Assembly (NCBI RefSeq): GCF_900088825.1
Contig: NZ_LT592170.1
Location: 1,104,852 to 1,168,851 of the forward strand
Origin: Thiomonas delicata
GTDB taxonomy: Bacteria; Pseudomonadota; Gammaproteobacteria; Burkholderiales; Burkholderiaceae_C
DNA: 64,000 nucleotides
Reading direction: 5' to 3'
Shown here piece after piece: positions 1-64,000 of the stretch (positions are counted from its first letter, which is position 1; every line of letters begins with the position of its first letter). A program made the position numbers and the translations under genes. The notes under the pieces were generated by a model. It was not told the origin of the DNA. It saw nothing but the letters and a program-made list of their open reading frames with translations, and did no database searches.

Positions 1-1001
1 GAAACGATGGAGCCGCCGCCAAAGGCGTTGGCGTGATCTTCCAGCTTGTTGTAGGCCAAGGAGACATTGTTGCCCGAGAACTTGACGCCGCCGCGCAAGC
101 CCCAGAGCGTGGAATCGACCGCTCCGCCTTTGCCAAACAGCGTTGCCTTGTACTTCTGAAACATCGAGCCGCCCGTCTGATGCATGAACTGCGCATCGAC
201 GTAGGGGGCGAAAGCGTCGTGGGCTTTGCCGAAAGCGTAGCCGCCATTCAGATAGGTGCTGCGCGCAAAGTCGGTGTAGTCATAGAACCAGGCCTCCCCA
301 TGAATGGGGCCAGAGTGATAGCGTGCGCCGATCACGCTGGTGCCGCTGGCTTCGGGAAGTACGGTTTTCTTAGGAAACACCGTGGTTGTGCCGTACAGCT
401 CATCGTCTTCGTAGCCGTTGGGGTAGTAGAGGTTGTCGTGCGTGAAACCATCGGAGGTCCGGCTCTTGAAGGCGTTGATGCGCGTGGCCATCAACTGCAA
501 ACCTTTCATGGGCGCGATCGAGGCCCATACCCCCTGGAAGGTCTGGGGGATCATCCGGGAGTCCCGCGCCCCCATCCAGGGTGTGTTGATGATCTGACGC
601 CCGGCGCGAATCAGTGCGCCGTCACGCGCGTATTGGACATAGGCCTGTCCGACCGTGGTCAGTGAGGACTTGGCGCCCATCAGTGTGGTCTCGTGCGCCT
701 TGTCTCCAGCCGGGAAGGTTTCGATGGCATTGGCGTTGTAGACGCTCAGCCCGAGTCCGAAACCCCCGAGAAAGGGATCTGTGGTGATGTTGAGGCCTTC
801 GCCTAGGGCCGAGGATCGCTGATCCGGCTTGGTCGGTGCGCCGTAGTTCTTGTTGAAACCATAGAGGCGCACAAATCCCGAAACATGAAAGAAGCTCGCT
901 GGTGATGCGGCCTGGGACGGCGTTGGCAGGCTGAGTACCGAAGCGGCACTGAGGGCCAGAGCCAACAAGGGCTTGCGAAAGGTGAAGGGATGGGTCGTCA
1001 T
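1..1001 (-). CDS. OprD-like outer-membrane porin, 3' end outside window
   Basis: The leftward frame opens at ATG 1001 and runs off the window edge after about 333 codons, so the C-terminus is missing. Residues 1-31 form a signal peptide: basic start, Ala/Leu-rich core and an AxA-type site (SQAAS). The mature part is rich in Gly, Tyr and alternating polar/apolar strands, with phrases such as GFVRLYGFNKNYG and AGRQIINTPWMGARDSRM that recall OprD-family channels for small anionic or amino-acid-like solutes. It would sit in the outer membrane as a trimeric beta-barrel; the substrate cannot be read. It lies downstream of a tautomerase gene on the same strand, with about 300 bp between them that may hold its own promoter. 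A general aromatic-acid porin is also possible. Confidence 0.75.
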   Translation of the reverse strand, partial: MTTHPFTFRKPLLALALSAASVLSLPTPSQAASPASFFHVSGFVRLYGFNKNYGAPTKPDQRSSALGEGLNITTDPFLGGFGLGLSVYNANAIETFPAGDKAHETTLMGAKSSLTTVGQAYVQYARDGALIRAGRQIINTPWMGARDSRMIPQTFQGVWASIAPMKGLQLMATRINAFKSRTSDGFTHDNLYYPNGYEDDELYGTTTVFPKKTVLPEASGTSVIGARYHSGPIHGEAWFYDYTDFARSTYLNGGYAFGKAHDAFAPYVDAQFMHQTGGSMFQKYKATLFGKGGAVDSTLWGLRGGVKFSGNNVSLAYNKLEDHANAFGGGSIV

Positions 1002-1301
1002 TTCAGGGATGTTGGTGTTATGAACCCGGCCGAGCATTCGTGGCTGACCGTAAAGGGTTTCATGCTACTGAACAGAAATGACGAAACGATGAAATTAATT
1101 TTTTGTCACTAAACGTTTCGCTCGGTTGCAGTTATGCCCGTTATTTTCACTCGTATAGTCCTCCAGCAGTTTCGGTGGAAGCGGGGTCACTTCAGCGGTG
1201 GCTCGATAGCACCGCTGATCGTTGGCGCCATGCGGTGGGTCGGCATCAGGGTGTCGTGGGCGTGGCGCTGAAGGCCGCCAGGAACAGCGGCAGCTATAGG
1301 A

Positions 1302-1721
1302 TCAAGGGCCGTTGGGGGCGGAACCCAAGTCCAAGGCCTGATAGTGTCTGTCCTGCGTGACGCCGCCGTAACCATAGGCGGTCGCACGACAGTCGATGAC
1401 ATGGATATTCGAATGCGGGTGCACATTGCCGATCCAGGTCGAGAGCGCTTGGAATGCCTCGCGCTGAAAGATGGCCTTCTCGTCCCGCGTATTGGTTTCG
1501 TCCGTGACGGTCACTTCCAGGCGGAAGGCATTGCGCCCCAACTCTTGCAGCGACTGATCTGCGATGAACCAATCGGCATGGGGGACGTAGCGCACGAGGA
1601 CAGAGGTACGCCTCAGATCCTTGCGCAACAGTTTGCAGGCGAGTGCGCCAATCCTCTTGCTCAGATCGCGGCTCAGTTCAGGGTCAGGGCTTCCAGAAAG
1701 ATGCAGGGTGATGAAGGGCAT
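1302..1721 (-). CDS. Tautomerase (4-oxalocrotonate tautomerase-like) family protein
   Basis: This encodes 139 residues starting MPFITLHLSG. Pro2 becomes the N-terminal catalytic proline after Met removal, the hallmark of the tautomerase superfamily, which interconverts enol and keto acids. I chose ATG 1721 because it exposes this proline; an upstream in-frame ATG at 1775 would bury it. The protein is about twice the size of classical 4-OT (about 62 residues), so it probably belongs to a fused or longer subfamily. It diverges from a LysR gene starting 97 bp away (1818), a usual arrangement for a regulator and its target. Substrate unknown. Confidence 0.75.
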   Translation of the reverse strand: MPFITLHLSGSPDPELSRDLSKRIGALACKLLRKDLRRTSVLVRYVPHADWFIADQSLQELGRNAFRLEVTVTDETNTRDEKAIFQREAFQALSTWIGNVHPHSNIHVIDCRATAYGYGGVTQDRHYQALDLGSAPNGP

Positions 1722-1795
1722 GGGGCAGTTCCGAATCGTGAAGGGATGCCCGCAGGTTAGAAGGAATCCATTCACATCAAAAGCGGGAACTTATG

Positions 1796-1828
1796 ATGGC
1801 ATCCATCGGATAAGCCGATGGATGCCAT
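1796..1828. promoter_or_regulatory. 14-bp perfect inverted repeat across the LysR start codon
   Basis: The arms ATGGCATCCATCGG (1796-1809) and its exact reverse complement (1815-1828) are separated by 5 nt. The repeat covers the LysR start at 1818 and the alternative ATG at 1827. It could be an autoregulatory operator, or an mRNA hairpin that hides the start codon. Confidence 0.55.
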
Positions 1829-2756
1829 GCACTATTTCGACATTACTCTCCTCCAGGCACTCATTGCCGTTGCCGACGCGGGCAGTCTTACTGCGGCGGC
1901 CCCGCGACTGTGCCGCTCACAATCGGCCGTCAGCGAACAAATCCGTAAGTTGGAGGAGCACTGCGGCGCGCTCTTGTTTCATCGGGGCAAGAAGGGAATC
2001 TCCCTGACGCCCGCAGGACAACGTCTACTCGGGCATGCCCGTCAGCTGGTGGCCCAGCACGAATGTGTTTATCAGGAGATGCGGGGTATGCAGCTGGCAG
2101 GCGACCTGCGTCTAGCGATCACCGACTACTTCCGCCCCACAGTCATTGCACAGCTGCTGCGCCAGGTTCGCATGCGATACCCGCACCTCCGCTTGCATGT
2201 TTCGATCCGAAAGAGCGAAATCATCGAAAGCGGACAGGCGGACACAGACTTCGACATTGGCCTATCCATGCGCATACTGGACAGCCACGCGGCGCGCAGG
2301 TCGCAAACGTCGAAGGCGAAACGTCTGCACGTGCTGCGTGAACCCTTGGCATGGATTGCCGAACCTTCTTGGGTACACGAAGGTGGCAAACCTTTGCCCC
2401 TGGTCGTTCTCCCCGAGACCTGTGCCCTTCAGCAGTTCATTGTGCGCACGCTGCACGCCAATCGCATGCCATACTTTATCGCCCATAGTGCCTCCGGCGT
2501 TCTTGGCTTGCAGCTCGCTCTGGCGGCAGGGCTTGGCATCTCCTGTCTGAATGCATCGGCCATTCCAGCCGGAATGCGCCGGATGGACCCATCTGCGGAT
2601 TGCCCCTTGCCGGATTTGCCCGATGTCGAGTTCAGCTTGTGCGTGCCCCATGAAAAGGCCGATGCGCTGGTGGAGGGCACGTTGTCCGTCTTGCGGGCCG
2701 CGTTTTCGGGGGACGCCTCCAGCGCGACGGCACAGACCAGTCCGAACTGGACCTGA
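1818..2756 (+). CDS. LysR-family transcriptional regulator
   Basis: The product has 312 residues. Residues 8-66 form the winged HTH typical of LysR proteins (LTAAAPRLCRSQSAVSEQIRKLEE), followed by a linker helix and a type-2 periplasmic-binding-like effector domain (about 95-295). It diverges from the tautomerase gene at 1721 and probably controls it, with the shared 97-bp gap as operator. The start is ATG 1818, but MHYFDITLL at 1827 would also fit the usual LysR N-terminus. A perfect inverted repeat covers both candidate starts. The effector is unknown. Confidence 0.85.
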   Translation: MDAMHYFDITLLQALIAVADAGSLTAAAPRLCRSQSAVSEQIRKLEEHCGALLFHRGKKGISLTPAGQRLLGHARQLVAQHECVYQEMRGMQLAGDLRLAITDYFRPTVIAQLLRQVRMRYPHLRLHVSIRKSEIIESGQADTDFDIGLSMRILDSHAARRSQTSKAKRLHVLREPLAWIAEPSWVHEGGKPLPLVVLPETCALQQFIVRTLHANRMPYFIAHSASGVLGLQLALAAGLGISCLNASAIPAGMRRMDPSADCPLPDLPDVEFSLCVPHEKADALVEGTLSVLRAAFSGDASSATAQTSPNWT

Positions 2757-2785
2757 TGCAGCCAAAGGCTGCCCGTCCCAGCTCA

Positions 2786-3646
2786 TCACACCAGCGGCAC
2801 GTAGATATCGGTTTGCCAGTCTTCCATGGGCGTTTCCGGATAGACGCTCAGGTAGTGGAAGAACAGCGGATGATCGCGCAACTCCTCGCCGCTGCCCGGA
2901 AGCCAGTCGCGGTAGATCGGATAAATGCTCTCGCCGATATGGTCAGGTGACCCGACATGGCGGATGACCGCACATCGTCCGCCGGGAATGATGTCCTCGC
3001 AGACGCCCACACTGTTGGGCGCGACAGGCTCCTGCATTTCCCCGCAGATCGCAAAGCGAAACGAGTCCGGCGGCGTGGTCTCGGGATTGCTGTAGGGAAT
3101 GCCGAAGGTGCGACTGGACGCCACGGGCGATTGCCCGGACTGCATGCGCCACTCAATGAACTGACGCACGCTTGCGTTGAGCAGGCCGGGCGCACCGTGG
3201 TGTTCCAGCTTGGCAATGCGCGTCTCGGTGAAATCGATGATCTGAACTTGCATAGACAGCTTCCTTGAAAGGTGAGGGATGACGAAAGACGCACTCCAGA
3301 CCTGCCAACTGGGACGACGACGGAACTGACTGGGTGTCAGCCCGAATGCCCGCTTGAACGCCCGGCTGAAGGCCTCGGGGCTGTCAAACCCGGCATCGAG
3401 CGCGGCGTCGAGGACGGTGCAGCGCTTTTGCGAGGCCAGGCGTCGCGCGGCGCCGCGCAAACGCATCATCTGCACATAGCGCGCGACCGGCACCCCCACA
3501 TAGCCCGTGAATTGGCGGTGAAAGTGATAGGCCGAGAAGCTGGCAACCCGACTCAACACCGCCACGGACAGATCGCCGTCCAGATGGGCATCGATGTGGG
3601 CGAGCACAGCGTCAAAGCGCTTCGCGTAGGCGGTGTGGGCGGGCAT
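2786..3646 (-). CDS. AraC-family regulator with GyrI-like effector domain
   Basis: The product has 286 residues. Residues 10-108 carry two AraC-type HTH motifs (LSRVASFSAYHFHRQF and VLDAALDAGFDSPEAFSRAFKR). Residues 128-286 look like a GyrI/Rob-type small-molecule-binding domain ending PMEDWQTDIYVPLV. This is the SoxS/Rob-GyrI fusion plan, in which the C-terminal half binds hydrophobic or drug-like ligands. It faces the end of the upstream LysR gene tail to tail with a 29-bp gap. No obvious target gene is adjacent, since the next 950 bp look empty. Confidence 0.85.
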   Translation of the reverse strand: MPAHTAYAKRFDAVLAHIDAHLDGDLSVAVLSRVASFSAYHFHRQFTGYVGVPVARYVQMMRLRGAARRLASQKRCTVLDAALDAGFDSPEAFSRAFKRAFGLTPSQFRRRPSWQVWSASFVIPHLSRKLSMQVQIIDFTETRIAKLEHHGAPGLLNASVRQFIEWRMQSGQSPVASSRTFGIPYSNPETTPPDSFRFAICGEMQEPVAPNSVGVCEDIIPGGRCAVIRHVGSPDHIGESIYPIYRDWLPGSGEELRDHPLFFHYLSVYPETPMEDWQTDIYVPLV

Positions 3647-4600
3647 AGTCTGGCTGGAGTGGTGAGCGATATGGGGTCGCAGGCACCCAAGGCTCTGCGC
3701 CTAGCCAGCCTTGCGGAATTCGAATTCTTTATGCGGCACGAACTGCAGACATGATGGCATAACGATTTGCGAGCGCTGTGGCTCACAGGGGCAGTTGCCA
3801 TGAAGGCTCTGCCATAGAGCCCACGTGCCCAAGCGGTTGGCACGATTAGACGTGCCGTCATGAGCGTTTAGACGGGTTCACCGTGCTATCTGTTGTCTTT
3901 ACTGGCGATGCGCATGGGCAGGATGGGGTGGCCCCTGATGATTCGTTTACCGATTGATGCAGGTCTATTGGGAAGTGCGACGCCGAATCCAGTTCTGAGC
4001 CCGTTGATTCGAAGTGCCGAGTCTGAGCGTTGTCAGCGAAGCGTCCCCCGTTGGACGGCAATTTTTGTTCATGGAGCGCGCGATGTCGCGCCCGCTCAGC
4101 AAGAGCATTGCGCAGCTGTCCGCCCATTCCAAATCCGGGCCAGATCATGTGTCGCCCCTGACCGGATTGGGAGAGGTGGACGCACACCTCCTCACGGATT
4201 TTCGCCACCACGGCAACGCCAATTTGCCGGGGCGAGTGGGGTCCTGGCCGCGCTGAGTTCCTGACGCGAACTTCCTTGGCCGCAGCTCTCGAGCGATGAT
4301 TTTGATGTCCATTCAAGATGTCCTGGGAGGATGGTGAAGAGTCTCTGGTGATGATCAAGACAAGCACCAGCCTGGGTGAGCTGCAGGCACAATTTATGGA
4401 ACCATCCCAGCGTTCTCAAATGAACAAATCTCTTGCCGGATGAAATGAAATCACCCACCTTTCGGGGCGCATCCGGGCTCCTGATACCTCTACCATTGAG
4501 GTCCAAACGGGCCCGGCGAATTTGCGCCGCTTCTACAGCAGCGAGCGACAGGATGCAGTGAACCGGATCCAAGCGCTTCCTTCGTTTCCTGAATGTCAGC
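3647..4600. other. Intergenic or degraded stretch without a convincing gene
   Basis: About 950 bp lie between the AraC-type regulator and the next LysR gene. Several 80-170-codon open frames exist on both strands (for example 3858-4367 leftward), but none has a recognisable domain, a good ribosome site or natural-looking composition. It may be the relic of a lost gene. The last 100 bp should hold the promoter of the LysR gene at 4601. Confidence 0.4.
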
Positions 4601-5521
4601 GTGTTCTCAAAAATTCCCTTGACGGCGTTGCGGGCCTTCGAATCCGCGGCGAGATTGGGCAGCTTCAAGACGGCGGCCAGCGAACTTGCCGTCACGCCGA
4701 CGGCGATCTCGCATCAGATCAAAACCCTCGAGACCTGGCTGGGTTTGCTGCTGTTTGAACGCAAGCCGTCAGGCGTAAGCCTGACGCTGAGCGGCCAACA
4801 ACTCTATGCCGCCAGTCATGAGGCATTTCGGCGGCTCGGCGATGCGCTCGAAGCCATCCAACCAGTAGCGCCGGGAGAGACTCTGGTGCTGACCACGACG
4901 CCGTCATTCGCCGCCGCGTGGCTGATCCCGCGGTTGGAACGATTCCACGAGCGGTTCCCGCATCTTCATATCGCGGTGGAAACGAGCGACACCGTGGTCG
5001 ATCTGGAGCGCGAAGCGAGGGTGGATCTGGCCATTCGCTGCAGTTCCGAGCGCTATCCGGCACTCGTCAATCAGGAGCTTTTTGACGAGTACTTCGGGGC
5101 GTTCGCGTCCCCCGATTTCGATGAAGACCGCCCTAGCGGACGGCTTGAACTGATCGCCGTGCGCTGGGACACCTCGACTCCAAACACTGAATCCGTGACA
5201 TGGCAAGCCTGGTGCGAGCGGGCAGGAAAACAGGACTGGTTGCGGCGGTCGGTTTTACGCCACTTTGACGACGAACACTACGCCTTGCAAGCCGTCTTGC
5301 ATGGGCGGGGTGCCGTACTTGCGAGCTCCGTGCTTGTGAATGACCAAGTCATGGCGGGAGCGCTTCGACCTGTTCTGCCGTCGGTCCGCCTCCCTGGAGA
5401 TCGCTACGTGGCTTTGTGCAGGCCAGGGCGGGAGCGCGTAACGCCCATCCGCGAGTTTCTGGACTGGCTTGAAGAAGAAGCCAGCGCGACGCGCGTCGGG
5501 CTTCTCAATAGGGGGAGTTGA
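4601..5521 (+). CDS. GcvA-like LysR-family regulator
   Basis: The product has 306 residues beginning at GTG 4601 (VFSKIPLTALRAFESAARLGS). The N-terminal HTH reads SFKTAASELAVTPTAISHQIKTLE, and TTTPSFAAAWLIPRL with the following effector domain is typical of the GcvA/AmpR-like branch. GTG is chosen because the family normally starts only a few residues before the P-L-ALRAFE motif. No divergent partner is next to it, so its target is unclear. The downstream 250 bp to the next gene contain nothing recognisable. Confidence 0.85.
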   Translation: MFSKIPLTALRAFESAARLGSFKTAASELAVTPTAISHQIKTLETWLGLLLFERKPSGVSLTLSGQQLYAASHEAFRRLGDALEAIQPVAPGETLVLTTTPSFAAAWLIPRLERFHERFPHLHIAVETSDTVVDLEREARVDLAIRCSSERYPALVNQELFDEYFGAFASPDFDEDRPSGRLELIAVRWDTSTPNTESVTWQAWCERAGKQDWLRRSVLRHFDDEHYALQAVLHGRGAVLASSVLVNDQVMAGALRPVLPSVRLPGDRYVALCRPGRERVTPIREFLDWLEEEASATRVGLLNRGS

Positions 5522-5770
5522 AGGGTGGGTCGGGTGAACAGGGTCCGACTGACACAGTCATGATGCGGCTTCGATCAGCATCTCGCTGCTCGGTGTGAAC
5601 CCGATGGAATGCGGCATGGTGGATTCGCCATTAGTTTCCGGCGCGATCCGCGGCGCACGGACAGAACTGCAACGCGCGGTACTGGCGCTACAGCCCGGAT
5701 AGGCGCGGGTTTGCCGCGGGCAGCGCGGCTCGATCCCGCGCAAACCCTGCGAAGCACCGTGCAGCGGCGC

Positions 5771-6652
5771 TCAGGCGGCGCTACTCGCGCCCGCATCGAC
5801 GCGCAGGGCTTCGACCAGTCGCGTCAGCGCCGGGGTGTGCAAGGCGCGCGGCGTCACCAGCAGGGTTTGCAGCCGCGCCACGCGCTTGGGCACCGCGGCC
5901 ACGGCCAGCGCCTCGCGCTGCGGGTAGATCGCCAGCACCGAGCGCGGGATCAGGCACACGCCGACACCGCTCGCCGCGGCCGCGAGCAAGGCGTGATACG
6001 AAGCGAATTCGAGCATGCGCGCCGGCACCACGCGCAACGTCTGCAGCCACTGCTCGAAACGACGGCGGTAGGCACAGCCCTGGCCATAAAACACCAGCAC
6101 GGTCTTGCCGTCGAGAAGTTTGGGACTGGCCAGGGAGGGGTTGTCGCGCGCGCCGACCAGCACCAGTTCCTCGCGATACAGCGGCACGCTCGCGTAGCGT
6201 GCAGCGTCCACGGCCTCGCCGACGATGACCGCATCCAGCGCGCCGGCTTGCACGCGGGCGATCAATTCGCGCGAGGGCGCGGTCTGCAGTTCGACCATGA
6301 CCTCGGGATGACGGCGATGGAACTCCGCCAGCGGCAACGGCAAGCGGCTCGCGGCCACGCTTTCCATTGCGCCCAGCCGCAGTCGTCCGCCGATGCCGTC
6401 CTGGCGCACCGCGGCACGGGCGGCCTCGGCGAGGTCGAGCAGGCGCCCGGCATAGCCCAGCAGCGCATCGCCGGCCGCAGTCAGACGCAGTACGCGCCCC
6501 TCGCGTTCGAACAGCGCCACGCCCAGCGAGGTTTCCAACTGGCGGATGCGCGCGGTGATGCTCGATTGCGCGCGGTGCAGGCGCAACGCCGCGCGGCCGA
6601 TTCCGCCGGCGTCGACCACGGCTTGAAAGGCTTCCAGTTCACGCAAATCCAT
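5771..6652 (-). CDS. LysR-family regulator, divergent from a SnoaL-like gene
   Basis: The product has 293 residues. The HTH lies at about 15-60 (GGIGRAALRLHRAQSSITARIRQLE), with an effector domain at 90-285 whose pattern resembles regulators of the CysB/PtxE-like branch (GRLRLGAMESVAASRLPLPLAEF). It starts at ATG 6652 with a 111-bp divergent gap to the SnoaL-like gene at 6764, which it probably regulates. The gap holds a CTGAATT direct repeat with 21-bp spacing. Effector unknown. Confidence 0.85.
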   Translation of the reverse strand: MDLRELEAFQAVVDAGGIGRAALRLHRAQSSITARIRQLETSLGVALFEREGRVLRLTAAGDALLGYAGRLLDLAEAARAAVRQDGIGGRLRLGAMESVAASRLPLPLAEFHRRHPEVMVELQTAPSRELIARVQAGALDAVIVGEAVDAARYASVPLYREELVLVGARDNPSLASPKLLDGKTVLVFYGQGCAYRRRFEQWLQTLRVVPARMLEFASYHALLAAAASGVGVCLIPRSVLAIYPQREALAVAAVPKRVARLQTLLVTPRALHTPALTRLVEALRVDAGASSAA

Positions 6653-6677
6653 GATCGCTTCTTCCGATGTGTTTGTT

Positions 6678-6705
6678 CTGAATTATTCGCTTTTATAGCT
6701 GAATT
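6678..6705. promoter_or_regulatory. CTGAATT direct repeat in LysR/SnoaL divergent promoter
   Basis: CTGAATT occurs at 6678-6684 and 6699-6705, 21 bp (two helical turns) apart, in the AT-rich centre of the divergent gap. This suits a LysR-type binding region; the exact box is not proven. Confidence 0.3.
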
Positions 6706-6763
6706 CCGGCACCTAGCATGGTGTCAACCCTGCAAGACATCGGGTCGAAGAAAGGAAGCAGCC

Positions 6764-7264
6764 ATGCCAACATCGCAGATGCTGTCGCGAACCTACGGCC
6801 GCGGCGCAGCCGACCGTCGAATCGAGGCGCGTGAGCCATCCCTTGAGGGCGCGCGTGCCGCGCTCGAATGTTTCTACTTCGCCTTCAACCAGCGCTCGCT
6901 GGACGCATTGGAGGCCGTATGGGCGCCAGGTACGCTGATCTCGCTGGACAATCCGCTGGGCGGGATCATGCGCGGGCTCGACGACATCCGCGCGCTGTAC
7001 CGGCGCATCTTCAGCGGCCCCGCGCAGGTGTGGGTGGAGCTCCACGATGTCGTCGAATATGTGGGCGATGACACCGTCGTGTTCGCGGGTCGCGAGCGAG
7101 GCGAATTCACGCGTGACGGTCGCACGGTACCCCTGGCGATACGAACCAGTCGCGTGTTCCAGTATTTCGGTGGCCCACTCGGCTGGCGGCAGGTACACCA
7201 TCATGGATCGATCGATGACCCCGAGGCGTTGGCGCGGTACCAGCAGGCTGTCCGGGGGGCATGA
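6764..7264 (+). CDS. SnoaL-like / NTF2-like domain protein
   Basis: The product has 166 residues from ATG 6764, preceded by AAAGGAAG as ribosome site. The core (about 28-160) fits the DUF4440/SnoaL alpha+beta barrel: ALECFYFAFNQRSLDALEAVW, then IMRGLDDIRALYRRIFSGP and RTSRVFQYFGGPLGWRQVHHHGSID. Such proteins are small cytosolic ligand-binding or isomerase-like enzymes; the reaction cannot be read. It is divergent from a LysR gene and followed after 125 bp by an MFS transporter in the same direction, so the three may form a small detoxification or catabolic unit. Confidence 0.75.
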   Translation: MPTSQMLSRTYGRGAADRRIEAREPSLEGARAALECFYFAFNQRSLDALEAVWAPGTLISLDNPLGGIMRGLDDIRALYRRIFSGPAQVWVELHDVVEYVGDDTVVFAGRERGEFTRDGRTVPLAIRTSRVFQYFGGPLGWRQVHHHGSIDDPEALARYQQAVRGA

Positions 7265-7389
7265 TCGACGCGCGTGCACCTTGACTCCGCCCTGGCAATG
7301 AGCGGACCAACCAACGGGTTGCGGCGACGGTCCGCTGCGCGGCACGCCGCTGAACCAGAGCATTCTGCAATTCCCCTGTGGACACCTCC

Positions 7390-8565
7390 ATGAACACCCC
7401 TCTGCGCAATGCCCTGACCGGCATGACCGTGCTCGCCATCGGCATCGGCATCGGCCGGTTTCTGCTCACGCCGCTGCTGCCGATCATGCAGGCCGATGCC
7501 GGGCTGAGTCTGGTCGGGGGCGGCTGGCTGGCCTCGGTGAACAATATCGGCTATCTGGCCGGGGCCTTGCTGTGCACCGTGGTGGCCTTGCCGCAGCGGC
7601 AGGTGCTGCGCTGGGGACTGGTGGCGATTGCGCTGTCCACCGCGGGCATGGGACTTGCCCATGGCATGGTGCCGTGGCTGGCCTGGCGCCTGCTGGCAGG
7701 CGTCGCGGCGGCGGTGCTGATGGTGCACGGCATCGCCTGGAGCATGCGTCGCGTATCCGCACCGGTGGCGCATCCTCTGCTCGAAGCACTGGTGTTCACC
7801 GGCCCCGGCGTCGGCATCGTGGCGAGCGGCGTGGTGGTGGCTGGATTGCAGCCCCTCAGGGTGGGTTCGGCGGCGAGCTGGATCGGCTTCGGTCTGGCCT
7901 GCGCCGGGGTGATGGCGCTGCTCTGGCGCACGCTGGGCCATGCGCCCGAAGCAACCTCGGCACAGGCCGACGCGGCAAGCCCGGCGCAGCCCATGGGGCC
8001 GGCCTGGGCACTGATCGCCGCCTATGGCCTGTTCGGTTTTGGCTATGTCATCCCCGCCACCTTTCTGCCGGTCATCGCCGGCGAGCATCTGCACCTGCCC
8101 GCGCTGCGCGAGTGGTTCTGGCCGCTGTACGGTGCGGCGACCGTCGTTCTGACCCTGCTGTTACCGCGCCTTCTGCGGCACATCGACAACCGCTCCGTTC
8201 TGGCGGGTGCTTTTGTTGCGATGATTGCGGGCACCACGCTGATTCTGGTCTGGCCGAGCATTCTCGGCCTTGCGCTGGCGACCGTGTTGACCGGCAGCAT
8301 GCTCATGCCCATCCCCATGGTGGTGATGCGCGAGGCGCGGCTGCTGATGCCGCATGACCACACCCGCCTAGTCGCCGCGCTGACCGCCGCGTTCGGCGTC
8401 GGGCAGATCGTCGGGCCGCTGACGGCGGCATGGCTGGCTGCGCGGCAGCACAGCTTCGATGCGCCGCTGTTGCTGGCGGCGCTGGCGCTCCTCGTCGCGG
8501 CCACTCTTGCCCTGGTGCGGACGCGCGGTGCCAGGATTCCCACGGCCCGCAGTGTGGGCGAGTAA
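7390..8565 (+). CDS. MFS transporter, YbfB/YjiJ family
   Basis: From ATG 7390 the product has 391 residues (a GTG at 7378 would add four). It has about 12 hydrophobic segments. The start LTGMTVLAIGIGIGRFLLTPLLPIMQ and GWLASVNNIGYLAGALL are typical of the YbfB/YjiJ branch of the major facilitator superfamily, inner-membrane carriers of unknown substrate. A hydrophilic loop near residues 185-205 separates the two six-helix halves. It follows the SnoaL-like gene by 125 bp and may share its promoter. Its end converges on an ArsR-type regulator 40 bp away. Confidence 0.85.
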   Translation: MNTPLRNALTGMTVLAIGIGIGRFLLTPLLPIMQADAGLSLVGGGWLASVNNIGYLAGALLCTVVALPQRQVLRWGLVAIALSTAGMGLAHGMVPWLAWRLLAGVAAAVLMVHGIAWSMRRVSAPVAHPLLEALVFTGPGVGIVASGVVVAGLQPLRVGSAASWIGFGLACAGVMALLWRTLGHAPEATSAQADAASPAQPMGPAWALIAAYGLFGFGYVIPATFLPVIAGEHLHLPALREWFWPLYGAATVVLTLLLPRLLRHIDNRSVLAGAFVAMIAGTTLILVWPSILGLALATVLTGSMLMPIPMVVMREARLLMPHDHTRLVAALTAAFGVGQIVGPLTAAWLAARQHSFDAPLLLAALALLVAATLALVRTRGARIPTARSVGE

Positions 8566-8605
8566 CAGACTCCTGCTGCCGTCGATGCGTGAGCGCCGGC
8601 GGCGG

Positions 8606-9343
8606 TCAGCGCGGTGACTCGGGTCGGGCGCCCGCTCGATGCGTCGACACGGATTCGGCGTCGCCTGGCCAGGTGATTCCAAGCCAGTCGCGCAACCCGC
8701 GCCCGCCTGTTTCCGTCACGCTCACCGCGCGGCTGTCGAGGTGATGCCGCACCCAGCCGAGTTCCAGGCATCGGCGATAGATCGCCACGCCAACGGGGCC
8801 GCTCAAATGATGGCGGCGCTCGCTCCAGTCGATGCAGGTCTTGCTCACCGGCTGGTGGCGCAGGGCGCGCGTGTCGAGGCCGAAGTCTTCCAGCAAGTGG
8901 ATGCCACTGGGGCTGAAGCGGGCGAGGTCGTCTTCGATGTGCAGGCCGTCACGCGCGATCAGCGCATCGCAGATCGAAACCCCCAGCCGCCCGGCGAGGT
9001 GGCTGTAGCAGGTGCGCCCGGCCTGCAGCAGCGGATCGACGCGCGAGCTTGCCGCGCGCGCCGGGTTCTGCGCCGCCACCAGCATCAACGATTCCAGCAG
9101 CGCCGCCACCTGCGCCGAGGCCAGCCGGTAGTAGCGGTGGCGGCCCTGCTGCTTCGCCTCCAGCAGACCCGCCTCGCGCAGCGCGCCGAGATGCCCGCTG
9201 GTGGTGGCCGCGCTCACCCCGGCACAGGCCGCCAATTCGCCCGCAGGCAGCGCCCGGCCATCGCCCAACGCCAGCAGCATGCTGGCGCGCGCGGGTTCGC
9301 CCACCAGCGCGGCGATGCGGGCGATGTCGATGTCGTGGGTCAT
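8606..9343 (-). CDS. ArsR-family HTH regulator with long C-terminal domain
   Basis: The product has 245 residues from ATG 9343. Residues 1-90 form an ArsR winged HTH (ELAACAGVSAATTSGHLGALREAGLL, with GRHRYYRL in the wing). Residues 95-245 form the extension seen in a subgroup of ArsR-like regulators next to transporters (RTCYSHLAGRLGVSICDAL, then CIDWSERRHHLSGPVG). The open frame continues upstream, but this ATG precedes the domain directly. It is divergent (136 bp) from the multidrug-type MFS gene at 9479, its likely target. Confidence 0.85.
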   Translation of the reverse strand: MTHDIDIARIAALVGEPARASMLLALGDGRALPAGELAACAGVSAATTSGHLGALREAGLLEAKQQGRHRYYRLASAQVAALLESLMLVAAQNPARAASSRVDPLLQAGRTCYSHLAGRLGVSICDALIARDGLHIEDDLARFSPSGIHLLEDFGLDTRALRHQPVSKTCIDWSERRHHLSGPVGVAIYRRCLELGWVRHHLDSRAVSVTETGGRGLRDWLGITWPGDAESVSTHRAGARPESPR

Positions 9344-9478
9344 GGTGTGTCTCCGGCGGCATGCGGTTGGCGATGCCGTGATTGTGGCCGCAACACGCGC
9401 GGCACACTTCGGTGCGCGCCGAAGCATGGCGCATGCGTATCGCCGATGATGGCGGCATCGCCACTCGATTCCGATGCC

Positions 9479-10819
9479 ATGACCAACGCCCATGCTGCAC
9501 CCACCGATCGCCGCGTCATCCTGCTCATTCTCTGCCTGGCCGTGCTCATCGCCCAGGTGGACACCTCGGTGGTCAACCTCGCGGTGCATGCCATCGGCGT
9601 CGGCCTGCACGCGCCGCTGCCCGCGCTGCAATGGGTGGTGGACGGCTACAACCTGAGCTATGCCGCGCTGTTGATGACCGGCGGCACCCTGGCCGATCTG
9701 CTCGGGCGGCGGCGCGTGCTGATGGCGGGCGCGGCGGTGTTCGTGCTGGGTTCCTTGCTCGCTGGGCTGGCGCCGAATATCACCGCGCTGATTGCCGGGC
9801 GCGTGCTGGCGGGCATCGGCGCAGCCATGCTGCTGCCCGCCAGCCTGGCGCTGATCCGCGTGATCTGGGCCGACCCGCACGAGCGCGCCCATGCCATCGG
9901 CGTGTGGGCCGGGACCAATGGCGCGGCGCTGGCCATCGGCCCGACGCTGGGCGGCTGGCTGATCCAGACGGTGGGCTGGCGCAGCGTGTTTCTGCTGATC
10001 GTGCCCATCGGCCTGGCGGTGCTGCTGTGGGCGCCGCGCGCCATCCCCGAGTCGCGCGATGCGCAGGGGCGGCGCGTCGATCTGCCGGGGCAGTGGTTCG
10101 GCGGCGTGCTGCTGGCTGCGCTGGCGGTGGCCGCCATCGTGCACCGTCTGCTGCTGCCCGCCGTGGCGGTGTCACTGCTGGCCGCGCTGCTGTTCGTGCG
10201 TGCTGAACGGCGTGCGGGAGCGGGCGCGATGATTCCGCTGCCGCTGCTGCGCAACACACGGCTGGCCGCGGTGAACGGCGTGGCCGCGGCGATGACCTTC
10301 GGCATGTACGGCGTGCTGTTCCTGCTGCCGCTGAACTGGCTGCGCGGGGGCGTGCTCGACGCCACCGGCGCCGGCCTGGCGCTGCTGCCGATGTCGCTGG
10401 CCTTCGTCGCGCTGTCGCACCGCTCCGGGCCGTGGAGCAAGCGCTACGGCACGCACCGACTGATCGCGGGCGGCATGGCGCTGATCGGCGCGGGCATCGC
10501 CGTACTGGCGTGTTCACATGCGGGACAAAACCTGTGGCTGGCCGAAGCCGGCCTGTTGCTCACCGGCGTGGGCATGGCGCTGAACACCGGCCCGGTGCTG
10601 GCCAGCGCCGTGGCGGCGGTGGAGCCCGCCCGCGCCGGCACCGCTTCGGCCATGATCAACACCGCGCGCATGATCGGCGCCACGCTGGGCGTGGGCGTGC
10701 TGGGCAGCGTGTTCGCGGCAGGCGCGACGATGACGACGGGCTTCACCGTGGCGATGGCGCTCGGCGCGGTGGTGGTGTTCGCGGGCGCGCTGCTGGCCAT
10801 GTCGATGCGCGCGGGATAG
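9479..10819 (+). CDS. MFS drug exporter, DHA2 (EmrB/QacA-like) family
   Basis: The product has 446 residues with roughly 13-14 membrane segments. AQVDTSVVNLAVHAIG, the family motif LADLLGRRRVLMAGA and GRVLAGIGAAMLLPASLALI mark the 14-helix proton-antiport family that exports drugs or cationic compounds. The ATG at 9479 is chosen; in-frame ATGs at 9446/9449 would add about ten residues. It is divergent from the ArsR-type gene, which suggests ligand-induced derepression. It converges with the HxlR gene across a short CACTGGC hairpin (10823-10845). Confidence 0.9.
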   Translation: MTNAHAAPTDRRVILLILCLAVLIAQVDTSVVNLAVHAIGVGLHAPLPALQWVVDGYNLSYAALLMTGGTLADLLGRRRVLMAGAAVFVLGSLLAGLAPNITALIAGRVLAGIGAAMLLPASLALIRVIWADPHERAHAIGVWAGTNGAALAIGPTLGGWLIQTVGWRSVFLLIVPIGLAVLLWAPRAIPESRDAQGRRVDLPGQWFGGVLLAALAVAAIVHRLLLPAVAVSLLAALLFVRAERRAGAGAMIPLPLLRNTRLAAVNGVAAAMTFGMYGVLFLLPLNWLRGGVLDATGAGLALLPMSLAFVALSHRSGPWSKRYGTHRLIAGGMALIGAGIAVLACSHAGQNLWLAEAGLLLTGVGMALNTGPVLASAVAAVEPARAGTASAMINTARMIGATLGVGVLGSVFAAGATMTTGFTVAMALGAVVVFAGALLAMSMRAG

Positions 10820-10855
10820 AGACACTGGCTCGCATGTGGCCAGTGCCGCCCTGAA

Positions 10856-11272
10856 TCAGACAGCGCCGACACGCGCCGCATCGAGCAACCTGCTTGGCGC
10901 ATCGGGCCGCTCAGGCACAACGGCCGGTGGATTGCTTTCGAGCGCGATGTGCGCATCTCCCCACGCCTTCAGCGCCGCCATCACCGGTTGCAGGCTGCGG
11001 CCGCGCGCGGTGAGGCTGTATTCGACCTTGGGCGGCACCTGCGCATACACCTTGCGCGCGATCAGGCCGTCGGTCTCCAGCTCGCGCAACTGGTTGGTCA
11101 GCATGCGCTGGGTGACGTTGGGCAGACGGCGGCGCAGTTCATTGAAGCGCAGCGTGCCGTCCAGCAAGTGGTACAGCACCACGCCCTTCCACTTGCCGTC
11201 GATCAGGCTAAGCGTGGCTTCCACCACGCAGCCAGGGCTGCAATCCAGGCGGCGATGGCGCATGCGCGGCAT
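10856..11272 (-). CDS. HxlR-family transcriptional regulator
   Basis: The product has 138 residues. DCSPGCVVEATLSLIDGKWKGVVLYHLLDGTLRFNEL leads into the winged HTH with the family motif LPNVTQRMLTNQLRELE, and KVYAQVPPKVEYSLT forms the wing. The Cys residues near the N-terminus could be redox or electrophile sensors, as in HypR and QorR of this family. It is divergent from an MDR-type quinone oxidoreductase gene (11383), a recurrent pairing. A 20-bp palindrome lies 16 bp upstream of its start. Confidence 0.9.
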   Translation of the reverse strand: MPRMRHRRLDCSPGCVVEATLSLIDGKWKGVVLYHLLDGTLRFNELRRRLPNVTQRMLTNQLRELETDGLIARKVYAQVPPKVEYSLTARGRSLQPVMAALKAWGDAHIALESNPPAVVPERPDAPSRLLDAARVGAV

Positions 11273-11287
11273 ACAGTATTCTTTTTA

Positions 11288-11307
11288 ACACTATGTGCAC
11301 AGTGTGT
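11288..11307. promoter_or_regulatory. Palindrome in HxlR/MDR divergent promoter
   Basis: The site has the form ACACnnTGTGCACAnnGTGT: an 8-bp perfect core with matching outer tetrads. It sits between the divergent starts 11272 and 11383, so it is a plausible HxlR operator for both genes. Confidence 0.4.
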
Positions 11308-11382
11308 GTGTACTTGTTCAACAGCATGGTAAGCACTACGGTTCTCCTGCGCAATCCGCCGCATTCAAACCAGGAGAACCTC

Positions 11383-12400
<1,018 letters not shown>

Positions 12401-12414
<14 letters not shown>

Positions 12415-13618
12415 TGGAATCAAACGACCGGGCGTACTCCACCACCAAACCTAGCCCCGCAAACAGGGCACCGCACAGCACCACGGCCAGCCAGCCGCCC
12501 ACGTCCCAGGCCAGACTGGCGATCAACGAACCGATGGCGCCACCACCAAAGTACGCGCTCATGTACACCGCATTGATGCGGCTGCGGGCTTCACCAGGTA
12601 AGGCGTGAATCGTGGCGAGATTGGCAATGTGCGCGCCTTGGCAGCCTGCATCGATGGCGAGGCAGCCGATGATCAGCCCCCAGACACCCTGCATGGCGAA
12701 CGCTGCCGCCCCCCATGAAAGCAGCATCGTCACCAGTGCCGCCAGCCGCACCCGGCGCGCACCGCCCGGGCGATCGGACCAGCGCCCCGCGAATGCGGCG
12801 GAGGATGCCCCGGCGATGCCCAGCAAACCGAACGCGCCGACTACCGCCGGGCCATAGCCATAGGCCGGGCCTTGCAATACAGGGGTCAGCCCGACCCAGA
12901 ACACGCTGAAACTGCCGAAGAACAGCGCGCCCGTCAACGCCGCGAAACGCAGTTCGCGATGCCGGACGAACTGACCCAGCGTCGAGGTCATCAGCGCGAC
13001 ATATCCCTGCGTTTCTTCCACCTGCGCGGGCAGCCGTGGCAGCACGCGCCACAGCATCATCCACGTCGCGGCGCTTGAGGCGGCACCGAAGGCGAACGCC
13101 CACCGCCAGTTCGCCCACTGTGCAATACCGCCTGCAATCACCCGTCCACCGAGAATGCCGATCATCAGTCCGCTCATCACAATGCCAATCGCTTTGCCGC
13201 GCGAAGGAGTCGGCGTGACATGCGCCACCAACGGAATGATCTGCTGAATGATCGAGGACAACAGCCCGACGGCCAACATCGCGAAGGCCAGCCAGAGCAC
13301 GGAAGGTGCGGCAGCGGCGGCCAGCAAGGCCAAAGGCAGCAGCGCGCCCAGACCCAAAATGAGACGATGCCGGGCATGCCGGTCGCCCAAGGGACCCAGG
13401 AACAGCAAACCACCGGCGTATCCGATCTGCACCGCCGACGGCACCACGCCGACCTCCGCGATGCTTGCATGAAACGTCGCCGCGAACTGCTGCAACAAGG
13501 GCTGCGCGTAGTAAAGATTGGCGACCGTGACCGCGCAGGCCAGGGCCATGAACAGGGCGAAGTGCTTTGACAGCCCACGATGGGTGTCCGGGGCTGGAGC
13601 TGAGTGCGCTGTGATCAC
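12401..13618 (-). CDS. MFS transporter
   Basis: From GTG 13618, with GAGG eight bases upstream, it encodes 405 residues; a further-upstream ATG at 13702 would add a hydrophilic leader that overlaps the preceding gene's end. Twelve membrane segments are visible, starting FALFMALACAVTVANLYYAQPLLQQFA, a common opening of small-molecule efflux MFS proteins. GPLGDRHARHRLILGLG matches the loop 2-3 motif. It lies 68 bp behind the carboxymuconolactone decarboxylase-like gene on the same strand and may be co-transcribed with it. Confidence 0.85.
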
Positions 13619-13685
13619 GACATCCTCAAGTGACGGTAAGAAAGAGAAATAGCGCCCCGATCTGTGATCAGCCAGAAGGCGCTGC

Positions 13686-14093
13686 TCAGGGGGCCAGTCC
13701 AATCTGAACGCGCTCGGCCAGAACCTCCTTCAACGCCATGATGCCGTTGAGCGCGGCGGGAAATCCGGCATAGACGGCCATCTGAATCAGCACCTCGACC
13801 ACCTCCTCGCGGCTGCAGCCGACGTTGAGCGCCCCATGCAGATGCACCTTGAGTTGCGGCTGCGCGGTGCCGAGCGCGGTGAGCGCGGCGACGGTGGCGA
13901 TCTCGCGCTCCTTCAAGCTGAGAACGCCCCTTGCATACACATCACCGAAGCCGAACTCGATGACGTAGCGCGCCAGATCGGGCGCGACCTCCTGCAGGGA
14001 GGCGATGACGCGCTCGCCGGCTTCGCCGTCGATGGTCTTGAGCAGATTCCAGCCACGCGCGTAGCGTTCAGAGGTTTCAGGCATGTCGTGCAC
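13686..14093 (-). CDS. Carboxymuconolactone decarboxylase-family protein
   Basis: The product has 135 residues. LKEREIATVAALTALGTAQPQLKVHLHGALNVGCSREEVVEVLIQ is the core of the CMD/AhpD-like fold, an all-alpha oligomer. Only one cysteine is present in this core, so an AhpD-type CxxC peroxidase role is unlikely; a CMD-type decarboxylase or an uncharacterised enzyme fits better. The start is ATG 14093 (alternative ATG 14084). It probably forms an operon with the following MFS gene and is divergent from a LysR gene, its likely regulator. Confidence 0.85.
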   Translation of the reverse strand: MHDMPETSERYARGWNLLKTIDGEAGERVIASLQEVAPDLARYVIEFGFGDVYARGVLSLKEREIATVAALTALGTAQPQLKVHLHGALNVGCSREEVVEVLIQMAVYAGFPAALNGIMALKEVLAERVQIGLAP

Positions 14094-14169
14094 TCCATTG
14101 CGGGATGACGGCCATTGTGGTGCCGCGCGCTATGCTCGTGAAGACAAAACGATGCAAGGTGGTTTTGCA

Positions 14170-15075
14170 ATGATGGAAAACCTGAACTGGGACGATGTGC
14201 GCCTGTTGCTGCTGGTGGCGCGCACGCGCAGCCTGTCGGCGGCGGCGGTGCAACTCGGCGTGAGTCCCTCCACGGTGGGGCGGCGCATCGCGCTGCTGGA
14301 ACGTGCGCTGGGCGTGACGCTGTTCATGCGCCACGCCAGCGGCTACAGACTGACGGAGGACGGCGCCTCACTGCTGGAAGACGCCAGACGCGTCGAAGAT
14401 GCCATGGTGCAACTGCAAGGCCGGGCGGCGGATGCAGGCAGCACTCCCCGAGGGCATGTGCGCCTGGCGACCAACGAGGCGCTGGCGAATCTGCTGATCC
14501 TGCCGCGCTGGGCGGCGCTTGCGCCCCGTTATCCGGATCTCGTGTTGGAACTGGTGACCGGGGCTGCGATCCAGGATCTGTATCGGCGCGACGCCGATCT
14601 GGCGCTGAGGCTGGTTCGGCCCGAGGCCGGCGGTCTCACCGTGCGCAAGCTGGGAGTGCAGGCGTATGCGGTGTACGCCGCGAAGGGGTTGCTGCCACAG
14701 AGCCGCAAGCCCGGCAAGGCCGGGCTCGCCAAACTGCCCTGGATCGGCTGGGATGCCTCCCTTCAGCATCTGGTGCAGGCGCGGTGGCAGCGCGAGCACT
14801 TTCTCGAAGCACGCATCGCACTCACGGCGAACAGCCTGTTCACCCAGTTGCACGCGGCGGAGCAGGGTCTGGGGCTGGCGGTGCTGCCGTGCTACATCAC
14901 CGACCCCCATCCGCAGCTCACGCGCTGCCTTTCACCGGGGCAATGCGTGTCGCAGGACATCTGGCTGGTGATCCAGCAAGGCCTGCGCGACGCGCCGCGG
15001 GTGCGCGTCATCGCGGACATGGTTGCCGCCGTGGTCAGCGACAACCGGAAAGCCCTCGAAGGCCTTCCGCCCTGA
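14170..15075 (+). CDS. LysR-family regulator
   Basis: The product has 301 residues from ATG 14170 (MMENLNWDDVRLLLLVARTRSLSAAAVQL). The HTH reads LGVSPSTVGRRIALLERALG; the effector domain follows (HVRLATNEALANLLILPRWAAL). It is divergent from the carboxymuconolactone decarboxylase/MFS unit with a short gap. Its stop codon coincides with the left end of the deoxyribosyltransferase-derived repeat, so chromosomal-type DNA ends here. Confidence 0.87.
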   Translation: MMENLNWDDVRLLLLVARTRSLSAAAVQLGVSPSTVGRRIALLERALGVTLFMRHASGYRLTEDGASLLEDARRVEDAMVQLQGRAADAGSTPRGHVRLATNEALANLLILPRWAALAPRYPDLVLELVTGAAIQDLYRRDADLALRLVRPEAGGLTVRKLGVQAYAVYAAKGLLPQSRKPGKAGLAKLPWIGWDASLQHLVQARWQREHFLEARIALTANSLFTQLHAAEQGLGLAVLPCYITDPHPQLTRCLSPGQCVSQDIWLVIQQGLRDAPRVRVIADMVAAVVSDNRKALEGLPP

Positions 15076-15281
15076 CCGGCCGGACATTCAACGATGCCGT
15101 TCGCAAGCCGTCGTTCAGTCGTGAGATTCAGGCACTCCATTCGCCCTCAGTTCAACCCCCAATAACTCCGCCAGCCGCTCGATCGCATGCCATGGCGTAG
15201 GCATCACAGCAAACTGCAAGCCAACATCAGATTGACGGGCAGGCCGAAGTCCTCGACGAGACCCCCATCGGTCTTGTCGCG
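15075..15281 (-). pseudogene. 3' fragment of nucleoside 2-deoxyribosyltransferase gene (left repeat copy)
   Basis: This roughly 207-bp stretch matches 21775-21981 with scattered base changes and small indels (about 90 % by eye). Leftward it encodes [22 protein letters not shown], as in the intact gene at 21814-22368, but a single-base difference shifts the frame after LACS. At 15281/15282 similarity to the intact gene stops and an aldo/keto reductase begins in mid-gene. It is one arm of the direct repeat enclosing region 2. Confidence 0.7.
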
Positions 15282-15905
<624 letters not shown>

Positions 15906-15956
15906 GCCCCCCCCCACGAACGTCCGATTCGATTTGATCCAACTTCAGGAGAGGTC

Positions 15957-16163
15957 GTGAGCAAAGAATCATCGAGCAAGAACAGAATGCCGATTGCCAT
16001 CTGGGCCCTCGCGGCCGGCGCATTCGGCATCGGGACGACAGAGTTCGTCGTCATGGGGCTCCTCCAAGAGGTCGCGCGAGACTTTGGGATTTCCATCAGC
16101 ACGGCAGGCTACATCGTCACCGCCTACGCGCTGGGAGTCGTGATCGGGGCGCCGTTCACGATA
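15957..16163 (+). pseudogene. MFS transporter, N-terminal fragment
   Basis: It starts at GTG 15957 behind AGGAGAGGTC and encodes IAIWALAAGAFGIGTTEFVVMGLLQEVARDFGIS, the first helix of AraJ/arabinose-efflux-like MFS proteins, plus a second helix ending GVVIGAPF. After about 68 codons homology stops and an unrelated sequence follows in another frame. Only two of twelve helices remain, so it is not functional. Confidence 0.75.
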
Positions 16164-16308
16164 TCGCACCGAGTGAATGCTCGGCCTATGGCGATCACCC
16201 ATCGGATCTGCCGATGCTCAGAGCCGTTGGCATGGGCTACTTGGTCCAAGGCGACAGCAACACGTTGACGCCTGTCTCCTCTGATCTTTGGCAAGAAGAG
16301 TTCATCTG
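16164..16308 (+). pseudogene. C-terminal fragment of a HAD-like phosphatase
   Basis: In the frame gat atc gca the translation gives AYGDHPSDLPMLRAVGMGYL and ends LWQEEFI before TGA 16306-16308. The YGD-x3-DLPML phrase resembles HAD motif IV, which binds the metal. No start or nucleophile (DxD) motif is present. The fragment abuts the MFS fragment, so two unrelated genes were joined by a deletion. The family call rests on one motif. Confidence 0.45.
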
Positions 16309-16346
16309 AACCTGACGAACTGGAACCTCAACGAAGGGAGTTTGAA

Positions 16347-17426
16347 ATGAAGTACCGCTATCTTGGTCAAACTGGCCTCTCCGTTTCGGAGATCTGCTTC
16401 GGGGTGATGACCTTCGGCAGCAACGGTGCCTTTCTTGGCGCCCCCGATCGCAACTGGGCAGAATTTGGGGTGGTGTCAGACGACGACTCGTGCCGCATGA
16501 TTCATCAAGCGCTCGATGCAGGCGTCAACTTCTTCGACACCGCTGACGTCTACAAGAATGGGCAAGGCGAGGAACTGCTGGGCCGTGCTCTGAAAGGGCG
16601 GAGGTCCTCGGTGATCGTCGGCACGAAGGGCCGGTGGGCGACCGGCGAGGGGCCGAATGAGAGCGGTTCGACGCGGCACCATTTGCTGCATGCCGTCGAG
16701 GCCAGTCTGAAGCGCATGGAGACCGACTACATCGATATCTACCACCTGCACGGCTTCGACCCCCGAACGGCGATCGAGGAGACGCTGCGCGTTCTGGATG
16801 ACCTCGTTCGAAGCGGCAAGGTCCGTTATATCGGGATCTCGAACTTCGCCGCGTGGCAGGTTGCCGTGGCGCTCGGGGTGTCGGAAAGCAAGAACCTGGA
16901 GCGCTTTTCAGTCTATCAGGCCTATTACAACATCGCCGCCCGAGAGTTGGAGCATGAGATCGTGCCCCTCTGCGTGGACCAGAAGGTCGGGATCACGGTC
17001 TGGAGTCCCCTGGCGGGCGGCTTTCTCACTGGCAAATATCGTCGCGGCGAGGCGCCAGCGGCGGGCAGTAGGCTTTCCAACGCGACACCATTCGAATCGG
17101 CGCCCGTGGCCGACCGGACGCAGGCCTTCGATGTCCTTGATGCGATGCACGCGATCGCGACCGAGCACGGAGCGACGGTGGCGCAAGTGGCGCTCAACTG
17201 GCTCCGCCGGCGCCCAGGCGTTTCCTCGTTGGTCGTTGGCGCAACGCGCCACGAGCAGTTGAAGGAAAACCTGCAGTCTATCGAATGGGACCTGAGCGAC
17301 GCGGAGTACGAACGCTTGACTGCCCTGAGCGAGCGCCCGAAGCCCTACCCGTATTGGCATATGGTGAACGTGGCCGGTGACCGCCGGCTTCCCCACGTGC
17401 GTATTCCGGACCAACGTGACCGCTGA
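16347..17426 (+). CDS. Aldo/keto reductase with IS-derived C-terminus
   Basis: The product has 359 residues from ATG 16347, with AAGGGAG as ribosome site. MKYRYLGQTGLSVSEICFGVMTFGSNG opens the AKR barrel; Asp and Tyr of the active site lie in FFDTADVYKNG, and Lys/His in VGTKGR and YIDIYHLHGFD. It reduces carbonyls with NADPH, substrate unknown. An IS21 element entered 13 codons before the present stop: the last nine residues (VRIPDQRDR) come from the IS end. Joining the flanks and removing one target copy restores DIYP followed by TGA (20151-20153). The enzyme is probably still active, since only the extreme tail changed. Confidence 0.85.
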   Translation: MKYRYLGQTGLSVSEICFGVMTFGSNGAFLGAPDRNWAEFGVVSDDDSCRMIHQALDAGVNFFDTADVYKNGQGEELLGRALKGRRSSVIVGTKGRWATGEGPNESGSTRHHLLHAVEASLKRMETDYIDIYHLHGFDPRTAIEETLRVLDDLVRSGKVRYIGISNFAAWQVAVALGVSESKNLERFSVYQAYYNIAARELEHEIVPLCVDQKVGITVWSPLAGGFLTGKYRRGEAPAAGSRLSNATPFESAPVADRTQAFDVLDAMHAIATEHGATVAQVALNWLRRRPGVSSLVVGATRHEQLKENLQSIEWDLSDAEYERLTALSERPKPYPYWHMVNVAGDRRLPHVRIPDQRDR

Positions 17427-17573
17427 TTCCGGTCATCGTGACCGGGCGATTCCGGGAACGTGACCGGCGAATCCGGTCATCGTGACCGGGCCGTTGGACT
17501 ACGACACCGGAATGGTGTTGCGCATGAATCAACCTGGCGGACCAAGTAGCTTCACTGCATTTGCAGGAGCCCC

Positions 17574-19118
17574 ATGGCCGCCCCAAGGATCAACATGCGC
17601 AAACTCAAAGACGCCTTGCGTCTCAAACTCGAAGGTGGGCAATCCCACCAGCAAATAGCCACCGCTCTGGGCATCTCCAAAGGTGTGGTCACCAAGTACG
17701 TCGGCTTGGCCGTGGCCGCCGGCCTGGACTGGCCCACCGTGGCAGCGATGGACGAAGCAGCCCTGGAGCGGCAGCTTCTTTCCGCACCGCGGCCCAGCGA
17801 TATCTACGCCCAGGCCGACTACGGCCGCATTCACCAGGAGCTGCGCCGCAAAGGCATGACGCTGGCACTGCTGTGGGAGGAATACTGCGCCCAGACCGGC
17901 GACGAACACGACCCCGAGCATCCCGTCAAACCCTGGCGCTACTCGCAGTTCTGCGAGAACTACCGCCAGTTTGCCAATCGTCTGAAGCGCTCAATGCGCC
18001 AAGTCCACCGCGCCGGCGAGAAGCTGTTCATCGACTACGCCGGACCCACGGTGGCTTTGACCAATGGCCAGCGCGCCAACATCTTTGTCGCCGCCATGGG
18101 CGCCTCGGGCTACTGCTTCGCGCTGGCCACGCCGGCGCAAACGGCCTGCGACTGGCTCGGCGCCACGGCGCGCGCGCTGACCTTCTTTGGCGGCGTGCCG
18201 CAACTCATCGTCCCAGACAACCCACGCGCCTTGGTCAAAAGCGCCAACCGCTACGAGCCACAGTTGAACGACACCGTGCTCGACTTTGCCCGCCACTACG
18301 GCTGCTCGGTGCTGCCCGCGCGGGCTTATCACCCACAGGACAAAGCCAAGGTCGAGCTCAGCGTGCAACTGGTGGAGCGCTGGATCTTGGCGCGCCTGCG
18401 CAAGATCCAGTTCGCCACCATCGACGACGTCAACGACGCCATGGCCCCGCTGCTGGAATACCTCAACCAGCGCGCCTTCCAGAAGCTGCCCGGCTGCCGG
18501 GCCAGCGTGTTCAAGGAAATCGATGCCCCGGCGCTGATGGCGCTGCCGCTGCAAGCCTGGGAATGGGCGGTCTTCAAAACCGTGCGCGTGCATATCGACA
18601 GCCACATCGAGTTCGAAGCCCACCGCTACAGCGTGCCCCACGCCCTGGTGGGCATGGCGCTGGAGCTGCGCATCACGGCCAGTGCCGTGGAGGTGGTGCA
18701 CCGCGGGCAACGCGTGGCCAGCCACAGGCGCTGTGCGCACCCGGGGGGCTTCACCACCGTGGCTGAACACCTGCCCGATCGGCACCAAGCCCAGGCCCAG
18801 TGGACGCCCGAGCGGCTCATCCATTGGGGCGAGCGTGTCGGCGTGGCCTGCGCCCTCACGGTGCGCCGGATGCTGGAGCGGCAGCGGCATCCCGAGCACG
18901 CGTACCGAGCGTGCCTGGGGTTGTTGTCCTTGAGCAAACGCTACGGCGACGCACGCCTGGAGGCGGCCTGCGTGTTGGCGTGCGCGTTGGGCACCTCCAA
19001 GTACACGCACATCCGCGACATCTTGGTGAACCGGCGCGACCTGCTGCAAGCCAGCACCACGCCCGAGTGGACGAGCCCGTCGCACGCGCATGTGCGCGGC
19101 GCGGATTACTACCAATGA
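17574..19118 (+). CDS. istA: IS21-family transposase IstA
   Basis: The product has 514 residues. An N-terminal HTH (about 18-48, SHQQIATALGISKGVVTKYV) is followed by an integrase-core DDE domain: Asp154 in FIDYAG, Asp215 in VPDN and Glu261 in KAKVE. The C-terminal beta-barrel region (about 330-400) and basic tail complete the usual IS21 plan and length. It catalyses strand transfer of the element together with IstB. Its stop overlaps the istB start (ATGA), implying translational coupling. Confidence 0.95.
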   Translation: MAAPRINMRKLKDALRLKLEGGQSHQQIATALGISKGVVTKYVGLAVAAGLDWPTVAAMDEAALERQLLSAPRPSDIYAQADYGRIHQELRRKGMTLALLWEEYCAQTGDEHDPEHPVKPWRYSQFCENYRQFANRLKRSMRQVHRAGEKLFIDYAGPTVALTNGQRANIFVAAMGASGYCFALATPAQTACDWLGATARALTFFGGVPQLIVPDNPRALVKSANRYEPQLNDTVLDFARHYGCSVLPARAYHPQDKAKVELSVQLVERWILARLRKIQFATIDDVNDAMAPLLEYLNQRAFQKLPGCRASVFKEIDAPALMALPLQAWEWAVFKTVRVHIDSHIEFEAHRYSVPHALVGMALELRITASAVEVVHRGQRVASHRRCAHPGGFTTVAEHLPDRHQAQAQWTPERLIHWGERVGVACALTVRRMLERQRHPEHAYRACLGLLSLSKRYGDARLEAACVLACALGTSKYTHIRDILVNRRDLLQASTTPEWTSPSHAHVRGADYYQ

Positions 19119-19924
19119 ACATCCCACACGAGAACGAGACGACCATGATGATGAACACGACCCTGAATCAGCTGCGCGGCTTGCGGCTGGAGACCATGGC
19201 CCAGGCCCTGGAGCAGCAACTGCGCACCGGCGGCATGGCCGCCATGAGCTTTGAGGAGCGGCTCGCCCTGCTGGTGGACCGCGAAGTGCATGGCCGGCAG
19301 GACCGGCGCTGCGCGCGCCTGCTCAAGTTGGCCAAGCTCAAATACCCACAGGCCGCCATTGAGGACTTGGACAGCCGCAGCACGCGCGGCATTGAGCGCA
19401 GCGCGGTGATGAGCCTGGCCCTGGGCGATTGGGTGCAGGCCGGGCATGCGGTGCTGATTACCGGCCCCACCGGGGCGGGCAAATCGTGGTTGGGGTGCGC
19501 CTTGGCGCAGCACGCTTGCAGGCGTGGCCACAGCGCCATCTACCAACGCGTGCCCCGCCTGGGCGAGGAGCTGCGCATACGGCACGCCAATGGCACCTTC
19601 ACGCGTTGGTTGGACACGCTCAAGAACACGGACGTGTTGCTGCTCGATGACTGGGGGATGACGGCCATGGATGCGCAAACGCGGGCCGATTTGCTGGAGA
19701 TCATTGATGACCGGGCGGCCAGCCGCGCCACGATCATCACCAGCCAGTTGCCCATTGAGCATTGGCACGAATGGATTGGTGACGCCACGATGGCCGACGC
19801 GATGCTGGATCGGCTGATGCAAAGCCATCACCGACTCACGCTCACCGGAGAGTCGTTGCGCAAGAAGGTGCCGGCCAAAGGCAAGGCGGGCTCGCAGGCG
19901 CCCGCAAGCAAAGATACCGATTGA
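19115..19924 (+). CDS. istB: IS21-family helper ATPase IstB
   Basis: The product has 269 residues from ATG 19115, which overlaps the istA stop; an ATG triplet at 19145 is an alternative start and would remove ten residues. It is an AAA+ ATPase with Walker A GPTGAGKS (117-124) and Walker B LLLDDWG (about 176). ATIITSQLPIEHWHEWI carries the sensor region. IstB bends target DNA and recruits IstA. Typical length is about 250-270, so it is complete. Confidence 0.95.
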   Translation: MNIPHENETTMMMNTTLNQLRGLRLETMAQALEQQLRTGGMAAMSFEERLALLVDREVHGRQDRRCARLLKLAKLKYPQAAIEDLDSRSTRGIERSAVMSLALGDWVQAGHAVLITGPTGAGKSWLGCALAQHACRRGHSAIYQRVPRLGEELRIRHANGTFTRWLDTLKNTDVLLLDDWGMTAMDAQTRADLLEIIDDRAASRATIITSQLPIEHWHEWIGDATMADAMLDRLMQSHHRLTLTGESLRKKVPAKGKAGSQAPASKDTD

Positions 19925-20210
19925 TTCTCTGATGCCTGTCGAGCGGGATCATGCATACATGCCCGATCGGGGGGTGCCTCCGGCGGCCTGGCGGGGGCCT
20001 GACGAAACCGTTTCAACAACAATTTGAGAAAGGAAAGCCAACCCTCAAAGCAAGCCAAACCTAAAATCAAGCCGCGCAACACCACCATCGGTCACGATGA
20101 CCGGAATCAGCGGTCACGTTCGCCGGAATACGCACCACGACATCTATCCCTGAACTTTCGAGTAGAAGATCGGGCTGATCGCCAGCCGCTCGGCCACCAC
20201 AGGAGGAACC

Positions 20211-21935
20211 ATGAATCGTCGAGTGCTGGTAGTTGGCGCGGGGCCGGTTGGTCTGACGTTGGCCTTGCAGCTGAAAAGGTTTGGCGTACCTGTGGACTTG
20301 ATCGAACGGGGCAGTAGTGCCGGGTCCTATTCCAAGGCCCTGAGCCTCAATGCGGCATCCCTGAAGGCATTTCATGGCTTGAGCTTGCAAGAAGAGATCG
20401 CCCAGGCCGGCAAGGCGATCTCGGACATCTATCTCTATTCGGGCGGCAGGCGCTTCTCGCACATCGACAAACACAGACTGGGTGGTCTGTACGACTACTA
20501 CCTGAGTTTGCCCCAACCGCGCACCGAAGAGGTCTTGAGAGAGAAGCTCTGCTCGCTCGGGGGCGTGGTCCACGATGGGCATGAACTCGTCCATTTGCGG
20601 CAAATTCCAGGCGGCGTTGAAGCCACCATCCGCGTTCATCAAGACAATCGGACCGACTCTTCCCGATACGACTTCATCGTAGGGTGCGACGGGGCGCACA
20701 GCACGGTTCGCGAATTGTCTGGAATCGCCTTCTCGGGCAGTGATTACGGGCTCCATTTCGTGATGGGAGACGTAGCCTTCGAAGGTGGTCGTCACCAAGT
20801 CTGGACGACATATCACCTCTGGGATGACGGGTTTCTTATCTTCTTGCCGATGGACAACGGACTGACCCGCTTGGTCGTCGGTCGACGCCAGCCACTCCCC
20901 GCAGGCCGACCCAAGCCGACAGTCTCGTAGCTGCAGGCCTGTTTGGACCGTTACCACGTTCAGGGCTTTCGAATTGCGTCCTTGGCCTGGTCTTCCAGCG
21001 CCCCCATCTTCACGCGCCTTGCCAGCGGTGCGCAGGAAGGAAGAGTTTTCCTCGCCGGGGACGCCCTGCACCTGTTCAGCCCGATTGGCGGGCAAGGGAT
21101 GAACACCGGCATTCAAGATGCCGTCAATCTCGGCTGGAAGCTCGCTTACTACATGCGAGGCCTAGCCGGAAGGCGGCTCTTGAACAGCTACGCCGAGGAA
21201 CGCCTACTCGCGGTCGAGCGAGTAGAGCACTGCACCTCAGAGCACACCCGGGCGATCTTCGGATTGGAAAAGCACGGACCTGTCCACGACCTCTATCGCC
21301 CGGGCTTCGCCAATAGGCGCAGCCTGAGAGACATCGTCGCGCAGCAGTTCTCTGGACTGGCTTTCGACCATTCGGTCTACGGCAGCATGGTGGGCCGACA
21401 CGTACCGTTTTTCCCCGTCAATTCGCCGACTATGGAGGTCGCGAATTCCTATGATCTGCCCAGAACAGGCCGACATGCGATCCTCGTGCCGGAGGGAACA
21501 GATGTGTCCAAATTGGCCAAGATGCGAGCGCGATGGGGGCACGTCTCGCAGAGCTACACGCTCGATAGCGATGGGTACCAGGTTGTGACGGCGGCCCGTC
21601 CGGGAGAGGTCTGTCTGGTTCGCCCTGATGGCTTCATTGGGTTCAGTGGAAACTTGGAGGAGTGCGAGCGGTATCTCGAACGCGTTCACTCGATTTTGGA
21701 TGGGGAGGGCGGTCGGAGTGCGTTGGGGATCCACCACCCGCTTCGGCCCGCTATGACGACAGAAAGCCACGCCCGACCGGCGGACATTCGCGATGCCGTT
21801 CGCATGCCAACTGTCAGGCGTGAGATTCAAGCACTCCATTCGCCCTCAGTTCAACCCCCAATAACTCCGCCAGACGATCGATCGCATGCCATGGCGTTGG
21901 CATCACGGCAAAACTGCAAGCCAACATCAGATTGA
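20211..21935 (+). pseudogene. FAD-dependent aromatic monooxygenase broken by an in-frame TAG
   Basis: It starts MNRRVLVVGAGPVGLTLALQLKR (GxGxxG FAD site) behind AGGAGG. GCDGAHSTVREL (DG motif) lies near 170. After 239 codons a TAG at 20928-20930 interrupts the frame, which then continues without shift into FLAGDALHLFSPIGGQGMNTGIQDA, the GD motif for the FAD ribityl chain. The gene belongs to the PheA/MhpA-like hydroxylases that oxygenate phenolic rings with NAD(P)H. Its C-terminus runs into the deoxyribosyltransferase-derived repeat at about 21776, so the native end is also lost. Two lesions make function unlikely unless the TAG is suppressed or is a sequencing error. Confidence 0.8.
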
Positions 21936-21981
21936 CGGGTAGGCCAAAATCCTCCACCAGACCACCATCGGTCTTGTCGCG
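21775..21981. repeat. Right copy of the ~207-bp deoxyribosyltransferase-3'-end direct repeat
   Basis: It matches 15075-15281 in the same orientation. It includes the last ~55 codons of the intact gene (21814-22368) and about 40 bp beyond its stop (GGCCGGACATTC-like start, GCCGTTCGCA). Together the two copies enclose 6.5 kb of damaged catabolic genes. Confidence 0.75.
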
Positions 21982-22368
21982 CACCCGGCCATCGGCGTCA
22001 CGCCAGACCTTGCGCAGCACCGCACGCCGCTGAGTCGTGCTCCAGGCATCCCCGATCCACCCCGCCACCGGCTTGCCCGTGGCCAGGGCGAAAGCGGCCT
22101 CGAACACAGAGCCGCTGTCGGGCTCCACGCCGCGGAACGGGCTGAGATTCACCAACACCGCATCGCAGGTGCGCAACTGGTGAAGGTTATGCTGGTAAAT
22201 CTGCTCGGCCAACGGCAGCGGCCCTTCCGTATGGACTTCGAGACCATCGGTCGGCGTCACCGCTTCCAGGCCCGCGTGTGCGCAGGCAGCCCGCAGGCGC
22301 GCGTAGCGAGCATCCCGATCTTCAAAGAACAAGTCTGGCCCGGCCAGATAGACCCGTGGTGTTGTCAT
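21814..22368 (-). CDS. Nucleoside 2-deoxyribosyltransferase family protein
   Basis: The product has 184 residues from ATG 22368. MTTPRVYLAGPDLFF, then LRTCDAVLVNLSPFRGVEPDSGSVFEAAFALATGKPVAGW, match the family: Asp and Glu of the catalytic centre lie in DSGSVFE. These enzymes cleave or exchange the base of 2'-deoxynucleosides; related folds also act on NAD or hypermodified nucleotides. It is last in a leftward run that begins at ssb, with its start overlapping the stop of a 44-codon membrane ORF (ATGA). A host or element nucleotide-salvage role, or an anti-phage one, is possible; nothing decides this. Confidence 0.85.
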   Translation of the reverse strand: MTTPRVYLAGPDLFFEDRDARYARLRAACAHAGLEAVTPTDGLEVHTEGPLPLAEQIYQHNLHQLRTCDAVLVNLSPFRGVEPDSGSVFEAAFALATGKPVAGWIGDAWSTTQRRAVLRKVWRDADGRVRDKTDGGLVEDFGLPVNLMLACSFAVMPTPWHAIDRLAELLGVELRANGVLESHA

Positions 22369-22499
22369 TGCCGTTTCCCTCCAAGCCACATTGTTGCCAG
22401 CCCTATCCCAGCGATCACCACAACCGCCTGCCCCGCCGTCTGCATGACCGCCAGATGTCGCTCGGCCATGAACATCACGTTGTAGATCAGCCCATGCAC
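22365..22499 (-). CDS. Small putative membrane protein (44 aa)
   Basis: A GTG at 22499 opens a 44-codon frame, HGLIYNVMFMAERHLAVMQ, followed by one apolar helix AVVVIAGIGLATMWL and a basic tail GGKRQ. Its stop overlaps the deoxyribosyltransferase start. No better start exists upstream, because a stop precedes it in frame. I do not recognise it; the coupling and helix are the only support. Confidence 0.35.
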   Translation of the reverse strand: MHGLIYNVMFMAERHLAVMQTAGQAVVVIAGIGLATMWLGGKRQ

Positions 22500-22552
22500 C
22501 AGAGAGTGGAAGAGAGCTGGCGACCATGGATCCGATGTCCATCGCCTCGCAC

Positions 22553-22825
22553 CTACTCAGCCGCCTCACCGAGCGCCATCACCGAGCCCAAGCTCAAAAC
22601 CGCCGAAATGCAGGCATCCCGATGCGGCAGATGGCCCCAGCGCAAAGAGACCAGCGCCGCACGGGCTGGGTGCAGCGCGACCGCGCTTTGGCCGTTGTTG
22701 CGCATGGCATCCTGCGCCTTGTCGAGGCAGCGGATCGCCGCCTCGATGTCAGCAGGACTAGGGTGCAGGCCGATGCGCGCGAACGCAATAAGCCGTTGCG
22801 GGCATTCAAGCCATTCCTTGAGCAT
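22553..22825 (-). CDS. Hypothetical protein (90 aa)
   Basis: MLKEWLECPQRLIAFARIGL opens a soluble, mainly helical protein with one Cys-containing stretch (DACISAVLSLGSVMALGEAAE). It sits in the leftward ssb-led gene run with short spacers (15 bp to the gene before it). I recognise no family. Composition and codon use match its neighbours, so it is probably a real accessory gene of the mobile element. Confidence 0.5.
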   Translation of the reverse strand: MLKEWLECPQRLIAFARIGLHPSPADIEAAIRCLDKAQDAMRNNGQSAVALHPARAALVSLRWGHLPHRDACISAVLSLGSVMALGEAAE

Positions 22826-22840
22826 GGTGTGGCCTCCTGT

Positions 22841-23053
22841 TCAATCCGCGACGCGCTGGTTGCGCGCGGCCCTGCGACGACGCTTGATTTCCCAGGCCAG
22901 CCGCTTGTAAACGGCCCACAAGAGCTTGGCCGTCGCCCACAGCAGAGGAGACAGAAAAAGCAGCTTGATTCCGAGCGGTGCGCGCATGAACAGGTCCGCG
23001 AACCACACGAGGGCCAAGAGGGCGACGATGAATGTCATGCCGACGTATTGCAT
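22841..23053 (-). CDS. Small membrane protein (70 aa)
   Basis: From ATG 23053, preceded by GAAGGAGT at good spacing, it encodes two apolar stretches (YVGMTFIVALLALVWFADLFM and IKLLFLSPLLWATAKLLWAVY) and a strongly basic tail RRRRAARNQR. It would be an inner-membrane protein with its positive end in the cytoplasm. The longer open frame upstream is ignored because of this clear ribosome site. Function unknown; position suggests an accessory role in the mobile element. Confidence 0.6.
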   Translation of the reverse strand: MQYVGMTFIVALLALVWFADLFMRAPLGIKLLFLSPLLWATAKLLWAVYKRLAWEIKRRRRAARNQRVAD

Positions 23054-23221
23054 ATCGAATACTCCTTCATCAGGCATCGCCCTGGCTGGCCTTGCACCAA
23101 GCATTTTCTGCACCGTTCCACTTCGGATGGGCAAGCAACCAGGCTTCACCCTGGCTCCTGGCAGGGCCGGGTCCCGCAGCAGTTGAAGGGCCGGTGGACG
23201 AGGACTCATTGCAGTAGCGCG

Positions 23222-23428
23222 TCACTGCCGTACCTCCGCGACCGAACGCCTCGCCACTGGCAACGGCAGAGCGCCCTGAGCAATCCGCTCCGCACGAGTG
23301 AGCAGGCCCTGCGCGTAACCGCGCCGGTAAGCCTCGCGCGGCCAGAGCGCCGGATTCGGGTCGCGCCCGGCGAACCCATCGCGATCACCGACCAAGGCAT
23401 CGTTCACGGGGGCGCGTTTGAACATCAT
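23222..23428 (-). CDS. Hypothetical protein coupled to ssb (68 aa)
   Basis: It starts at ATG 23428 (or 23425), overlapping the ssb stop in TCATGATG, so it is translationally coupled to ssb. The protein is short, charged and soluble ([34 protein letters not shown]). I know no family for it; the coupling to ssb suggests a role in element DNA metabolism. Confidence 0.55.
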
Positions 23429-23853
23429 GACGCGCTCCCCGACGGATCGCCCAGCACAGGCCATTCCAGCCCGCCTGTCGCAGTCGCAGCAGCAGCGGCT
23501 GCATCAGCAGGCTTGTCCTTCTCCCGCCGGGTCAACAACAGCAGCTCATCGGCCACGACCTCGGTTGTATACCGCTCCGTCCCATCTTTGTCGGCCCATT
23601 TGCGGGTGCGCAACTGGCCCTCGATATAAGCCTGGGTGCCCTTGGACAAAAAGTCCGCCGCAATCTCGGCCAGTCGCCCGAACAGCACGACGCGCGACCA
23701 TTCGGTGTCTTCACGTCGCTCACCGCCTTTGTCTTTCCAGGCGCGTGAGGTCGCAAGCGCGAGCGTGGCGACGGCCACGCCGTCTGCGGTGTAACGCACC
23801 TCGGGGTCGCGGCCGAGGTGACCGATCAGTTGCACCTTGTTGAGAGAGGGCAT
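23425..23853 (-). CDS. ssb: Single-stranded DNA-binding protein
   Basis: The product has 142 residues. [39 protein letters not shown] is the SSB OB-fold start; [33 protein letters not shown] completes it. The C-terminus is Ala-rich and ends GDPSGSAS rather than in the acidic DDDIPF-like tip of chromosomal SSB, so partner recruitment may differ. Element-borne SSB protects the transferred strand and counters the host SOS response after entry. It heads a leftward run of small genes. Upstream lies an AT-rich promoter region with AAATAGG/CCTATTT arms. Confidence 0.92.
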
Positions 23854-23968
23854 GCTTCACTCCATCGAGGGGATGGAACGAATAGTACGTAATGCCTAAC
23901 ATCTAGTAAATAGGTATTCCCTATTTTTTTATGCAGATTGACCCAGGGCGTTCATGGGCCGCCGACGA

Positions 23969-24643
23969 TCAGATGGGCTTGCCGAGCCATGCCCAGATCA
24001 CGCGGCCGTGAACGTGCAGGCTGGACGTTTCTTCAGAAGAGATCTCCCATCCCTTGTAGAGGCCATTGTCCGAGTTGACGGACAGGGACTTCGGCATGCG
24101 CTGGATGCGTTTGATAAAGGTTTCGTCGCCGAAGGTGAAGAGGTAGACGCCGTCACGATCGATGGTCTCCACCGATCGATCAATGACGACGATGTCGCCG
24201 TCATTGATCGTGGGCTCCATCGAGTCGCCTGCGACCGTGACCAGCGCAAGCGAAGTCAGCGCCACGCCTGAGTTGCGCAGGATGCGGGCCACGATGTCTT
24301 GACAGACCTGCACAGCGCCGACGCGCAGCTGGGCCTCCAGGTAGCGTCCCGGCCCTGCGGCCGCCTTCAGGTCGTACTGAGGCAGGGTGACCATCCCATC
24401 GACGATGCGCAGGGAGGGGTTGTATCCCCACTCTTCGCGCACCCCCCAGTGTTCCGGTCCGACGACGTCTGAGAAATATTGAAACAGGGCGCCGAGGCGA
24501 GACTTGGCCACGCGACCATGGTGGATCCAGTCCTGTACAGACGGTGGCTTGATCTCCATGGCGCGCGCCAGGGTGACCTTCGACACGCCTTTTTTCAGTC
24601 GCGCCGCCTCTATCGCGGCGCCAAGTTCTTTGCCTGTAAGCAT
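23969..24643 (-). CDS. CI-like repressor with S24 (LexA-type) peptidase domain
   Basis: From ATG 24643 it has 224 residues; a TTG at 24661 would add six. Residues 4-50 form an HTH (VTLARAMEIKPPSVQDWIHHG). The C-terminal half is an S24 peptidase: Ala96-Gly97 is a cleavage site (KAAAGPG), Ser141 in GDSMEP is the nucleophile and Lys178 in FIKR the general base. RecA-stimulated self-cleavage would induce the element on DNA damage, as in phage CI and SXT-type control. It is divergent from a YdaS/Cro-like gene across a repeated operator. Confidence 0.9.
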   Translation of the reverse strand: MLTGKELGAAIEAARLKKGVSKVTLARAMEIKPPSVQDWIHHGRVAKSRLGALFQYFSDVVGPEHWGVREEWGYNPSLRIVDGMVTLPQYDLKAAAGPGRYLEAQLRVGAVQVCQDIVARILRNSGVALTSLALVTVAGDSMEPTINDGDIVVIDRSVETIDRDGVYLFTFGDETFIKRIQRMPKSLSVNSDNGLYKGWEISSEETSSLHVHGRVIWAWLGKPI

Positions 24644-24709
24644 TGCCTTATTTGAACGCAAAGCAAAAAATAAGGCAATGCACTTTTATAAAATAATGCA
24701 ATACCTTAT
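24641..24709. promoter_or_regulatory. Repressor operator region with three ATAAGG half-sites
   Basis: ATAAGGCAATG occurs on the minus strand at 24641-24651 and on the plus strand at 24670-24680. A variant, ATAAGGTATTGCA, lies on the minus strand at 24697-24709. The last two form an inverted pair; the first overlaps the ribosome site and start codon of the repressor gene. The AT-rich gap between the divergent starts must hold both promoters. Confidence 0.6.
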
Positions 24710-24718
24710 ACTGGCCTG

Positions 24719-25012
24719 ATGAGAGCCAACACTCGTCTATCCGAAGCGACCTCAGCCCATGGCGGTCTGTCCGCTTGTGCACGCATGATCGGCGTGAGGC
24801 CCCCCACCCTGCATCAATGGATCAAGGGGCTGCGTCCGGTACCTCCGCGACGATGCCATGCAATCGAGTACGCGCTGGCGGTTCGCCGTTGGGATCTCCG
24901 ACCCAATGACTGGCATCTGATCTGGCCGGAACTGGTGCGCGCACCGGGTGCTCCTGCCGTGACCGAATCCGCGCCCGGCGCCGGGCCACCGCAAGAGGAC
25001 AGCCGTGAATGA
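24719..25012 (+). CDS. YdaS/Cro-like HTH protein
   Basis: The product has 97 residues. SACARMIGVRPPTLHQWIKGLRPVPPRRCHAIEYAL is a Cro/YdaS-type HTH; WDLRPNDWHLIWPEL is the conserved tail seen in YdaS-like proteins. It is divergent from the S24 repressor and opens the rightward early operon, so a Cro-like role opposing the repressor is likely. YdaS proteins were once called antitoxins, but no ydaT partner is present. Confidence 0.8.
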   Translation: MRANTRLSEATSAHGGLSACARMIGVRPPTLHQWIKGLRPVPPRRCHAIEYALAVRRWDLRPNDWHLIWPELVRAPGAPAVTESAPGAGPPQEDSRE

Positions 25013-25214
25013 ACCCCTGAGACTACTCGTGACTGCGGAGGAAGCGGCCCGCATGCTTTCGATGGGCCGATCGACCTTCTGGCGTAACGTCAGCGCGGGG
25101 GTCTTGCCGCAGCCCGTGCGCATCGGCGGCCTCACCCGCTGGCGGATCGCCGATCTGGTGCGGGTGGTGGATCTGGGGGCGCAAACGATGGCGGAGCAGG
25201 GGAGGGCGGCATGA
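25005..25214 (+). CDS. AlpA/excisionase-like HTH protein
   Basis: The product has 69 residues from GTG 25005, overlapping the preceding stop. RLLVTAEEAARMLSMGRSTFWRNVSAGVLPQPVRIGGLTRWRIADL is a MerR-like winged HTH of the AlpA/Xis group, which activates or directs excision of prophage-like elements. No integrase belonging to this left element is in the window, so its target is open. Confidence 0.8.
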   Translation: MNEPLRLLVTAEEAARMLSMGRSTFWRNVSAGVLPQPVRIGGLTRWRIADLVRVVDLGAQTMAEQGRAA

Positions 25215-26452
25215 CGCAGGTCTCTCCCAGCCGTGACATCAGCCCCGCTCCTCTCACCCCACCCACCTGCGACCTGCGCGCCATGCCTCACATGCCGCTG
25301 GACGTGACGCGCCTGCTCAACTCCGACTTCATCGCCCAGACCGACTGCCCCGCCTTCAAGGCCGGCATGACGCTGATGCTGACAAGCTGGCAGCAGGTGC
25401 CAGCCGCCAGCCTGCCGTCGGACGACAGGTCCCTGGCCTGGCTGGCCCACGTCACCCCGCAGCGCTGGCGCAAGATCAAAGACCAGGCCCTGCGCGGCTG
25501 GATGTTGTGCAGCGACGGCCGTTTGTATCACCCCGTCATCGCCGAGTTCGCGCTGGACGCCTTCGACAAAGTGCGAGAGCGCCTCGACGACAGCGCCCCG
25601 GCCCGGCGCATCAGCAGCAGCGCCGAGCGCATGCGCCGCCTGCGCGCCCGGCAGAAAGCCGAGCGTGACGCCGCGTCACAAGCGTCACATGTGACGCCGG
25701 GAGTGACGCTCGGTGACGTCACCAGTGACGTCACATGTGACGGCTGTGACGCGTCACCCGTGACGCCCCCTCCCCACACCCCACCCTCCAAAGAAGAAGA
25801 GAAAGAGAAAGGGAGTGACGCGCGTGACGCGTCACCTGTGACGCCCGGTGTGACGCAAGAAGTGACGCCCGTCACTGCGTCACAGCCCCAGCGTCACCTG
25901 CCCATCCTGCAGGCAATGCCCGCGTCTGCAGGCGCTCACGCGCCTTCGCCGCCCCCCATCTCTCAGACACAAGACACGAGCCCCAACCCGGCGCCGATGG
26001 ACGGCAAAGCCAAAGGCAAACACCCGTCACTCACGCCTGCAGAAAAACAACTCGCCGAGCAACTCTGGCAGCACTACAGCGAGGCCTTCCAGTCCCGCTA
26101 CGACGCGCCACCGCTGCGCGACGGAAAGGTGAACTACCAGCTCGCCAGCCTCACCCGCAGCCTGGGCCAGCAAGCTCCGGCCGTCGCCGTTCACTACCTC
26201 CAGAGCAACCACGACTGGTACGTCCGCAAGGGACACGATCTTGGCACCCTGCTGGCCGATGCCAGCAAGGTGAGAGCCGACTGGATGGCCGCCAGCAAAC
26301 GCGCTGCCCAGCTCGATGCCGTGCGCGCCCGCAACCACCAGCCCCCGCAAACCTCCACCCCGCCCAAGGAGTCCCCACCCGCCCCGGAAACCATCCGAGC
26401 CCAGCTCGCCGCCCTGCAAGAGAAATTCACCCGCCGCGCCGCCAGCGCCTGA
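25211..26452 (+). CDS. DUF1376-like (replication-associated) protein with VTP-repeat linker
   Basis: The product has 413 residues, with an ATGA overlap to alpA. The N-terminal domain (about 25-130: MPHMPLDVTRLLNSDFIAQTDCPAFKAGMTLMLTSWQQVPAASLPSDDRSLA, split by family motifs) fits DUF1376, found in phage and ICE replication genes. Residues 150-240 are a low-complexity linker with repeated VTP/VTPGV units encoded by GTGACGCC-type DNA. The C-terminal part (265-400) is helical and resembles a replisome-loading region. It is likely part of the element's replication or maintenance unit with the ParB gene. Function not proven. Confidence 0.6.
   Translation: MTQVSPSRDISPAPLTPPTCDLRAMPHMPLDVTRLLNSDFIAQTDCPAFKAGMTLMLTSWQQVPAASLPSDDRSLAWLAHVTPQRWRKIKDQALRGWMLCSDGRLYHPVIAEFALDAFDKVRERLDDSAPARRISSSAERMRRLRARQKAERDAASQASHVTPGVTLGDVTSDVTCDGCDASPVTPPPHTPPSKEEEKEKGSDARDASPVTPGVTQEVTPVTASQPQRHLPILQAMPASAGAHAPSPPPISQTQDTSPNPAPMDGKAKGKHPSLTPAEKQLAEQLWQHYSEAFQSRYDAPPLRDGKVNYQLASLTRSLGQQAPAVAVHYLQSNHDWYVRKGHDLGTLLADASKVRADWMAASKRAAQLDAVRARNHQPPQTSTPPKESPPAPETIRAQLAALQEKFTRRAASA
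25665..25897. repeat. Dense GTGAC/GTCAC array inside the DUF1376-like gene
   Basis: I count 22 pentamers GTGAC or GTCAC in 233 bp, several fused as GTGACGTCAC or GTGACGCGTCAC palindromes. Random expectation is about one. The array coincides with the low-complexity linker, so it is free to vary at protein level. It may be a DNA-binding or origin array. Confidence 0.65.
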
Positions 26453-26473
26453 TCCTCTCAACTCCTCCCCACC

Positions 26474-27433
26474 ATGCAAGCGACCGCCATGACCTCCACC
26501 ACAGCCCTTCCCCTGGACTTCGGCACCCCCGGCGCCGACCCGCAGCAACTGCGCGCCGTTCCACTCGATGCCGTGCAGACCGAGAGCGACTTCCCCGTGC
26601 GTCGCCTCGATGCCGACACCCTCGACGACCTGGCCCGGAGTCTTCAAATCGTCGGCCAGCTTCAACCCATCGGCGTGCGCGCCGCAGGGAAGAACTGGTC
26701 ACTGATCTATGGCGAACGGCGCGTGCGCGCTGCCCGACTGCTGGGCTGGCGCACCCTGCTGGCGCGGGTGTTCTCACCCATCGGTGCCGCCCCCGTGGTG
26801 CTGCGCGCCACCGAGAACATGCACCGGCAGGAATTCAGTCTGGAAGATGCCGCCGACACGGTGCTGCGGCTCGTCGGCGCAGGCATGACGCCGCCGAGCA
26901 TCGCCAAGGCCCTCGCCAGGCGCGAGGCCTGGGTGAGCAGCATGCTGTCCTTCGCCCGCAATCCTCTGGCTCGCGAGCTGGCCAGCCTGGGGCGTTTGCA
27001 GTCGGTCTCCGCCTGGGAGTCCTTCGCTGCGCTCGACCAAGCCGAGCAGGGCACCGTGCTGGAGTCCAGCGACACCATCACCGTGGCCCGCTGCGACGAA
27101 GCCCGTCAGGCGTCCCGACAGAAGGAGGCGCGCCGACAACGGCATCTGGCGCCTGCCGCCCCAGAAGCTCCACCCTCTGCGGCGCACGCGGAGGGTGAAG
27201 CGGCACAAGCCTGCGTATCTGCCTCCGCGCAGGCCTGCGCATCCGCCGAACAGGACATCGGCTGGCGAAAAGAAAACCCGCCGCCGGACAACGCTATCAC
27301 CATCACCCTGCGGCAGGGTCAAAAGCAAGCCCTGCAGCGCATCATGGTCGACGAGAACCGTGATCTGGACGACATCCTGCAGGAAGCGGTCGCAGTCTAT
27401 CTGGCCCATCGGCAGGGAGCAGGCCATGAATGA
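26474..27433 (+). CDS. ParB/RepB/Spo0J-family partition protein
   Basis: The product has 319 residues. The ParB N-terminal (CTPase) domain lies at about 28-115, with IGVRAAGKNWSLIYGERRVRAARLLGW and the ATENMHRQEFS motif. The HTH follows (MTPPSIAKALARREAWVSSML, about 140-165). The C-terminus (270-319) is predicted to be a dimerising helix-rich segment. It overlaps the next gene by 8 bp. A ParA-like gene is present but 7 kb away on the other strand, so this ParB may act in stability or gene control of the element. No good ribosome site precedes ATG 26474; ATG 26489 is an alternative. Confidence 0.88.
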   Translation: MQATAMTSTTALPLDFGTPGADPQQLRAVPLDAVQTESDFPVRRLDADTLDDLARSLQIVGQLQPIGVRAAGKNWSLIYGERRVRAARLLGWRTLLARVFSPIGAAPVVLRATENMHRQEFSLEDAADTVLRLVGAGMTPPSIAKALARREAWVSSMLSFARNPLARELASLGRLQSVSAWESFAALDQAEQGTVLESSDTITVARCDEARQASRQKEARRQRHLAPAAPEAPPSAAHAEGEAAQACVSASAQACASAEQDIGWRKENPPPDNAITITLRQGQKQALQRIMVDENRDLDDILQEAVAVYLAHRQGAGHE

Positions 27434-27989
27434 GGCGCAGATGACGACAACACAGGCCGCCCAGGCGCTGTTCACGAGCCTGCTCGATGAACAGGTCCAT
27501 CTGTTTGCAGGAGTCAGCACCCTGAGCATGGACGATGTGCGCCAGAGCCTGTACCTCTTCTGTCTTGAGCACGCCGCAGGCCTGGACGCCTTCAATCCCC
27601 TGCTGGGCACCCCCAAGAACTACATCATGGGCCGCATGTGGGGTCTGGTCGAGCGCTGGCGGCCGATGTCCTCGCTCGATGACATCCTGACCAATGACCA
27701 CGACCAACCCATCCGCCAGAGGCTGCCCGATGTCCTGCAGGCACCGGGGGTGGAGGCCGCGCTCATCGCCAGCGCGCAGCGCCAGGCTGAAGACCAGATC
27801 CGTGACGACCTCGAACTCGCCAGCCGCAAATCCCTGCACGGTCTGCCGACCACAGTCGCCCTGGTCACCCACTGCGACCGGCCTCTCAGCGAAGTGGCCC
27901 GGCTGTGCGGTAAGAACAGATGGCGGCTGCGCCAAGCCGTGCGTCAGCAGAGCAGCGGCTTGGCGCAGGGCGGAGGTCTCGCAGGATAA
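27426..27989 (+). CDS. Hypothetical protein (187 aa), parB-coupled
   Basis: It starts at ATG 27426, eight bases before the parB stop. The product is soluble and helical. The end DRPLSEVARLCGKNRWRLRQAVRQQ resembles an HTH, so it may bind DNA; SMDDVRQSLYLFCLEHAAGL and GTPKNYIMGRMWGLVERW recall sigma-like or phage-regulator helices without a clear match. Its stop overlaps the next start (TAATG). I cannot assign a family. Confidence 0.6.
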   Translation: MNEAQMTTTQAAQALFTSLLDEQVHLFAGVSTLSMDDVRQSLYLFCLEHAAGLDAFNPLLGTPKNYIMGRMWGLVERWRPMSSLDDILTNDHDQPIRQRLPDVLQAPGVEAALIASAQRQAEDQIRDDLELASRKSLHGLPTTVALVTHCDRPLSEVARLCGKNRWRLRQAVRQQSSGLAQGGGLAG

Positions 27990-28255
27990 TGCCGAATATG
28001 AAAACCGTCGGCCACCGGAAGCCCCACACGATCACCCTGCACGCCAGAGCCGGAGCGCTGGAGGAGTTCGGGCGTTTCAACGACGCCTTTCACAGCCTCG
28101 CCCGCACACGCATCCTTCTTCCCAAGGGGGTGTTCAGGCTGTCCCATGAGGAAGCCGACAGGCAGATGACCGAGGGCATCGCCCGCGGCATGGCTTTGTT
28201 GGCAGCGGAGCACAATCAAGGTGCACCTGACGCCACCCGACAAGGCAAGAAGTGA
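27989..28255 (+). CDS. Hypothetical protein (88 aa)
   Basis: It starts at ATG 27989 in TAATG with the preceding stop and ends overlapping the chorismate mutase start (TGATG). The product is basic and soluble: TITLHARAGALEEFGRFNDAFHSLARTRILLPKGVFRLSHEEADRQ, split by no obvious motif. The tight coupling on both sides argues that it is real and expressed with the parB operon. Function unknown. Confidence 0.55.
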   Translation: MPNMKTVGHRKPHTITLHARAGALEEFGRFNDAFHSLARTRILLPKGVFRLSHEEADRQMTEGIARGMALLAAEHNQGAPDATRQGKK

Positions 28256-28590
28256 TGCAGAGGATGTTGCAGACCTTGCGCTCAGAGATCGACAGGATCG
28301 ACGGACAGATCATTGAGCTTCTCGCCAGACGCTTCGCGGTCACCCGGCAGGTCGGGCAACTCAAGGCGCATCATGCGCTGCCAGCGGTAGACGCAGAGCG
28401 CGAATCTGCCCAGCAGTTGCGCTATGAGCAACTCGCGCGGGCAAATGGCCTCGACCCGGCTTTAGTCACGGGTCTGTTTCGTGACATCATCGCAGCAGTG
28501 GTGCGTCAGCACGGTGAAGCCATCACCCCAGAACGCCCCGGATCAAGCCAGCCGCCGCGCAGCCGGAAAGATCACGGCAACGAGCGGTGA
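28255..28590 (+). CDS. Chorismate mutase, AroQ (type II) class
   Basis: The product has 111 residues from ATG 28255, overlapping the previous stop. LRSEIDRIDGQIIELLARRFAVTRQVGQLKA is the first AroQ helix with the usual Arg, Arg and Lys; DAERESAQQ carries the Glu, and IIAAVVRQHGEA the final Gln. All active-site positions expected for the all-helical AroQ fold are present. It converts chorismate to prephenate, the entry to Phe/Tyr synthesis. It is odd cargo inside the parB operon of a mobile element. Pyocin/salicylate-type isochorismate lyases share the fold and cannot be excluded. Confidence 0.82.
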   Translation: MQRMLQTLRSEIDRIDGQIIELLARRFAVTRQVGQLKAHHALPAVDAERESAQQLRYEQLARANGLDPALVTGLFRDIIAAVVRQHGEAITPERPGSSQPPRSRKDHGNER

Positions 28591-28591
28591 G

Positions 28592-29158
28592 TCACCACTT
28601 CGCAGCCAGCCCATCACCCTTGGGCACCAGCGGGCTCGCCTGCGGCGTCCAGGTGACGACAGGCCGCACCGGCGGCAGCGCGGCGCCGACAGTGGCCCAT
28701 GATGCGATCTGTCCGCCCGGAATGGCTGGCACGACCACGCCCGCTTTCCCGAAAACCTTCTCCCCATAAGCCATGCCCACCGGGCTGCGGAGCCTGCCCG
28801 TGTTGTACGCCGACAACGTGGCACGCAGATTGCCCGAGCGTGCCCACCCCTCCATCAGGACACTCTGCGCAGCGCGCAGGTTCGTACAGAGATTGAGAAC
28901 CTGATCGACGCCCAGCCCCAGCCGGGGCAGGTTTCCGCTGTTGATCTGCGCCAGGCCGATGTCCACCGAGTGCCCCTGGGCGATCAACTCCCTCGCCAGC
29001 CGTGCGGCCTCGGCAACTGTCGTCGGCGCATAGCTCTTGCCACTGGTGTTGTCATGCAGAGCCAGCGCATTGCCCCCGCTTTCCTGCTGCACCACCGCGG
29101 CCAGGGTCACCGGGGCGATCTGAGGTGCACATTGCTGCATCAAGGCGATAGCGTTCAT
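28592..29158 (-). CDS. VirB1-like lytic transglycosylase
   Basis: The product has 188 residues from ATG 29158. VTLAAVVQQESGGNALALHDN holds the catalytic Glu of soluble lytic transglycosylases; VDIGLAQINSGNLPRLGL and ATLSAYNTGR are the remaining family motifs. It opens the peptidoglycan for a type IV secretion channel. There is no clear signal peptide, as in several VirB1-like proteins. The open frame extends far upstream antisense to topB, but the motif spacing supports this start. It converges on the chorismate mutase gene. Confidence 0.88.
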   Translation of the reverse strand: MNAIALMQQCAPQIAPVTLAAVVQQESGGNALALHDNTSGKSYAPTTVAEAARLARELIAQGHSVDIGLAQINSGNLPRLGLGVDQVLNLCTNLRAAQSVLMEGWARSGNLRATLSAYNTGRLRSPVGMAYGEKVFGKAGVVVPAIPGGQIASWATVGAALPPVRPVVTWTPQASPLVPKGDGLAAKW

Positions 29159-29281
29159 GGGGAATGTGATTGATCGGCGCGTGCGCGCCCTTGCCCAGAT
29201 TCTGTGGGCGTGGGACAACTGCCTCATGACCCCACCGCGCAGAGTCTCCAGAGAACCATCCCCCCTTCCTGGAGACACAGC

Positions 29282-31453
29282 ATGCGCCTCATCATCGCCG
29301 AAAAACCCTCCGTCGCCCAAGCCATCGCCGGTGTCATCGGCGGCGCCAGACGCAACGACGGCTACATCGAATGCCCGCAGGCCAAGACCCGCGTGACCTG
29401 GTGCTTCGGGCACCTGCTCGAACAAGCAAGACCCGAGGATTACGTTGCCGGCGGCAAGGTGCTGGCCTCGCATCTGCCCGTCGTCCCCATAGCCTGGAAA
29501 CTCTCGCCGCGCGACGGCGGCGCGGGCAAGCAGGTCAAGGTGATCCGCGATCTGCTCAAAGATACATCGGAAGTCGTCAATGCCGGCGACGCCGACCGCG
29601 AGGGCCAGTTGCTGGTCGATGAGGTCTTGCTGTTCCTGAACTGGAAGGGCAAGACCTCCCGCCTGTGGCTGTCGAGCCTGGACGACGAAAGCGTGCGGCG
29701 CGCGCTGGTGAGTCTCAAGAACAACGACGCCATGCGTCCCCTCTATGAATCCGCCCTGGCGCGCCAGCGTGCCGACTGGCTCATGGGCATGAACGCCTCC
29801 ATCGCCCTGAGCCGCAACCTGCAGGCCTGCGGCGTGCAGGGCGCCTGGAGCGTGGGCCGCGTGCAGACCCCGACCCTGGCGCTGCTCGTAGATCGGCAGC
29901 GCGACATCCAGAACTTCAAGCCGCGCGATCATTACCAGGTGCAGGCCGCCCTCGACGGCGACATCCGCGCCCTCTGGCAGATTCCCGAAGACCTGCAAAC
30001 CGAGGATGGCCTGCTTCTGGACAAGTCTGCCGCCGAGGCCTGCGCCCAGGCGGTGCAGGGCCGGCGCGCGACCGTCTCCGCTTTCACCCGCAAGGCGGGC
30101 GAGCGTCAGGCGCCGATGCCTTATGCCCTCAGCACTCTGCAGAAGACGGCCAGCAGCCGTCTGGGACTGTCCGCCAAGGACACGCTGGCCGCGGCGCAGA
30201 ATCTGTACGAAGCCAAGCTCGCCAGCTACCCGCGCTCCGACTGTCCCTGGCTCCCCGCCGAAATGCACGTCGCCGCCGCGCAGATCATTCGCGCCCTGGG
30301 CGCAGCGGACATCGCTGGCATCGACCCTGAACGCCGTCATCCCGCCTGGAACACCGCCAAGGTCGAAGCCCACCACGGCATCATCCCCACGGGCCGCAGC
30401 CTCGCCGAGGCATCGGGCCTGTCCGGGAACGCCAAGGCGGTGTACGGCCTGCTGCGCGAGTCCTACCTGCGCCTGTTCATGCCGCCGGAAACCTTCGAGA
30501 CCCGCGAAGCCCTGTTCACATTCCCGGGCGGCGAGCGCTTCAAGGCGAGCGCCCGCATCGTGCAGGAACCCGGCTGGACGCAGCTCGGGCAAGGTGACAG
30601 CAGCGCGGAAGACGGCGAGCCCGAACAGCCCGCCAGACTGCCCATCCTCACCGAGGGCCAGCAATTGACCTGTGAATCCGCGCAAGTGCAGGCCAAGCGC
30701 ACCAGCCCGCCCAAACCTTACACCGACGGCACGCTCATCGCCGCCATGACCGGCGTGCACAAGCTGGTCACCGACTCCAAGCTCAAAGCCCGTCTGAAGG
30801 AGACCTCCGGGCTGGGCACCGAGGCGACGCGGGCCTCGATGATCGAAGTCCTGATCGCCCGCGAATACGCTGAGCGCAAAAAGAAAGAGATTCACCCGAC
30901 CGAGCACGGCGTGCAACTCATTGACATGCTGCGCAAGGTCGCCCCTGACCTGGCCGACCCCGGCACGACTGCGCTACAGGAAGACGCGCTTGCGGCCATC
31001 GCCAGTGCCCGCAGCACCTTCGACGAATTCATGACGGCCCAGATCGACGCCGTGCGCGAGTCCACCCAAAAGCTGTTGGGCGGCCAACTCGGTGCAACGC
31101 CCGCCATTCTCCATGCCTGTCCCGCCTGCGGCGGCGGCCGCTGCGCCCAGCGCACCAGTAAGGCCGGGGCGACCTATCACCGCTGCCTGGATTGCGACGC
31201 CGCATTTGGTGACGACGGCGGCAAACCCGGCAAGCGCTTCGAGGACAAGCACCAGAGCGAGGGCGCAGCGGCCAAAGCGCCCGCATCTGGCCCGAAGTGC
31301 CTGAGCTGCAAGAAGCCCACTTTCAAGAATGAGACCAAGACCGGCAAGCCCTACTACCGCTGCGGCGGGTGCAAGGGGGCCTGGTGGCCGGATCGAAAGG
31401 ATGAAGGCAAGCTCGGGACGAAGTGGGAAGAGAGGGCGGGAGCCCGAGCGTAA
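29282..31453 (+). CDS. topB: DNA topoisomerase III (TraE/TopB-like)
   Basis: The product has 723 residues from ATG 29282, matching the conserved MRLIIAEKPSVAQAIAGVIG start (TOPRIM). The TOPRIM DxD lies in VVNAGDADREGQLLVDEVL. The catalytic Tyr is at about residue 316 in ASYPRSDC. Two C-terminal zinc ribbons follow (CPACGG...CLDCD and CLSCKK...CGGCK, about 610-710). Type IA topoisomerases of this kind are standard in ICEs and IncP-type plasmids, where they resolve transferred or replicating DNA. Size is close to plasmid TraE/TopB. Confidence 0.95.
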   Translation: MRLIIAEKPSVAQAIAGVIGGARRNDGYIECPQAKTRVTWCFGHLLEQARPEDYVAGGKVLASHLPVVPIAWKLSPRDGGAGKQVKVIRDLLKDTSEVVNAGDADREGQLLVDEVLLFLNWKGKTSRLWLSSLDDESVRRALVSLKNNDAMRPLYESALARQRADWLMGMNASIALSRNLQACGVQGAWSVGRVQTPTLALLVDRQRDIQNFKPRDHYQVQAALDGDIRALWQIPEDLQTEDGLLLDKSAAEACAQAVQGRRATVSAFTRKAGERQAPMPYALSTLQKTASSRLGLSAKDTLAAAQNLYEAKLASYPRSDCPWLPAEMHVAAAQIIRALGAADIAGIDPERRHPAWNTAKVEAHHGIIPTGRSLAEASGLSGNAKAVYGLLRESYLRLFMPPETFETREALFTFPGGERFKASARIVQEPGWTQLGQGDSSAEDGEPEQPARLPILTEGQQLTCESAQVQAKRTSPPKPYTDGTLIAAMTGVHKLVTDSKLKARLKETSGLGTEATRASMIEVLIAREYAERKKKEIHPTEHGVQLIDMLRKVAPDLADPGTTALQEDALAAIASARSTFDEFMTAQIDAVRESTQKLLGGQLGATPAILHACPACGGGRCAQRTSKAGATYHRCLDCDAAFGDDGGKPGKRFEDKHQSEGAAAKAPASGPKCLSCKKPTFKNETKTGKPYYRCGGCKGAWWPDRKDEGKLGTKWEERAGARA

Positions 31454-31469
31454 AACCTAGAATCGACCT

Positions 31470-32297
31470 ATGTCCCAATCACTAGCCGCGCTGCTAAAGC
31501 TCATAGACACCCGCAAGGCGCAGCTCGACGCCCTGCGGCCGCTGCCGCCAGCAACGGTCGCCAGTCTGCATGACAAACTGGCGCTGGAGTGGACCTACAA
31601 CTCCAACGCCATCGAGGGCAACACCCTGACGCTGCGTGAGACGCAGGTCGTGCTCGAAGGCATTACCGTGGGCGGCAAATCGCTGAGGGAACACCTCGAA
31701 GCGATCAATCATCAGGAAGCCATCGGGGCCGTGGAATCGCTGATCCAGTCGGGCAAGCAGATGACCGAATGGGACGTGCGCGGCATCCACCAGATCGTAC
31801 TCAAAGGCATAGCCCCGGAGCATGCCGGGCGCTACCGCACAGAAAACGTCGCCATCGTAGGGGCGAGTCATACGCCGCCCGCCGCAGTGCAAGTGCCCGA
31901 GCGCATGACCGAACTGATACGGTGGCTCGACAGCCCGCCATCGCATGGTCTGCACCCCGTGGCTCGCGCTGCGGAATTTCATACCCGCTTCGTCGAAATC
32001 CACCCGTTCGTTGACGGCAATGGCCGCACCGGAAGACTGCTGATGAATGCCGTGCTCATGCAGGAAGGGTATCCCCCAGCGGTGATTCGCGCAGAGAACC
32101 GGCCCGCCTACTACGAAGCGCTCGATCGCGCCTGCGTGACCAAAGACTATGGTGACATCACGCGCTTGGTGGCGCAGGAAACCCTGCGCTCACTGGACAG
32201 CTATCTCGAAGTAATTGAAGGCAGGCAGCCTGGACGAGAACCAGAGCAGGCGCAGCGGCGCATGAAACGACCGGGGCGGACGGGTGTCGAGCGATGA
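31470..32297 (+). CDS. Fic-domain protein (AMP-transferase type)
   Basis: The product has 275 residues. The Fic motif HPFVDGNGRTGR lies at 178-189, with His178 the catalytic base. SNAIEGN at 45-51 is the (S/T)xxxE(G/N) inhibitory helix at the N-terminus, so this is a class II, self-inhibited Fic. Such enzymes attach AMP or other nucleotide parts to protein targets. It follows topB by 17 bp and overlaps the start of an unknown gene by four bases, which could be its target, regulator or partner. Confidence 0.92.
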   Translation: MSQSLAALLKLIDTRKAQLDALRPLPPATVASLHDKLALEWTYNSNAIEGNTLTLRETQVVLEGITVGGKSLREHLEAINHQEAIGAVESLIQSGKQMTEWDVRGIHQIVLKGIAPEHAGRYRTENVAIVGASHTPPAAVQVPERMTELIRWLDSPPSHGLHPVARAAEFHTRFVEIHPFVDGNGRTGRLLMNAVLMQEGYPPAVIRAENRPAYYEALDRACVTKDYGDITRLVAQETLRSLDSYLEVIEGRQPGREPEQAQRRMKRPGRTGVER

Positions 32298-32797
32298 TGG
32301 AACAAACGCCACGACAAATTAACGTCCGCCAGCGCGAGTATGCGCTAGCGAGCGCCAAATCAGGCGCGGTCCGCTTGGTAACACGAAATATCTTTACATG
32401 TACAGCTTGGTTCGGAATCGACCGGCACAACGGCATCGCGTTTCTTTGCCACTTCGATGCGCCGTGGAGTCCAGCAGCGGTTCCCCAAATCGTTAAAGAA
32501 CTGATGAATATTGCTCCGCCCGATGCTCGATTTGAATCACACGTTGTGAATGGCACATTCTTCGCTTACCTATGGGCAAACCGTACAAGAAGGCGCTTGA
32601 AAAGCGAACTCGGGAAGTTGCCCGAGTTCAAGTGCACGTTGAAAGAACATAGTTTTCTGTTCCATCGTGCCCTAAGTTTGGTCGTCGTTTCCGTGGCCAG
32701 CAGAAATTGGCGACGCATAGATTACTGTTGGGAGGATAAGTACAAGGAAGCCAAGCCCATAACAAAGGGGATGAGCAAGGCGCCCGGTTCACTTTAG
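32294..32797 (+). CDS. Unknown protein coupled to fic (167 aa)
   Basis: ATG 32294 overlaps the fic stop (ATGA). The gene is visibly less GC-rich than its neighbours (near 50 %), suggesting separate origin. The translation FTCTAWFGIDRHNGIAFLCHFDAPWSPAAVPQIVKEL faintly recalls the CheD-like fold (a Cys near the start and a His in a C-H pair), but this is weak. It ends MSKAPGSL. No membrane helix is seen. Given the coupling, it may work with Fic; function unknown. Confidence 0.6.
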   Translation: MMEQTPRQINVRQREYALASAKSGAVRLVTRNIFTCTAWFGIDRHNGIAFLCHFDAPWSPAAVPQIVKELMNIAPPDARFESHVVNGTFFAYLWANRTRRRLKSELGKLPEFKCTLKEHSFLFHRALSLVVVSVASRNWRRIDYCWEDKYKEAKPITKGMSKAPGSL

Positions 32798-32803
32798 TGC
32801 GGC

Positions 32804-33967
32804 TCACCGATTCACCGCCCCCACCACCCCCACCCCCATCAACCGCGCCCACGCCCGCGTGCTCGCCGCCTGAATCCCCGGCGCTGCGCTCCCCGGCGCC
32901 GCCCACCACGCATTGGACTGCGCCACAATCACCGTAGGCCGCTGCCACAGCGCCTCAAGCCACGTCCACGGCTGCACCTGCTCCACGCAAATCGCGGCCC
33001 ACACGCGCTGCCCGTCCAGATCGAACACCCGTTGCCACCAGGCAGGACGCAGGGTGCGCGGATTCCAAGGCTGCCAGTCACCGCCCAGCAGCAGGCCCGC
33101 AGCCTCTGCGACCGGCACCGGATCGGCGTACCCATGCCGGACCTGCACGACCGCATCGCGCGCATCCATCTGCACGCCGAGCAGCCAGACCTGCCCCGGC
33201 GGCACCGCTGCAGCGAACTGCGCTCGGGTGCCGTCGTACCAGTCTGGCAGGATGGCTTCAGGAAACACCAGCACCCGCGCCGCAGCCCCCTGGGAGAGAC
33301 CTGCGGCGATCACCGCTTGATTGTTGGCGATGCCGGCCAGGACATTGCCGTCGTCCGGCTTGATCTGCGTGTGTATGCCAACCCAGCCTTCTGGCAAAGC
33401 CGGAGCAAGCCCGATTCCATGCTTGACCACTGCAGCGGCATTCGCCAAGACCGCGCCCACCAGCAGTGAAACCAGCACTCGGCGCGAACCCTCCCCGTCG
33501 CGCAAAGCCAGCGGAAGGATGACCGCGAGAGCCAGCATGAGCAGCAAACCGATCCATCCCATCGCCGGGAACAGCACGCCTGCGGCATTCATCGGGGAGA
33601 GCCAGCCGATCACGCCCAGCGGGGGCAGGGCGGTCAGCAGCAGCGCGCCCAGCAAGCCGCCGCGCCGGGGCGGCAGCGCCCACGGCAAGGACAACGCCAG
33701 CGACGCCCCTGCCCATGCCGCGCAGGCCATCAAGGCGTGATGCTTCCCCCAATAGCCCAACACCGCCGAAACGATCGGCCAGCAGCCCACCGCGTAATAG
33801 GCCAGCGCCACCCCGAACCGTCGCCGCGCCGTGCCGCTCCCCGCCACCAACAAGGGAAGGCACAGCGACGCAGTCGGCCCAAGCAGGCTGGAACCGCCCC
33901 ACAGCCAGGCGCTGCCGGCGGCAGCCGCGGCGAGGATCGGCCATTCACTTGCCAAAGCGCGGCGCAT
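32804..33967 (-). CDS. TraB-like conjugal transfer protein (nitrilase/Lnt-like)
   Basis: The product has 387 residues. About six apolar segments fill residues 10-185. The rest resembles the carbon-nitrogen hydrolase domain of apolipoprotein N-acyltransferase and Ti-plasmid TraB: Glu237 in VFPEAILP and Cys327 in AAICVEQVQPW. The region where the catalytic Lys should lie (about 275-290, RHGYADPVPVAE) has none, so ordinary amidase chemistry may be lost. It overlaps the next leftward gene by 23 bp and belongs to the transfer operon starting at 35946. Confidence 0.75.
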   Translation of the reverse strand: MRRALASEWPILAAAAAGSAWLWGGSSLLGPTASLCLPLLVAGSGTARRRFGVALAYYAVGCWPIVSAVLGYWGKHHALMACAAWAGASLALSLPWALPPRRGGLLGALLLTALPPLGVIGWLSPMNAAGVLFPAMGWIGLLLMLALAVILPLALRDGEGSRRVLVSLLVGAVLANAAAVVKHGIGLAPALPEGWVGIHTQIKPDDGNVLAGIANNQAVIAAGLSQGAAARVLVFPEAILPDWYDGTRAQFAAAVPPGQVWLLGVQMDARDAVVQVRHGYADPVPVAEAAGLLLGGDWQPWNPRTLRPAWWQRVFDLDGQRVWAAICVEQVQPWTWLEALWQRPTVIVAQSNAWWAAPGSAAPGIQAASTRAWARLMGVGVVGAVNR

Positions 33968-34490
33968 GGTCAGGAGCCGTCAGCTTCTGAATCATCTGCT
34001 GCTGCAACTGCACCGTCTGCTCCAACTGGAGCTTGCCTGCCAAGAAACCAACAAACAACGAGAAAGCGATGACCACGCCCAGGATCGCCATCGAGGTCAG
34101 CGAAAACAGCTCCCGCAAACCGCTGGTCACCCCTTCTCGCACCGCCGACCTGACCACCCCCTCATCCACCTTCGCGTTCACCGGCCGCGCCGCCGCCTCC
34201 TGCAGGCCGCGCAAGCCGACGATCACCGGCGTCAAATCCATCGGCGCCGCATCCGCCTTGCCCGACTCCAGCACCGCCGCCTTCACTGCGGCGAGCACAT
34301 CCGCCCTCGGCGTGCTGCGCGCCCAGCCCCAGGCAACCAGCGTGACCTGAGGGATGTTGCTTGGGTCATCGACCTCAAACTGGGCGCGCTGCATGATGCC
34401 CAGCAGAGAACGAATCTCTTTCCATTCGTCCTCGGCGGGCAGCCGCCCGAGCACATCCATGAACACCTGTTCCGAATTGCTGTAGGCCAT
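33945..34490 (-). CDS. Membrane-anchored hypothetical transfer protein (181 aa)
   Basis: From ATG 34490, overlapping the ParA-like stop (TGATG), it encodes a soluble N-terminal part with SNSEQVFMDVLGRLPAEDEWKEI, then one membrane helix (about 137-160, LTSMAILGVVIAFSLFVGFLAG) and a coiled-coil-like tail LQLEQTVQLQQQMIQKL. It resembles TraM-type accessory proteins of ICE transfer operons in layout only. It is part of the leftward TraK/TraL/TraB-like operon. Confidence 0.6.
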   Translation of the reverse strand: MAYSNSEQVFMDVLGRLPAEDEWKEIRSLLGIMQRAQFEVDDPSNIPQVTLVAWGWARSTPRADVLAAVKAAVLESGKADAAPMDLTPVIVGLRGLQEAAARPVNAKVDEGVVRSAVREGVTSGLRELFSLTSMAILGVVIAFSLFVGFLAGKLQLEQTVQLQQQMIQKLTAPDHAPRFGK

Positions 34491-35248
34491 CACACCACCT
34501 CCACATCCACAGACTCGATCGGCTCCAGCGCCGCCCCGGCCCGTTTGAGCCAGGACTGCAGGGCCAGCCGGTAGCCATACGGCAGCGGCCGACCGTCGAT
34601 GCCCGAAGCCAGTACCTCATGGAACGGGCGACGCCCGATCATCACCGCGAGCTGGTCGTTCATCTCCGGCAGTTCGGTCTCGACCCAGGCGCCTTCCTCC
34701 ACCAGACGCTGCCGCAGCGGGTCGGTCTGCCAGAGCACGAACTTGTCCGCCGAGCCGAAGAACAGGTTCTTCACCACGATGCCCGCCTCATAGCGCGCGG
34801 GCATATTGCGCAGGCGGTAATCCAGCGCCCGGATGCTCTCCTGAGTGCGGCTGAGCAGCCACACCGGCACCGCATTGGCCTCGCGCAGCACCTCGCCGAC
34901 GATGTGGATCGACCCGTCGAATGCCCGCGTGCCGATCTGCGCCGGCATATTGATGATGATGCGGTACTCCGCCGTCTGGGCGGCAGCGCCGAGCATGGCC
35001 AGCTTCGTGCCCAGATCGATCCAGCCGCTCTCGGTGGAAAGATCGAGCAGCGCCGTGCTGGCGATGCCGCCGCCAGGCCGCAGCCCTCCTTCGCCGCACA
35101 CGTCCGGGTTGGAGAGATCGGCGTCATAGACCACCAGACGGGGACGCTGCTCCTCTTCTCTGGACAGGAAGTGATGAACCAGCGCTCGGGCGGCCAGGCT
35201 CTTGCCGACGCCGCCTTTGTCGCCATCGATGATGAATGTCTTGAGCAT
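34490..35248 (-). CDS. ParA/TraL-like ATPase of the transfer region
   Basis: The product has 252 residues. FIIDGDKGGVGKSLAARALVHHF is a deviant Walker A (KGGVGKS at 11-17); LVVYDADLSNPDV is the Walker A' region, and RIIINMPAQ replaces the usual Walker B Asp. Proteins of this kind (TraL of IncP plasmids) lie next to oriT genes. The gene is second in the leftward operon behind a TraK-like gene and ahead of the membrane protein. A role in relaxosome or partition is inferred, not shown. Confidence 0.8.
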   Translation of the reverse strand: MLKTFIIDGDKGGVGKSLAARALVHHFLSREEEQRPRLVVYDADLSNPDVCGEGGLRPGGGIASTALLDLSTESGWIDLGTKLAMLGAAAQTAEYRIIINMPAQIGTRAFDGSIHIVGEVLREANAVPVWLLSRTQESIRALDYRLRNMPARYEAGIVVKNLFFGSADKFVLWQTDPLRQRLVEEGAWVETELPEMNDQLAVMIGRRPFHEVLASGIDGRPLPYGYRLALQSWLKRAGAALEPIESVDVEVV

Positions 35249-35322
35249 GATGAAAAACCTTTCAGTCAGGATGAAAAAATGACCGGGCAGCGCCCCGGCG
35301 GCGTCCGGCGGCAGCCGGGAAA

Positions 35323-35946
35323 TCAGGCGTTGTGCTCGCCGATGAACTTGCGCCGCGCCTCGGGCGGCCCCTCCAGGTTCTTGCGCAGGATGTAGTCCGC
35401 CTCCGATTCCTCCGGCAGGCGGTCAGAGCCGTCCGCCCAGGGCGGCAGCTCCAGACCTTCCAGTCCGCGTGCAGTCGGCGGGGCGCTTGCGGCGGTTGGC
35501 GTCTTTGCGGCGGGGCGCTTGACCATGGGTGAGGCCGATGGGGGGCGGGCCGGTGCCGGTCTGGCTTTGGGCGTCGCGGGCACGGGCGACGGTGCACGCA
35601 GGTCAAACCGTCCCCGTCGTTTCCGAATCGCGTCCAGAGCATGTCGCAAGTCGTCCGCCGGAATGCTTGGCATGCACTTCTTCAGGTAAGCCAGAATCTC
35701 GGCGGGCTTCTCGTCGCTATCGAACAGGGCGAACAGTTCGTCCTCGATCGCCATCAGACTGTTGAGCGCGAACTGCCGTGGATTGCTGGCTTCTTCGGCA
35801 CGGGCGCGCGCCTGTGCGGTTTCTCGCTTGCGCCGTGCGATTTCCCGCAACTCGGCTTGCGTCTGCTTCAGTTGCTGGAGGGCCGCGTCGCGGTCGAATG
35901 CGCCCGTGTCGTCTGGCGCTTCCGGCTTGTCCTCGTTTTGCGTCAT
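35323..35946 (-). CDS. TraK-like or unknown oriT-flanking protein (207 aa)
   Basis: It is first in the leftward operon, starting at ATG 35946 beside the candidate oriT. The N-terminal half is a charged helix (AALQQLKQTQAELREIARRKRETAQARARAEEASN, read in pieces), followed by an IPADDLRHALDAIRKRRGRFDLR segment and a Pro/Ala-rich linker. The charged helix, the R-K-R-R-G-R-F end and position suggest an oriT-binding H-NS/TraK-like protein, but I cannot confirm the family. Confidence 0.5.
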   Translation of the reverse strand: MTQNEDKPEAPDDTGAFDRDAALQQLKQTQAELREIARRKRETAQARARAEEASNPRQFALNSLMAIEDELFALFDSDEKPAEILAYLKKCMPSIPADDLRHALDAIRKRRGRFDLRAPSPVPATPKARPAPARPPSASPMVKRPAAKTPTAASAPPTARGLEGLELPPWADGSDRLPEESEADYILRKNLEGPPEARRKFIGEHNA

Positions 35947-36121
35947 CGTGATTCCTCATGTGTGCGCCTTTCATCAGCGCCCTACCCGGACTCTGCGAGG
36001 TGGGGCCAGCGTGCGACAAGGGAACCGCGGAGAACCGGCAATGGCATCCGCACATCGGCGAAGCGCGTCCGCTGCGCGACAGATCGTGTCCAAAAGGGTG
36101 TCGGGCGGAGCCTGACCAAGC

Positions 36122-36207
36122 GTTTCGTGTGACATGGCGCCGCCAGGCGTCGGACAGCCGCGTCCAGCGGTGTCCGAAATGTCCCACGAAACATTACCTT
36201 GCAAGGT
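36122..36207. other. Candidate oriT: nested inverted repeats
   Basis: The gap between the leftward transfer operon and the rightward mobC/relaxase genes holds nested repeats. The outer 14-bp arms GTTTCGTGtGACAT (36122-36135) and its complement (36179-36192) match at 13 of 14 positions. An inner hairpin TCGGACAgCCGC...GCGGTGTCCGA spans 36150-36177. A perfect palindrome ACCTTGCAAGGT follows at 36196-36207. Location and structure fit an origin of transfer; I could not see a known nick motif, so the site is not proven. Confidence 0.5.
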
Positions 36208-36328
36208 TTTTACGCATCGAAGGTTTGGACAGCTCCGACACACGCCCGGATCAAACCGCCTCACGACTGACCAGCAGCGACACACGACGCAGACAGACCG
36301 TGCCGTCCCCGTCTCGCAGAGTCACGGC

Positions 36329-36640
36329 ATGGACCCACAAGATCGCAAACCCCACACCGTGCGCGTGCGCCTCACCACCGCCCAGCTCGCCGACCTGCGC
36401 CACCAGGCACAGGCCGCCCGCAAGAGTGTGTCGGAACTCATCCGGCTGCGCGCCACCCTTCAACCCGTGATCAGCCGCGCCGACGACACCGCCGCGCAGC
36501 GCATCGACCAGCTCGGACGCCTGCTCAAACACCTCTATCCCAAAGACAAAGGTTGGGCTACCGGAGACGATCGCCGCCGCTGGTGGCAACTGGTCGAAGA
36601 ACTCCAGCGCACCGCCGCCATCCTGAGAAGGACACCCTGA
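36329..36640 (+). CDS. mobC: MobC/TraJ-like relaxosome accessory protein
   Basis: The product has 103 residues from ATG 36329. HTVRVRLTTAQLADLRHQAQAARKSVSELIRLRATL is a ribbon-helix-helix start as in MobC/TraJ proteins. These bind oriT beside the nick and load the relaxase. It sits right of the candidate oriT and its stop overlaps the relaxase start (TGATG). Confidence 0.8.
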   Translation: MDPQDRKPHTVRVRLTTAQLADLRHQAQAARKSVSELIRLRATLQPVISRADDTAAQRIDQLGRLLKHLYPKDKGWATGDDRRRWWQLVEELQRTAAILRRTP

Positions 36641-38772
36641 TGCTCGCAAAAGTCATCACCCTCAAACCCGGCGCACCCAGCAAGGGATTCGCCCACGTCA
36701 TGCGCTACGTCATGCGCGCCCACGACGAACTGCCGCCCGGACAGACCCTGGACGGCGGCCACTTCAATATCGACGACGATCAGCTCTACTGGACGCTCGA
36801 CGAACATCGCCTCGCCTACGCAGAAGACCTCGCCGGCGTCTGTGATGGCACAGCCCGAGACTGCGAGCGCAAGGGCCGGTTCAAGGGCAACCCCGTCTAT
36901 CACGTCGCCATCACCTGGCAGGAGGGCGAACATCCCACGGTGCAGCAGGCCGAACACGCCTGCAAGCACGTCATGGACGCGCTGGGATTTGGTGAGCATC
37001 AGGCCGCCTGGGCCACCCACCGCGACACCGACAACGATCATGTGCACCTGGTCATCAACCGCGTGCACCCGGAAAAACTCATCGCTGTGCAGCCGCCGTT
37101 CAAGAAAGACTATTTCATCCTCGACCGCTGCATGCGCGAACTCGAACTCGAATTCGGCTATGCCCGCGCCAACGGCCCCTACATCACCCTGGACACCGAC
37201 CAGGGGCCGACCATCGTGCGCATGAGCCGGGCGGAACGCCGGGAGCGTGGGCTGCTGAAAGAAGACGGCGCGCTGCGACTGACCCGTGGCGCAGCCGCAG
37301 CGGAATACCGGCTCGGCGCCGACTCCTTCCAGTCCTGGGTCGCCGTCCATCCCGCCCGAGACCTGCGCGCCGCACTGCAAGCCCCCAGCTCGACCTGGGC
37401 CGATGCCCATCAGGCTCTGGCGCAGCACGGCGTCACCCTTCAGGCCAAGGGCTCCGGGCTGGTGGTCACCACCCAGCTTGATAATGGCCGCATCCTGGCC
37501 GCCAAAGCCTCTCAACTGGGGCGCTGGGCCAGCAAGGCCGAACTGGAAAAACGACTCGGCCCCTTCGTCCCTGCACTGCAAACCCAGGCAGGGACACCGA
37601 AGGCCTACGCGCAGTACGTCAAGACCAGCCGCCGCCAAACCGACAAACCGGAACGCGCGCCCCAAAAAATCTCAGCCCGCGACCCCGACCTCCGCGCGCT
37701 GCGCCGACAACTGCGCGCAGATGCCCGCGCGGCCCTCGCCGCCCGCTTCGAAGCCGAACAAGCCGCAGCGCGCGCGCAGCGGCCCCAGCAGCGCGCCGAA
37801 CTGCGCAGCCGCCACCAGCGCGAACGGCAGGAACTGGCCGCGCAAACCCGCCAGGAGCGCAAGACCCTGACCACCCAAGCCCGGCAGCAGGGCCAGCCGC
37901 TCGCCGTGGTGCAATCCCTGTGGGCGCTCAAGGCGGCGCAGCAGCGCGAAGCCTTGCAGAAGCGTCAGGCGGCAGAGCGCAAGGCGCTCTCGGTCAAATT
38001 GCCCAAGCAGGAAGTCTGGCGCAAGTGGGTGGAGCGCGAAGCAAGCCAAGGCGATGAAGCGGCGCAGGCCGCGTTGCGCGGCATTCGTTACCGCGAGCAG
38101 CGCAAGAAGAACCAACAGCAGGACGGCATCGAGGGCGAGGAACTCGACCCGCTGCGCAAGCTCACGCTGGCCGGACTGGAGGCGCAGATCGACCGCAAAC
38201 GCCAGCTCGTGCTGTACCGCGACGCGCAGGGGCGGGACAGATTCACCGACACCGGCCCGCGTATCGTCCTGCACGACAAGGGCGCGGACAGTCTGGAAGC
38301 CGCGCTACGCATGGCCGCGCAGAAGTATGGCGGCAAGGTGGACATCACCGGCAGCAGCGAATTCCGGGAACGCGCGGCACGGCAGGCCGTGCGGCTGGGC
38401 ATCGAGGTCATGGATGCCGACTTGCAGGCCGTGGTGCAGGATGAGCAGCGGCGCTTGCAGCGCCCGCCACAGTTGTCCCCAAAGACTGTGGAGAAGTCGG
38501 CCCCGACCGCCGCCAAGCCCTTGAATCCGCAGGCCGACGCTGGCCCGCCCGAAATGCGGGCAGTCGATGCGGCGCTGGCCGCATGGCAGCAGGCCCAGAC
38601 CGACGCGGCGAGAACCCGTGCCGTGCAGGACTGGATGCGCGGCATGGAGCGCATCGAGCAGCAGGGCGGGGATGTGGCCGCGGCGAGCGCGCACAGCCGC
38701 AAGGCGCTGGGCGGGCGTTATGCCGGGTTCATGCGGGAGGTTAAAGAACTGGTGAACGAACGGCTGCGCTGA
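36640..38772 (+). CDS. TraI/MobP-type relaxase
   Basis: The product has 710 residues from ATG 36640. The relaxase domain (1-260) holds a candidate catalytic Tyr23 (HVMRYVMRAHDE) and the three-His motif HRDTDNDHVH (127-136) for the metal. Residues 370-470 are an Arg/Gln-rich coiled coil. A domain like LPD7 lies at about 525-610 (RKRQLVLYRDAQGRDRFTDTG). It nicks oriT and leads the strand into the recipient. It is coupled to mobC. The plan resembles IncP TraI. Confidence 0.88.
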   Translation: MLAKVITLKPGAPSKGFAHVMRYVMRAHDELPPGQTLDGGHFNIDDDQLYWTLDEHRLAYAEDLAGVCDGTARDCERKGRFKGNPVYHVAITWQEGEHPTVQQAEHACKHVMDALGFGEHQAAWATHRDTDNDHVHLVINRVHPEKLIAVQPPFKKDYFILDRCMRELELEFGYARANGPYITLDTDQGPTIVRMSRAERRERGLLKEDGALRLTRGAAAAEYRLGADSFQSWVAVHPARDLRAALQAPSSTWADAHQALAQHGVTLQAKGSGLVVTTQLDNGRILAAKASQLGRWASKAELEKRLGPFVPALQTQAGTPKAYAQYVKTSRRQTDKPERAPQKISARDPDLRALRRQLRADARAALAARFEAEQAAARAQRPQQRAELRSRHQRERQELAAQTRQERKTLTTQARQQGQPLAVVQSLWALKAAQQREALQKRQAAERKALSVKLPKQEVWRKWVEREASQGDEAAQAALRGIRYREQRKKNQQQDGIEGEELDPLRKLTLAGLEAQIDRKRQLVLYRDAQGRDRFTDTGPRIVLHDKGADSLEAALRMAAQKYGGKVDITGSSEFRERAARQAVRLGIEVMDADLQAVVQDEQRRLQRPPQLSPKTVEKSAPTAAKPLNPQADAGPPEMRAVDAALAAWQQAQTDAARTRAVQDWMRGMERIEQQGGDVAAASAHSRKALGGRYAGFMREVKELVNERLR

Positions 38773-39048
38773 GTATGTCAATCCAGCCGAGGTCCACGTC
38801 AACAGCATGAAATCTGGGTGGGCTGTGATTCCAAAGTTACCCCAGTAACCTTGAGCGTTCCATCTGGAACCACATAGTCAGTTCCATCCCTGCGTCAGAA
38901 AGCTCAGCTGTATAGCTCGAGATGGGTCCATAGTGGCTGCCGTCGGCATCGAAACCTAGGGGCCGACCAAGCGCTTTCTGTCATCTAGGTGTCGTCCGTG
39001 ACAAGTACCAGCGAGCGTCCGCTGGGCTAATCGTTGTGAGGCATCGTG
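38773..39048. other. Intergenic, composition shift
   Basis: GC falls here and no gene is convincing. A CTCACAAC-type sequence after the GFA gene stop could be a worn attC site, but I cannot show its structure. Confidence 0.3.
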
Positions 39049-39462
39049 CTACTGCTTCGGTGCTCTTTCAAACTTTGGCAATTGTGGATTCATAAAATCC
39101 CAGGTGGGCGCACTTGATGTGTAGAAATCTAGTTTCGGATGGAATGCTGAAGGATCATCGAGTGTTCCCGCCCGTAAACCGATCATGCCTGGAAGCATTT
39201 CAAGCTTGCTAAACAATTGCGATCCGCAACTTGGGCAAAATAAACGCCAAATCTTGTTTCCACTATCCGCAGTAGTTTCATATGACTTTGGATTTCCCTC
39301 AATTTTCACAGCTATTTCCGGGTAAAACATAGCTGGTGTGAACGCGCTTCCAGAAGTTCGTTGGCAGTCTCTGCAGTGGCAATTGCCAGAGAAAACTGGC
39401 TCACCTTGGCATTTATATCGAATGGCTCCACAGAGACATCCACCTGTAAGCACTTGATCCAT
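39049..39462 (-). CDS. GFA/CENP-V-family zinc protein
   Basis: The product has 137 residues. GGCLCGAIRYKCQGEP, CHCRDCQRTSGSAF and LFCPSCGSQLF hold the Cys pairs that bind zinc in glutathione-dependent formaldehyde-activating enzyme (GFA) relatives. The family binds small electrophiles, often via glutathione; substrate unknown. GC is lower than in flanking element genes. It is the last of four leftward genes that look like gene cassettes. Confidence 0.88.
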   Translation of the reverse strand: MDQVLTGGCLCGAIRYKCQGEPVFSGNCHCRDCQRTSGSAFTPAMFYPEIAVKIEGNPKSYETTADSGNKIWRLFCPSCGSQLFSKLEMLPGMIGLRAGTLDDPSAFHPKLDFYTSSAPTWDFMNPQLPKFERAPKQ

Positions 39463-39570
39463 GAGTTATTCCTTTATGTGTTTTTATGTGTCGAGCCGGA
39501 AATTGATACTTGGTGTCGCAGATCGGGGGGGCGAGAAGTGGTGCGTTCCACAAGAACCTTATTAAGTCAG

Positions 39571-39852
39571 CTAGAGATTTGCAAGCCGCGTGGCAGCCAT
39601 AAAAGGTAAGAACTCAATAATTTCATACTCAGCAATTTGTTCTCGATGAAAAGGGTCGTTGGCCACTATGCTTTCGATTTCTGCTCTCGTTTCCGCTTTT
39701 GAAAGAATGACCCCGCCAGTACGAGGTTCCTTGCGTCCGGACAACAGGAAGTGACCGGAAGCATAATAACGTTCCAGAAATTCTTTATGCTCCCCGATAA
39801 GACGATCAACCTCAGATAATGGCTTAATGTAGCGCAGCAATATGACGAACAT
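39571..39852 (-). CDS. YciI-like protein
   Basis: The product has 93 residues. MFVILLRYIKPLSEVDRLIGEHKEFLERYYASGHFLLSGRKEPRTGG follows the ferredoxin-like YciI fold; NDPFHREQIAEYEIIEFLPF ends it, with the expected conserved His/Asp. Function is unproven (possible small-molecule enzyme). Its end codon sits in CTCTAGC, resembling the neighbouring OsmC stop context. It is a typical integron-cassette-type gene. Confidence 0.82.
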   Translation of the reverse strand: MFVILLRYIKPLSEVDRLIGEHKEFLERYYASGHFLLSGRKEPRTGGVILSKAETRAEIESIVANDPFHREQIAEYEIIEFLPFMAATRLANL

Positions 39853-39900
39853 GCAATTGTTCTCCGAGTATTGGTTGATGCGGGGTCCAGTGCTGATTTC

Positions 39901-40431
39901 TTACCGTTCAACTTGACGGGCGTGGTGTCGGCTTGTCGGCGGAGCGTCCCTCTCGACGTGCAAGTTATGAGTTGCGTGCCTTACCATGATGCTGACAGCC
40001 TCGTCATTGACCACGGTTTGCACTGCTTCTTGCCACCCAAACCGTTCGTACAGTCTCTGTTGGTCCGGCGTGTAAAGATAGAGTGCCTGAACGCCGAGAT
40101 CGAGACTCCTTTTGATGCACTCAGCGATCATGGAAGAGCCTATGCCCTGCCCACGAAGGCCCTTCGGAATGAACACCTCACCAAGCCAATGCTCCTTGTC
40201 GGGGTGAGCGGGAAGCTCAAAGCGTTTGATGCTCGCCGTCCCTAGAAAGTCATTCTCGGCAGAAAGCGCTACCAGCGTGAAGGGTACTTCATGCGCTTGC
40301 GATCTTGCCGCCAATCGTTCCTCAATAGCTAACAATGAGGCCCACGGTGGAAAGGCACCCCACTCGTCATGCAAAAACGCGGCAATTTTTGTAATTAGGT
40401 ACCGATGGTCGGCTAAGAGCTCAATACGCAT
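39901..40431 (-). CDS. GNAT-family N-acetyltransferase in a cassette
   Basis: The product has 176 residues. The acetyl-CoA loop is GEVFIPKGLRGQGIGSSMIAECI; ALYLYTPDQQRLYERFGWQEA completes motif B. The substrate is not readable; antibiotic or small-amine acetylation is common in such cassettes. The ATG (40431) lies inside GTTATGC, the right core site of an attC-like sequence. The last ~23 residues (HATHNLHVER onward) are encoded by a second attC-like sequence. GC is low relative to the element. Confidence 0.85.
   Translation of the reverse strand: MRIELLADHRYLITKIAAFLHDEWGAFPPWASLLAIEERLAARSQAHEVPFTLVALSAENDFLGTASIKRFELPAHPDKEHWLGEVFIPKGLRGQGIGSSMIAECIKRSLDLGVQALYLYTPDQQRLYERFGWQEAVQTVVNDEAVSIMVRHATHNLHVERDAPPTSRHHARQVER
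39906..39970 (-). other. attC-like site at the end of the GNAT gene
   Basis: On the minus strand, TCATAAC at one end and GTTGAAC at the other enclose 65 bp. The inner arms AACTTG(C)ACG and CGTCAAGTT pair with one extra base, like the extrahelical base of attC stems. Core boxes are degenerate. Confidence 0.4.
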
Positions 40432-40493
40432 AACGAGTGGGGCTAAAGGGCTGCGCGTTTTTTTTGCCCAGGCTCCTGTTGCGAGGGTTAGAG
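40428..40493 (-). other. attC-like site between OsmC and GNAT genes
   Basis: On the minus strand, CTCTAAC (holding the OsmC stop TAA) and GTTATGC (holding the GNAT start ATG) stand 66 bp apart, in the RYYYAAC...GTTRRRY order of integron attC sites. The centre contains a GGGC/GCCC stem around an A8 run. Confidence 0.5.
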
Positions 40494-40952
40494 AACTGGC
40501 TCACATCGCACCTCGTTTTTCACGGAATTAGCTATAAAGCACTGTTCGTGAGCTTCATGGTGCATTTGACTGATTTGCTCCTGCGTTGGTAAACGCTCTC
40601 CCGAAAAGTGGACTTTTGGTCGAAGCGTGACCACGGTCATGGCCATTTTCTCTTCCGCGTTTTTCTCCATCACGCCAAGCGCTGCATCAAAGTATCTATC
40701 AATCCGAAACTTTTGTTTAGCTGCGATGGACAGAAACCACAGCATATGACAGCTCGAGAGTGAGGCAATAAATGCCTCTTTGGGGTCCACTGCCGATGTG
40801 TCAGACATCGGAGGGGAAACAACGTGTGGAGATGAGGAGCCCGGTACTTCCAAGCCACCGTCAAAACGAAGCACATGCTTTCTGCTGTAGCGATTGTCAA
40901 GAAAGTCCTGCCCTTGCCTTAGCCAAAGTACTTCTGCAGTATAGTGTGTCAT
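40488..40952 (-). CDS. OsmC/Ohr-like family protein
   Basis: The product has 154 residues from ATG 40952. MSDTSAVDPKEAFIASLSSCHMLWFLSIAAKQKF carries one conserved Cys; the second is near QCFIANSVKNEVRC. OsmC/Ohr proteins reduce organic hydroperoxides with paired cysteines. It starts behind a GTTATGC box at 40990-40996 and ends inside another attC-like site, so it appears to be a complete cassette of about 560 bp. Confidence 0.85.
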   Translation of the reverse strand: MTHYTAEVLWLRQGQDFLDNRYSRKHVLRFDGGLEVPGSSSPHVVSPPMSDTSAVDPKEAFIASLSSCHMLWFLSIAAKQKFRIDRYFDAALGVMEKNAEEKMAMTVVTLRPKVHFSGERLPTQEQISQMHHEAHEQCFIANSVKNEVRCEPVL

Positions 40953-41377
40953 GATCAATTCTAATGTTCGCCAGAACCAGCGTGCAAAAGCATAACGAAG
41001 CGGCGTTTTTTCATGTCCGAGTAAATGAACTGAACCGCCCCGGGTTTGCGGAGGCCCGTTGGTTTGAGTCAGAACGAGCTGGTCTGAGGCCAAGCGGGTT
41101 TGCTTGACTATTTGGCCATTGTCTCTCTTTTTTAGCGGTGCGCAGGTGCCGCCGGAGGCAACTGGTTGAGCCATGGGTTTTCATGGTTCCCCCTTTTTTT
41201 GTTTCAGCATGACTCCAGCACCGAACTTCGCTGGACTACGCCACAGCCCGTTGTGGCAGGTTTATCAATAGCTTACGTGAGTTCATCCTATGCCGGTGCT
41301 TTCCGAAACTTGACCCGGCTTCCGTCCGCTTGGCTCCTAACAGGCTCCTGGAAACCGCGTCTTTCCGAGGAGTCATC
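40953..41377. other. Gap with cassette boundary and integrase upstream region
   Basis: GCATAACGA at 40990 repeats the core box found at 40428. Toward the integrase lies a GCCACA...TGTGGC hairpin (about 41240-41257). An attachment site for the integrase is expected just upstream of 41378, but no repeat partner was found in this window. Confidence 0.35.
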
Positions 41378-42577
41378 ATGGCTAAGATCAAACTCACCAA
41401 GTCCGCAGTCGATGCGGCAAAACCCCAGGCGCAGCCCATCGAGCTGCGTGACACGCTTGTTCCCGGCTTCCTGTGCAAGGTTACACCGGCCGGTCGCAAG
41501 GTCTTCATGCTCCAGTACCGGACGAATGCCGGCGAACGGCGCAAGCCGGCGCTGGGCATGTACGGAGAACTGACCGTCGAACAGGCCCGCTCGCTGGCGC
41601 AGAACTGGCTGGCTGAGGTTCGCCGAGGCGGCGATCCTGGTGCCGCCAAGACCGAGGCGCGCAAGGCACCCACTGTTGCGGAGTTGTGCAAGAAATTCAT
41701 GGAGGACTACTCCAAGAAGCGCAACAAGGCCAGCACCCAGGTCGGCTATCAAGGCGTCATCGATCGCTGCATCATCCCGCTGCTGGGCCGCAAGAAGGTT
41801 CACGACGTGAAGCGGCCTGACGTTGCCGGATTGATGGAAAAACTTTCGTACAAGCAGACCGAGGCGAACAAGGCGTTCAGCATCCTGCGCAAGATGTTCA
41901 ACTTGGCCGAGGTGTGGGGCTATCGGCCTGACGGCACGAATCCTTGCCGCCATGTCCCGATGTTCCCTGCAGGCAAGTCCACCCACCTCATCAGTGACGA
42001 GGACATGGGCAAGCTGTTCCGGCAGCTCGACAAGATCGAGACCGAAGGGTTGGAGAACTACGTCATCCCTCTGGCGATCCGTCTGCAATTCGAGTTTGCC
42101 GGCCGCCGCTCCGAAATCGTCACGCTCCAATGGGAATGGGTCGATCTGGAGAACCGGAGGGTGGTCTGGCCTGACAGCAAGACAGGTGGCATGTCCAAGC
42201 CTTTGAGTGAGGAAGCCTACCGGCTGCTTTCGACGGCGCCGAGGCAGAAAGGCAATCCCTACGTGCTGCCGTCGCCACGCCATCCGGGGCAGCACCTGAC
42301 GACGGGCGAGTATTACGGCGGCTGGTGCCGTGCGCTCAAGGCGGCGGGCGCGACGCATGTGGGTACGCACGGCATCCGCCATCGCTCGGCGACCGACATT
42401 GCCAATTCGGGTATCCCGGTCAAGGTCGGCATGGCGCTGACGGCGCACAAGACCGTGGTGATGTTCATGCGCTATGTCCATACCGAGGACGATCCGATAC
42501 GCAAGGCGGCCGAACTGGTGGCGAATCGTCGCAAGACAATCACCGGCGAGCAGCGCCCTGCGGAGGTGGTCGCATGA
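41378..42577 (+). CDS. int: Tyrosine recombinase (ICE integrase)
   Basis: The product has 399 residues from ATG 41378, with CGAGGAG ahead. Residues 1-90 form the DUF4102 arm domain (LTKSAVDAAKPQAQPIELRDTLVPGFLCKVTPAGRKVFMLQY, in family order); catalytic residues are Arg243 (AGRRSE), His331/Arg334 (HGIRH), His357 (AHKT) and Tyr366 (FMRYVHT). It integrates and excises a genomic island, as in Tn4371-type ICEs, where int is the left-most gene. Its stop overlaps the DUF1016 gene start (ATGA). Confidence 0.93.
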   Translation: MAKIKLTKSAVDAAKPQAQPIELRDTLVPGFLCKVTPAGRKVFMLQYRTNAGERRKPALGMYGELTVEQARSLAQNWLAEVRRGGDPGAAKTEARKAPTVAELCKKFMEDYSKKRNKASTQVGYQGVIDRCIIPLLGRKKVHDVKRPDVAGLMEKLSYKQTEANKAFSILRKMFNLAEVWGYRPDGTNPCRHVPMFPAGKSTHLISDEDMGKLFRQLDKIETEGLENYVIPLAIRLQFEFAGRRSEIVTLQWEWVDLENRRVVWPDSKTGGMSKPLSEEAYRLLSTAPRQKGNPYVLPSPRHPGQHLTTGEYYGGWCRALKAAGATHVGTHGIRHRSATDIANSGIPVKVGMALTAHKTVVMFMRYVHTEDDPIRKAAELVANRRKTITGEQRPAEVVA

Positions 42578-43743
42578 GCAAGGGAACGCTTTCCACGACG
42601 ACCGCGAAAGGCGCCGCCGTCCCAGCCGGCTATGCCGGCATCCACAGCGGCATCGTCGAATTGCTCGATGCCGCGCGCCAGGCGGCAGCACGCAGCGTCA
42701 ATGCGTTGATGACGGCGAGCTATTGGGAAATTGGCCGCCGCATCGTGGAAGCCGAGCAGCAGGGCAAGCGCCGTGCGGGGTACGGCGAGCAGTTGATCGA
42801 ACGGCTGTCCAGTGACCTGACTGGGCGGTTCGGGCGGGGCTTCGGTGTCAACAACCTGGAGAACATGCGGCGCTTCTTTCTCGCGTATCCCCGTTCGGTG
42901 ATTTCCCAGACACTGTCTGGGAAATTGCGAAACGAAGTGGCTTCTGAGAAATCCCAGGCAGTGTCTGGGAAATTGAGCCTGTCCGATCTGGCGCACGCCT
43001 TCACGCTGCCGTGGTCGGCCTACGTGCGGCTGCTGTCAGTCAAGGACGACCATGCCCGCCAGTTCTATGAAGCCGAAGCCCTGCGCGGTGGCTGGAGCGT
43101 GCGCCAGCTCGACCGGCAGATCGGCAGCCAGTTCTACGAACGCACGGCGCTGTCGAAGAACAAGACGGCGATGCTGGTCAAAGGCGCCGTGCCGAAGCCG
43201 GAAGATGCCGTCACGCCCGACGACGCGATCAAAGACCCGTATGTGCTGGAATTTCTGGACCTCAAGGACGAGTATTCGGAGTCCGATCTTGAACAGGCCC
43301 TGATCCATCGGCTGCAAGACTTCCTGCTCGAACTCGGTGAGGGCTTCACATTTGTTGGACGACAGCGGCGGTTGCGCATCGACCAGACCTGGTATCGGGT
43401 CGATCTGCTGTTCTTCCATCGGCGGCTGCGCTGCCTCGTCATCATTGACTTGAAGCTCGGTGCCCTGACGCATGCCGATGTGGGCCAGATGCACTTGTAC
43501 TGCAACTATGCGAAGGAGCACTGGACGTTTCACGACGAGAACCCGCCCGTGGGTCTGATCCTGTGCGCGGACAAGGGTCACGCTTTGGCGCGGTATGCGT
43601 TGGAAGGTTTGCCCAGCAAGGTCATGGCAGCAAACTATCGAACCGTGTTGCCGGATGCCGAACTGCTGCAAAAGGAATTGGAGAACACGCGGCGTCTGCT
43701 GGAATCTCACGCAACGATTCGTCCCAAGACTCGCAAGCGATAA
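42574..43743 (+). CDS. DUF1016 (YhcG) PD-(D/E)xK nuclease
   Basis: The product has 389 residues from ATG 42574. The N-terminal DUF1016 part (about 20-180) has ALMTASYWEIGRRIVEAEQQGK and LSWSAYVRLL-like helices; the C-terminal nuclease has YRVDLLFFHRRLRCLVIIDLKLG, giving Asp and the D-x-K of a PD-(D/E)xK core. YhcG proteins are associated with defence islands and ICE boundaries. It is coupled to int by four bases. A palindromic repeat within the N-terminal half adds a TLSGK-containing insert of variable length. Confidence 0.88.
   Translation: MSKGTLSTTTAKGAAVPAGYAGIHSGIVELLDAARQAAARSVNALMTASYWEIGRRIVEAEQQGKRRAGYGEQLIERLSSDLTGRFGRGFGVNNLENMRRFFLAYPRSVISQTLSGKLRNEVASEKSQAVSGKLSLSDLAHAFTLPWSAYVRLLSVKDDHARQFYEAEALRGGWSVRQLDRQIGSQFYERTALSKNKTAMLVKGAVPKPEDAVTPDDAIKDPYVLEFLDLKDEYSESDLEQALIHRLQDFLLELGEGFTFVGRQRRLRIDQTWYRVDLLFFHRRLRCLVIIDLKLGALTHADVGQMHLYCNYAKEHWTFHDENPPVGLILCADKGHALARYALEGLPSKVMAANYRTVLPDAELLQKELENTRRLLESHATIRPKTRKR
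42901..42975. repeat. Palindromic direct repeat inside the DUF1016 gene
   Basis: A near-perfect palindrome with 12-bp arms (ATTTCCCAGACA) and one central base spans 42901-42925. A second, partly decayed copy (CCCAGGCAGTGTCTGGG) starts 49 bp later. The reading frame is kept (SQTLSGK / SQAVSGK). Confidence 0.6.
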
Positions 43744-44101
43744 CGGTGCGTCCCGGCGTCCCGGCGTCCCGGCGTCCCGGCGTGCCGCCGTCGCGCTGCG
43801 CATCGAGCCTCGCTGCGCGAGTCTCGCCTCATTCGGGCTTTCATCGTTCCCTCGCTCTGCTCGGCTGACGCCTCCGGTCCTTGAGGGCCTGCGCGCTCCG
43901 CTTGCCCATCCGTGCCTTCGTTGGAGGTGGGGTGGGCGGTCTTGCTGTTCCCTATCACCGTACCACGGCGTTCTCGCCGTCAAGGGCTGCGCGTGCCTTG
44001 CACGCTTGCGGCCGTGGCCGTCCATGACCCTGTGACAGCTTGCGCTGCGCCGTGCTGGCGCCGGTTCCGGGCAATTCCGCCCGAGCAACCGGAGCACGAT
44101 C

Positions 44102-44608
44102 ATGTCGCAACTCTCTCTCGCTTTCGATTCCTCGCTGCTGGTGCGTGACAGCCAGGGGCGCTACATGCTGGCCACCGCCGATCAGATCCTGGAGGCGGCC
44201 CGCCAGGTCATCGACCAGAAGATCCCGCGCGGTGCGCTGTTCACATCGCCGACGCTGGTCAAGGACTACCTGCGCACCAAGCTGGCCGGCTTCGAGTATG
44301 AAGTCTTCGCGGCACTGTTCCTCGACAGCCAGCATCGGCTGATCGAGTACGCCGAGCTGTTCCGTGGCACCATCGACTCGGCGGCGGTGTACCCGCGCGA
44401 AGTCGTGAAGACGGCACTGCGGTTCAACGCAGCGGCAGTGATCTTCTCGCACAACCATCCGAGCGGGAACCCCGAGCCAAGCCAGGCCGACAGACAGATA
44501 ACCCAGCGGCTCAAGGAGGCGCTGGCATTGGTGGACGTGCGCACACTGGATCACATCGTCGTCGGTGGCGAGTCCACAGAGTCCTTCGCCGAACGGGGGC
44601 TGTTGTGA
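44102..44608 (+). CDS. radC: RadC/JAMM-domain protein (copy 1)
   Basis: The product has 168 residues from ATG 44102. The MPN+ motif SHNHPSGNPEPSQAD gives HxH-x7-S-x2-D, a metal-binding JAMM site; the Glu lies in YEVFAALFLD. RadC-like proteins are common in ICEs, usually beside DUF932 and antirestriction genes; their biochemical role is not settled. It differs from copy 2 (50253) at about 25 residues, so the duplication is not recent. A terminator follows. Confidence 0.9.
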   Translation: MSQLSLAFDSSLLVRDSQGRYMLATADQILEAARQVIDQKIPRGALFTSPTLVKDYLRTKLAGFEYEVFAALFLDSQHRLIEYAELFRGTIDSAAVYPREVVKTALRFNAAAVIFSHNHPSGNPEPSQADRQITQRLKEALALVDVRTLDHIVVGGESTESFAERGLL

Positions 44609-44612
44609 TCCC

Positions 44613-44635
44613 GGGGGTTTCGGCCCCCTTTTTGC
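44613..44635 (+). terminator. Rho-independent terminator after radC copy 1
   Basis: GGGGG/CCCCC stem with a short TTTCGG loop, followed by TTTTT, directly after the stop. Confidence 0.8.
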
Positions 44636-44800
44636 TGCGCCTTATGTCGAACTCTCCGGCCCCATGAGCCTTCGCGCCTGCGGCGCTGCGCGCTTCGCTT
44701 GCACGGGGTCTGCGCCATCTACGGCCGTTGCCAGAACTTCTATCTTCCCTCGCTCATCATCTGATCCGCGACTGTAGTCCGCATCGGCGCGCCTTGACGC

Positions 44801-44840
44801 TTCGGTGCGTTTTGGTGCATTTCGGTGTAAGCTGGTGATC
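44801..44840. promoter_or_regulatory. Four 10-bp GGTG repeats upstream of the RHH gene
   Basis: TTCGGTGCGT, TTTGGTGCAT, TTCGGTGTAA and GCTGGTGATC follow each other with GGTG exactly every 10 bp, 29 bp upstream of ATG 44869. One helical turn per unit fits cooperative binding by a ribbon-helix-helix protein. Confidence 0.6.
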
Positions 44841-44868
44841 GAGTTTCATATTGGTTGGTCCGACGCTT

Positions 44869-45060
44869 ATGCCTCAATCGCAACCGCTCAAGCGCTTCAC
44901 AGTCTCCCTTGATGCTGAGGACTACGAGGCTTTGCGCAAGCTGGCTGAAGCGCAACGTCCGCCGTTGCCGCTCCAGTACGTTGTGCGCTTGGCCATCCGG
45001 CGCTTTCTGGATCAGCCTGAAGGTACGGTTCTTCGGCCCATTGAGGACGATACACGGTGA
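44869..45060 (+). CDS. Ribbon-helix-helix (CopG/Arc-like) regulator
   Basis: The product has 63 residues from ATG 44869. LKRFTVSLDAEDYEALRKLAEAQRPPL and LQYVVRLAIRRFLD form the beta-strand and two helices of an RHH DNA-binding dimer. It precedes the two large ATPase genes by 53 bp and follows a four-unit 10-bp repeat, so it probably represses its own operon. It could alternatively be an orphan antitoxin-type protein. Confidence 0.7.
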   Translation: MPQSQPLKRFTVSLDAEDYEALRKLAEAQRPPLPLQYVVRLAIRRFLDQPEGTVLRPIEDDTR

Positions 45061-45113
45061 AGCGAACAATGAGATTGGCTATGCCATAAAGGACGCAATG
45101 CAGCGAGGGGAGT

Positions 45114-47732
45114 ATGACGGTCCTACAAGAAATACTTGAATGGTCTCAAGGCCGTCCAGCGTGGCAACGCGACGCGCTGCGTCGGCTCGTACTCAATGGA
45201 GAACTCTTCGACGATGACATCCGCGCACTTACCGAGGTTTGCAAGAGTGCGCATGGCCTCGCTGAGGAGCAGGAAATCGCGCACTTCGCCAAGGAGCATG
45301 TGTCCGACACAACAGCGGGTGCTGCCCCTGTTTCTCTGGTATCAATCTTCCATCATCGCGGTGTGAATGCGCTGGCCGAGGACCAGACACTCAAGTTCGC
45401 ACCCGGTCTCACCGTGGTTTATGGTGATAACGGCGCAGGCAAGACGGGCTATATCCGAATCCTCAAGGGTGCCTGCCGGGCGCGGGGGCAAGAGAAAATC
45501 CTGGGCAATGTTGTCTCCGGCACAGCACCGCTCGCGCCGGTGGTTGCGATCAAGTACAAGATCGGAGCTGAGCCTGAACCACGGGAATGGACCGGAACCG
45601 GTGAGGATGAGTTCGTTTCGCGTGTGAGCGTATTCGATACACAGTGCGCTTCCGTCTACCTGACCGAAAAAACCGATGTTGCCTTCCGGCCCTTCGGCTT
45701 GGACCTGTTCGACAAGCTCGTGAAGGCGTGTAAGGCCGTTCGCGCAGAACTCGAAAGCGAACAGCGCGCTCTTGCGTCAAACGCTCTCACCGCTGTTCAG
45801 GCACAGGTCCCCGAAGGTACAGCAATTGCGAAGTTTCTAACGAACATTAGCTCCCTTACCAAGCTGGACGCCGTAGAGGCACTCGCGCGTCTCTCCCCGG
45901 AGGACGAGGCTCGGCTTGCGCTTCTGGAGAAGTCGCTGCTCGACTTGCAGGCCAATGATCCCGAAAAGCTGATCCGGCAACTCACCCTGCGCGCGGGTCG
46001 GGTTCAGACACTGGCCCGGCACCTCAAGGAGGTGGAAGCGGCGCTTTCGGTGGAGGCCGTGGCTGCCGTGTTCGATGCACGGACAGAAGGCCGCCGCAAG
46101 AGCGAGGAAGCAAAACGGCTGCGGGAGGCAACATTTCCCGAAGGGGTGCTGCCTGGAACCGGCACCGATCCCTGGATCGCGCTTTGGGAAGCGGCGCGTC
46201 AGTTCTCGCAGGAGTTAGCCTATCCAGACAAGGCATATCCGGTCGTAAAAGACGGCGCTCATTGCGTCCTGTGCCAACAGGATCTCGATCACGCAGCATC
46301 CCATAGGCTCAGCCAATTTGAAGCGTTCGTGGCTTCGACAACGGAACGTGAACTCCGGCAGATCAGGGAGAAGTTCGCACGTTTGCGAAAGGGCTTCACT
46401 GATCTCAGGACGACAACCGAAGCCGTTGACGAAGCGCTCAAGGAAATCCGCATCGAGCATGAGGCCGTTGCGGACGCAATAGCCGCAGCGCTTTCAGCCA
46501 ACGAGAACCGCCGTAGGACTGTCACCGCAGCCATCGCCGAAGACAAGGACCTGGCCCCCGAGTGTCCCGCCCTCGTGTCGGCCTCTCGTGACGCCGAGGC
46601 GCTGGCCGGGGAAATCGAGGCCCGGATCAAGACGCTGCGCACCAGCGCTACCGATGAAACCCGCAAGCGCATGACCACCGAAGTACAGGAGTTGCGTGCC
46701 CGTAAAATTCTGGCAGCACATCAACAGACTGTTCTTGATGATATCGAGCGTCGGAAGAAGTACGCCGCTTATGGGCTGTGCATTGACGAAACCAAGACAC
46801 AGGTGATTACGCAGAAGAGCACTGCTGTTACGAAGGCTGTCGTATCGCAGAAGCTCAAGCAGAGTTTTAAAGATGAACTGGTCAATCTGTCTTTCGGTCA
46901 CGTCGAGGTCGAGTTAAAGGAACTTGGCGGTGCGGACGGCGTTTTCTACCACAAGCTTGCTCTTACGCGCGCACCTGGCGTTGACTTGCCAAAAGTTGTG
47001 AGCGAGGGCGAGCAGCGCTGCCTATCCATCGCCGCATTCTTTGCGGAACTCAGCACTGCTGATGACCTCTCTGGCATCGTGTTCGATGATCCTGTGTCCT
47101 CGCTTGATTACCAATGGCGTCAGGGTGTGGCTCGGCGCTTGGTGTTGGAGGCCAACACCCGGCAGGTTATCGTTTTCACCCACGATGTCGTCTTCCTGCT
47201 GCTCCTAAAGCAATTCGCGGAAGAGCTGGGCGTCGATCAGTTTGACCAACACGTCCGGTTCCTTTCCAAGGGTGCAGGCGTGTGTGCGGAAGAGCTTCCG
47301 TGGGTTGCGCTGCCGGTCAAGAAAAAGATCGGCTACCTGAAAAGCGGCTGGCAAGCCGCCGACAAGCTTTCTCGTGACGGTCATCAGGACGCCTACGAGA
47401 AAGACGCCAAGTATCTTTACGGTTTGCTGCGGGAAGCATGGGAGCGCGCCCTCGAAGAAGTCCTATTGGGCGGCGTGGTCGAACGCTATAGGCCGAGTGT
47501 TCAGACACAACAAGTTTCTCAGATCGCCGACATCACTCCCGAGGACTGCAAGACCGTCGAGGCGGCTATGACGAAATGCTCGAAATGGCTGCCTGGCCAT
47601 GATCAAGCCGCGGCGGCTCGTGCGCCGGTACCCGGTCCGGCAGAACTCAAGGCCGACATCGAAGCTTTGGAAAACTGGGTAACGGCGATACGTAAGCGCC
47701 GCAAAAAACCCATTGAGACCGCATCCGCATGA
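45114..47732 (+). CDS. SMC/RloC-like AAA ATPase with zinc-hook motif
   Basis: The product has 872 residues. Walker A is GDNGAGKT (104-111). A coiled-coil region (about 205-580) is split by CVLC (384-387), a possible zinc hook as in Rad50/RloC. The ABC signature-like SEGEQ lies at 630-634, Walker B IVFDDPVSSLD at 655-665 and the H-loop FTHD at 688-691. The C-terminal 120 residues (YLYGLLREAWERALEEVLL... SKWLPGHD) could be an effector or binding domain; an RloC-like anticodon nuclease is conceivable but unproven. The next gene overlaps by four bases, so both products probably act together. Confidence 0.88.
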   Translation: MTVLQEILEWSQGRPAWQRDALRRLVLNGELFDDDIRALTEVCKSAHGLAEEQEIAHFAKEHVSDTTAGAAPVSLVSIFHHRGVNALAEDQTLKFAPGLTVVYGDNGAGKTGYIRILKGACRARGQEKILGNVVSGTAPLAPVVAIKYKIGAEPEPREWTGTGEDEFVSRVSVFDTQCASVYLTEKTDVAFRPFGLDLFDKLVKACKAVRAELESEQRALASNALTAVQAQVPEGTAIAKFLTNISSLTKLDAVEALARLSPEDEARLALLEKSLLDLQANDPEKLIRQLTLRAGRVQTLARHLKEVEAALSVEAVAAVFDARTEGRRKSEEAKRLREATFPEGVLPGTGTDPWIALWEAARQFSQELAYPDKAYPVVKDGAHCVLCQQDLDHAASHRLSQFEAFVASTTERELRQIREKFARLRKGFTDLRTTTEAVDEALKEIRIEHEAVADAIAAALSANENRRRTVTAAIAEDKDLAPECPALVSASRDAEALAGEIEARIKTLRTSATDETRKRMTTEVQELRARKILAAHQQTVLDDIERRKKYAAYGLCIDETKTQVITQKSTAVTKAVVSQKLKQSFKDELVNLSFGHVEVELKELGGADGVFYHKLALTRAPGVDLPKVVSEGEQRCLSIAAFFAELSTADDLSGIVFDDPVSSLDYQWRQGVARRLVLEANTRQVIVFTHDVVFLLLLKQFAEELGVDQFDQHVRFLSKGAGVCAEELPWVALPVKKKIGYLKSGWQAADKLSRDGHQDAYEKDAKYLYGLLREAWERALEEVLLGGVVERYRPSVQTQQVSQIADITPEDCKTVEAAMTKCSKWLPGHDQAAAARAPVPGPAELKADIEALENWVTAIRKRRKKPIETASA

Positions 47733-49732
47733 GCAACGTAAATATCAAACGCGCCGTCGAGAATATTCGAGCGAACACGACCGTCTACACGCCCGTTGTC
47801 GAGATGATCGTTAACGCCATTCAGGCAATTGACGAGGCTGGCCGCAAAGATGGGAAAGTCCAGGTCCGCACGCAACGGAACGCTCAGGTCGAGCTGGATG
47901 GAAGCTTACCGGAGGTCACAGGCTTCGACATCGAGGATAACGGTATCGGCTTTAATGACGCGCACCGCAACTCCTTCGACACGCTCTACACCGACCTCAA
48001 GATTGCCGAAGGCGGTAAGGGATTCGGCCGTTTCACTGGACTTAAATATTTCGAGGACCTGCACGTCAAGAGTATCTATCGCGATGGTGCCGTCCTTAAA
48101 GCACGCAGCTTCTCAATGGGCAAGGAACACGAGATTATCGTGCGCGAGAAGGTCACACCAAGCGACAAGCAGGACACTGGCACTGTGGTCACTCTGGCGC
48201 CTCTGAAGACGGGACGCGCCTTCGACAAGAAGCTTTCGACCATCGCCCGCAGCCTCGTGGAGCGGCTGCTGCCGTATTTCATCACGCAGGATTACGTCTG
48301 CCCCGACATTGTTCTTTCGGAGCAGGACGGGAGTAGCGCGATCCGCTTGAACGATTTCGTGAGCAACGAATTGTCTGCCGTCATCCGGGAGATCGGCATT
48401 GATCGCAAGACCTTCACGCTCAAGGCTTCCGATACGGAAGAGGAGTTCCTGGTCCGCGTGTTTAAACTCTACTCCCCGCGCAACCAGAAAAGCCGAATCA
48501 GCCTTGTCGCGCATAAGCGGGAAGTCTCAGGGTCTGCGATCCACAAATACATCCCAGAGTTCGTAGACGAGTTCTTAGAGAAAGATCGAAACGGTGAAGT
48601 AGACAGCACACGCAATTACATCATCAAAGCTTACGTATTCGGACCCTATCTCGACCGGAATGTTTCGCTGGAGCGAGGCGGGTTTGAGTTTCAAATGGAC
48701 AGCGACCTGATTCTCGGAATTGGGCAAACCCAGATTGAGCAGGACGCTGCCACGATCGCCCGTGAGGCGATGGGTGCAGATATCACGTTCCGGCAGGAAA
48801 AGAAGAAAGAGCGTGTGCAGTCCTACGTCGATGAAGAAGCGCCGTGGCACAAGGCCATCCTGGAAAAGATCGACCTGAGCGGGATGCCCTATAACCCAAG
48901 CAATGAAGAGATCGAAACGCGGTTGCAGAAGGAGAAGTTTGCGCAGGAGATCGCCATCAAGCGCGATGTAGCGAAGCTGATGGCCGAGACAAATTTCGAG
49001 AATGTGCAGGACAGCGTGATCGAGATCGTCAATAAAATCTCCGGCACCAGCAAGAATGATCTGATTCACTACATCGCATTACGCCGAAAAATCCTAGACA
49101 TCTTCGGCAAGAGCCTTGAAACAGATGAATCTGGAACGTATTCCTCCGAAGGTGTGGTCCACGACATCATCTTTCCACGCAAGGGTGACACCGATATCAC
49201 GTCCTTTCACGATCACAATCTCTGGATCGTAGACGAAAGGCTGAATTTCACCACCTACGTTTCCTCTGACCTCCCCCTCAACGGTGGGAATACTGATCGT
49301 CCTGACCTGTTGGTCTACAACAAGCGGGTACTGTTCCGAGGCGATAACGAAGCGAGCAACCCGATTACGATCTTCGAGTTCAAGAAGCCTCAGCGTGACG
49401 ACTTCGTGAACCCGTCCTCCCGAGAGGACCCGGTCCAGCAGATCGTGCGCTACGTGAACGACATCCGGGACGGCAAGTACAAGACACCCGAAGGCCGCAA
49501 GATACTTGTTGCTGAGAACACACCGTTCTACGGCTACATTGTGTGCGATCTGACGGCCAAGGTAGAAACCTGGCTTGAGCGCGAGAAGAACTTTACGCCC
49601 ATGCCCGACAGGCTCGGCTGGTTCCAGTGGATGGGCAACATCAATCTCTATGTTGAGGTCATAAGCTGGGACAAGGTGCTGAAAGACGCGAAGATGCGCA
49701 GTCAGATATTCTTTCAGAAACTTGGAATCTAG
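47729..49732 (+). CDS. GHKL (MORC-like) ATPase fused to PD-(D/E)xK nuclease
   Basis: The product has 667 residues, with an ATGA overlap to the ATPase gene. N-terminal GHKL boxes: E25-x3-N29 (EMIVNAIQA), DIEDNGIGF (67-75) and GGKGFGRFTGLKYF (95-108). A middle domain follows (about 200-470). The C-terminus holds a nuclease-like core: Asp526 in RPDLLVY, Glu550-x-Lys552 in FEFKKP, and a following QQIVRYV Gln. Prokaryotic MORC-type GHKL-nuclease proteins were predicted to belong to restriction systems. Cytosolic, no membrane helix. Together with the SMC-like partner it forms the core of the candidate system. Confidence 0.85.
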   Translation: MSNVNIKRAVENIRANTTVYTPVVEMIVNAIQAIDEAGRKDGKVQVRTQRNAQVELDGSLPEVTGFDIEDNGIGFNDAHRNSFDTLYTDLKIAEGGKGFGRFTGLKYFEDLHVKSIYRDGAVLKARSFSMGKEHEIIVREKVTPSDKQDTGTVVTLAPLKTGRAFDKKLSTIARSLVERLLPYFITQDYVCPDIVLSEQDGSSAIRLNDFVSNELSAVIREIGIDRKTFTLKASDTEEEFLVRVFKLYSPRNQKSRISLVAHKREVSGSAIHKYIPEFVDEFLEKDRNGEVDSTRNYIIKAYVFGPYLDRNVSLERGGFEFQMDSDLILGIGQTQIEQDAATIAREAMGADITFRQEKKKERVQSYVDEEAPWHKAILEKIDLSGMPYNPSNEEIETRLQKEKFAQEIAIKRDVAKLMAETNFENVQDSVIEIVNKISGTSKNDLIHYIALRRKILDIFGKSLETDESGTYSSEGVVHDIIFPRKGDTDITSFHDHNLWIVDERLNFTTYVSSDLPLNGGNTDRPDLLVYNKRVLFRGDNEASNPITIFEFKKPQRDDFVNPSSREDPVQQIVRYVNDIRDGKYKTPEGRKILVAENTPFYGYIVCDLTAKVETWLEREKNFTPMPDRLGWFQWMGNINLYVEVISWDKVLKDAKMRSQIFFQKLGI

Positions 49733-50252
49733 TGCGGCCGTCATGTGCGCGCTGAATTGCGCTGGCTCGATAAGTTCGAACGTGAGCCGGAAGAAGCATC
49801 ATCGTTCGGCATTTTTTTTGCGCCAGCAAGAATTCAGGGCAAATCGAATTGCTGGATCTGAACAGGTCGGGCATCCACGTCGCCGATTGCCTGAGCAACG
49901 CAAGACAGATAACAAGCAGTCCTGATCGTGGTATCTCTGCGTCCCGGCGTTCCGCCGTCGGGCTCGCGGGCTGCGCCCCGCGCTTCGTACCGAATCGCGG
50001 CCATCCGGCTTTGATCCCTGACGCCTCCGGCCCTTGAGGGCCTGCGCGCTCCGCTTGCCCATCCGTGCCTTCGTGGGAAGTGGGATGGGCGGTCTTGCTG
50101 TTTCCCTTCACCGTACCACGGCGTTCTCGCCGTCAAGGGCTGCGCGTGCCTGCACGCTTGCGGCCGCGGCCGTCTGCGACCCCTGACTGCTTGCGCTGCG
50201 CCGTGCTGGCGCCGGTTCCGGGCAATTCCGCCCGTGCAACCGGAGCACGATC

Positions 50253-50759
50253 ATGTCGCAACTTTCTCTCGCTATTGATTCCTCACTGCTGGTGCGTGAC
50301 GCGCAGGGGCGCTATCTGCCGGCTTCCACTGACCAGATACTGGCTGCCGCGCGCCAGGCCATCGACCATAAGATGCAGCGTGGAGCGTCTTTCACTGCAC
50401 CGGCAACGGTCAAGGACTACCTGCGCACCAAGCTGGCCGGCTTCGAGCACGAAGTGTTCGCAGTGCTGTTCCTCGACAGTCAGCATCGACTGATCGAATA
50501 CGTCGAAATGTTCCATGGCACGATCGACAGTGCATCAGTTCATCCGCGCGAAGTGGTCAAAGAGGCGCTGCGGTGCAATGCGGCGGCTGTGATTTTCTCG
50601 CACAACCATCCGAGCGGGAATCCCGAGCCGAGCCAGGCCGACAGGCAAATAACCCAGCGGCTCAAGGATGCGCTGGCACTGGTGGACGTGCGCACGCTGG
50701 ATCACATCGTTGTCGGCGGCGAGTCCACAGAGTCCTTCGCCGAACGGGGGCTGCTTTAA
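50253..50759 (+). CDS. radC: RadC/JAMM-domain protein (copy 2)
   Basis: The product has 168 residues, the same length as copy 1 and with an unchanged SHNHPSGNPEPSQAD metal motif. Most differences lie in the first 100 residues; the last 60 are nearly identical, so gene conversion may act on the 3' half. This copy sits in the usual Tn4371-like position ahead of DUF932 and is probably the resident one. Confidence 0.9.
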   Translation: MSQLSLAIDSSLLVRDAQGRYLPASTDQILAAARQAIDHKMQRGASFTAPATVKDYLRTKLAGFEHEVFAVLFLDSQHRLIEYVEMFHGTIDSASVHPREVVKEALRCNAAAVIFSHNHPSGNPEPSQADRQITQRLKDALALVDVRTLDHIVVGGESTESFAERGLL

Positions 50760-50763
50760 CCAA

Positions 50764-50784
50764 GGGGGCTTCGGCCCCTTTTTT
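50764..50784 (+). terminator. Rho-independent terminator after radC copy 2
   Basis: GGGGC-TTCG-GCCCC stem-loop followed by six T, directly after the stop. Confidence 0.85.
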
Positions 50785-51033
50785 GCTGCGACTGGTGTTG
50801 AGTCCTTCGGCTCTCACGGGCCTGCGCACTGCGCTTGCACTCCAGGGGAACGGCTTGCAGCCGATCCCCGCCGCGCGTGGCTTGGCGCCCCTGAAAAGCT
50901 GCCGAACAGGTTGCACCTGATCGGCCTTCGCGCCTGCGGCGCTGCGCGCTTCGCTTGCGCGGGGTCAGCGCCATCTGCGGCCGTTGCCACAACCGCCGTC
51001 TTCCCTCGCTCATCACCTCATCCGCGACTGTAG

Positions 51034-51290
51034 CCCGCGCCCGTGTGCCGTCAAGGCGCGCCGGGCCGTGTCCTCGCTGCGCTGCGGGCCGCACCAACCC
51101 GTCGCTTGTTTCCTTGACGGCACCCGTTCGCGCGCTCCTGACCGTCGCGGGCGATGAACTCAGGAAAGACGGTGGCAACGAGGCCGGCCCAGGTCTCCGC
51201 GCCGACCCCACCGGAAAGCCGAAAGGCGGGCTCCGAATCTAGGAATCCGGTGGGGTTTCAACAGCAAACCTTTTGTCAGGAGTAAGCACC
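51034..51290. repeat. Long-range inverted repeat downstream of DR2
   Basis: GTGCCGTCAAGG (51045-51056) and its exact complement (51112-51123) stand 55 bp apart. The 14-mer CGTCAAGGCGCGCC at 51049-51062 also occurs, inverted, at 44786-44799 just beyond DR1. No gene is seen before the DUF932 start. Confidence 0.6.
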
Positions 51291-52118
51291 ATGCAACTTG
51301 CATCCCGTTTCGCATCCCGTTCCCCGATGCTGCGCGCAGATCATCCGCTGTCGGATGAGCAAATCCAGCGCGTAGCCCCATCCATCTTTGCGGAAGCCCC
51401 GCACGAAAGCCGCTCCGAGCGATACAGCTACATCCCCACCGCCGCCGTGCTGGCCGAACTGCGCGGCGAAGGGTTCCAACCCTTCATGGTGTGCCAGACC
51501 CGCGTGCGCGATGAAGGCAAGCGCGAGCACACCAAGCACATGATCCGGCTGCGCCACGCCAGCCAGATTGCCGGCAGCGAAGCCAATGAAATCATCTTGC
51601 TCAATTCCCATGACGGAACGAGCAGTTATCAAATGTTGGCGGGCATGTTCCGCTTCGTGTGCAGCAATGGCCTTGTCTGCGGCGACACCGTGGCGGACGT
51701 GCGCGTGCCCCACAAAGGCGACGTGGCAGGCCATGTCATCGAGGGCGCTTATGAAGTCTTGCATGGCTTCGAGCGTGCGCAGGAATCCCGCGATGCCATG
51801 CAGGCCATCACGCTGGACAGCGGCGAGGCCGAAGTTTTCGCCCGCGCCGCGCTGGCCCTCAAGTACGACGACCCGGACAAGCCCGCACCCATCACCGAAA
51901 GCCAAGTGCTGGCCTCGCGCCGCTTCGACGACCGCCGACCCGACCTGTGGAGCGTGTTCAACCGCACGCAGGAGAACTTGACGCAAGGCGGACTGATGGG
52001 CCGCAGCGCCAACGGACGCCGCCAGCGCACGCGCCCCGTGCAGGGCATCGACCAGTCCGTGCGCCTGAACCGCGCCCTGTGGCTACTCGCCGATGGCATG
52101 CGCCAGTTGAAAGCCTGA
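51291..52118 (+). CDS. DUF932-domain (phage/plasmid-like) protein
   Basis: The product has 275 residues from ATG 51291 behind CAGGAG. SYIPTAAVLAELRGEGFQPFMVCQTRVRD and ILLNSHDGTSSYQMLAGMFRFVCSNGLVCGDTVADVRVPH are hallmarks of the DUF932 family found in ICEs and plasmids next to radC. Function unknown; an early antirestriction or establishment role is often supposed. It heads the rightward backbone with the ParB gene 80 bp on. Confidence 0.92.
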   Translation: MQLASRFASRSPMLRADHPLSDEQIQRVAPSIFAEAPHESRSERYSYIPTAAVLAELRGEGFQPFMVCQTRVRDEGKREHTKHMIRLRHASQIAGSEANEIILLNSHDGTSSYQMLAGMFRFVCSNGLVCGDTVADVRVPHKGDVAGHVIEGAYEVLHGFERAQESRDAMQAITLDSGEAEVFARAALALKYDDPDKPAPITESQVLASRRFDDRRPDLWSVFNRTQENLTQGGLMGRSANGRRQRTRPVQGIDQSVRLNRALWLLADGMRQLKA

Positions 52119-52198
52119 ACCCCACGCGGCAGGGGCAGGCAGCAGCCCTTGCCGCTTTCCTTCGTCGCTGCATCCCTTGACCGATAGGAGCTATCACT

Positions 52199-54223
52199 AT
52201 GAACGCCGTAACCCAAACCGAAACCCGTGCCATCCACACCGCCGCCACGCTGGAAGTGGCCGACCCCACCAAGAACCTGATTCTGGTGCCGCTGTCGCAG
52301 CTTCGCCCGTCCAAGCGCAACGTGCGCAAGACCAACCGCCGCCTTTCCATCCCGGAACTGGCCGCGAGTATTCAGCGCGTCGGCCTGCTGCAAAACCTTA
52401 TCGTCAGTCAGTCCGAGGATGACGAGCACTACGAAGTCGAAGCCGGAGACCGCCGCCTTGCGGCGCTGAAGCTGCTGGCAAAGAAGAAGCGCATTGCCAG
52501 TGACTTTGAAGTGCCTTGCCTGCTGGTGGCCGATAGCAGCGCCCGCACCGTGAGTCTTACCGAGAACGTGCAGCGCGAGGCCATGCACCCCGCCGACCAG
52601 TTCGAGGCATTCGCCGCGCTGGTCAAGGAAGGCCGCCCCATCGAGGACATTGCCGCCGATTTCAGCGTCACCCCGCTGGTGGTGCAGCGCCGCTTGAAGC
52701 TGGCGAACGTCTCGCCGCGCCTGATGGAGGACTATCGCGCCGATGCTGTGACGCTCGACCAGTTGATGGCCCTTGCCATCAACGACGACCACACCGCGCA
52801 GGAAACCGCGTTCTATGACGCACCGAACTGGCAGCGCAATCCATCCGCGCTGCGCGAGCGCCTGACCGAACGCGAAATCGACGCCACGCACCCGCTGGTG
52901 CGCTTCGTCGGGCTGGACGCCTACACGGCGGCAGGTGGCGGCACTCGCCGCGACCTGTTCGCAGACGATGACAGCGGCACTTATCTGGTCGATGCCCCGC
53001 TGCTGGAAAAGCTGGTGCGCGGAAAGCTGGATGCGCTGGCCGAGGACGTGCGCGCCGAGGGTTGGGCATGGGTGGAAGCTGTGCCGCACCTGAGCTACGC
53101 CGAACGGCAGGCGTTCCAGAACGCCCCGCGTCAGCAACGCGAACCGAACGCCCGCGAGGCCCGCCGCATCGCTTCGCTGCAAGCCCGCCTCGACAGGATT
53201 GACGCGGCGCTGGAAGACGCCTACGACGCCGAGGACGAAGACAAGGCCGAGGCGCTGGAACAGCAGCGCGAGCCGGTGGCCGCAGAACTGCAAGCCGTGC
53301 AGGACGCCTTGCAGGACTATGCCCCGGACGTGCGCGCCGTCGCCGGTGCCATCGTCACCATCGACCGCGACGGCGAAGCCGCGATTCATCGCGGGCTGCT
53401 GCGCGAGGCCGAGGCCAAGGCACTGCGCACACTGGAAAAGCTGCGCCAAGGCTTCACCGGCACGGAAGACGCGAACGACGATGAAGGCGAGGACACCGAA
53501 CCGCCGAAGGCCGCGAACCTGTCCGACCGGCTGGCGCAGCGTCTGAGTGCGCACCGCACCGCCGCGCTGCAAATCGAAGTGGCCCGGCATCCGCAGGTAG
53601 CACTGGCCACGCTGGTGCATGGCATGGTGCAGACCGTCTTGCAGGACAGCCACTACGGCCACACCCTGCCGCTTGGCGTGCGCCTCACCGTGAAAGACAG
53701 GCTGGACGCCTACGCGCCCGACTGGCCGGAATCGCCTGCCGCCGTCGCCTTGCGCGAACTGCAACAGGCATGGGGCGAGCGGCTACCGCAGGATGATGCC
53801 GACCTGTTCGCCACTCTGCTGGCACTGCCGCAGGACGAACTGGTGCGGCTGCTGGCCGTATGCGTCGCCGCCACCGTGGACGTGGTAACGCCACGCGCCA
53901 CGCAGCACCAGCCCGGCGCGGAACTGGCGCAGACGGTCGGACTGGACATGGCCGCATGGTGGAAACCGACCGCCGAAGGTTACTTCAACCATGTGTCCAA
54001 GGCCGTGATTCTGGAAGCCGTGCAGCAGTTCGCACCGTCGCACGTCACCCGGCTGTCCAAGCTCAAGAAGACCGACATTGCCAGCGAGGCCGAGCGGTTG
54101 GCCGAAGGCACAGGCTGGATGCCCGCCCTGTTCGTGGCAGAGTGCGGCACGGCGCAAGACACAGCGCCGCAGGAAGCTGACGCCGAGGCCAACACCGAAG
54201 CGGCGGAAACGCGGGCGGCATGA
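52199..54223 (+). CDS. Large ParB/RepB/Spo0J-family protein
   Basis: The product has 674 residues. The ParB domain (about 28-120) holds AASIQRVGLLQNLIVSQ, EVEAGDRRLAALKLL and SLTENVQREAMHPADQFEAF; the HTH follows (IEDIAADFSVTPLVVQRRLKLA). Residues 310-370 are a charged coiled coil. The remainder is specific to ICE ParB-like proteins of this size, some of which have nuclease activity. It is likely co-transcribed with DUF932 and ends at a strong terminator. Confidence 0.9.
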   Translation: MNAVTQTETRAIHTAATLEVADPTKNLILVPLSQLRPSKRNVRKTNRRLSIPELAASIQRVGLLQNLIVSQSEDDEHYEVEAGDRRLAALKLLAKKKRIASDFEVPCLLVADSSARTVSLTENVQREAMHPADQFEAFAALVKEGRPIEDIAADFSVTPLVVQRRLKLANVSPRLMEDYRADAVTLDQLMALAINDDHTAQETAFYDAPNWQRNPSALRERLTEREIDATHPLVRFVGLDAYTAAGGGTRRDLFADDDSGTYLVDAPLLEKLVRGKLDALAEDVRAEGWAWVEAVPHLSYAERQAFQNAPRQQREPNAREARRIASLQARLDRIDAALEDAYDAEDEDKAEALEQQREPVAAELQAVQDALQDYAPDVRAVAGAIVTIDRDGEAAIHRGLLREAEAKALRTLEKLRQGFTGTEDANDDEGEDTEPPKAANLSDRLAQRLSAHRTAALQIEVARHPQVALATLVHGMVQTVLQDSHYGHTLPLGVRLTVKDRLDAYAPDWPESPAAVALRELQQAWGERLPQDDADLFATLLALPQDELVRLLAVCVAATVDVVTPRATQHQPGAELAQTVGLDMAAWWKPTAEGYFNHVSKAVILEAVQQFAPSHVTRLSKLKKTDIASEAERLAEGTGWMPALFVAECGTAQDTAPQEADAEANTEAAETRAA

Positions 54224-54243
54224 GGTAGCCGCGTGAAGCATGG

Positions 54244-54273
54244 CCCCGGCGCAAACCGCGCCGGGGCTTTTTG
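54244..54273 (+). terminator. Rho-independent terminator after the large ParB gene
   Basis: Perfect 10-bp stem GCCCCGGCGC/GCGCCGGGGC with loop AAACC, then five T. Confidence 0.9.
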
Positions 54274-54993
54274 CTGCACTTCAAAATCCGGGCGCGGCAC
54301 ATCTGCCGCGCCCGGTCTCAACGGCCAAAGCAAAAACGCCACGTCGCCGCCTTGAATCAGGCGGCGACGTGGCGGCGCACAAATGCCTTGTGCGCGGTTC
54401 GGCAATCGGCGCCCGCAAGCGGGCCAGGTTTCCACAGCGCCCCGCCACGGTGGGCGGTGCGCGGGGCTACGCCTGACTTGGCTGCGCTGGGTTGTGCGAA
54501 AGCGTGCCGTCCTCGACGCTGACGGTGGGCTGTCCGGGCCGTCACGCCGGCCTGTTCACCGACATGCCCCACGGCCTTTGCCATGACGAATCCACAACAC
54601 GCCTCAAGCCGTCCACCACTGGATGCAGAGGACATTCCCGCCTGTCGCTGCGGGTCAGACCTTGCCGGCATCAGGGCGCGTGCCGGCGAAGCCTTCATGC
54701 GGAGCGCCGAGCCGGCCATCGCTCCATTCGGGTCAGTTCGGCCCGTTGCGTCCTTGGTTCGTTGTGAATCCTGGCAGGGGCACGGCTGCGCCTCGGGCTT
54801 CCTGGCTGCAACCGTCCGGCGCAAACAATTTCCCCTGCGCTGCGCGCATTCCTCGCGGGACAAATTCTTTGCGCCTCCCGGTCCTCCACGCTGTTGCGGC
54901 CGCTACGCGATGCAGCCCGCCCGTCCCCCGCCGACCGGATCACAACAAGGACGCGATGGGCGCGACCTTGGCAACCCGAAAGGAGCAAACATC
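54274..54993. other. Long noncoding stretch with a 15-bp perfect hairpin
   Basis: No gene is convincing in these 720 bp. CGCCACGTCGCCGCC (54337-54351) and its exact complement (54360-54374) are separated by 8 nt, with no T-run, so this is not a normal terminator. It could be a structured RNA, a protein site or an origin component. The ribosome site AAAGGAG for DUF736 ends the stretch. Confidence 0.5.
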
Positions 54994-55305
54994 ATGGCCA
55001 ACATCGGCACCTTCACCGCACAGAACGACGGCTTCACCGGCACGGTCCGCACCCTGACGCTGAACGTCAAGGTCAAGTTCGTCCCCAACGACAAAGGCAG
55101 CGAGAATGCCCCCGACTTCCGCATCCAGGCGGCGGGCGGCTACGACATCGGCGCGGCATGGAAGAAAGTCAGCCAGGCCGAGCGGCCCTACCTGTCGGTG
55201 ACGCTGGATGATCCGTCGTTCCCGGCGACGATCTACGCCCGCCTGATCGAAGAAGAAGACGGCTCGCACAACTTGATCTGGTCGCGCAGCAAACCGGCGG
55301 CCTGA
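54994..55305 (+). CDS. DUF736 protein
   Basis: The product has 103 residues from ATG 54994. MANIGTFTAQNDGFTGTVRTLTLNVKV and DIGAAWKKVSQAERPYLSVTLDDPSFPATIYARLIEEEDG define the family, which is conserved in alpha- and beta-proteobacterial ICEs and plasmids. Function unknown, small and cytosolic. A hairpin that can serve both strands lies behind it. Confidence 0.93.
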   Translation: MANIGTFTAQNDGFTGTVRTLTLNVKVKFVPNDKGSENAPDFRIQAAGGYDIGAAWKKVSQAERPYLSVTLDDPSFPATIYARLIEEEDGSHNLIWSRSKPAA

Positions 55306-55316
55306 CAGCCGCCCCG

Positions 55317-55342
55317 GCGCCCCGCCCACCGTGGCGGGGCGC
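55317..55342. terminator. Shared terminator-like hairpin between DUF736 and XRE genes
   Basis: GCGCCCCGCC/GGCGGGGCGC stem with loop CACCGT, between convergent genes; only a weak pyrimidine run (TCTTCTC) follows. Confidence 0.55.
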
Positions 55343-55350
55343 TCTTCTCG

Positions 55351-55641
55351 CTACGACTCGGATGCCGCCAGGCGGCGTTCCGTCTCCGCCATCAGCTCGG
55401 TCGAACTGCACCCGAGCGCTCGCGCGATCTTGAGGATGAGCGCGAGCGTCGGCATGTGCTCGCCGCGTTCCACCTTGCCCATGTGCGAGCGCTCGACGCC
55501 GGCCAGATGCGCCAGCGCCTCCTGCGCCACACCATGCTCCGTGCGCAGCGCACGCACCGCCTCGCCGAAAGCCCGTGCCGGCTCGGCCTCGAAGGTGGTG
55601 GCGCCGGCCGGTCGGCCGCGCTGGATTGGACGCTTCTGCAT
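55351..55641 (-). CDS. XRE-family HTH regulator
   Basis: The product has 96 residues from ATG 55641 (ATG 55668 would add nine). AFGEAVRALRTEHGVAQEALAHLAGVERSHMGKVERGEHMPTLALILKIARAL is a Cro/CI-type HTH. It is transcribed against the backbone, as in Tn4371-like elements, where such a gene controls nearby backbone promoters. Its upstream region (55642-56110) has low-GC patches suited to a promoter. Confidence 0.9.
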   Translation of the reverse strand: MQKRPIQRGRPAGATTFEAEPARAFGEAVRALRTEHGVAQEALAHLAGVERSHMGKVERGEHMPTLALILKIARALGCSSTELMAETERRLAASES

Positions 55642-56110
55642 ACACAGAAGCGTCGATTCACGGCACAATTAAAACCACGTTAAAGATAACTCTTTCCTCG
55701 CTTTTACCCTACGATTCGAGCACTTGCTGCTGGCCCGCCGGGCCGGCTTTGGGTGGATGCGCAAAGGCGGATTGCCGCCTTCGTGCTTCCGTTGATTCGG
55801 TGATTGCCGCGAGTGCGCTTCCGTGAGCTTCTGCAAATACGCTTCGCCTGCTTCAAGGTTTTCCGTACTTCCACGAATCCGGCTTTGCGGATTGGTGTGC
55901 AAGCACATGCGTGCATCGTCGGCTTCGTGCGAATCAGTGCCGCTTTCCCGGTTCACCCCACAGCGAACAAGCACGCGAGCCTGGCGCACGCCGCTTGCCG
56001 TCAACCCCGGCCCGCACCGGACCGTGTTGGGGTATGACGGCCGCGCTTGGCGCGTGCGCCTTCTGTCGCCTCGCTCCGCCGTGGAGCGAACCCTTCAAGA
56101 GGAAGCGACC
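55642..56110. other. Regulatory gap between XRE and DUF2958 genes
   Basis: Divergent starts flank these 470 bp. TTAAAACCACGTTAAAGATAAC near 55668 is the AT-rich part and probably holds the XRE promoter. Direct and inverted short repeats (GGATTGCCGCC, CGAATCCGGC) are present; no gene is convincing. AGAGGAAGC precedes the DUF2958 start. Confidence 0.4.
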
Positions 56111-56458
56111 ATGAAGACACTCATTACCGACGAACAACGCGCGCAACTGCTCGCCAACGGCCGCGCTCGCGCCGAAGGCGCGGGCATCGACCCGCTGCCG
56201 GTGGTCAAGCTGTTCACCCCGGACGCACACGCAACCTGGCTGCTGACCGAACTCGATCCCGAGGATGGCGACACCGCCTACGGCTTGTGCGACCTGGGCC
56301 TGGGTATGCCGGAGGAAGGCACCGTGCGGCTGTCCGAGCTGGCGTCCATCGTCGGGCCGCTGAAGCTGCCCGTCGAACGTGATCTGTACTTCGTCGCCAC
56401 ACGCACGCTGTCGGAATACACGCGGTTGGCACAGCGCAACGGGTCGATCATCGACTGA
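56111..56458 (+). CDS. DUF2958 protein
   Basis: The product has 115 residues from ATG 56111 behind GAGGAAG. LPVVKLFTPDAHATWLLTELDPEDGDTAYGLCDLGLGMPEEGTVRLSELA is the core of DUF2958, common on ICEs and plasmids of this type. Function unknown; small and cytosolic. A perfect hairpin follows the stop. Confidence 0.92.
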   Translation: MKTLITDEQRAQLLANGRARAEGAGIDPLPVVKLFTPDAHATWLLTELDPEDGDTAYGLCDLGLGMPEEGTVRLSELASIVGPLKLPVERDLYFVATRTLSEYTRLAQRNGSIID

Positions 56459-56814
56459 CCGGCCCCGCTGGCCCGCAATCGCGGGCCAGCACAGCGCTGC
56501 CAAGCGCGGCGCACTGTGTCTATTTCGGTCTGAGTTCAGACCGCCCGCGCATCAATCGCCACTCATGCACCGGCGAAGTGCGGGCATGACCAAAACAGTC
56601 CTGATTGCCGCTGCGGCTTGCGGCATCGTGTCCATTGCTGCGCACCATCATTGTTCGCGCAGCCGTCGCATTCGGACGACCTGTGCAATGCCCTGGAGCC
56701 AATCGGTCTTGACACCGCCAGTTTAGCGAGTACCCGTGACGATACGCCGATGAAGCCGTAGCTCCCCCTGACGCCCGTGGCGACGAGCCCTGCTGTCCGA
56801 CAGGAGGCTGCGTC
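56459..56814. other. Noncoding gap with hairpin
   Basis: GCTGGCCCGC/GCGGGCCAGC (56467-56490) forms a perfect 10-bp stem with loop AATC but no T-run. A 46-codon frame at 56586 with an apolar start is probably chance. ACAGGAGG precedes the next gene. Confidence 0.4.
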
Positions 56815-57597
56815 ATGGCAGAGTCCGATCATTGGCGCCCCGGTGCCGCTTACCTTTACGTCCTGCACCTGGACGGCCCCGCGTTGGCATGGGAATACTT
56901 GCGCCGCCACCCCGACTATCGGCGCGACTGGCTGCGCCGTCGCCGTCATCCCGGAGCGGCCCAGCACTGGGGCCTGCGCCTGCTGGAAGACCCGGCCCTG
57001 GATGCGCGCGACGCGCACCCGGCCTGGTTTCCCGACCACGACAGTGTGGTGCAGCTCTATCCCGACACCGATCCACCGCCCGATGCCGAACGCTTTGCGT
57101 TCTGGCATCTGCCAGGTCGCAAGCACCTGATCCACGATGGACGGCGGCTGGTGCTCGCCACGCGCTGGGCCGGCTGCTGTCTGCGCCTGGCCTTCGCGTC
57201 CGATCTGGCGGATGGCATGGCCTTCGCCTATGCCGTGCGCGCATCGCCCGATCCTTGTTCGCGTTGCCGCGCACTGGTGGGCGAGCTGGACAAACTGGTG
57301 GCGACCGCACCGACAGCATTGGCCGGGCCGCGTCCCTCGACGACCGCGCTGCTGGAACTGCGCACCTTGCAGGCCCTCGACGGCACGCTGGCCGGCGCAT
57401 CCCTGCGCACCGTGGCGGACGTGCTGTTCGGTGCGGCGGCCGTCACCCGAGACTGGCACGCGGATGGCGCACTGCGCGCTCGCGTGCGCCGCCTGGTGCG
57501 GCGGGGCCAGACCTTGATGCGCGGCGGCTACCGCCGTCTCGCGCAGCTTCATCCGCACACGCAGGGACGTTTCGCATCCCTCGCAAAACGTCCCTGA
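56815..57597 (+). CDS. DUF6499/DUF2285 transcriptional-regulator-like protein
   Basis: The product has 260 residues from ATG 56815, ribosome site CAGGAGG. The N-terminal AWEYLRRHPDYRRDWLRRRRH is the transcriptional regulator-like (DUF6499) motif; the C-terminal part (about 180-260, LRTLQALDGTLAGASLRTVADVLFG and RVRRLVRRGQTLMRGGYRRL) is DUF2285. These proteins occur at the start of the repA-parA-traF-relaxase block of Tn4371-like ICEs. DNA binding is likely. Confidence 0.9.
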   Translation: MAESDHWRPGAAYLYVLHLDGPALAWEYLRRHPDYRRDWLRRRRHPGAAQHWGLRLLEDPALDARDAHPAWFPDHDSVVQLYPDTDPPPDAERFAFWHLPGRKHLIHDGRRLVLATRWAGCCLRLAFASDLADGMAFAYAVRASPDPCSRCRALVGELDKLVATAPTALAGPRPSTTALLELRTLQALDGTLAGASLRTVADVLFGAAAVTRDWHADGALRARVRRLVRRGQTLMRGGYRRLAQLHPHTQGRFASLAKRP

Positions 57598-57680
57598 GCA
57601 CAGCGCCTTTCTTTTCTGAGACTGCCTCCATCCGGCCGCGCTGTTGTGGTCGGCGATTCAGACCGATGGAGGTTCACGCC

Positions 57681-57971
57681 ATGAGACCCGCACCGCTGCG
57701 GCCGCAAGCCGCCCCCGCTGCCCAGCAGCAGCCCGCCCAGCCTTCGCGCTACCTGACCAACGACGAAGCCGCCGACTACCTGCGCCTGTCGCCGCGCACG
57801 CTGGAAAAGCAGCGCGTGATCGGCGGCGGCCCGCGCTTTCGCAAGTTCGGCCGCCGCGTCATGTACGCGGTGGCCGACCTCGACGCCTGGGCCGATGCGC
57901 GCAGCTTCGAGGCCACGTCCGATCCCGAGTACGCCGAACGCCATGCCGGCGATTACCGCGATGGCCGCTGA
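57681..57971 (+). CDS. AlpA/MerR-like HTH DNA-binding protein
   Basis: The product has 96 residues. RYLTNDEAADYLRLSPRTLEKQRVIGGGPRFRKFGRRVMYAVADLDAWADA is a winged HTH of the excisionase/AlpA type. It is conserved between the DUF2285 and repA genes in this ICE family and may control repA or excision. ATG 57681 is chosen because it follows GGAGG at a slightly long spacing; ATG 57666 is possible. Confidence 0.85.
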   Translation: MRPAPLRPQAAPAAQQQPAQPSRYLTNDEAADYLRLSPRTLEKQRVIGGGPRFRKFGRRVMYAVADLDAWADARSFEATSDPEYAERHAGDYRDGR

Positions 57972-57985
57972 CAGCCGGCGCGCGG

Positions 57986-58825
57986 GTGGCCCTCGTCGTG
58001 TCCAGCTCGGAGAAGGAGCGCGAACAGCTCGACCTGTTCCGTGCGCTGCCGGGCGACATGGCGCCGCGCGACGCACAAGACCTGATGGCCTATCCGTTCT
58101 TCTCGCTGGCGAAATCGCGCCGCACCGCGCCGATCGACTTCCGCTCCGGCGGCGTCACCGTGCGCGTGGAAGGCACGCAGGAGCACGGCATCGCCACCAT
58201 CTGGGATGCCGACATCCTCATCTGGGCCGCCAGCCAGATCGTCGAAGCGCGCGACGCAGGCATTCGCCCATCGCGCAGGATGCAGGCCACGCCCTACGAG
58301 ATCCTGCGCTTCATCGGGCGCGGCACGTCGCTGCGCGACTACCAGCGCTTGAAGGCTGCGCTGGATCGCCTGCAATCGACCACGATTGCCACCTCGATCC
58401 GCGAGACGACCGGGCGGCGCCTGCACCGCTTCTCGTGGATCAACGAGTGGAAGGAGCGGACGGACGCCAAGGGCGTGCCGCTCGGCCTCGAACTCATCCT
58501 GCCGGACTGGTTCTTTGCCGGCGTGCTGGACGAAGCCCTGGTGCTCACCATCGACCCGGCTTACTTCAAGCTCACCGGCGGCATCGAGCGCTGGCTGTAC
58601 CGCCTGGTGCGCAAGCACGGCGGCAAGCAGCGCGACGGCTGGCAGTTCGACTTTCCCTACCTGTACCGCAAGTCCGGCAGCCTGGCGCAGCCGCGCGACT
58701 TCGCCCGCGACCTGCGCCTGCTGGCCGCGCGCCAGTCGCTGCCCGGCTACGTGCTGTCCGTCGAACGCTGGCCCGGCACACCGGAAATCCTCGCCTTTCG
58801 TCCCGTGCCGTCCACGGCACGTTGA
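57986..58825 (+). CDS. repA: Replication initiator protein RepA
   Basis: From GTG 57986 it has 279 residues; no ATG lies near the expected start, and GTG 57998 is an alternative. SEKEREQLDLFRALPGDMAPRDAQDLMAYPFFSLAK begins the RPA-type initiator; ATPYEILRFIGRGTSLRDYQRLKAALDRL and GGIERWLYRLVRKHGGK are its winged-helix parts. RepA-like proteins let ICEs replicate autonomously after excision. Iteron-like repeats and an AT-rich tract follow directly. Confidence 0.9.
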   Translation: MALVVSSSEKEREQLDLFRALPGDMAPRDAQDLMAYPFFSLAKSRRTAPIDFRSGGVTVRVEGTQEHGIATIWDADILIWAASQIVEARDAGIRPSRRMQATPYEILRFIGRGTSLRDYQRLKAALDRLQSTTIATSIRETTGRRLHRFSWINEWKERTDAKGVPLGLELILPDWFFAGVLDEALVLTIDPAYFKLTGGIERWLYRLVRKHGGKQRDGWQFDFPYLYRKSGSLAQPRDFARDLRLLAARQSLPGYVLSVERWPGTPEILAFRPVPSTAR

Positions 58826-58863
58826 TAACCGTGGGGATGAAAGCGGGACAAGCTGTGAATGGG

Positions 58864-59030
58864 CTCGTGCTATCGGGCGCGCCGGGACTCGTGCTATCAG
58901 GCGCAGCGGTATCGTGCTATCAGGCGCGCAAATCGCCGCTAACTTCAGCGGCCGCAAGGGTTTTTCCGGCCCTTAACTTTATATCTAACTTTAAAAGCTC
59001 TCTAACGAATAACAAGAGCTTGTTATTGGC
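58864..59030. other. Candidate replication origin: three iterons and AT-rich tract
   Basis: TCGTGCTATC(A/G)GGCGC occurs three times at 58864-58880, 58888-58904 and 58911-58927, spaced 24 and 23 bp. About 50 bp on, an AT-rich stretch (58976-59030, TTTATATCTAACTTT and AATAACAAGAGC) could be the melting site. The place between repA and parA fits an iteron-controlled origin. Confidence 0.65.
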
Positions 59031-59114
59031 GCGGTGGATAACCGCCGAAGGTCAACAGCAACAGCGTTTTTCAGGCCGTTCATCGAGCCGCCTTCCGCAA
59101 AGGAGGGCTGCGCC

Positions 59115-59753
59115 ATGATCGTCGCCTTGCTCAACCAGAAAGGCGGTGTCGGCAAGACCACGCTCGCCACCCACATCGCCGGTGAACTCGCGCTGCGCGG
59201 TCAACAGGTCATCCTGCTGGATTCCGACCCGCAAGGTTCATCGCTCGACTGGACACAACGGCGCAGCCAGCAGGGGCTACCACGGCTGTTCAGCGCCGTG
59301 GGCCTCGCACGCGAAACGCTGCACCAGGAAGCGCCGGAGCTGGCACGCCGCTGCGATCACATTGTCATCGACGGCCCGCCACGCATCGCCGCACTCGCGC
59401 GCTCCGCGCTGCTGGCGGCCGACCGCGTGCTGGTGCCGGTGCAACCGAGTCCCTACGACCTGTGGGCCAGCGCCGAGATGGTGGCATTGATCCGCGAGGC
59501 GCAACTGTTCAGGCCAGCGCTTCGCGCGGCCTTCGTCATCAACCGGCGTGTGGTGCGCACCGTCATCGGACGCGAAGCGCGTGGCGCACTCGCCGAGCAG
59601 CCGCTGCCCGCACTGCACGCGGAAATCCGCCAGCGCATCGTCTTCGCCGACAGCGTGGCCGCTGGGCGGCTTGCACGAGAAACCGCGCCAGACAGCGCTG
59701 CTGCACGCGAGATCACGGCGCTGACCGACGAGCTGCTGAGGTGGTCGCCATGA
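59115..59753 (+). CDS. parA: ParA-family partition ATPase
   Basis: The product has 212 residues from ATG 59115. MIVALLNQKGGVGKTTLATHIAGELA is the deviant Walker A; LLDSDPQGSSLDW and HIVIDGPPRIAALARSAL are the further switch motifs. It is a small type Ib ParA, cytosolic and nucleoid-bound, which segregates the replicating element. It is coupled to the next gene by ATGA. Confidence 0.94.
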   Translation: MIVALLNQKGGVGKTTLATHIAGELALRGQQVILLDSDPQGSSLDWTQRRSQQGLPRLFSAVGLARETLHQEAPELARRCDHIVIDGPPRIAALARSALLAADRVLVPVQPSPYDLWASAEMVALIREAQLFRPALRAAFVINRRVVRTVIGREARGALAEQPLPALHAEIRQRIVFADSVAAGRLARETAPDSAAAREITALTDELLRWSP

Positions 59754-59992
59754 GTAGCAAGCGCATCGCCATCGGCGTGCGACCGCCGGCGAATCCGCAG
59801 GCCGAGGCCTGGATTCGCCAAGGCGACGCCAACGGCGTCCAGAAAAGCGACCTCTACACCGCGCGCCTGACCCTCGATGTAACGCCCTCCATGCGCGCCC
59901 GCATCAAGGTATCGGCCTTCACGCAGGGCGTGACGGTAGCCGAGCTGCTGCGTGCGCTGCTGGAACGCGAGTTCCCGGAGCACACGCCATGA
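59750..59992 (+). CDS. ParG-like RHH partner of ParA
   Basis: The product has 80 residues, overlapping parA by four bases. A flexible basic N-terminus is followed by YTARLTLDVTPSMRARIKVSAFTQGVTVAELLRALLERE, a ribbon-helix-helix fold like ParG/plasmid partition proteins. It should bind a centromere, perhaps near the iteron region, and stimulate ParA. It overlaps the DUF2840 start. Confidence 0.75.
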   Translation: MSSKRIAIGVRPPANPQAEAWIRQGDANGVQKSDLYTARLTLDVTPSMRARIKVSAFTQGVTVAELLRALLEREFPEHTP

Positions 59993-60522
59993 ACCCCGCC
60001 ACGCAGGCGGTCATGGCTGCGCCACCGTCTTCACCGCAGCCGCTCGCATCACTCGACAGCCGCGTGCCGCTCACGCGCGTGTCGCTCGCCTACATCGAGC
60101 AGCGCATCAATCTCTATCTGCGCTTCGGCCATCCAGCTCGCACCGTGCAGCTCGACCGCTGGCGGCGCTGCGCGGTGTTCCTGCCGGCGGCGGTCTTTTG
60201 CCGCATCCGCTGGGAATCGAACGACTACGGCACCGTGCGCTGGCAGCTCCTGGTGCTGCAAGCCTGCACGCCGCTGGATGCCATGCAGAACATCCCCGGC
60301 ATTCGTCCTGGTGCGCGCCTGCTGCTGCACGCCGAAGGCGAACAGAAAACGCGATCCGTGCTCGCACGGATCGACGCCATCGAAGCGCTGGGCATCGACC
60401 CCGCCGACGTGTCGCCCGCGTACTGGCGCACGCTCGGCAACCGTCTCGCCGCACGCCTGCCGCTGCCGGACTACACCGCCGAACGTCATGCGGCCTGGCT
60501 GGCCGGGAGGGCACTGCAATGA
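59989..60522 (+). CDS. DUF2840 protein
   Basis: The product has 177 residues. VSLAYIEQRINLYLRFGHPARTVQLDRWRRCAVFLPAAVFCRIRWESNDYGTVRWQLLVLQA matches DUF2840, nearly always found between parA and traF in this ICE family. Function unknown. It is coupled on both sides by ATGA overlaps, so it is translated with the partition and pilin-processing genes. Confidence 0.9.
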   Translation: MNPATQAVMAAPPSSPQPLASLDSRVPLTRVSLAYIEQRINLYLRFGHPARTVQLDRWRRCAVFLPAAVFCRIRWESNDYGTVRWQLLVLQACTPLDAMQNIPGIRPGARLLLHAEGEQKTRSVLARIDAIEALGIDPADVSPAYWRTLGNRLAARLPLPDYTAERHAAWLAGRALQ

Positions 60523-61079
60523 ACATCACGACCGTCACCACAAGCGCCGTTCCTCGCTCGCGCCATCGCGCGCGCCTCGCACTGGCTGCACTCGCTGCCT
60601 GCGGCCTCGCTGCGCTGGCCTGGGCGGCCTTCGTGCAGCCATCGGCGCGCATCGTCTACAACCCGTCCGACAGCGTGCCGGTCGGCTGGTATCGCATCGA
60701 ACCGGCGCACGCGCTGCACGTTGGCAGCATCGTGCTGACCACCTTGCCGGCAGACGCCGCCGCGCTCGCCGCGCAGCGCGGCTATCTGCCGTCGCACGTT
60801 CCGCTGCTCAAACGTGTTGGCGCGGTCGCGCCGCAACACGTCTGCATCGTGAATGGCATCGTGCGTATCGACGGCGTGCCCATAGCCGCCGTGCTGCGCA
60901 CCGATCGCTGGGGCCGGCCGCTGTCATCCTGGCCACAGTGCCGTCCGCTCGCCGATGATGAGCTGTTCCTCCTGAGCAACACCAACCCGGCATCGTTCGA
61001 CAGCCGTTACTTCGGGCCGGTCAGCGCCGTCGCCGTGCTCGGCGTGGCGCGACCGATCCGCCTGGAGCCACAGCCGTGA
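60519..61079 (+). CDS. traF: TraF-like S26 signal peptidase
   Basis: The product has 186 residues. A basic start and membrane helix (about 20-42, LALAALAACGLAALAWAAFV) precede NPSDSVPVGWYRI with Ser as nucleophile (about 53-55), then VPLLKRVGAVAPQHV with the Lys base and the family GPV end. TraF of IncP and VirB-type systems cuts and cyclises the pilin TrbC, yet no pilin or Trb gene is present in the window. Confidence 0.9.
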   Translation: MNITTVTTSAVPRSRHRARLALAALAACGLAALAWAAFVQPSARIVYNPSDSVPVGWYRIEPAHALHVGSIVLTTLPADAAALAAQRGYLPSHVPLLKRVGAVAPQHVCIVNGIVRIDGVPIAAVLRTDRWGRPLSSWPQCRPLADDELFLLSNTNPASFDSRYFGPVSAVAVLGVARPIRLEPQP

Positions 61080-61481
61080 CGGCGCACAGCAGCGCGCCGT
61101 TCGGCATGTCGTTCCCGTGTTCAGGCCGGTGCAGCGCGTGTGCGTTCGCACCGCGCAGCAACCGGCATTCCCCCGTGCAGACAGCTTGCCCTGAGCGCGC
61201 CATGCCGCAGGCATGGCGGGCGCTCGCCGGCGGCCAAGCTGCGCTATGCGCAGCGCCGCCGGGGCATCGCCCCCCCCCGTGCCGTCAGGCCGGGGGAAGA
61301 TGCAGGGCAAGATTGAAGGGTGCGGCACCACGGTGCGCACAAAGCCAGTCTGCACGTGGGGTTGGCGCGGCACGCGCCCTATCGCGGCACCGTGCCGCGA
61401 GCAGCGTCAATGCCGCACGGGCATTGGCGAAACCGCGTGCATCACGCCCTGTGGTGCGCTGCACTTCGCCGGAGCTGCCGC
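61080..61481. other. Gap with inverted repeats, possible second oriT
   Basis: CGCCATGCC-GCA-GGCATGGCG (61198-61218) and CGCGGCAC-C-GTGCCGCG (61383-61399) are perfect palindromes. A run of nine C lies near 61270. Open frames across the gap look like chance. In related ICEs oriT lies upstream of the relaxase gene, so this gap is the natural candidate, but no nick site is recognised. Confidence 0.35.
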
Positions 61482-63434
61482 ATGAGCCGGCGCAGCAATG
61501 ACGACGCCGACCGCTTCCGCCTGCGCCCCGGCGCGCCGAAGCAGCGCGGCGATGCCTTCGTCTCCAAGGTGCTGCGCCAGGCCAGCAAAGCGGCCAATGC
61601 CACCGGCGGCAAACGCGGCAAGGCACCCGGTTCGCGGTTGGGGCGCGGCCACGTCGCCGCGCGCTTCACCGGGCAGTCGCTGTCCGCGACCTCGCGCCGC
61701 GCCACCGTCAAGGTGCGGTTGGTGTATCTCAAGCAGGCCGGCGCGCGTTCGACCATCACGCACCTGCGCTACATCGAGCGCGAAGGCGTCGGCCGCGACG
61801 GCGAGCCGGGGCAGGCGTACAGCACGACCACCGACGACGCCGACCTGGCCGCCTTCGAGGAACGTGGCCGCGAGGACCGTCACCAGTTCCGCTTCATCGT
61901 CTCGCCGGAAGATGCCGCCGAGCTGGAAGACCTGCGGCGCTACACCCGCGACCTGATGACCCGCATGGAAGCCGATTTGGGCACGAGACTCGATTGGGTT
62001 GCCGTCGATCACTGGAACACCGACAACCCGCACACCCATGTCGTCTTGCGCGGCAAGGACGACACCGGCAAAGACCTCATCATCTCGCAGGAGTACATCA
62101 CGCGCGGCATGCGCGAACGTGCCGCCGAACTCGCCACCGAATGGCTCGGGCCTCGCACCGAGCTGGAGATCCAGCGCAGCATGGCGCGCGAGGTGGAACA
62201 GGAACGGTGGACGGGGTTGGACCGTACCCTACAGCGTGAAGCGGCGGACGGCCTGGTGCATGTCGAACACTTCAACGAACCCCGGCTGCAACGCCAGCGC
62301 CTGCTGCTGGTTGGCCGCCTGCAACGCTTGCAGCGCATGGGACTAGCGAGTGAAAGCCAGCCTGGTGTGTGGGCCGTTCATGCCGACGCGGAACCAACGC
62401 TGCGCGCGATGGGCGAGCGCGGCGACATCATCCGCACCATGCAACGGGCCATGAGCGGCCAGCCGCGCGAGCTGGCTGTCTTCGAGCCAGGTGAGGACGG
62501 CCGAACCGTCATCGGCCGGGTGGCCGCCAAGGGGCTGGCCGACGAACTGCTCGACCGGGGCTATCTGATCATCGACGGCGTGGATGGCAAGGCCCACTAT
62601 GTCGCGCTCAACGCCCGCGACGCACCCGGCAACTACCCGACCGGCGCTGTGGTGGAAGTGCACGGTTCCGCCGAGGTGCGGACGGCGGACAGGAACATCG
62701 CCGCGCTGGCGAGCGATGGGCTGTATCGCACCGATCATCACCTGGCGATTGCACAAGGTCAGGCGCAGGCCGGCCGCGATCCGCAGGAAGTCGTTGCGGC
62801 CCATGTCCGTCGGCTGGAAGCCCTGCGCCGGGCCGGTATCGTGGAGCGTGTGGCCGAGGGGCTGTGGAAGGTGCCGGACGATCTGCCCGCACGCGGGCAT
62901 CAGTATGACGCGCAGCGCCTGGGCGGCGTGGCCGTGGAGTTGAAATCGCACCTGCCCATCGAGCGGCAGGCTCACGTGATCGGGGCTACCTGGCTGGATC
63001 AGCAGTTGATCGGTGGCGGCAAGAGATTTGGAGATTTTGGCTTTGGCAGCGAGGTCAAGGACGCGCTACAGAATCGGGCAGATTTCCTGGCCAAACAGGG
63101 ACTGGCCGAGCGGCGCGGCCAGCGGGTGATCCTGGCGCGCAACCTGCTGGCGACGCTGCGCAATCGGGAACTGACGCAGGCCGCGCAGGACATTGCCACC
63201 GAAACCGGGCTGGAGCATCGCTCAGTGGCCGACGGGCAGCGCGTGGCCGGCATCTATCGGCGCAGCATCATACTTGCCAGCGGGCGCTATGCGATGCTCG
63301 ATGACGGCATTGGGTTCCGTCTGGTCCCGTGGCGGCCGGTGATCGAACAGAGACTGGGACAGCAGATCGCCGCCACGGTGCGAGGCGGTGGCGTGTCGTG
63401 GGAAATCGGACGTACCAAGGGCATATCCGTCTAG
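61482..63434 (+). CDS. rlxS: DUF3363/RlxS-type relaxase
   Basis: The product has 650 residues from ATG 61482. The relaxase part (about 75-270) has a candidate catalytic Tyr97 (THLRYIERE) and the His motif DHWNTDNPHTHVVLRG (His177, 184, 186). The C-terminal half (about 280-650) is the DUF3363 region of VirD2-like ICE relaxases. The end EIGRTKGISV looks natural, so the gene seems full length. It nicks the element's oriT. In Tn4371-like ICEs traR/traG and trb genes follow; here a LysR gene follows at 41 bp. Confidence 0.92.
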   Translation: MSRRSNDDADRFRLRPGAPKQRGDAFVSKVLRQASKAANATGGKRGKAPGSRLGRGHVAARFTGQSLSATSRRATVKVRLVYLKQAGARSTITHLRYIEREGVGRDGEPGQAYSTTTDDADLAAFEERGREDRHQFRFIVSPEDAAELEDLRRYTRDLMTRMEADLGTRLDWVAVDHWNTDNPHTHVVLRGKDDTGKDLIISQEYITRGMRERAAELATEWLGPRTELEIQRSMAREVEQERWTGLDRTLQREAADGLVHVEHFNEPRLQRQRLLLVGRLQRLQRMGLASESQPGVWAVHADAEPTLRAMGERGDIIRTMQRAMSGQPRELAVFEPGEDGRTVIGRVAAKGLADELLDRGYLIIDGVDGKAHYVALNARDAPGNYPTGAVVEVHGSAEVRTADRNIAALASDGLYRTDHHLAIAQGQAQAGRDPQEVVAAHVRRLEALRRAGIVERVAEGLWKVPDDLPARGHQYDAQRLGGVAVELKSHLPIERQAHVIGATWLDQQLIGGGKRFGDFGFGSEVKDALQNRADFLAKQGLAERRGQRVILARNLLATLRNRELTQAAQDIATETGLEHRSVADGQRVAGIYRRSIILASGRYAMLDDGIGFRLVPWRPVIEQRLGQQIAATVRGGGVSWEIGRTKGISV

Positions 63435-63474
63435 TGTCGGATGCCCCATGCAGCTCCACGTCTCGAAGCCGGCG

Positions 63475-64000
63475 TCAATCGCGCGGCGGGTGGCCTGCTG
63501 ATCGCCGAGCGCTTCCGTTTGTGTTCGCACGCCCTAGCACGATCTCAACTTGACGCGCCAGATCAGCTTCCTGGTGCAACCAAGCGCGAAAAGCTAGAAG
63601 TGCCGGATCTTCCTTTCGAATAGCGCGGTATTCTAGAAGCCAACTCCCGACTGTGTGCGCGACGATCGGGAATGGCGCGACCAACCGGCCCGCTGCCAGG
63701 GCGTCGCTGACGTAAGGGATTTGAGCGATAGCGACTCCGACCCCGTCGAGCGCTGCCTGCATCGCCATGACGTTGCTCTCGAATGACACCTCACCGGCGG
63801 GGTGCAGGGGGAAACCTAAGCCCGCCGCTTCGAACCAGTGTGGCCATTCATTAGGCATGTCGGATACGACGATGAGAGTCGCGTTGCGCAAGTCGTCAGG
63901 CGAGCGCAGCGTCGATGCGAGCTTCGGCGTGCAGACCGGCACGACGGTGCTCGGGAATAAGCGTTCTGCATTGTAGCCCGGCAACGCGTCGGTATCGCGT
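63475..64000 (-). CDS. LysR-family regulator, 5' end outside window
   Basis: The leftward frame enters from the right edge and ends at 63475. Only the effector domain is seen: STVVPVCTPKLASTLRSPDDLRNATLIVV and WFEAAGLGFPLHPAGEVSFESNVMAMQAALDGVGVAIAQIPYV, characteristic of GcvA/DsdC-like LysR proteins. The HTH lies outside. It converges on the relaxase gene with a 40-bp gap, so the mobile element appears to stop here. The last ~13 residues may be junction-derived. Confidence 0.8.
   Translation of the reverse strand, partial: RDTDALPGYNAERLFPSTVVPVCTPKLASTLRSPDDLRNATLIVVSDMPNEWPHWFEAAGLGFPLHPAGEVSFESNVMAMQAALDGVGVAIAQIPYVSDALAAGRLVAPFPIVAHTVGSWLLEYRAIRKEDPALLAFRAWLHQEADLARQVEIVLGRANTNGSARRSAGHPPRD

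Follow-up and report, generated by a model that had tools for sequence, protein, structure and literature searches.

An RloC-type ABC ATPase with a predicted C-terminal HEPN anticodon nuclease and a paraMORC3-type GHKL ATPase with a C-terminal PD-(D/E)XK nuclease are encoded by two overlapping genes in a mobile element of Thiomonas delicata. Each part comes from a known family; the uncommon coupled pair is the new combination. We propose that the two form a translationally coupled two-enzyme defence cassette, in which cutting of DNA would be followed by a tRNA-based stop of translation, a reading that we place at about an even chance. The original prediction described a candidate new defence system and did not know the exact pair with an RHH regulator as a described one. 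A defence pair with an RHH gene in a mobile element is indeed present, but the parts are of already named kinds and the pair is weakly conserved. Named matches exist for both genes: gene 1 matches the PADLOC entry PDC-S06 and carries the RloC signature, and gene 2 is a paraMORC3 by its sequence features. We found no description of a coupled RloC and paraMORC3 pair in the open-licence literature, so that the pair, though not its component families, is without prior description there.

Gene layout and the surrounding element

Gene 1 (45114..47732, + strand, 872 aa) and gene 2 (47729..49732, + strand, 667 aa) are intact ORFs sharing the predicted four-base overlap, ATGA at 47729..47732 on the + strand. 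This overlap is identical in three copies of the cassette: L012, which in the locus comparison is the element of the window itself (the window being the whole stretch of 64,000 nucleotides analysed); a Halopseudomonas copy (L013; cassette DNA identity 89%); and a copy from a gammaproteobacterial MAG (L017; 93%), with both frames intact in the latter two. In a comparison of the three copies dN/dS is 0.10-0.13 for gene 1 and 0.04-0.06 for gene 2; both genes are under purifying selection and travel between genera as one unit. A plasmid search for near-identical cassette DNA returned none, the sole match being a 35-base piece in four records.

All alignments to L012, L013 and L017 start at 41190-41195, which places the left boundary of the element near 41190. 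Behind it are a tyrosine integrase recognized by Pfam (41330..42577, +) and a neighbouring defence candidate, a DUF1016/YhcG PD-(D/E)XK nuclease (42325..43743, +; PADLOC PDC-S02), whose true start is probably downstream of 42325 and which adjoins the integrase in L013 and L017 too. The mobile element with radC and a DUF1016 nuclease is thereby borne out, with an integrase in addition, and a ParB-domain gene also lies within it. PADLOC was run on gene 1, gene 2, radC and the DUF1016 gene. A second radC copy, behind the gene pair, had been overlooked: the upstream copy (43865..44675, +; CDS 44102-44608) and the downstream copy (50018..50827, +; CDS 50253-50759), both with a RadC domain, form a direct repeat of 85.7% identity, and the upstream one is absent from this site in L013 and L017.

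Gene 1: an RloC-type ATPase and predicted tRNase

Conservation in gene 1 was assessed in two alignments of 13 and 15 sequences, window included. The ATPase and hook motifs named in the original prediction have invariant residues in both: the Walker A motif (residues 104-111, 45423..45446, +; G104, N106, G109 and K110); the CVLC zinc hook (residues 384-387, 46263..46274, +; C384 and C387); and the stretch from the ABC signature SEGE (630-633; S630, E631 and E633) to the Walker B motif DDPVSSLD (658-665; DD at 658-659), at 47001..47108 (+). H690 is likewise invariant, as are R773, E777 and H829 of a predicted RNase triad, R773-X3-E777-X51-H829 (47430..47600, +). This C-terminal R-X3-E...H motif had not been noticed before.

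RloC proteins are characterized by ABC motifs split by a coiled-coil insert, a central CX2C hook, an R-X3-E-X36-52-H motif and a length of 658-897 aa (PMC2610378). Gene 1 has the split motifs (104-111 and 630-665), the hook (C384/C387), the triad with a spacer of X51 and a length of 872 aa. Judged by its sequence it thus carries the published RloC signature and is more than a plain SMC-like ATPase. It differs from described RloC in belonging to the PDC-S06 branch, in its overlap with a GHKL nuclease gene, and in the serine that in RloC often directly precedes the histidine, its counterpart being S823, six residues ahead of H829. Double-strand breaks activate RloC and tRNA-Glu/Gln are cleaved in Acinetobacter (PMC3874168), and gene 1 is probably a break-responsive anticodon nuclease of this kind. 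The earlier label 'SMC-like ATPase' holds for the fold, but the protein is of an already named kind; the label likely masks its function, that of a tRNase and not of a DNA loader.

The best PADLOC match of gene 1 is PDC-S06 (764.8 bits), a library entry listed as a candidate without mechanism and here paired with gene 2; we take the name to denote a single-gene candidate. Pfam AAA_13 scores 59.5 bits. For profile comparison six RloC-like proteins (set A7) and five PrrC-like ones (set A8) were drawn from 18 AAA_13 loci, partly by presence of the motif, so that invariance of the triad within these sets is not independent proof; 'RloC-like' and 'PrrC-like' are our own labels from size, hook and motif, and the set contains no named RloC. 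With hhalign gene 1 aligns to the RloC-like set at E 5.7e-22 (probability 99.4; 16% identity over aligned columns), in an uncertain register where R and E are off by four residues, one helix turn, and H829 is opposite a gap. Against the PrrC-like set (E 3.2e-8) R773/E777 fall opposite R296/E300. The structure model has long helices between the halves of the ABC motifs and a helical C-terminal domain. The best 50 matches of a fold search with the whole model are all of Rad50/SMC type, with JetABC and Lamassu weaker, and a PDB sequence search returned chiefly Rad50, AriA and further ABC heads.

Gene 2: a predicted paraMORC3-type GHKL nuclease

The claimed GHKL boxes and D...ExK core of gene 2 are fully conserved: E25, N29, D70, G72, G74, G98, G100 and R101 of the ATPase, and E474, D526, E550 and K552 of the nuclease, are invariant in 70 of 70 aligned sequences. 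The nuclease domain (49148..49729, +) also includes Q571, nearly invariant in the 70. In the structure model (mean pLDDT 87.5) this domain shows the helix-strand order of a PD-(D/E)XK core, and Foldseek retrieves Topo VI-B, Hsp90, MLH1, MORC4 and SMCHD1, with at least 400 columns matched to GHKL ATPases, transducer region included. The paraMORC3 family was defined by a GHKL ATPase and a C-terminal RE-fold nuclease with an E-D-ExK motif (Iyer 2008). Gene 2 has the GHKL boxes followed by an S5-like domain and the RE-fold domain with E-D-ExK, and on these features it is assigned to paraMORC3, an identity that the original prediction had missed. Sequence searches gave little else: a histidine kinase at E 0.12 as the nearest relative in the PDB, and in PADLOC nothing scoring below E 0.015.

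The same described architecture, a GHKL ATPase joined to a C-terminal RE-fold nuclease that bears E-D-ExK, is found in VcSduA, termed 'Shedu type I-D' in 2025; an ATPase and a nuclease residue are both required for its protection, and the protein protects alone (PMC12137116). Gene 2 differs in having an RloC gene ahead of it and no DUF4263 (SduA_C) match; PF14082 gives no hit in nine members of the gene 2 family (E cutoff 1) or in five viral members (E cutoff 0.5). The nuclease core aligns to Shedu in hhalign with D and ExK in register, as a weak match (probability 45.8, E 2e-4). With DUF4263 not found and the profile match weak, plain Shedu was set aside, as was L198, a GHKL protein that carries part of an SduA_C domain but gave no significant BLASTP match and which the profile matches in the GHKL part only.

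Distribution of the pair

An intact RloC gene lies near gene 2 in five of 88 gene 2 loci, each time immediately upstream and on the same strand. On a quick gene 2 tree of 76 rows, with L012 and partial genes left out, this order arose at least twice (two changes, two forced). The two Paraburkholderia pairs are 135 bases apart, with no overlap. A shortened RloC of head and hook, 474 bases behind gene 2 in L040, is excluded from the five. By the neighbourhood check named in the original prediction the pair recurs, in two lineages, but at five of 88 loci its conservation is weak, and 'recurrent combination' fits it better than an established system.

Upstream partners were counted in 82 of the loci, after removal of six whose upstream side was not intact, by a rule admitting ORFs of at least 130 aa on the same strand within 250 bases of gene 2. 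By this rule 32 loci have no upstream ORF, 22 an unclassified one and 28 a classified one: 23 restriction-modification (R-M) and five RloC genes. The former include type I, IIG, ISP and MmeI-type restriction genes, often with a four-base overlap; an exact overlap of this length with several other partners occurs in 18 of the 82.

When 32 RloC loci were scanned with a gene 2 HMM, no clear gene 2 emerged, and one 15-bit match near L161 was judged unrelated, as were, for the gene 1 profile, an SbcC-like minus-strand match in L076 (24.5 bits) and one in L155 (E 0.001). Gene 2 was not found in 19 stretches around gene 1 relatives (17 genomes or plasmids; four are short contig pieces), and the nearest relatives, L156 (65%) and the fragment L159 (75%), are without it. 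A viral scan with gene 1 as single query found no relative and with the gene 1 alignment found 15, at whose loci no gene 2 was found. Neither gene depends on the presence of the other across genomes.

A proposed mechanism and its alternatives

In the proposed cassette gene 2 would form a GHKL clamp as a dimer and, with its PD-(D/E)XK nuclease, recognize and cut invading DNA. Gene 1 would detect DNA ends by means of the Rad50-like ATPase and the zinc hook, and the cuts introduced by gene 2 could serve as that signal; the C-terminal HEPN domain of gene 1 would then cleave tRNA anticodons, halting translation when DNA cutting is under way without ending the infection. Several lines of evidence favour such coupling: the point-by-point RloC signature with its profile support; the E-D-ExK motif of gene 2, with the VcSduA requirement for both residues; the ATGA overlap in three copies with intact frames and low dN/dS; and the repeated origin of the same gene order. 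A precedent is PrrC, tied to a restriction enzyme (PMC3506569). PrrC of the EcoprrI type I R-M system shares with the pair the tRNase superfamily, a DNA-cutting partner and a two-layer logic, but is half the size of gene 1, hookless and silenced by the type I enzyme, whereas the partner of gene 1 is a paraMORC3. Against coupling stand the 83 of 88 gene 2 loci without such an RloC, the gene 1 relatives without gene 2, the Rad50/SMC-type fold matches where a HEPN fold is predicted, the slipped R/E register with H829 in a gap, and the spaced Paraburkholderia pairs. Moreover, Acinetobacter RloC was activated without an R-M protein (PMC3874168), which indicates that RloC needs no partner. A narrower version, in which a portable paraMORC3 DNase rather than an R-M enzyme stands behind a break-sensing RloC and its own breaks trigger the translational shut-off, we advance only tentatively.

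A type I R-M system with PrrC was considered and rejected. Pfam scans of the gene pair and its neighbours found no methylase, and no N6_Mtase or HSDR_N match lies in the window, those of the genome all being outside it and the nearest some 270 kb off. The type I-like genes elsewhere in the genome could act on RloC in trans, which counts against coupling.

The serious rival is that two autonomous single-gene defences are stacked in one cargo operon, the overlap merely sharing a promoter; this is quite possible, if short of an even chance. It accords with gene 1 relatives that lack gene 2 in cellular and viral loci, with gene 2 loci that lack an upstream ORF, with the reading of PDC-S06 as a single-gene candidate, with VcSduA protecting alone, and with a sibling element (L242) that holds different cargo between radC and DUF932. 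It is opposed by retention of the overlap in three diverged copies, by co-transfer together with the independent origins of one gene order, and by the same exact overlap of gene 2 with several other partners, which suggests that coupling matters.

It is unlikely that gene 1 lacks RNase activity and is instead an SMC-like DNA sensor or loader that feeds gene 2, after the manner of Lamassu or Wadjet. These systems share with the pair an SMC-like ATPase and a nuclease partner, and the fold matches point the same way, as does an LmuB score of 53 bits on gene 1; yet that score is weak against 765 for PDC-S06, gene 2 with its PADLOC result offers no LmuA or LmuC partner, the nuclease architecture of gene 2 differs, and both were rejected as assignments. 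Full-length gene 1 relatives also occur without gene 2, and the invariant triad sits in a helical C-terminal domain of a kind that Rad50 lacks (PMC2610378). Very unlikely is an element maintenance or abortive module, a toxin with its keeper: the integrative element with its ParB-domain gene would suit it, as would WonA/WonB, where an ABC ATPase is able to control a toxic nuclease, but published work ties both families to restriction or to phages, and R-M genes dominate the classified positions ahead of gene 2.

If the coupled reading is right, RloC has here a dedicated DNase partner outside restriction-modification, in a two-layer immune circuit. The discoverers asked whether RloC cooperates in trans with an R-M protein (PMC3874168), and they found its linkage to DNA-cutting systems rare, with eight of 72 located in R-M loci of type I or III (PMC2610378). 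With RloC and a DNase joined in a natural operon, whether RloC has a DNA-cutting partner can be put to a direct test. One GHKL nuclease family behind several unrelated partners, often with the same four-base overlap, points to a reusable effector module of restriction-type immunity, and our results suggest that PDC-S06 candidates, at least in the branch examined, are RloC-like.

The RHH gene and a candidate operator

The expected RHH regulator gene is present ahead of the pair (44851..45060, +; 69 codons from TTG, with an alternative ATG start at 44869), matching Pfam RHH_1 (E 1.2e-5) and a PHROG Arc-like repressor (E 4e-4). Its product is 87% identical in L013 and 91% in L017; in the remaining gene 2 loci (88 in all) tblastn at 1e-3 found it only in L001 and L012, the same element. 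RHH genes are frequent members of toxin-antitoxin modules, which would suit a maintenance role, and the protein is a probable autoregulator that may hold the operon low through phased GGTG repeats. Four GGTG boxes with a 10-base period (44804..44837, +), a candidate operator missed by the original prediction, lie ahead of the RHH gene; the pattern, chosen after viewing the sequence, has one match in the window and none in 100 shuffles. In L013 and L017 the stretch preceding it differs, but the block itself hardly changes.

Domain architectures and conserved features of the operon

The ORFs and an alignment of 13 sequences confirm both genes, the ATGA overlap of four bases and the motifs listed in the original prediction. 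Gene 1 (45114-47732, forward strand) codes for an 872-residue protein, which on sequence grounds we identify as RloC-like. It matches the models of PDC-S06, a PADLOC candidate defence family, at up to 765 bits and Pfam AAA_13 at 59.5 bits. By the definition of Davidov and Kaufmann, RloC is an ABC ATPase of 658-897 residues that is split by a coiled-coil insert with a CX2C motif and carries a C-terminal Arg-X3-Glu-X36-52-His signature (PMC2610378). The 872 residues of the gene 1 product likewise include CX2C as C384-V-L-C387 and the signature as R773-X3-E777-X51-H829, these five residues being invariant in 13/13 and 15/15 aligned sequences (the window and two near copies counted). In hhalign comparisons it aligned from hook to C-terminus with six RloC-size AAA_13 proteins (E 5.7e-22); in that alignment the R and E columns are one helical turn out of step and H829 has no counterpart, so the register of the triad is tentative. 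Against five PrrC-size proteins (E 3.2e-8) R773/E777 fall on R296/E300, and the alignment stops short of the His. The structural model (mean pLDDT 83.8, pTM 0.54) is Rad50/SMC-like among the top 50 Foldseek matches listed; its C-terminal domain is predicted to be all-helical, with pLDDT <50 at residues 828-835 around H829.

Gene 2 (47729-49732, forward strand, 667 residues) is a paraMORC3 protein, as judged from its domains. As described by Iyer and colleagues, paraMORC3 combines GHKL, S5 and an RE-fold domain with E-D-ExK, and a subset of its genes stand alone (PMC2292703). In all 70 aligned sequences E25, N29, D70, G72, G74, G98, G100 and R101 of the GHKL domain and E474, D526, E550 and K552 of the nuclease are invariant; the model (mean pLDDT 87.5) matches Topo VI-B, Hsp90, MLH1, MORC4 and SMCHD1. 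The same architecture is found in VcSduA, which protects against phage in a manner dependent on E27 and K557 and was placed in Shedu by its authors because of DUF4263 (PMC12137116). DUF4263 had no match among nine members of the gene-2 family, and the profile match of the family to five Shedu proteins was borderline (probability 45.8, E 2e-4), with the catalytic residues in register; we therefore file gene 2 under paraMORC3, as a possible Shedu member.

Directly 5' of the pair is a ribbon-helix-helix (RHH) gene of 69 codons (44851-45060; RHH_1 E 1.2e-5), itself preceded at 44804-44837 by four GGTG boxes that repeat exactly every 10 bases. The pattern, picked after inspection of the sequence, has one match in the window and none in 100 shuffles. 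The block is nearly unchanged in two relatives, where the stretch preceding it differs.

Mobility and recurrence of the pair

The RHH gene and the pair form a cassette within an integrative element, whose left end we place at about 41190 because the alignments with three related loci all start there: L012, the same element in Eoetvoesiella caeni; L013, from Halopseudomonas; and L017, from a gammaproteobacterial MAG. Positions 41190-64000 are 99.98-100% identical to E. caeni, and the E. caeni sequence left of the element had no match in the window's genome in a search run without a positive control. Cassette DNA is 89% identical in L013 (44689-50838) and 93% in L017 (44686-49891), and dN/dS is 0.10-0.13 for gene 1 and 0.04-0.06 for gene 2; hence both genes are maintained and move together. 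Anatomy, conservation and co-transfer of the cassette are direct observations.

The 88 gene-2 loci surveyed comprise the best 80 of the 515 sequences that encode a relative (from 591 pattern matches) and 8 of the 56 plasmid records holding one. RloC adjoins gene 2 in five: L012, L013, L017 and two Paraburkholderia (L005, L061), each time as the immediately preceding gene on the same strand. The two genes overlap by 4 bases in L012, L013 and L017 and are 135 bases apart in both Paraburkholderia. No gene 2 was detected near gene-1 relatives in 19 stretches from 17 genomes or plasmids, or in 15 viral gene-1 loci, nor was gene-1-type RloC detected in any of 43 viral gene-2 loci. The closest gene-1 relatives, one 65% identical and lying beside conjugation-like genes, one 75% identical over a fragment, have no gene 2 next to them. 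Plasmid records hold relatives of gene 1 in 267 cases and of gene 2 in 56; among the 40 listed per gene two are common, AP024959 (genes adjacent) and CP019439 (about 21 kb apart). Across a class sample of 369 genomes, gene 2 was found in 2 and gene 1 in 20 (E 0.001; own genome counted in both), about half of the latter being short or weak matches. The proposed conserved pair recurs, but its conservation is weak.

Several further features surround the cassette. Direct radC copies flank it (43865-44675 and 50018-50827, 85.7% identical), the upstream one being absent from the corresponding place in L013 and L017, as do two 115-base repeats (44668-44782 and 50924-51038, 90% identical), a 35-base piece of which occurs in four plasmid records. 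A DUF1016/YhcG nuclease (42325-43743; PADLOC candidate family PDC-S02) lies beside the integrase (41330-42577, forward strand), an arrangement kept in L013 and L017, and is a candidate second defence component of the element. In four genomes (window 41190; L012, L013, L017) the left end lies immediately 3' of a T-run, preceded in three of the four junctions by a GC-rich inverted repeat, as judged by eye, as if the integrase targeted intrinsic terminators. Three E. caeni stretches that adjoin sibling elements (L240-L242) contain neither gene; in the radC-DUF932 interval of L242 (4602-11694) a patatin-like protein bearing a SLOG-type domain accompanies two TIR proteins of the ThsB type, probably as another defence cargo.

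A predicted two-step circuit

In response to DNA breakage, RloC proteins disable translation by tRNA cleavage (PMC3874168, PMC2610378), and PrrC does likewise under the control of a restriction enzyme (PMC3506569). The simplest and most likely circuit for the operon is one in which DNA is cut first and translation is arrested afterwards, its enzymatic activities, trigger and coupling all being putative: the paraMORC3 nuclease would cut invading DNA, the cuts would be the signal sensed by RloC, and tRNA cleavage by the latter would then arrest translation, with the RHH protein keeping operon expression low. Almost as likely is plain stacking of two autonomous defences side by side; possibly, RloC instead partners with type I R-M genes elsewhere in the T. 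delicata genome.

The pair was originally put forward as a candidate new defence system: the combination is apparently new, but its parts are known, gene 1 being RloC-like (PDC-S06, 765 bits) and gene 2 paraMORC3. Some open-licence papers name both kinds, and no description of this pair was found in the titles, abstracts and passages covered. A HATPase named in a figure legend of the systems predicted by DefensePredictor may overlap gene 2 (PMC13092281).

Partner exchange by paraMORC3

The upstream side is intact in 82 of the gene-2 loci: the overlap is exactly 4 bases in 18, and in 32 no same-strand ORF of at least 130 aa lies within 250 bases upstream. The 18 overlapping partners are: RloC (3); Eco57I-like type IIG enzymes (4); a T5orf172 (GIY-YIG) protein, last in an MmeI methylase-DEAD helicase-T5orf172 operon (7); type I methylase/specificity genes (2); and type ISP genes (2). 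With other spacings counted too, the directly upstream gene is R-M in 23/82 and RloC in 5/82, 22 upstream genes being without a class; classes come from Pfam scans of representatives, clustering and record annotation rather than a gene-by-gene scan. On a quick gene-2 tree (76 rows) the RloC label takes two changes, two being forced by starred branches; the window groups with L013 and L017 in a clade with support of 98, and the sisters of this clade either have a type I gene or lack an identified partner.

The MmeI-type methylase-DEAD helicase-T5orf172-paraMORC3 order is conserved in L032, L042, L052-L055, L060, L064 and L066, mostly from alphaproteobacteria, with the 4-base overlap in seven loci and the clusters also in L067; the arrangement resembles an R-M type equipped with a nuclease set of its own. 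A Vibrio fluvialis plasmid (L231, 1-4950) has a methylase, a specificity subunit, an annotated Shedu nuclease and paraMORC3, the last two genes overlapping by 4 bases. In Bradyrhizobium (L040, 11479-12447) a truncated RloC, with ATPase head and hook only, lies 474 bases behind a paraMORC3 gene. Elsewhere paraMORC3 is near a large gene with a DNA polymerase A domain, together with DUF2800 and Enc34-like ssDNA-binding genes (L038), or near a large gene assigned alongside it by clustering (L028); both surroundings are prophage-like replication modules.
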